Assembly (NCBI GenBank): GCA_902796895.1
Contig: CADBQV010000074.1
Location: 1-13,849, forward strand
Reading direction: 5' to 3'
Origin: an uncultured Erysipelotrichaceae bacterium
GTDB lineage: Bacteria > Bacillota_I > Bacilli_A > Acholeplasmatales > Anaeroplasmataceae
DNA length: 13,849 nucleotides
The notes under the pieces are model-generated. The model was not told the origin of the DNA, did no database searches, and saw only the letters and a list, made by a program, of their open reading frames with translations. The translations under genes were made by a program, and so were the position numbers. Shown piece after piece: positions 1 to 13,849 of this stretch; within the stretch, counting starts at the first letter, position 1; each line of letters begins with the position of its first letter.

Positions 1-690
1 CCAAAAGATGGTTATATGTTTACTACAAATGTATCATCTACACTTCCTATCGCTATTGCTAAAAAATATGGCCTAAAAGTAGAAATTACTTTAACTGGAT
101 TTAAGTTTATTGGTGAAAAAGCTCGTGAAATGGAAGAAACAGGAAGAGGTACATATGTATTTGGATTTGAAGAATCATATGGCTGTTTAGTTTCTGATTG
201 TGTTCGTGATAAAGATTCAATTCAAGCAATTTTAATGCTTTGTGAAACTGCTGCATACTACCGTGAAAAGGGTATGGATTTAGTTGATGCATTAAATCAA
301 ATTTATGAAGAATATGGTTATTATGAAGAAGGAATTACAAATATTGGCTTAGCTGGTTTAGAGGGTAAAGCTAAAATTGGAAGAATTATGGATTTCTTCA
401 GAACTAATGATATCGCATTAAAAGGATTTGAGATTTTAGCTAAGGATGATGTTAAATTATCTGTTCATACTGATTATAAGAAGGATGAAAAGACTAAGAT
501 TTTACTTCCTCAATCTAATGTTATTAAATATTATTTAAATGATAATATGTGGTTTGTATTACGTCCATCAGGAACAGAACCAAAATTAAAAGTATATTAT
601 GGTGTAGTAGGCAAAACTCAAGCTGAGGCAGATAATAAGCTAGAAGAATTAAAGAAAGAAGTAATGGCTATCGTTAATTTAATTAAGTAA
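1..690 (+). CDS. Phosphohexomutase (phosphoglucomutase/phosphomannomutase family), C-terminal part
   Basis: This is the last 229 codons of an alpha-D-phosphohexomutase, which moves phosphate between C1 and C6 of a hexose phosphate in the cytoplasm. The frame is open from base 1 (PKDGYMFTTN...), so the ATG at 16 is internal and the true start lies upstream. Two family landmarks are visible. One is the sugar-binding loop GFEESYG at about nt 163-183. The other is the phosphate-binding loop RPSGTEPKLKVYY, starting at nt 562 in the C-terminal domain. The catalytic phosphoserine and metal-binding loop would be upstream, outside the window. The FEESYG form resembles the Bacillota PgcA/YhxB-type phosphoglucomutases more than GlmM, but substrate choice between glucose and mannose cannot be read from this part. 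A terminator follows directly, so this gene ends its transcription unit. Confidence 0.93.
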   Translation, partial: PKDGYMFTTNVSSTLPIAIAKKYGLKVEITLTGFKFIGEKAREMEETGRGTYVFGFEESYGCLVSDCVRDKDSIQAILMLCETAAYYREKGMDLVDALNQIYEEYGYYEEGITNIGLAGLEGKAKIGRIMDFFRTNDIALKGFEILAKDDVKLSVHTDYKKDEKTKILLPQSNVIKYYLNDNMWFVLRPSGTEPKLKVYYGVVGKTQAEADNKLEELKKEVMAIVNLIK

Positions 691-695
691 TTATG

Positions 696-729
696 TTGAG
701 TCTAGATTATTCTAGACTCAATTTTATTG
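696..729 (+). terminator. Rho-independent terminator after the phosphohexomutase gene
   Basis: A perfect 11-bp inverted repeat (TTGAGTCTAGA at 696-706 and TCTAGACTCAA at 711-721) with a TTAT loop is followed by TTTTATTG. It starts 5 nt after the TAA stop at 688-690. The T-run is short and broken by an A, so termination may be incomplete. Confidence 0.85.
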
Positions 730-745
730 AAAATAATTAATTTAA

Positions 746-774
746 TTGATAAAAATAAGCTTTTGTGGTATTAT
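746..774 (+). promoter_or_regulatory. Sigma-A-type promoter for the pyrophosphatase-ychF unit
   Basis: TTGATA at 746-751 and TATTAT at 769-774 are separated by exactly 17 bp. Transcription would start near 781, giving a leader of roughly 23 nt that contains the SD. The -10 box lies inside a 19-bp palindrome. An alternative -35, TTGAAA at 727-732, has only a poor -10 partner near 750. Confidence 0.6.
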
Positions 775-783
775 TAATACCAC
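765..783 (+). promoter_or_regulatory. 19-bp perfect palindrome over the -10 box (candidate operator)
   Basis: GTGGTATTA (765-773), a central T (774) and TAATACCAC (775-783) form a perfect inverted repeat with 9-bp arms. It covers the predicted -10 box and start point, the usual place for a repressor site. I do not recognise the motif as a known Bacillota operator. No T-run follows it, so it is not a terminator. Confidence 0.5.
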
Positions 784-803
784 ATATGAAAGGATTTGAT
801 TTT

Positions 804-1334
804 ATGAATATTTGGCATGATATAGATAATGATAGAATCACTAAAGATGAATTTATAGCATGTATTGAAATACCTAAGGGTAGCAAGAAAAAATATGAAT
901 TAGATAAAGAAACAGGAATGATTATTCTAGATAGAATTTTATATACATCTACTCACTATCCTGCAAACTATGGTTTTATTCCAAGAACTTATAGTGATGA
1001 TAGAGACCCACTTGATGTATTAGTATTATCATATGAATCATTTGATCCACTTGTGCTTGTTAGATGCAAACCAATTGGTGTTGTTAAAATGATTGATGAT
1101 GATATGATTGATGAAAAAATTATTTCTGTATGTGTCAATGACCCATCTATGAACATATATAATGATATAAGTGAACTTCCAAAACACTTATTTGATGAAA
1201 TAAGACATTTCTTTACTGTATATAAGCAATTAGAGGGTAAAGAGACAGTTGTAACTGATGTTTTTGGTGTTGATGAAGCTAAAAAGGTTATAACTGAATC
1301 TATTGAAGCATATAATAATTTATATTTGAAATAA
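804..1334 (+). CDS. ppa: Inorganic pyrophosphatase, family I (soluble)
   Basis: Hydrolyses pyrophosphate to two phosphates in the cytoplasm, pulling biosynthetic reactions forward. The 176-residue product has the usual size for family I. Active-site features in order: E22 in IEIPKGSKKKYE with K29/K30 and E32, R44 in LDRILY, Y56 in HYPANYGFIP, and the metal-binding acidic cluster D66-R-D68-P-L-D71. Later come DDDMIDEK and the VYK motif near the C-terminus, matching the Tyr-Lys pair of the family. The second signature residue is Arg, where the textbook pattern has a small or acidic residue. I chose the ATG at 804 because GAAAGGA (788-794) lies 9 nt upstream. A GTG at 765 in the same frame would add 13 residues, but it lies inside the promoter palindrome. 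ychF follows after 15 nt and is probably co-transcribed. Confidence 0.93.
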   Translation: MNIWHDIDNDRITKDEFIACIEIPKGSKKKYELDKETGMIILDRILYTSTHYPANYGFIPRTYSDDRDPLDVLVLSYESFDPLVLVRCKPIGVVKMIDDDMIDEKIISVCVNDPSMNIYNDISELPKHLFDEIRHFFTVYKQLEGKETVVTDVFGVDEAKKVITESIEAYNNLYLK

Positions 1335-1349
1335 TAAAGGAGAATTAAA

Positions 1350-2450
1350 ATGGCTTTAACAGCAGGTATAGTAGGATTACCTAATGTAGGTAAATCTACT
1401 TTATTTAACGCAATAACAAAGGCAGGTGCCCTAGCTGCAAATTATCCATTTGCGACAATCGAACCAAACGTAGGTATGGTTGAGGTACCTGATGAAAGAT
1501 TAAAAGTATTATCTAGCATGTATAACCCTAAAAAGACTACACCAGCAGTTTGTGAATTTACAGACATTGCAGGTTTAGTAAAGGGTGCATCTAAGGGTGA
1601 AGGCTTAGGAAACCAATTTTTAGGCAATATTAGAAGCTGTGATGCAATATTAGAGGTTGTAAGATGCTTTGAGGATTCAAACGTTACACACGTAGAAGGT
1701 AGTGTAGATCCTGTAAGAGATGCTAAAATTATTAATTTAGAATTAATACTTGCAGATTTAGAGCAAGTACAAAAAAGAATTCCAAAGATTGAAAAGAAAG
1801 CTCAATCTAAGGTCGATGATGCACCACTTGAATATGCATTATTAAAAAGAATTGAAGAAGCATTATTAAATGAATTACCAGTTAGATCACTTACTTTTTC
1901 TGAACAAGAAGAAAAATATCTAAATACATATTGCTTTTTAACAGCAAAGCCTTTTATGTATGTCGCAAATATTAAAGAGGATTATATCGCAGATCAAACA
2001 AATGATAAAATATATCAAGCATTATTAAAATACGCAAATGAGACTAATGCTAAATGTATTGCTATATCTGCAGAGATTGAATCTGAAATTGCCATGCTTG
2101 ATGATGATGAAAAGGAAATGTTTTTAGCTGATTATGGTGTTAAAGAACCAGGCTTAAATAAATTAGTTAGAGAGACATATGACCTTTTAGGATATCAAAC
2201 TTATTTTACAACAGGACCTGATGAGTGTAGAGCTTGGACATTTAAAAAAGGTATGCTTGCACCTGAATGTGCTGGTATAATTCATACTGATTTCCAAAGA
2301 GGATTCATTAGAGCTGAAACTGTTTCATATGATGATTTAATGAAATCAGGATCAATGATTAAGGCAAGAGAAGCAGGACTTGTAAGACAAGAAGGAAAGG
2401 ATTATGTCGTTAAAGATGGCGATATAATTTTATTCAAATTCAATGTTTAA
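1350..2450 (+). CDS. ychF: Ribosome-binding ATPase YchF (Obg/OLA1 family)
   Basis: A P-loop NTPase of the Obg family that hydrolyses ATP rather than GTP and binds ribosomes. In other bacteria it is linked to stress responses and translation of leaderless messages. Motifs seen: G1 GLPNVGKST (residues 9-17), G3 DIAG (72-75), and NIKE (207-210) where GTPases carry NKxD; this replacement is the YchF hallmark of ATP preference. A coiled-coil hairpin insertion occupies roughly residues 130-200, and the C-terminal TGS domain covers about 280-366 (YQTYFTTGPDECRAWTFKKG onward). The 366-residue length is typical, so the gene is intact. An SD, AAAGGAG, at 1336-1342 supports the ATG at 1350. The gene follows ppa after 15 nt and ends at a strong terminator. 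Confidence 0.97.
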   Translation: MALTAGIVGLPNVGKSTLFNAITKAGALAANYPFATIEPNVGMVEVPDERLKVLSSMYNPKKTTPAVCEFTDIAGLVKGASKGEGLGNQFLGNIRSCDAILEVVRCFEDSNVTHVEGSVDPVRDAKIINLELILADLEQVQKRIPKIEKKAQSKVDDAPLEYALLKRIEEALLNELPVRSLTFSEQEEKYLNTYCFLTAKPFMYVANIKEDYIADQTNDKIYQALLKYANETNAKCIAISAEIESEIAMLDDDEKEMFLADYGVKEPGLNKLVRETYDLLGYQTYFTTGPDECRAWTFKKGMLAPECAGIIHTDFQRGFIRAETVSYDDLMKSGSMIKAREAGLVRQEGKDYVVKDGDIILFKFNV

Positions 2451-2476
2451 TTTATATGAAAAAATATGAAAAATTG

Positions 2477-2503
2477 GAGTTTTAAAAAAACTCCTTTTTT
2501 TTC
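2477..2503 (+). terminator. Rho-independent terminator after ychF
   Basis: GGAGTTTT (2477-2484) pairs with AAAACTCC (2488-2495) around an AAA loop and is followed by eight T (2496-2503). It lies 26 nt after the ychF stop and separates it from the SMC operon. Confidence 0.93.
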
Positions 2504-2547
2504 GTCAAAAAAACCTAAAAAATGCGTAAAAAATGGGGTCTAATTAA

Positions 2548-2576
2548 TTGAAAAAATGTAAGCGTTTTGATATAAT
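2548..2576 (+). promoter_or_regulatory. Strong extended -10 promoter for the SMC-sepF operon
   Basis: TTGAAA (2548-2553) and TATAAT (2571-2576) are 17 bp apart, and TG at 2568-2569 makes an extended -10. A-rich tracts at 2518-2522 and 2528-2533, about 10 bp apart, could act as an UP-like element. Transcription would start near 2583, leaving a leader of about 34 nt with the SD AAGGGAG at 2601-2607. Confidence 0.85.
2557..2570 (+). promoter_or_regulatory. cre-like site in the promoter spacer
   Basis: TGTAAGCGTTTTGA matches the CcpA-site consensus TGWAARCGYTWNCW at 13 of 14 positions; only the C near the 3' end is replaced by G. It sits between the -35 and -10 boxes, where a bound CcpA would block transcription. 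CcpA is not encoded in this window, so a functional cre is inferred only. Confidence 0.4.
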
Positions 2577-2616
2577 ATACAATGTATATTAAATATTAAT
2601 AAGGGAGATATGAATT

Positions 2617-4038
2617 ATGGATTTTTTTAATATGGTTCCAGATAGCTTTTTCTCTTTATTAGCATCAAAAAATAAAAGAATTTATCTAGCGAGTATACTA
2701 CAGGTCTTCAAGGTTTATGAAACAGGAACTATTCTAGGTATCGACAAAAAAATCGTTGTTGATGACTTAGTATTCTTCTACGATACTAATTCCAATTATT
2801 TGTTTGAAGTTGAAGATTTAGAGGATGAAGAATCTAACCCACAAAACAAAAGAGAGTTAGCAAATTATGTTTTAAGAAGAATGGAAGAATGCGGATGGAT
2901 TTATGTAGATGTAACTAATGACTACATGGAAGTTTTAAACTTCTCAGATGTTGCTATTACATTATGTGAAGCTATCTTAAATGCTTATCCACAATTCGAA
3001 TATAGCGATGAGGATTTACCAGTTGATTTTGTAAATCCAAACGAGTACCAAGGCTATATTTATGAAATATATACTTTGTTAAATCAAAAGGACAATGTTG
3101 AATATGCAATTACATTCGATTTAGTTTATTCTAATACTAGAAAATTAATTCGTGCTATTAGAAGATTAGATGCAAGAATGAAAGAATATATTCAATCAGT
3201 AATTGATAATACTGAAATTAAAGATTTAATGGAAAAATTAATTGCTTATAAAAATGATATTTACGATAAGAGCTATGTTAAATTAAAAGTCTCTGATAAT
3301 ATCGATAGATATAGATTAAGTATCGTTACAACTCTTGAAAATTTCCAAGAGGATAGAAGTATTGTTCAAGCAATATCTAATAACTATCTTCCACAATGTA
3401 ATAGTCAAGAAGAAGCAATGATGAAGACTGTTAGATATATTGATGAAGTTGTTGATGCATTCAATGCAATTGAAGACTTTATTACTGAAATAGATAACAA
3501 AAATAGAAATTATATCAATTCAACAATTGGTAAGATTAAATTCTTACTTGCTGAGGATGATAATATTGTTGGTAAGATCAATACAATATTAAAGCATGTT
3601 AAGAATCAAAATAAGAAAGGTAAGCTTGATAAATCAATGCGTCTTGTTGATACATTATATCACTTCCCTAATCTTAAGGTATTTGATCAAGAAAGATCAT
3701 TATATCAACCAAGAGGTAGATATGCAAAAACTGAAGGAGGAATCCTTGAGGATGTATGGATCGATGGATTTGATATTAATGATGAAGAATTCATGTCACA
3801 ATTTACTCAAGCATATGACGAAGAAGAGATTGCAGCATTCTTATTAAGATATATGCAAGATGGTGTATTTAAAGCAAGCTTTGTTATAGATGAAAATTGT
3901 AGTGATTCAGATTTCTTAATGGTTGTATACTGCATAATCTATGCAGCAGAAAATGATTATGAAGTCGAAATTTTAGATAGCATTGTTGAAACTGAAACAT
4001 TTGCTATGAAGGATTTCAAAATATATAAGGTTAAATAA
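2617..4038 (+). CDS. jetA: JetA/MukF-like kleisin subunit of a Wadjet-type SMC complex
   Basis: Predicted kleisin that bridges the two heads of the SMC ATPase encoded downstream. The 473-residue soluble protein has no signal peptide. The start, MDFFNMVPDSFFSLLASKNK followed by IYLASILQVFKVYE and ILGID, matches from memory the start of Wadjet JetA proteins, a family once called DUF5716. Residues about 1-110 look like winged-helix dimerisation modules. A long helical middle (about 130-340) comes next, then an acidic C-terminal part (EEFMSQFTQAYDEEEIAAFLLRYM) that would hold the C-terminal winged helix binding the ATPase head. The ATG at 2617 has GGGAG 9 nt upstream. Neighbours support the call: a JetB-like gene 12 nt downstream and an SMC gene after it. 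Codon use resembles the flanking genes, with no sign of recent transfer. The exact type assignment is less certain than the MukF-like role. Confidence 0.75.
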   Translation: MDFFNMVPDSFFSLLASKNKRIYLASILQVFKVYETGTILGIDKKIVVDDLVFFYDTNSNYLFEVEDLEDEESNPQNKRELANYVLRRMEECGWIYVDVTNDYMEVLNFSDVAITLCEAILNAYPQFEYSDEDLPVDFVNPNEYQGYIYEIYTLLNQKDNVEYAITFDLVYSNTRKLIRAIRRLDARMKEYIQSVIDNTEIKDLMEKLIAYKNDIYDKSYVKLKVSDNIDRYRLSIVTTLENFQEDRSIVQAISNNYLPQCNSQEEAMMKTVRYIDEVVDAFNAIEDFITEIDNKNRNYINSTIGKIKFLLAEDDNIVGKINTILKHVKNQNKKGKLDKSMRLVDTLYHFPNLKVFDQERSLYQPRGRYAKTEGGILEDVWIDGFDINDEEFMSQFTQAYDEEEIAAFLLRYMQDGVFKASFVIDENCSDSDFLMVVYCIIYAAENDYEVEILDSIVETETFAMKDFKIYKVK

Positions 4039-4050
4039 TAGGAGAGAGAC

Positions 4051-4635
4051 ATGTTAGAAGCACTTGAAAAAATGAGTACAACTCAACAAGAACAATTTAA
4101 AGATACAGCAAATAAGATTTTACAATGTACTTTCTTATCTAGAGATAAAAAAGATAATCGTGAAGCTTATTATTTCTTAATGAGCTATAAACAAATATTC
4201 GATGATTTCTTTAAAATCTTAGGATATGAAATAACTTTAGATATGGCATCAGGTAGTGTAATGCTTACTGGACCTAATGCTCAAACAGTTATGAAATTAA
4301 AAAGAGATGAAACATTAATTTTATTAATCCTTCGTCTTTTATATCATGAAAAAATGAAAGATACATCATTAAATGAAAATATCGTATGTTCTATTTCTGA
4401 TATTCATGAAAAATATGATTATCTTGAAATTAAAAAGAAATTAAATAAAACTGATTTAGTTTCTGCATTAAGATTATATAGAAGAATTAATTTAATCGAA
4501 GCTACTGGTGATTTAACAACTTCAGCATGTAAAATTGTTATTCTTCCTACAATATTAATGGCTATCAAATCTGAAGATATTACAGAAGTAGTAAATACAA
4601 TTAATAGAATTAACGTTGAGGAGGCTGCTGAATAA
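4051..4635 (+). CDS. jetB: JetB/MukE-like accessory subunit of the SMC complex
   Basis: Predicted KITE-type (MukE-like) winged-helix protein that binds the kleisin and helps load the SMC ring on DNA. The 194-residue acidic protein has a helical N-terminal half. Its core segment (DETLILLILRLLYHEKM, then a winged-helix pattern ending in RLYRRINLIEATGD) is typical of MukE/JetB proteins, where a dedicated helix precedes the winged helix. The family I have in mind is the Wadjet JetB group formerly called DUF6063, but I assign it mainly by position between jetA and the SMC gene. AGGAG at 4040-4044 serves the ATG at 4051. The TAA stop (4633-4635) overlaps the ATG of the next gene by one base (TAATG), which suggests translational coupling and fixed stoichiometry. 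Confidence 0.7.
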   Translation: MLEALEKMSTTQQEQFKDTANKILQCTFLSRDKKDNREAYYFLMSYKQIFDDFFKILGYEITLDMASGSVMLTGPNAQTVMKLKRDETLILLILRLLYHEKMKDTSLNENIVCSISDIHEKYDYLEIKKKLNKTDLVSALRLYRRINLIEATGDLTTSACKIVILPTILMAIKSEDITEVVNTINRINVEEAAE

Positions 4636-7600
4636 TGAAAAAATTAGTTAAGGTTAGATTAATAAACTGGCATTACCTTGCAAATGAAACTCTTGAAATT
4701 AATGGTAATACATTACTTACTGGTGCAAACGCATCTGGTAAATCAACAATAATGGATGCTATTACATTTGTTTTAACTGCAGGTGATACAAACTTCAATA
4801 TTGCAGCTAACGAAAAAGGTAAACGTGACTTACGTGGTTATGTAAAATGTAAGCTTGGTATGGATGATAAGGAATATTTAAGAAATGGTGATGTATATGG
4901 CCATATCGCACTTGAATTCCATGATGAAAAAACTGATGCTACATTTACAGTTGGTGCTGTAATTGATGCAACAGGAGATGTTGGTCCTGTTAAAACATTA
5001 TTCTATAGAAGCAGTGATGCAATCAATGATTCAATGTTTATTTCTGATGAAAAGAAAATCTATGATACAGTTGAATTTAGAAAACATAATCCATTCTTTG
5101 AATATTTCTTAACTAAGAAGGAAGCAAAGCGTGGCTTTAGAAATGCATTTGGTTCAATCAATGAAGATTTCTATAGATTAATTCCAAAGGCATTAGCATT
5201 CAAGCCTATTAGTGATGTTAAAGAATTCATTTACCAAAACATCCTTGAAGAAAAAGCAATTGATGTATCTGCAATTCAAGATTCAATTAGAGCTTATAAA
5301 GAATTAGAAATTACATTAAAACAAATTCAAGCTAAGATTTCTGATTTAAGAGAAATTGATGTAGTATATCAAGAAATTGTTAAGATTCAAGAAAATAAAG
5401 CATACATTGAATATTTAATGCATTTATTTGATGTAGAAGCAGTAAAGAATCAAATTATTGATGCTAAAAAGCAAATTGAACGTGAAGAACAATTAAAGAC
5501 ATCAAGACAAAATGATTTATTAGACATTGATAAAGAAAATCAAGCATTACAAGAACGTGCTAGAGAACTTTATAATATGCTTCAAAGCAATGAAACATTT
5601 AAAGCATCTGAATATGTTGATAAAGAAATCGTTAAGACTCAACATAATATTGAATCATTAGAAGAAAATCAACAAGCATTCTTAAAGAGAGTATCTAATT
5701 TTAAGGATATAGTTGCTCAACTTAAGAAATTAGCTAATGAAAAATTATATGGCGATGCAGCTAATATTAATTTATCATTAATTAATCAAAATGCTGTTAA
5801 TGATGCAAAAATTAAATTAACAGATTTCTATAATAGAATTAATGACTTAAAGGATCAAAAGAACCAAAAATTAGGTCAATTACAATTAAAGATTAATGAA
5901 ATAGTTCAAAATATTAATAGAATAAGTGTTGCAGCAAAGAATGCAGGACAAAATAGACGTAATTATCGTCCTGAATTAGTTGGTGTAAAACAAGAAATCG
6001 AAGAATCTTTAAAGAGAATTTATAATTATGATATTTCAGTTCATGTATTCTGTGAACTTTGTGAAATTACTGATCCTAAATGGGCAGATACAGTTGAAAT
6101 TTTCTTAGGTAATAGAAGATTTAATTTAATTGTTGAACCAAGATATTATGATCAAGCATTACAAATATTTGCAAGAATTAAAGATAAATATAGATTATAT
6201 GGTATTGGTTTAGTTAATACTAAGCAAATTTCTAAGTTTAAAACATTTGAACCTCAATCAATCGCATCAATCCTAGATTGTGAAAACCAAGATGCAAGAT
6301 GCTATGCAAATTCTATTGCTGGTTCAGTAATTATGGTTGATAATGAATTAGAACTAGAAAAATATCCTACATCTATTACAAATGATGGATTAATTTATAG
6401 AGGATTCTCTGTTACTGCATTAAATCCAAATGTTGAAAAACCATTCATTGGTAAAAATGCTGCTGCAAGAAGCCAAGCTGATTTAATTCAACAAGCTCAA
6501 GAAGCTAAATCTCAATATGGTAATTTAAAAGAACAATATGATAACTTAGAAGCAGAAATTCAATTAGTTAACCGTGTTGAAGTTAGAACTTTAATTGAAG
6601 ATTTAGACAAAGCATTATTATTAGAGAAGGAAAAAGCTACATTAATTGACTTAAAGCATCAAGCTAAACGTCAAAAGAATGCAACTCCAACTGAACTTGA
6701 AGATGATTATGAAAAGGTTCAAGAAACAATTAAAGCAAACGAAAACAAGAAGAATGAAACTTTAATTAGTATTGGTGCAATTAATACTAAGATTGCAAGC
6801 TTACGTCAAACAATCAATGAAAAGGAAGACGAATTAGTTAAGCTTCAAAATGAATTAAAGGAATTAGCTGGTGACAATGCTGTAATTGTAGAAAGAGCTA
6901 AAGAAGAATATAAGCAAATTATTGCTGGTCAAAGCTTTAAGCAAGCATTAGCTGCATATCAAGAAAGATATAATTCAGAAGAATCAAATTATCAAACATT
7001 ACAAGAGCATGTTACTACAATGCAATATGCTTATATCAACAAATATAATTCAACATTATCTGTTGGTTTAGCTGAAATGCCTAAATTTGAAGCTGAATTA
7101 AATAAACTTGAAAAGAGTGAATTAATTACTTATGAAAAGAAAGTAAGAGAAGCTCGTGAAGCAGCTGAAGTAGTATTCAAGGAAGATTTCATTGCTAAAT
7201 TAAGAAATAATATCTTAACAGCTGAACAAGAAATCTCTAAGATTAATGAAACATTATCTAATATTAAATTCGGTAATGATAAATATGAATTCATATTCCC
7301 AAGAAGTAGCGAATATGCAGAGTTCTATGATATGGTTACATCAGAATTAGTAGATATTAATCAAGGATTGTTCACATATGATTTCCAAAATAAATATGAT
7401 GAACAAATTAGAGAATTATTCGAAAGCTTAACTACAGATGAATTAAATAGCAATGGTGCTTTAAATAAATTTACTGATTATCGTACATATATGGATTACG
7501 ATATTAGAATTACTAATAACGATGGTCAAACAATGACTTATTCTAAAGTATTCAAAGAAAAATCAGGTGGTGAAACACAGGTTCCATTCTATGTTGCAAT

Positions 7601-7874
7601 AGTTGCTTCATTTGTTAGAGTTTATACAAAGAGTGGCTTTGGTGGTGGAGATCCAATTGGTATTATCATGTTCGATGAGGTATTCGATAAGATGGATGCT
7701 AACCGTATGCGTGCTATGATGTCATTCATTTCATCTATGCCACTACAAGTAATCATCGCATGTCCTCCACAAAGAATGAATATTTTGGAAGATTATGTAG
7801 ATACAACATTTGTAATGTATCGTAAGGGTACAAAAGCTAAAGTTGCTACATTATCAAGAAAAGAAAATAACTAG
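4635..7874 (+). CDS. jetC: SMC-like ATPase, JetC/MukB type
   Basis: Motor subunit of the complex: an ATP-driven, DNA-loop-extruding SMC protein. The 1079-residue length suits JetC. It has N-terminal Walker A GANASGKST (residues 30-38, K36), an ABC signature KSGGE (976-980), and Walker B IIMFDEVFD with D1014 and the catalytic E1015. All ATPase residues look intact. Two long coiled-coil arms (about 225-440 and 620-900, rich in Glu, Lys, Gln and Asn) flank a hinge-like globular part at about 445-615. The hinge contains HVFCELCEITDPKWADTVEI and LIVEPRYYDQALQIFARIKD. The start LVKVRLINWHYLANETLEI is the usual JetC/MukB opening strand. GAGGAGG at 4618-4624 is the SD, inside jetB. It is not the canonical chromosomal Smc, since the kleisin/KITE genes beside it are MukFE-like rather than ScpAB. 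A JetD (topoisomerase VI/Toprim-like nuclease) is not found downstream. Confidence 0.88.
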   Translation: MKKLVKVRLINWHYLANETLEINGNTLLTGANASGKSTIMDAITFVLTAGDTNFNIAANEKGKRDLRGYVKCKLGMDDKEYLRNGDVYGHIALEFHDEKTDATFTVGAVIDATGDVGPVKTLFYRSSDAINDSMFISDEKKIYDTVEFRKHNPFFEYFLTKKEAKRGFRNAFGSINEDFYRLIPKALAFKPISDVKEFIYQNILEEKAIDVSAIQDSIRAYKELEITLKQIQAKISDLREIDVVYQEIVKIQENKAYIEYLMHLFDVEAVKNQIIDAKKQIEREEQLKTSRQNDLLDIDKENQALQERARELYNMLQSNETFKASEYVDKEIVKTQHNIESLEENQQAFLKRVSNFKDIVAQLKKLANEKLYGDAANINLSLINQNAVNDAKIKLTDFYNRINDLKDQKNQKLGQLQLKINEIVQNINRISVAAKNAGQNRRNYRPELVGVKQEIEESLKRIYNYDISVHVFCELCEITDPKWADTVEIFLGNRRFNLIVEPRYYDQALQIFARIKDKYRLYGIGLVNTKQISKFKTFEPQSIASILDCENQDARCYANSIAGSVIMVDNELELEKYPTSITNDGLIYRGFSVTALNPNVEKPFIGKNAAARSQADLIQQAQEAKSQYGNLKEQYDNLEAEIQLVNRVEVRTLIEDLDKALLLEKEKATLIDLKHQAKRQKNATPTELEDDYEKVQETIKANENKKNETLISIGAINTKIASLRQTINEKEDELVKLQNELKELAGDNAVIVERAKEEYKQIIAGQSFKQALAAYQERYNSEESNYQTLQEHVTTMQYAYINKYNSTLSVGLAEMPKFEAELNKLEKSELITYEKKVREAREAAEVVFKEDFIAKLRNNILTAEQEISKINETLSNIKFGNDKYEFIFPRSSEYAEFYDMVTSELVDINQGLFTYDFQNKYDEQIRELFESLTTDELNSNGALNKFTDYRTYMDYDIRITNNDGQTMTYSKVFKEKSGGETQVPFYVAIVASFVRVYTKSGFGGGDPIGIIMFDEVFDKMDANRMRAMMSFISSMPLQVIIACPPQRMNILEDYVDTTFVMYRKGTKAKVATLSRKENN

Positions 7875-7884
7875 GAGGTAATAT

Positions 7885-8226
7885 ATGCTTTTTAGCAAAA
7901 AGAAAGTCGATGAAGAAATCGAAGAAGAAGTTGAAGAAGTAGGTAAAGCCTCTGATAGAATTCAATTTGCTCAGTTCAAAGGTGATGATGATAAATATGC
8001 ACTTTCTCTTGTGAGAAATATAAGAGATGGTGTACCTATCATTATCAACTTTGAAAGAGTTGATGAAACAGTAGCAAATAAATATATTGCATTTTTCATT
8101 GGTGCCCTAGCTGTTCTTGACAGTAGACCAGTAGTTATAAATGACAATACATATTTGTTTAGTAAGAAGGAAAATTTCTTTGATGGATCATTAAGAGAAT
8201 TCATTGACAATATTCCTAAAAATTAA
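7885..8226 (+). CDS. sepF: SepF-like cell division protein (short form)
   Basis: SepF binds the FtsZ C-terminus, polymerises and tethers the Z-ring to the membrane. This 113-residue protein carries the SepF (DUF552) core at about residues 35-105: VPIIINFERVDETVANKYIA corresponds to the VVVNLxRIxxDxAKRIxDFL strand-helix, FFIGALAVLD to the dimer-forming FLSGTVYAIGG, and VVINDNTYLFSK to the last strand. It is shorter than B. subtilis SepF (about 150). The N-terminus MLFSKKKVDEEIEEEVEEV has only a very short hydrophobic/basic start before an acidic run, so the usual amphipathic membrane-targeting helix is weak or missing. A strong SD, AGGAGGT (7873-7879), overlaps the jetC stop codon, and the gap is only 10 nt. 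This ties the gene to the SMC operon. No terminator was seen after it. Confidence 0.8.
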   Translation: MLFSKKKVDEEIEEEVEEVGKASDRIQFAQFKGDDDKYALSLVRNIRDGVPIIINFERVDETVANKYIAFFIGALAVLDSRPVVINDNTYLFSKKENFFDGSLREFIDNIPKN

Positions 8227-8232
8227 AAATAT

Positions 8233-8266
8233 TTGCATTGATTTTAAAAAAGCGTTATAATATAAA
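8233..8266 (+). promoter_or_regulatory. Overlapping double promoter for the lipoprotein gene
   Basis: Two promoters shifted by 5 bp fit: TTGCAT (8233-8238) with TATAAT (8256-8261), and TTGATT (8238-8243) with TATAAA (8261-8266). Each has a 17-bp spacer. GCGTT (8252-8256) and AACGC (8266-8270) form an interrupted inverted repeat around both -10 boxes, a possible operator. The leader is about 40 nt, with an SD, AAAGGAG, at 8292-8298. Confidence 0.65.
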
Positions 8267-8310
8267 ACGCAATTGATGTATTTCAATTAGAAAAGGAGAG
8301 AAATTATAAA

Positions 8311-9666
8311 ATGAAAATGAAAAAATATTTAGTAGCAGCTAGTGCTTTAGCATTATGTGGTGCTGCAACAGTTTTATCATCTTGTGGTGGTAATAATACA
8401 GCTAAAGTAGAATATGTTGACGCTGAAGGTAAGACTCAAACAGTTGAAGTAAAAGCAACTGAAGATTCTACTGAAGTATCAAAAGCAGTTTATGCTTATG
8501 TACAAAATCAAACATCAAAAAATAGAGCAATTCCTTCTGAATTATCTTTAAATGTTTCAGAAGAAGTTTCTGTATCAGGAAAGACTGCTAAAAATAGCGA
8601 TTTAATGAATTTAATTAGTATGTTAGTTAATGGTCCAGCTAGAGCTGAAAAAGTTTTAGCTCCACTTAGCTTAGAAGGCGATGGTGCTTCAATGCCTGCA
8701 TTAACTAATCCATTTAGTTTATCTGAAAAATTAACAGCTAATGTATCTGTTAAGATTCCTACAGTTACTGTAGATGTAAAAGATAAATCTGCAGAAGAAG
8801 CTCAAAAAGAAATGGCTGAAAAAGGAAAAGCATTCTTAAAAGGTATTGAAGCTTCTGCAAATGTTAATGTAGAGACTAAGATCCCTGATGTTGCTGCATT
8901 TGTTAATGCAATGTCTACTGAAGGTGCTGATATTGATGCAGTTTCATTAGAAGGCAAAAAAGAAATGAAAGCAACTATCCAAGCTTATTTAAAGGATTTA
9001 AATGCAGTTGTTAAAACTTCTGGTAATTTAGAAGCTTCATATTTCCAAACAATTCCATATGTTTCTGAATATGGTGATTTAATTGGTGAATTATTAGGAA
9101 CTACAGGAAAAGAATTAAAATTCGATTTCGGTACTAATTTTGCTCAACCAATTGACAGAGTTGCTGCATCAGTTGGTGCTGTACTTGCAAACTTAAATGC
9201 TGCAGATGCTCAAACTTCTGAATTGGCTCCAACAGTTGTTTCTATGGAACAAATTACTGAATTTGTTACTTCTAATAAAGTAGCTATTACTAAAGTTGAT
9301 GGCACTAATGTTACAATTAAATTAACAGGAGCTCCAAGTGCTGTTAATGCTTCATCTTTAGATGGTCTTGAAGTTGTAACATCTGGTGAATCTACTACTA
9401 AATTATCTGATATGGTATTTGAATTAACAGTTAACGTAGCTAATTTAAATTATGCTAAATTAAATATTAGTATGGGTGATTTCTTAACTTCATATGTTAA
9501 ATCAATTCCAGCTGCTTCAACATTTGTAGCTGATTTCAATGCTAAAGTTGATGCTACAGTTGAACTTACTGATAAAGCTAATATTCAAGCATTAACAGCT
9601 TCTGATAAAGCAGTTGATGGTTTCCAATATATTTCTACATTACCATTCTTCAATAAAGTAAAGTAA
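8311..9666 (+). CDS. Secreted lipoprotein of unknown function
   Basis: I do not recognise the family. The N-terminus is a clear lipoprotein signal: MKMKKYL, a hydrophobic stretch (residues 6-22) and lipobox LSSC with Cys25, followed by GGNN. The mature protein would therefore be anchored on the outer face of the membrane. It holds about 425 residues, with no Cys after Cys25 and no Trp, and is rich in Ala, Val, Thr, Ser and Asn. Alternating strand-like segments (LSLNVSEEVSVSG, LTANVSVKIPTVTVDV, ASANVNVETKIPDV, VTIKLTG, FELTVNVANL) suggest a beta-rich fold. A pattern SYxx(S/T)IPxxSx(Y/F) occurs at residue 243 and again at 394, hinting at an internal duplication. No transmembrane helix or enzyme motif was found. 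ATG 8311 is 12 nt from its SD; the in-frame ATG at 8317 would be less well placed. The gene has its own promoter and terminator and is probably well expressed. Confidence 0.85.
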   Translation: MKMKKYLVAASALALCGAATVLSSCGGNNTAKVEYVDAEGKTQTVEVKATEDSTEVSKAVYAYVQNQTSKNRAIPSELSLNVSEEVSVSGKTAKNSDLMNLISMLVNGPARAEKVLAPLSLEGDGASMPALTNPFSLSEKLTANVSVKIPTVTVDVKDKSAEEAQKEMAEKGKAFLKGIEASANVNVETKIPDVAAFVNAMSTEGADIDAVSLEGKKEMKATIQAYLKDLNAVVKTSGNLEASYFQTIPYVSEYGDLIGELLGTTGKELKFDFGTNFAQPIDRVAASVGAVLANLNAADAQTSELAPTVVSMEQITEFVTSNKVAITKVDGTNVTIKLTGAPSAVNASSLDGLEVVTSGESTTKLSDMVFELTVNVANLNYAKLNISMGDFLTSYVKSIPAASTFVADFNAKVDATVELTDKANIQALTASDKAVDGFQYISTLPFFNKVK

Positions 9667-9682
9667 TAAGATTTAAAATTCA

Positions 9683-9720
9683 GGCGTAATACATTATGTA
9701 TTATGCCTTTATTTTTTTTT
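9683..9720 (+). terminator. Rho-independent terminator after the lipoprotein gene
   Basis: An 11-bp stem (9683-9693 with 9697-9707, GGCGTAATACA against TGTATTATGCC, one G-U pair) with a TTA loop is followed by TTTA and nine T. It begins 16 nt after the stop codon. Confidence 0.93.
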
Positions 9721-9730
9721 ATTAAAATAG

Positions 9731-9736
9731 TATAAT
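9731..9736 (+). promoter_or_regulatory. -10 box before yqeG
   Basis: A consensus TATAAT lies 18 nt before the yqeG ATG. The matching -35 position (about 9708-9713) falls in the T-run of the preceding terminator and is poor (TTTATT). The start point near 9743 would leave a leader of only about 12 nt and cut into the SD AAGAGG (9741-9746). Confidence 0.45.
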
Positions 9737-9754
9737 ACAAAAGAGGTATTTAAA

Positions 9755-10312
9755 ATGATTAAAAAGCTTATTCCAGATTATGTATTTAAAAGCATATATG
9801 ATATAGATTTTAATAAACTTTATAATGATGGTATAAGATTAATTCTATCTGATTTAGATAATACATTAATCTCTTATAAGCAAAAAGAACCATACGAAGT
9901 TTTATTTAAATGGAAAAAGAATTTAGAAGATATGGGATTTGAATTTATCATAGTTTCTAATTCTAGAAAAGAAAGAGTAACAAATTTTGCAAATAAATTT
10001 AATGTTAAATGTAATAAATTTTCTACTAAGCCATTAAAAAGAGGAATTAAAAGAGCAATAAAAAAATTAGCATCCAAAAAATATAATAATAATGAAATAA
10101 TATTAATTGGAGATCAGTTAATGACAGATATTTTAGGTGCTAAAAGATCAAAAATTAAAGCAGGATTAGTTTATCCTGTTGATATTAAAACAGAACCTAA
10201 AACAACTAGATTTAATAGAAAAATGGAACAATTTTTCTTAAATAGAATAAAAAAGAAAAAAAGTGACATTTATAATATGTATCTTAAGGAGTTTGATGAA
10301 TTAAATGATTGA
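9755..10312 (+). CDS. yqeG: YqeG family HAD phosphatase (phosphatidylglycerophosphatase-like)
   Basis: A HAD-superfamily phosphatase of the YqeG/Gep4 type. Yeast Gep4 dephosphorylates phosphatidylglycerophosphate; the same reaction is likely here but not proven by sequence. Motif I is SDLDNTL with nucleophile D33 and acid/base D35. Motif II is VSNS (S68), motif III is K92 in STKPLKRG, and motif IV is IGDQLMTD with D120 and D125. All four are intact in a normal-length protein of 185 residues. The N-terminal IPDYVFKSIYDIDFNKLYNDGI is the usual YqeG leader before motif I. The C-terminus is strongly basic (RIKKKK), which could favour membrane contact. The SD is AAGAGG at 9741-9746. It ends in TGA followed at once by TAG and overlaps yqeH by 8 nt, so the two are co-translated. 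Confidence 0.9.
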   Translation: MIKKLIPDYVFKSIYDIDFNKLYNDGIRLILSDLDNTLISYKQKEPYEVLFKWKKNLEDMGFEFIIVSNSRKERVTNFANKFNVKCNKFSTKPLKRGIKRAIKKLASKKYNNNEIILIGDQLMTDILGAKRSKIKAGLVYPVDIKTEPKTTRFNRKMEQFFLNRIKKKKSDIYNMYLKEFDELND

Positions 10313-11405
10313 TAGAATATGTAAAGGTTGTGGTGCTACACTTCAATCTGATGATAAAAATTTAATGGGCTTTGTACCTGAAATAAATTCAAAAAGCTTA
10401 TATTGTCAAAGATGCTTTAGAATGATGCATTACAATGAATTACCAAAAATAGTAGCTAAATCTAGCGATTATGAACATGTAATTGATGAAGTAATAGCTA
10501 AAAATGGTTTAGTTGTATTTGTTGTAGATATATTTGCATTTAAAGCTACATTTAACAAAAAAATGATAGATAAATTAAGAGAAAAAAATGTAATATTAGT
10601 TGCTAATAAATATGATGTATTTCCACATAGTACTAATGTAGCAAATATAGTTGAATGGTTAAGTAAGGAATGCGAAAAAATCTTCTTTAAGGTAGATGCA
10701 ATTCATATTGTATCATCTAAAAAAGGATATTTTATTGATGATTTAACTAATACAATAGATATGCTTAGATTTGGTCGTGATGTTTATTTTTTAGGCTGTG
10801 CTAATGTTGGTAAATCTTCCCTTATAAATGCTATATTAAAAAGAAATACAAGCATTACTAAAGATGTAATATCTACAAGCGTAATTCCTGGTACTACACT
10901 AAAATCAATAAATATTCAGTTTTTTGATGATGGAAAATATTTAATAGATACTCCAGGCTTAATTAATGATAATGATATATTAAATAAATTACTTCCAAAA
11001 AGCTATGATAAAATATTGCCTAAGGATGAAATGAAGCCTAGAACATATCAAATATTAACTGATAATTCAATCTTTTTAGCAGGTCTTGCATCAATCGATT
11101 TTACATGTGAAGATAAATTATCAGTAATAGTTTATACATCAAATGACTTATATATTCATAGATGTAAAACAAAAAGAGTTGAAGAATTATATCAAAATGA
11201 ATTAGGAAAATTATTAAATCCTCCTTTAATTGATGAAATTAATAATATTAAATATGAAATAACTGAATTTGATTTTGATGGAAAAATGAAAAAAGATATT
11301 TGGTTTTCAGGATTTGGCTTTGTATCAATAATTGGTAAATGCCATGTTAGAATAAAACATATTGAAAATAATGAGGTAAAGGTAACAAATGCTATTATCA
11401 GATAA
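10305..11405 (+). CDS. yqeH: YqeH, circularly permuted ribosome-assembly GTPase
   Basis: GTPase needed for assembly of the small ribosomal subunit in Bacillota. The N-terminal zinc finger has C6, C9, C34 and C37 (CKGC and CQRC). The GTPase motifs then come in the permuted order that defines the family: G4 NKYD (101-104), G5 SSKKG (137-141), G1 GCANVGKSS (164-172), G2 PGTT (195-198) and G3 DTPG (215-218). A C-terminal domain of about 140 residues follows, thought to contact RNA or protein. The 366-residue length is normal. An SD, AAGGAG (10287-10292), inside yqeG sits 12 nt before the ATG, and the 8-nt overlap with yqeG implies coupling. Its own 3' end overlaps the next gene by 17 nt. In many Bacillota aroE, yhbY and nadD come next; here they are missing. 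Confidence 0.97.
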   Translation: MIDRICKGCGATLQSDDKNLMGFVPEINSKSLYCQRCFRMMHYNELPKIVAKSSDYEHVIDEVIAKNGLVVFVVDIFAFKATFNKKMIDKLREKNVILVANKYDVFPHSTNVANIVEWLSKECEKIFFKVDAIHIVSSKKGYFIDDLTNTIDMLRFGRDVYFLGCANVGKSSLINAILKRNTSITKDVISTSVIPGTTLKSINIQFFDDGKYLIDTPGLINDNDILNKLLPKSYDKILPKDEMKPRTYQILTDNSIFLAGLASIDFTCEDKLSVIVYTSNDLYIHRCKTKRVEELYQNELGKLLNPPLIDEINNIKYEITEFDFDGKMKKDIWFSGFGFVSIIGKCHVRIKHIENNEVKVTNAIIR

Positions 11406-12291
11406 AGCAAAACAATTAGTAGAAGAAAAATATAAAGATAATCATAAAGATAGATTAGAACATATCTATGGTGTAGTTGAAATGGCTACATACCTAGCAG
11501 AAAAATATAATGTCGATATAGAAAAAGCTAAGATTGCTGCTTATATGCATGATTATTCTAAATATGATGACTTTGATACAGCAGCACTATATTTAGATGA
11601 TAAAGATATAAAAGAATGCGAAAAATACCCATTTTTATTCCATGCTTATCTATCAGCTGAAGCATATATAAGATTACTTGGAAGTGATATGGATATATAT
11701 AATGCAATTAGATATCATGTCTTTGGTAGAGAAAAAATGAGTATGTTAGAAGCAATTATAATGATTGCTGATTATACAGAAAAAAATAGAAAATATAAAG
11801 AATGCATAGAAACAAGAAAAATATTACTTGAAGGTAATTTTAATTTAGCAATTTATAAATCATTAGAAAATACAATTAATCATTGCAAGGAAAAAGGAGA
11901 AGAAGCTCATCCTATGCAATTATTAGTATTTGAAGAATATAAAAGAAAAATTCAAAATTTATCTAAAATAGATTTAATAATTGATGCAATCTCTAAAGTA
12001 AAAGCTCATGATATTATCATATATGATTCAAAATATAAAAATCCATTTTATGATAATATAATAATCGCATCTGTAGATTCTAAAAAACAAGCTACAGCTG
12101 CTATATCTTATGTATATGATAGATTAAAAGAAAATAATTATTTAATAAGAAATACAGAAGGATATGATACAGAATGGGTATTAATAGATATGTATGATGT
12201 AATATTATCTATTTTTACAAATGATGAAAGAAAACATTTTGAATTAGAAAAAATATATATGGAATACCCTAAAAAAGAAATAAAGATATAG
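11389..12291 (+). CDS. yqeK-rsfS: YqeK-RsfS fusion: HD-domain dinucleoside polyphosphatase plus ribosomal silencing factor
   Basis: Two normally separate neighbouring genes are one open frame of 300 codons. Residues 1 to about 188 are a YqeK-type HD hydrolase, a family that splits Ap4A symmetrically to ADP. Metal-site residues H25, H54-D55, H85, H110 (AIRYHVFG) and D128 (IADYTEKNR) are all present. Residues about 191-290 are RsfS (DUF143, YqeL), which binds uL14 and blocks subunit joining in starved cells. Recognisable parts are HDIIIYDSKYKNPFYDNIII, SKKQATAAISYVYDRL and TEWVLIDMYDVILSIFTNDE. The linker (HPMQLLVFEEYKRKIQN) contains no stop or frameshift. The start ATG overlaps yqeH by 17 nt, with GAGGTAAAGG (11373-11382) as SD. 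The TAG stop lies in a terminator stem. The fusion call is firm at domain level; whether the product is later cleaved cannot be seen. Confidence 0.88.
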   Translation: MLLSDKAKQLVEEKYKDNHKDRLEHIYGVVEMATYLAEKYNVDIEKAKIAAYMHDYSKYDDFDTAALYLDDKDIKECEKYPFLFHAYLSAEAYIRLLGSDMDIYNAIRYHVFGREKMSMLEAIIMIADYTEKNRKYKECIETRKILLEGNFNLAIYKSLENTINHCKEKGEEAHPMQLLVFEEYKRKIQNLSKIDLIIDAISKVKAHDIIIYDSKYKNPFYDNIIIASVDSKKQATAAISYVYDRLKENNYLIRNTEGYDTEWVLIDMYDVILSIFTNDERKHFELEKIYMEYPKKEIKI

Positions 12292-12309
12292 CGAACTATA
12301 TCTTTTTTT
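12282..12309. terminator. Bidirectional terminator between convergent genes
   Basis: A perfect 10-bp stem (12282-12291 with 12296-12305) closes a CGAA loop, followed by T at 12303-12309 on the plus strand. Read on the minus strand it is followed by TTATTTCTTTTTT-type sequence (complement of about 12271-12281), so it can stop both transcripts. The TAG stops of the two genes pair with each other inside the stem. Confidence 0.85.
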
Positions 12310-13099
12310 CATCTTTTATATTATAATATTTTCTTATTTTTTTATCATCATGATTAAATAAATAATCATTGATAACATTAATTTCAGTTAATATATCTTT
12401 TATAATTAATTCATTAAATTCATCTAATGAATAATTATAATTTTTATTATTTAAAGTAAATACATTATTTCCTAAATTCAAAATAGAAGTATCTATTTTT
12501 TTATCATATTTTATTTCATTCATTTTATATTTTTTATATTTAAAATGATATTTATTTTTATAAAATTTATTCATGTTTTTATATGATTTATTAAAATAAT
12601 TTAATGTACCAAAGAATTTAAATAATTTTACAAATGGATATTTAATTAATTCATTATATATCGGATTAAATTTAAATTTAATATTATAATGCTTAATTAT
12701 AGATTCATTGAATAAATTAAAATCTTCTTTACTAGATAGATATGAATCTATCATATTATAGTTATATAATTTTGATGTTTCAAATAACATAAAATATGAA
12801 TTATAATATTCATTAATTTTTTTATTTGTTACTAAAGAATAAATAAATAATAATTTATTAAAATCATTATGCTTTTCAATACTTATTAAAGATTCAATTA
12901 ATAAATCAGATAAATTATCATTTATTTTATTATATAAGTCATATTTATCTTTTTTAAGCTTATTAAAGAATAAAGCAGATGTTGTAAATGATATAGAATT
13001 AAATAATAAATTATCATCTATATCAATATTAATAATTGATTTATCAATATTATTTATTGTATTTTTAAAAATATAATACCTAAGAAATAATCCATCCAT
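12296..13099 (-). CDS. Divergent zinc-dependent phospholipase C-like protein, metal ligands apparently lost
   Basis: A 267-residue protein extremely rich in Asn, Lys, Ile, Tyr and Phe, with more AT-rich DNA than its neighbours. The layout resembles, from memory, the zinc-dependent phospholipase C family. A segment like the GxQGPD..FF motif appears as FNSISFTTSALFF (33-45), and a long helix ESLISIEKHNDF precedes FIYSLVTNKKINEYYNSYF (85-103). Family members carry GFxxHxxLDxxxHPY there. Near the C-terminus, DTSILNLGNNVF then YSLDEFNELIIKDILTEINVIN recalls the family's LNLxHxxW...SFxxLYxxA helix. At the positions of the usual His/Asp ligands Asn is found (N92, N96, N100), so it is probably not an active enzyme. 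I chose the ATG at 13099 because AAAGG lies 8 nt upstream; an in-frame ATG at 13135 has no SD. No signal peptide. The family call is tentative; that it is a gene is fairly sure. Confidence 0.5.
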   Translation of the reverse strand: MDGLFLRYYIFKNTINNIDKSIINIDIDDNLLFNSISFTTSALFFNKLKKDKYDLYNKINDNLSDLLIESLISIEKHNDFNKLLFIYSLVTNKKINEYYNSYFMLFETSKLYNYNMIDSYLSSKEDFNLFNESIIKHYNIKFKFNPIYNELIKYPFVKLFKFFGTLNYFNKSYKNMNKFYKNKYHFKYKKYKMNEIKYDKKIDTSILNLGNNVFTLNNKNYNYSLDEFNELIIKDILTEINVINDYLFNHDDKKIRKYYNIKDEKKI

Positions 13100-13109
13100 A
13101 ATAAAAACC

Positions 13110-13132
13110 TTTATAAAGTATAACTTTATAAA
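13110..13132. promoter_or_regulatory. 23-bp palindrome at the minus-strand gene's predicted start point (candidate operator)
   Basis: Arms TTTATAAAGT (13110-13119) and ACTTTATAAA (13123-13132) are a perfect inverted repeat around ATA. On the minus strand TATAAT (13139-13134) lies just upstream, so the palindrome covers the expected transcription start and early leader. A weak -35 (TATTAA, 13162-13157) is 17 bp from that -10. No T-run follows, so it is not a terminator. Confidence 0.4.
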
Positions 13133-13222
13133 CATTATAAACTATATTTTGTATTTTTAATAGATAAAATTGTTTAAATTTTATTCTATTTATAGTAAAA
13201 TACTAAAGGCGAGGTGTTTTTA

Positions 13223-13849
13223 ATGAAATTATTAACAAAAGCGATGCAAGAAACTATTAATTATCAAATGCAATTAAAATCAAGAGATATTGATTTATGT
13301 GTTTTAAATGCACTAGATAATGCATTACCAATCGATTATGTATGTGATTCTTTAATGCTATACGTAAATAAAGATGGTGGTTTTGGTAATGGATTATATA
13401 TTGATAATTACAATACCAATACTAGTGTATATCAAATATATGAAGCATTTAGAATTCTAGATATGGTTGGATTTGATTCTAATTCTAAAAATGAATTATT
13501 CGATCAAATTGTAAATAAGGCATGTAATTATTTATATAACAGATGTGAACTTGAGGATAATAAATGGAATCCTAATGTTATAACTAATAATGATTTTGCT
13601 CATAGTCAAATATTTACTTATTCTGATGAAAACAAAAAATTATTTGGATATCATCCTACAGCAGCAATTTTAGCTTATACATTAAAATTCAATAAGGAAA
13701 CTAAAGCTTATTATAAAAAAGCATTAAAGCAAATTAGAATAATGCTTGATGATTTTTATAAGATGGAAGAATTTAGTGAATTTGAAATGCTTTCATTTAA
13801 TACTTTTTATAGAATAATTAAAGATTTAAATTTATTTACAGATGAATTA
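13223..13849 (+). CDS. Alpha/alpha-toroid (prenyltransferase/terpenoid-cyclase-like) protein, N-terminal part
   Basis: The frame is open from an ATG at 13223 to the window edge (209 codons, no stop), so the 3' end is missing. The diagnostic segment is YVNKDGGFGNGLYIDNYNTN followed by TSVYQIYEAFRILDMVGFD. It matches the DGGFG(N/H)G-L-x-D-x-x-N-P-x-S repeat of proteins with squalene-cyclase/prenyltransferase-type helical toroids. A second partner helix region reads FGYHPTAAILAYTLKF. Related Bacillota proteins are mostly uncharacterised cytoplasmic proteins, so an enzymatic activity should not be assumed. There is no signal peptide. An SD, GAGGTG, at 13211-13216 supports the start. It is divergent from the minus-strand gene; the 123-bp gap (13100-13222) holds the palindrome and a weak plus-strand -10 (TATAGT, 13191-13196). 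Confidence 0.65.
   Translation, partial: MKLLTKAMQETINYQMQLKSRDIDLCVLNALDNALPIDYVCDSLMLYVNKDGGFGNGLYIDNYNTNTSVYQIYEAFRILDMVGFDSNSKNELFDQIVNKACNYLYNRCELEDNKWNPNVITNNDFAHSQIFTYSDENKKLFGYHPTAAILAYTLKFNKETKAYYKKALKQIRIMLDDFYKMEEFSEFEMLSFNTFYRIIKDLNLFTDEL

Follow-up and report, generated by a model that had tools for sequence, protein, structure and literature searches.

What does an operon built like a plasmid-killing Wadjet system do when its nuclease gene is missing and a gene for a cell-division protein stands in the fourth place? The window (the whole stretch of 13,849 nt that was analysed) is DNA from an Anaeroplasmataceae genome in which, by the calls of open reading frames, jetA, jetB and jetC are intact and are followed, 10 nt after jetC, by sepF. 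We consider it likely that in the Anaeroplasmataceae JetABC without JetD is a housekeeping condensin that replaces Smc-ScpAB and is co-expressed with the FtsZ anchor SepF. The usual chromosome-folding machine seems to have been lost in some wall-less bacteria of the gut and rumen, which would use in its stead the nuclease-free motor of a plasmid-killing system.

An intact jetABC-sepF operon

The features of the locus are as follows.

2476..2494, + strand: putative terminator-like stem after ychF, preceding the promoter-like site (from a consensus scan only)
2548..2576, + strand: promoter-like site upstream of jetA, TTGAAA-17-TATAAT with TG (consensus match 11/12)
2617..4038, + strand: jetA, kleisin subunit, 473 aa (PF18982, E 5.2e-68; PADLOC JetA1, 1.1e-106)
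4051..4635, + strand: jetB, KITE/MukE-like subunit, 194 aa (PF13835/DUF4194, E 2.2e-28; PADLOC JetB1, 1.3e-57)
4635..7874, + strand: jetC, SMC ATPase, 1079 aa (PADLOC JetC1, 2.4e-300; SbcC_Walker_B, E 1.3e-23; AAA_29)
4722..4745, + strand: Walker A motif GANASGKS of JetC (coordinates counted from the translation)
7885..8226, + strand: sepF, FtsZ membrane anchor, 113 aa (PF04472, 21.6 bits; fold match to B. subtilis SepF)

A first-pass annotation had described kleisin-like, MukE-like and intact SMC ATPase genes together with a SepF-like gene, which is borne out by the reading frames, Pfam, PADLOC, the ATPase motifs and the SepF fold, and the gaps that it gave between them (12, -1 and 10 nt) follow equally from the coordinates of the frames. 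JetB reaches the cut-off of the MksE model PF21980 exactly (27.0 bits), its DUF4194 score being far higher. JetC of the window keeps Walker A (GANASGKS), the signature (SGGE) and Walker B (FDEVFDKMD), and all three motifs are found in 102 of 103 full-length JetC rows across all groups; the solved chains that match JetC at E<=1e-5 are JetC chains only, 9qxt and 8as8 being the best. The codon use of jetABC is, as had been stated, like that of its surroundings (r = 0.92 with five neighbour genes, compared with 0.94 for a control pair of housekeeping genes). The claim of one strong promoter held in part. The site at 2548-2576 is the top match (11/12) among 35 promoter-like sites in 2400-8400, but such sites as a class are no commoner there than in shuffles (41.9 expected), and therefore the site stands as a consensus match, while its strength was set aside as evidence.

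SepF in the fourth place throughout the family

The fourth protein of the window scores 21.6 bits against PF04472, under the curated 27, and PADLOC gave no match for it. We identify it as SepF because the PF04472 cut-off is passed at the same operon position in 53 of the 55 Anaeroplasmataceae genomes, and because its AlphaFold2 model (mean pLDDT 86.4; residues 4-16, in the N-terminal part where a membrane-binding helix would lie, below 50) fits B. subtilis SepF (8hzq/3zih) at 1.3 A with a TM of 0.81 by target. The family SepF profile finds 3zih at 3.5e-7. Like the SepF proteins of B. subtilis, C. glutamicum and Spiroplasma, it has the fold and the conserved core, and most of the family has an FtsZ with the C-terminal tail peptide; unlike them, the family gene lies in a condensin operon, the protein is short (113 aa), and the copy in the window departs at one glycine. 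The position of B. subtilis G109 is Gly in 25/25 SepF rows and that of G116 in 24/25, the exception being Ser80 of the window SepF; a Gly116 to Ser change in B. subtilis SepF weakens FtsZ binding (PMC11987601). FtsZ is found in 51/55 genomes, the window's own included, and its tail peptide in 6/6 that were read (the tail of the window's own genome ends YPDWLRK). Among the 31 high-quality family genomes, an FtsZ match is absent from three (G026, G037, G042), all with sepF.

JetA is present in 54/55 genomes of the family and in 31/31 of the high-quality ones, and the sole JetA-negative genome (G046) still shows sepF and the end of jetC, which lie at the edge of a contig (L172). Within the family, JetC identities have a median of 66% and a minimum of 45%. 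They track those of the neighbour YchF (r = 0.91, n = 23) and of YqeH (r = 0.77, n = 11), which argues for vertical inheritance of jetABC, and on the JetC tree the sequences of the sepF group form one side of a single branch. One significant SepF copy per genome was found in 54/55 genomes, always at the jetABC operon: in 50/54 it lies some 4 kb beyond jetA within one contig, and in the remaining four it directly follows jetC. The locus of Anaeroplasma bactoclasticum ATCC 27112 (L034) is among those with jetABC-sepF; in Acholeplasma laidlawii one would expect JetABC with no sepF next to it. An adjacency limited to one genome, which would have spoken against the earlier proposal, is thus not what is seen.

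It is about an even question whether sepF takes part in what JetABC does or is a passenger of a housekeeping condensin, stranded beside jetC and kept there for its expression or by chance. The junction of jetC and sepF is kept in 26/26 named loci that read past jetC, as well as in all 54 SepF-positive genomes, while the genes further downstream vary. In 37 of the 38 loci listed the two genes are between -23 and +10 nt apart, and such near-zero or overlapping gaps suggest translational coupling; both points count against a mere passenger. Pointing the other way, SepF identities follow YchF less closely than those of JetC do (r = 0.44, as against 0.91), for which the short length of SepF is a partial cause, and the JetD-less JetABC loci of other families that were read (f2, f3, f5, f7, f11, f21, f23, f24, f26 and f27) showed no sepF in the vicinity of jetC, even with the threshold at E<=10.

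The missing nuclease

With PF11795 and PF09983, jetD was not found in the window or in its own genome, which is 79% complete. A JetD_C match occurs in 5/55 Anaeroplasmataceae genomes and in 8/160 genomes of the order. Four of the five family JetDs directly follow a divergent second jetABC, and the fifth comes after the end of another SMC-like gene; these five genomes carry the sepF operon too, and none of the JetDs lies at it. The question whether a jetD elsewhere accompanies this jetABC can thus be answered in the negative, all five standing beside other SMC genes. JetB offers no further clue: in type I Wadjet an N-terminal IFDR of JetB is reported to contact JetD (PMC10586767), yet this motif is not evident in the N-termini of JetD-bearing JetB proteins of the class either, such that its absence from the family JetB is uninformative.

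The JetD label changes about seven times on the JetC tree, five of these changes being forced by well-supported branches, and on this sequence comparison nuclease loss looks recurrent. The tree was first built from 66 of the 103 full-length rows, with families f1 and f2 thinned and duplicates mostly avoided; the Salipiger row is outside the change count, and no tree includes the Agathobacter JetC (L166) or any locus whose JetC is truncated. A single loss of JetD in the ancestor of the order was considered and rejected, since a tree in which family f1 (with f3, f5, f23 and f24) and family f2 are forced into one JetC clade is worse by 133 log-likelihood units. The AU p-value of 1e-71 for this constraint comes from quick trees and flatters the result, as the groups were named once the first tree had been seen and as the tree has long branches; an earlier test without f23 and f24 rejected the single clade as well. 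The AU tests were run without L138 and L142, whose branches are very long, and the rooted tree was built without L138, L102 and L145.

Could the operon be a Wadjet that is decaying and lost jetD first? JetD is absent, one family genome does hold a truly decayed second jet copy (L101, with a JetC fragment of 214 aa), and in G038, close to where a contig begins, the jetC of the family locus is broken into two short frames (L168). On the other side, the jetA frames of all 54 genomes are free of internal stops, the ATPase motifs are kept, JetC is conserved to the extent given above, and relics do not occur universally, such that we regard decay as close to refuted. That the operon still serves anti-plasmid defence, by way of an unlinked nuclease or without cutting, for example by silencing plasmids, is improbable to a lesser degree. 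All three Jet proteins match Wadjet models strongly, and JetABCD complexes are known to cut plasmids (PMC10586767). However, the same review describes Wadjet as sporadic, whereas the family operon is near-universal (54/55) and vertical; no recruited nuclease was seen beside the sepF-bearing operon; and the four JetABCD loci of the family and the fifth, SMC-adjacent JetD exist in addition to it.

The absence of Smc and ScpA

ScpA was found in 0/55 genomes of the family and 0/160 of the order (9/14 controls match), and canonical Smc exceeds the TIGR02168 cut-off in 0/55 family genomes (10/14 controls do). Within a sample of 395 genomes of the class, Smc at E<=1e-60 was found in none of the 55 genomes of the order. 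A hidden, sub-threshold canonical Smc was rejected as a candidate: the family matches have E-values of 7e-15 and weaker, none is over the cut-off, the best of them sit at the places of jetC, and the others are short matches to coiled coils or head motifs. Searches of the family for Smc, ScpA and the jet genes revealed no further SMC-type condensin, JetD-linked second copies aside. The chromosome-organising role that the first-pass annotation had proposed is thereby supported, if indirectly, and on this comparative evidence, together with the near-universality of the operon, it is probable.

In the class sample (thresholds E<=1e-60 for Smc and E<=1e-10 for JetA), 13 genomes have both Smc and JetA, 167 have Smc only, 102 have JetA only and 113 have neither. 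Smc and JetA thus avoid each other (Fisher p 4e-20, uncorrected for kinship). The 113 of 395 genomes, 11 of them from the window's own order, imply that nearby bacteria manage without both, and a need for a replacement is thus unproved. It also counts against the condensin reading that JetD is missing from six of 15 jet loci that were read in genomes with Smc (L128, L131, L132, L134, L135, L138), and that JetABC without detected JetD occurs on plasmids of Agathobacter and Salipiger.

A possible machine and its relatives

In the condensin reading, dimers of JetC, bridged by JetA and JetB, would load on the chromosome, and ATP-driven extrusion of loops would compact it and separate the sister chromosomes; JetABC may then also be essential. 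With JetD absent, completion of a loop or collision with another motor would have no cutting consequence. Whether SepF is physically linked to this complex is more doubtful, and we would put a link at about one chance in three. The coupling to division that had been suggested is favoured by the conserved operon, the presence of FtsZ in most genomes and the kept FtsZ tail, from which physical coupling may at most be surmised. More speculative still, and in our view rather unlikely, is the fullest version, by which JetABC and SepF would form one machine, an extruder tethered to the membrane and the FtsZ ring that couples segregation to division in wall-less cells, and would represent one of several independent conversions of Wadjet to condensin that permitted the loss of Smc-ScpAB.

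Type I Wadjet (JetABCD/MksBEFG) shares with the family operon full-length homology of JetA, JetB and JetC, gene order, spacing and an intact SMC ATPase, but the family operon is without JetD and has sepF in fourth place. MksBEF of Pseudomonas and MukBEF of E. coli are likewise complexes of SMC, kleisin and KITE subunits without a nuclease, and they act on the chromosome, the role proposed here; the family proteins, however, are closer to JetABC than to the Muk/Mks models, and sepF is in their operon. In P. aeruginosa SMC and MksBEF occur together (PMC7485682), whereas in the Anaeroplasmataceae Smc and ScpA were not found. With Smc-ScpAB the likeness lies in the presumed role only, loop extrusion and separation of sisters; the subunit families differ.

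What defence-finder models recognise here as anti-plasmid defence is probably a core machine of the chromosome, and the operon may explain how bacteria without detectable Smc and ScpA fold and separate their chromosomes. The conversion from defence to condensin would also be readable in living relatives, and the switch could be tested by comparing near neighbours. Three states occur in one class: JetABCD, JetABC in genomes that also have Smc, and JetABC where Smc was not found.

The jetABC-sepF operon and its conservation in the family

The first-pass annotation had described a four-gene jetABC-sepF set with gaps of 12, −1 and 10 nt and an intact SMC ATPase, and both points are borne out by the open reading frames, the Pfam and PADLOC matches and the ATPase motifs of JetC.

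2617–4038, + strand: jetA (kleisin), clear Pfam and PADLOC matches
4051–4635, + strand: jetB (KITE protein), clear Pfam and PADLOC matches
4635–7874, + strand: jetC (SMC ATPase), PADLOC JetC1 at 2.4e-300; Walker A, signature and Walker B motifs present
7885–8226, + strand: sepF, Pfam SepF at 21.6 bits (cut-off 27); fold match to B. subtilis SepF

A pyrophosphatase gene and ychF lie 5′ of the operon; an uncharacterised 451-aa protein, a HAD hydrolase, yqeH and an HD-RsfS fusion are encoded 3′ of it.

The 28 named relative loci stem mostly from rumen or gut assemblies of Acholeplasmatales and Anaeroplasma, including Anaeroplasma bactoclasticum ATCC 27112, with a few labelled Bacillales, Clostridium or Erysipelotrichaceae; we therefore call the window's family (f1) Anaeroplasmataceae. 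These bacteria presumably lack a wall. JetA is present in 54 of the 55 family genomes (31/31 of high quality), and SepF (PF04472, counted at E<=0.1) likewise in 54, above the cut-off in 53, with one significant copy per genome and secondary matches in five genomes at E 0.02 or worse. When match lists were compared by hand, SepF lay about 4 kb downstream of jetA on the same contig in 50/54 genomes; in G026, G038, G039 and G046, whose contigs are broken, sepF directly follows jetC once the loci are read, the jetC end of G038 being split into two short frames. G046, the sole genome without JetA, has a contig that starts with a jetC end followed by sepF (L172), and in G002, the only one without a SepF match, the contig stops inside jetC (L173). 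The adjacency of sepF is thus not confined to a single genome: it is found throughout the family, including all 26 named loci whose sequence extends past jetC. The gap between jetC and sepF is −23 to +10 nt in 37 of 38 listed loci and 67 nt in one, where some loci are the same place fetched twice and gene starts were picked mechanically.

Across the family, JetC identities correlate with those of YchF (r 0.91, n 23), the pattern expected of a gene that would be vertically inherited, with block inheritance adding to this r because YchF is a neighbour; the values are 0.76 for the pyrophosphatase against YchF (n 20) and 0.77 for JetC against the more distant YqeH (n 11).

SepF and FtsZ

The AlphaFold2 model of the window's SepF (25-sequence input, mean pLDDT 86.4) matches B. 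subtilis SepF (8hzq, 3zih) at 1.3 Å with a TM of 0.81 by target, and the SepF family profile retrieves 3zih by sequence at 3.5e-7. FtsZ is present in 51/55 family genomes and in 28/31 of high quality; G026, G037 and G042, which are of high quality and carry sepF, have no FtsZ match, owing to an assembly gap or a real loss. The six FtsZ proteins that we read bear C-terminal tails such as YPDWLRK, LPSWLRK and IPSWLSKK, the kind of peptide bound by SepF and FtsA. Besides FtsZ, some family genomes have a divergent FtsZ-like protein about 337 aa long (G017:C120, G009:C86, G003:C6).

According to excerpts of PMC11987601, SepF anchors FtsZ to the membrane, Spiroplasma SepF promotes ring-like structures of Spiroplasma FtsZ in E. 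coli cells, and exchange of Gly116 for Ser in B. subtilis SepF weakens FtsZ binding. Ser80 of the window's protein aligns to this Gly116, with Gly in the other 24 of the 25 aligned sequences, which suggests caution about the link of this particular SepF to FtsZ.

JetD, Smc and ScpA

In keeping with the first-pass reading of the system as one without JetD, a jetD elsewhere does not accompany the jetABC of the sepF operon. JetD_C is present in 5/55 family genomes (8/160 in the order), all beside other SMC genes: directly 3′ of a second, divergent jetABC in four (L091, L093, L095, L097), and in G045, where a contig begins, behind the tail end of a different SMC-like gene (L099), with the sepF operon at a separate place in all five (L092, L094, L096, L098, L100). 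G001 holds a decayed second jet operon (L101), with jetA and jetB open, a JetC fragment of 214 aa and no JetD nearby. ScpA was found in 0/55 family and 0/160 order genomes (control genomes matching, 9/14), and canonical Smc above the cut-off in 0/55 family genomes (controls, 10/14).

The class sample comprised 395 genomes, including 55 of the window's order. Smc (E<=1e-60) was found in 180 of the 395, none from the order, and JetA (E<=1e-10) in 115, of which 44 belong to the order. Crossing the lists by hand gave 13 genomes with both (families f12, f17 and f22), 167 with Smc only, 102 with JetA only and 113 with neither. This avoidance has a Fisher p of 4e-20 overall and 3e-11 outside the order, uncorrected for kinship, and gene order in the loci read matches the split. 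JetD is missing from 20/20 JetABC loci read in JetA-bearing, Smc-less genomes outside the order, even at E<=10, although the profile is able to retrieve a proteobacterial JetD at 2e-29; among 15 loci from Smc-bearing genomes it is present in nine and absent in six. Loss of Smc is not always paired with JetA, given the 113 genomes with neither at these thresholds, 11 of which belong to the window's order.

The loci read from the order's other families have JetD-less JetABC in 16 cases in f2, which we take to be Acholeplasmataceae, and in three in f3/f5; JetABCD also occurs in f2 (L077) and f4 (L089), and a JetC-JetD end in f4 (L090). At five loci (L083–L086, L147) of g18, a reduced-genome genus of f2 (0.3–0.9 Mb) that we assume is probably phytoplasma-like, jetA stands alone, with neither JetB nor JetC next to it; the remaining g18 genomes gave no match to JetA. 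Canonical Smc and JetD-less JetABC coexist in f12 (L128, L131, L132, L134, L135), possibly as an intermediate state, and the f12 genomes G199 and G216 carry JetABCD (L130, L133) in addition. Near the plasmid-borne JetABC of Agathobacter rectalis and Salipiger (L166, L167), JetD is neither annotated nor found by profile.

Probable history of JetD loss

A branch with SH-aLRT 99 separates the sepF-bearing rows from all others on the JetC tree of 66 rows. The JetD label must change five times on this tree and four times after removal of two long rows. After addition of plasmid-borne JetABCD rows (Cohnella, Rossellomorea, Butyrivibrio, Erythrobacter) it must change seven times, a number that is soft because of long outgroup branches and a flagged join between long branches; in the group table, where Salipiger is counted as well, starred branches force five changes. 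When Erythrobacter and Salipiger serve as the root, the rows that branch off next are JetD-bearing, and the simplest reading of these sequences is that JetD would have been lost repeatedly. The JetD-less groups are f1/f3/f5/f23/f24; f2; f7; f11/f21/f26/f27; one f11 genus; and f12, which has Smc and takes one or two places on the tree. A tree test rejected a single JetC clade of f1's group and f2, so that two recruitments, or else a transfer, are probable even within the window's order.

Proposed role

The window's JetABC has parts in common with Wadjet, in which, according to excerpts of PMC10586767, JetABC is SMC motor and sensor and JetD the cutter, thought to be triggered once extrusion on a small circle completes. 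However, a linked nuclease and a patchy distribution, Wadjet features that were both tested, are not found here, and for this reason we do not class the system as Wadjet. We judge it to work like MksBEF/MukBEF; the authors of PMC10586767 state, in the same excerpts, that MukBEF took over from Smc-ScpAB in its lineage. The economical inference is that JetABC would do the work of a condensin in the window's family, because JetD is gone, the ATPase motifs are intact, Smc and ScpA were not found and the complex is nearly universal. Co-expression of SepF with this condensin may balance segregation with division, and direct contact between JetABC and SepF is possible. The earlier interpretation of a possible chromosome-organising or division-coupling machine instead of a defence system holds up.

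The literature matches listed, mostly open-access, include no report of jetABC-sepF without JetD, and prior publication is possible. A word search of the main text of the Acholeplasma oculi genome paper (PMC4221730) returned none of 'smc', 'scp', 'condens' and 'segregation'.

Other genes of the window

The very Asn/Lys/Ile-rich 279-aa ORF on the minus strand (12296–13135) has no Pfam match. The 451-aa protein (8311–9666) begins like a lipoprotein and matches no Pfam family; the only similarity found is weak and is to the proteins that occupy the corresponding position in L031, L032 and L048 (L096 being the L048 place). The HD domain and RsfS, fused at 11389–12291, match two separate open reading frames in several relatives (L035, L037, L040, L043, L049, L052).
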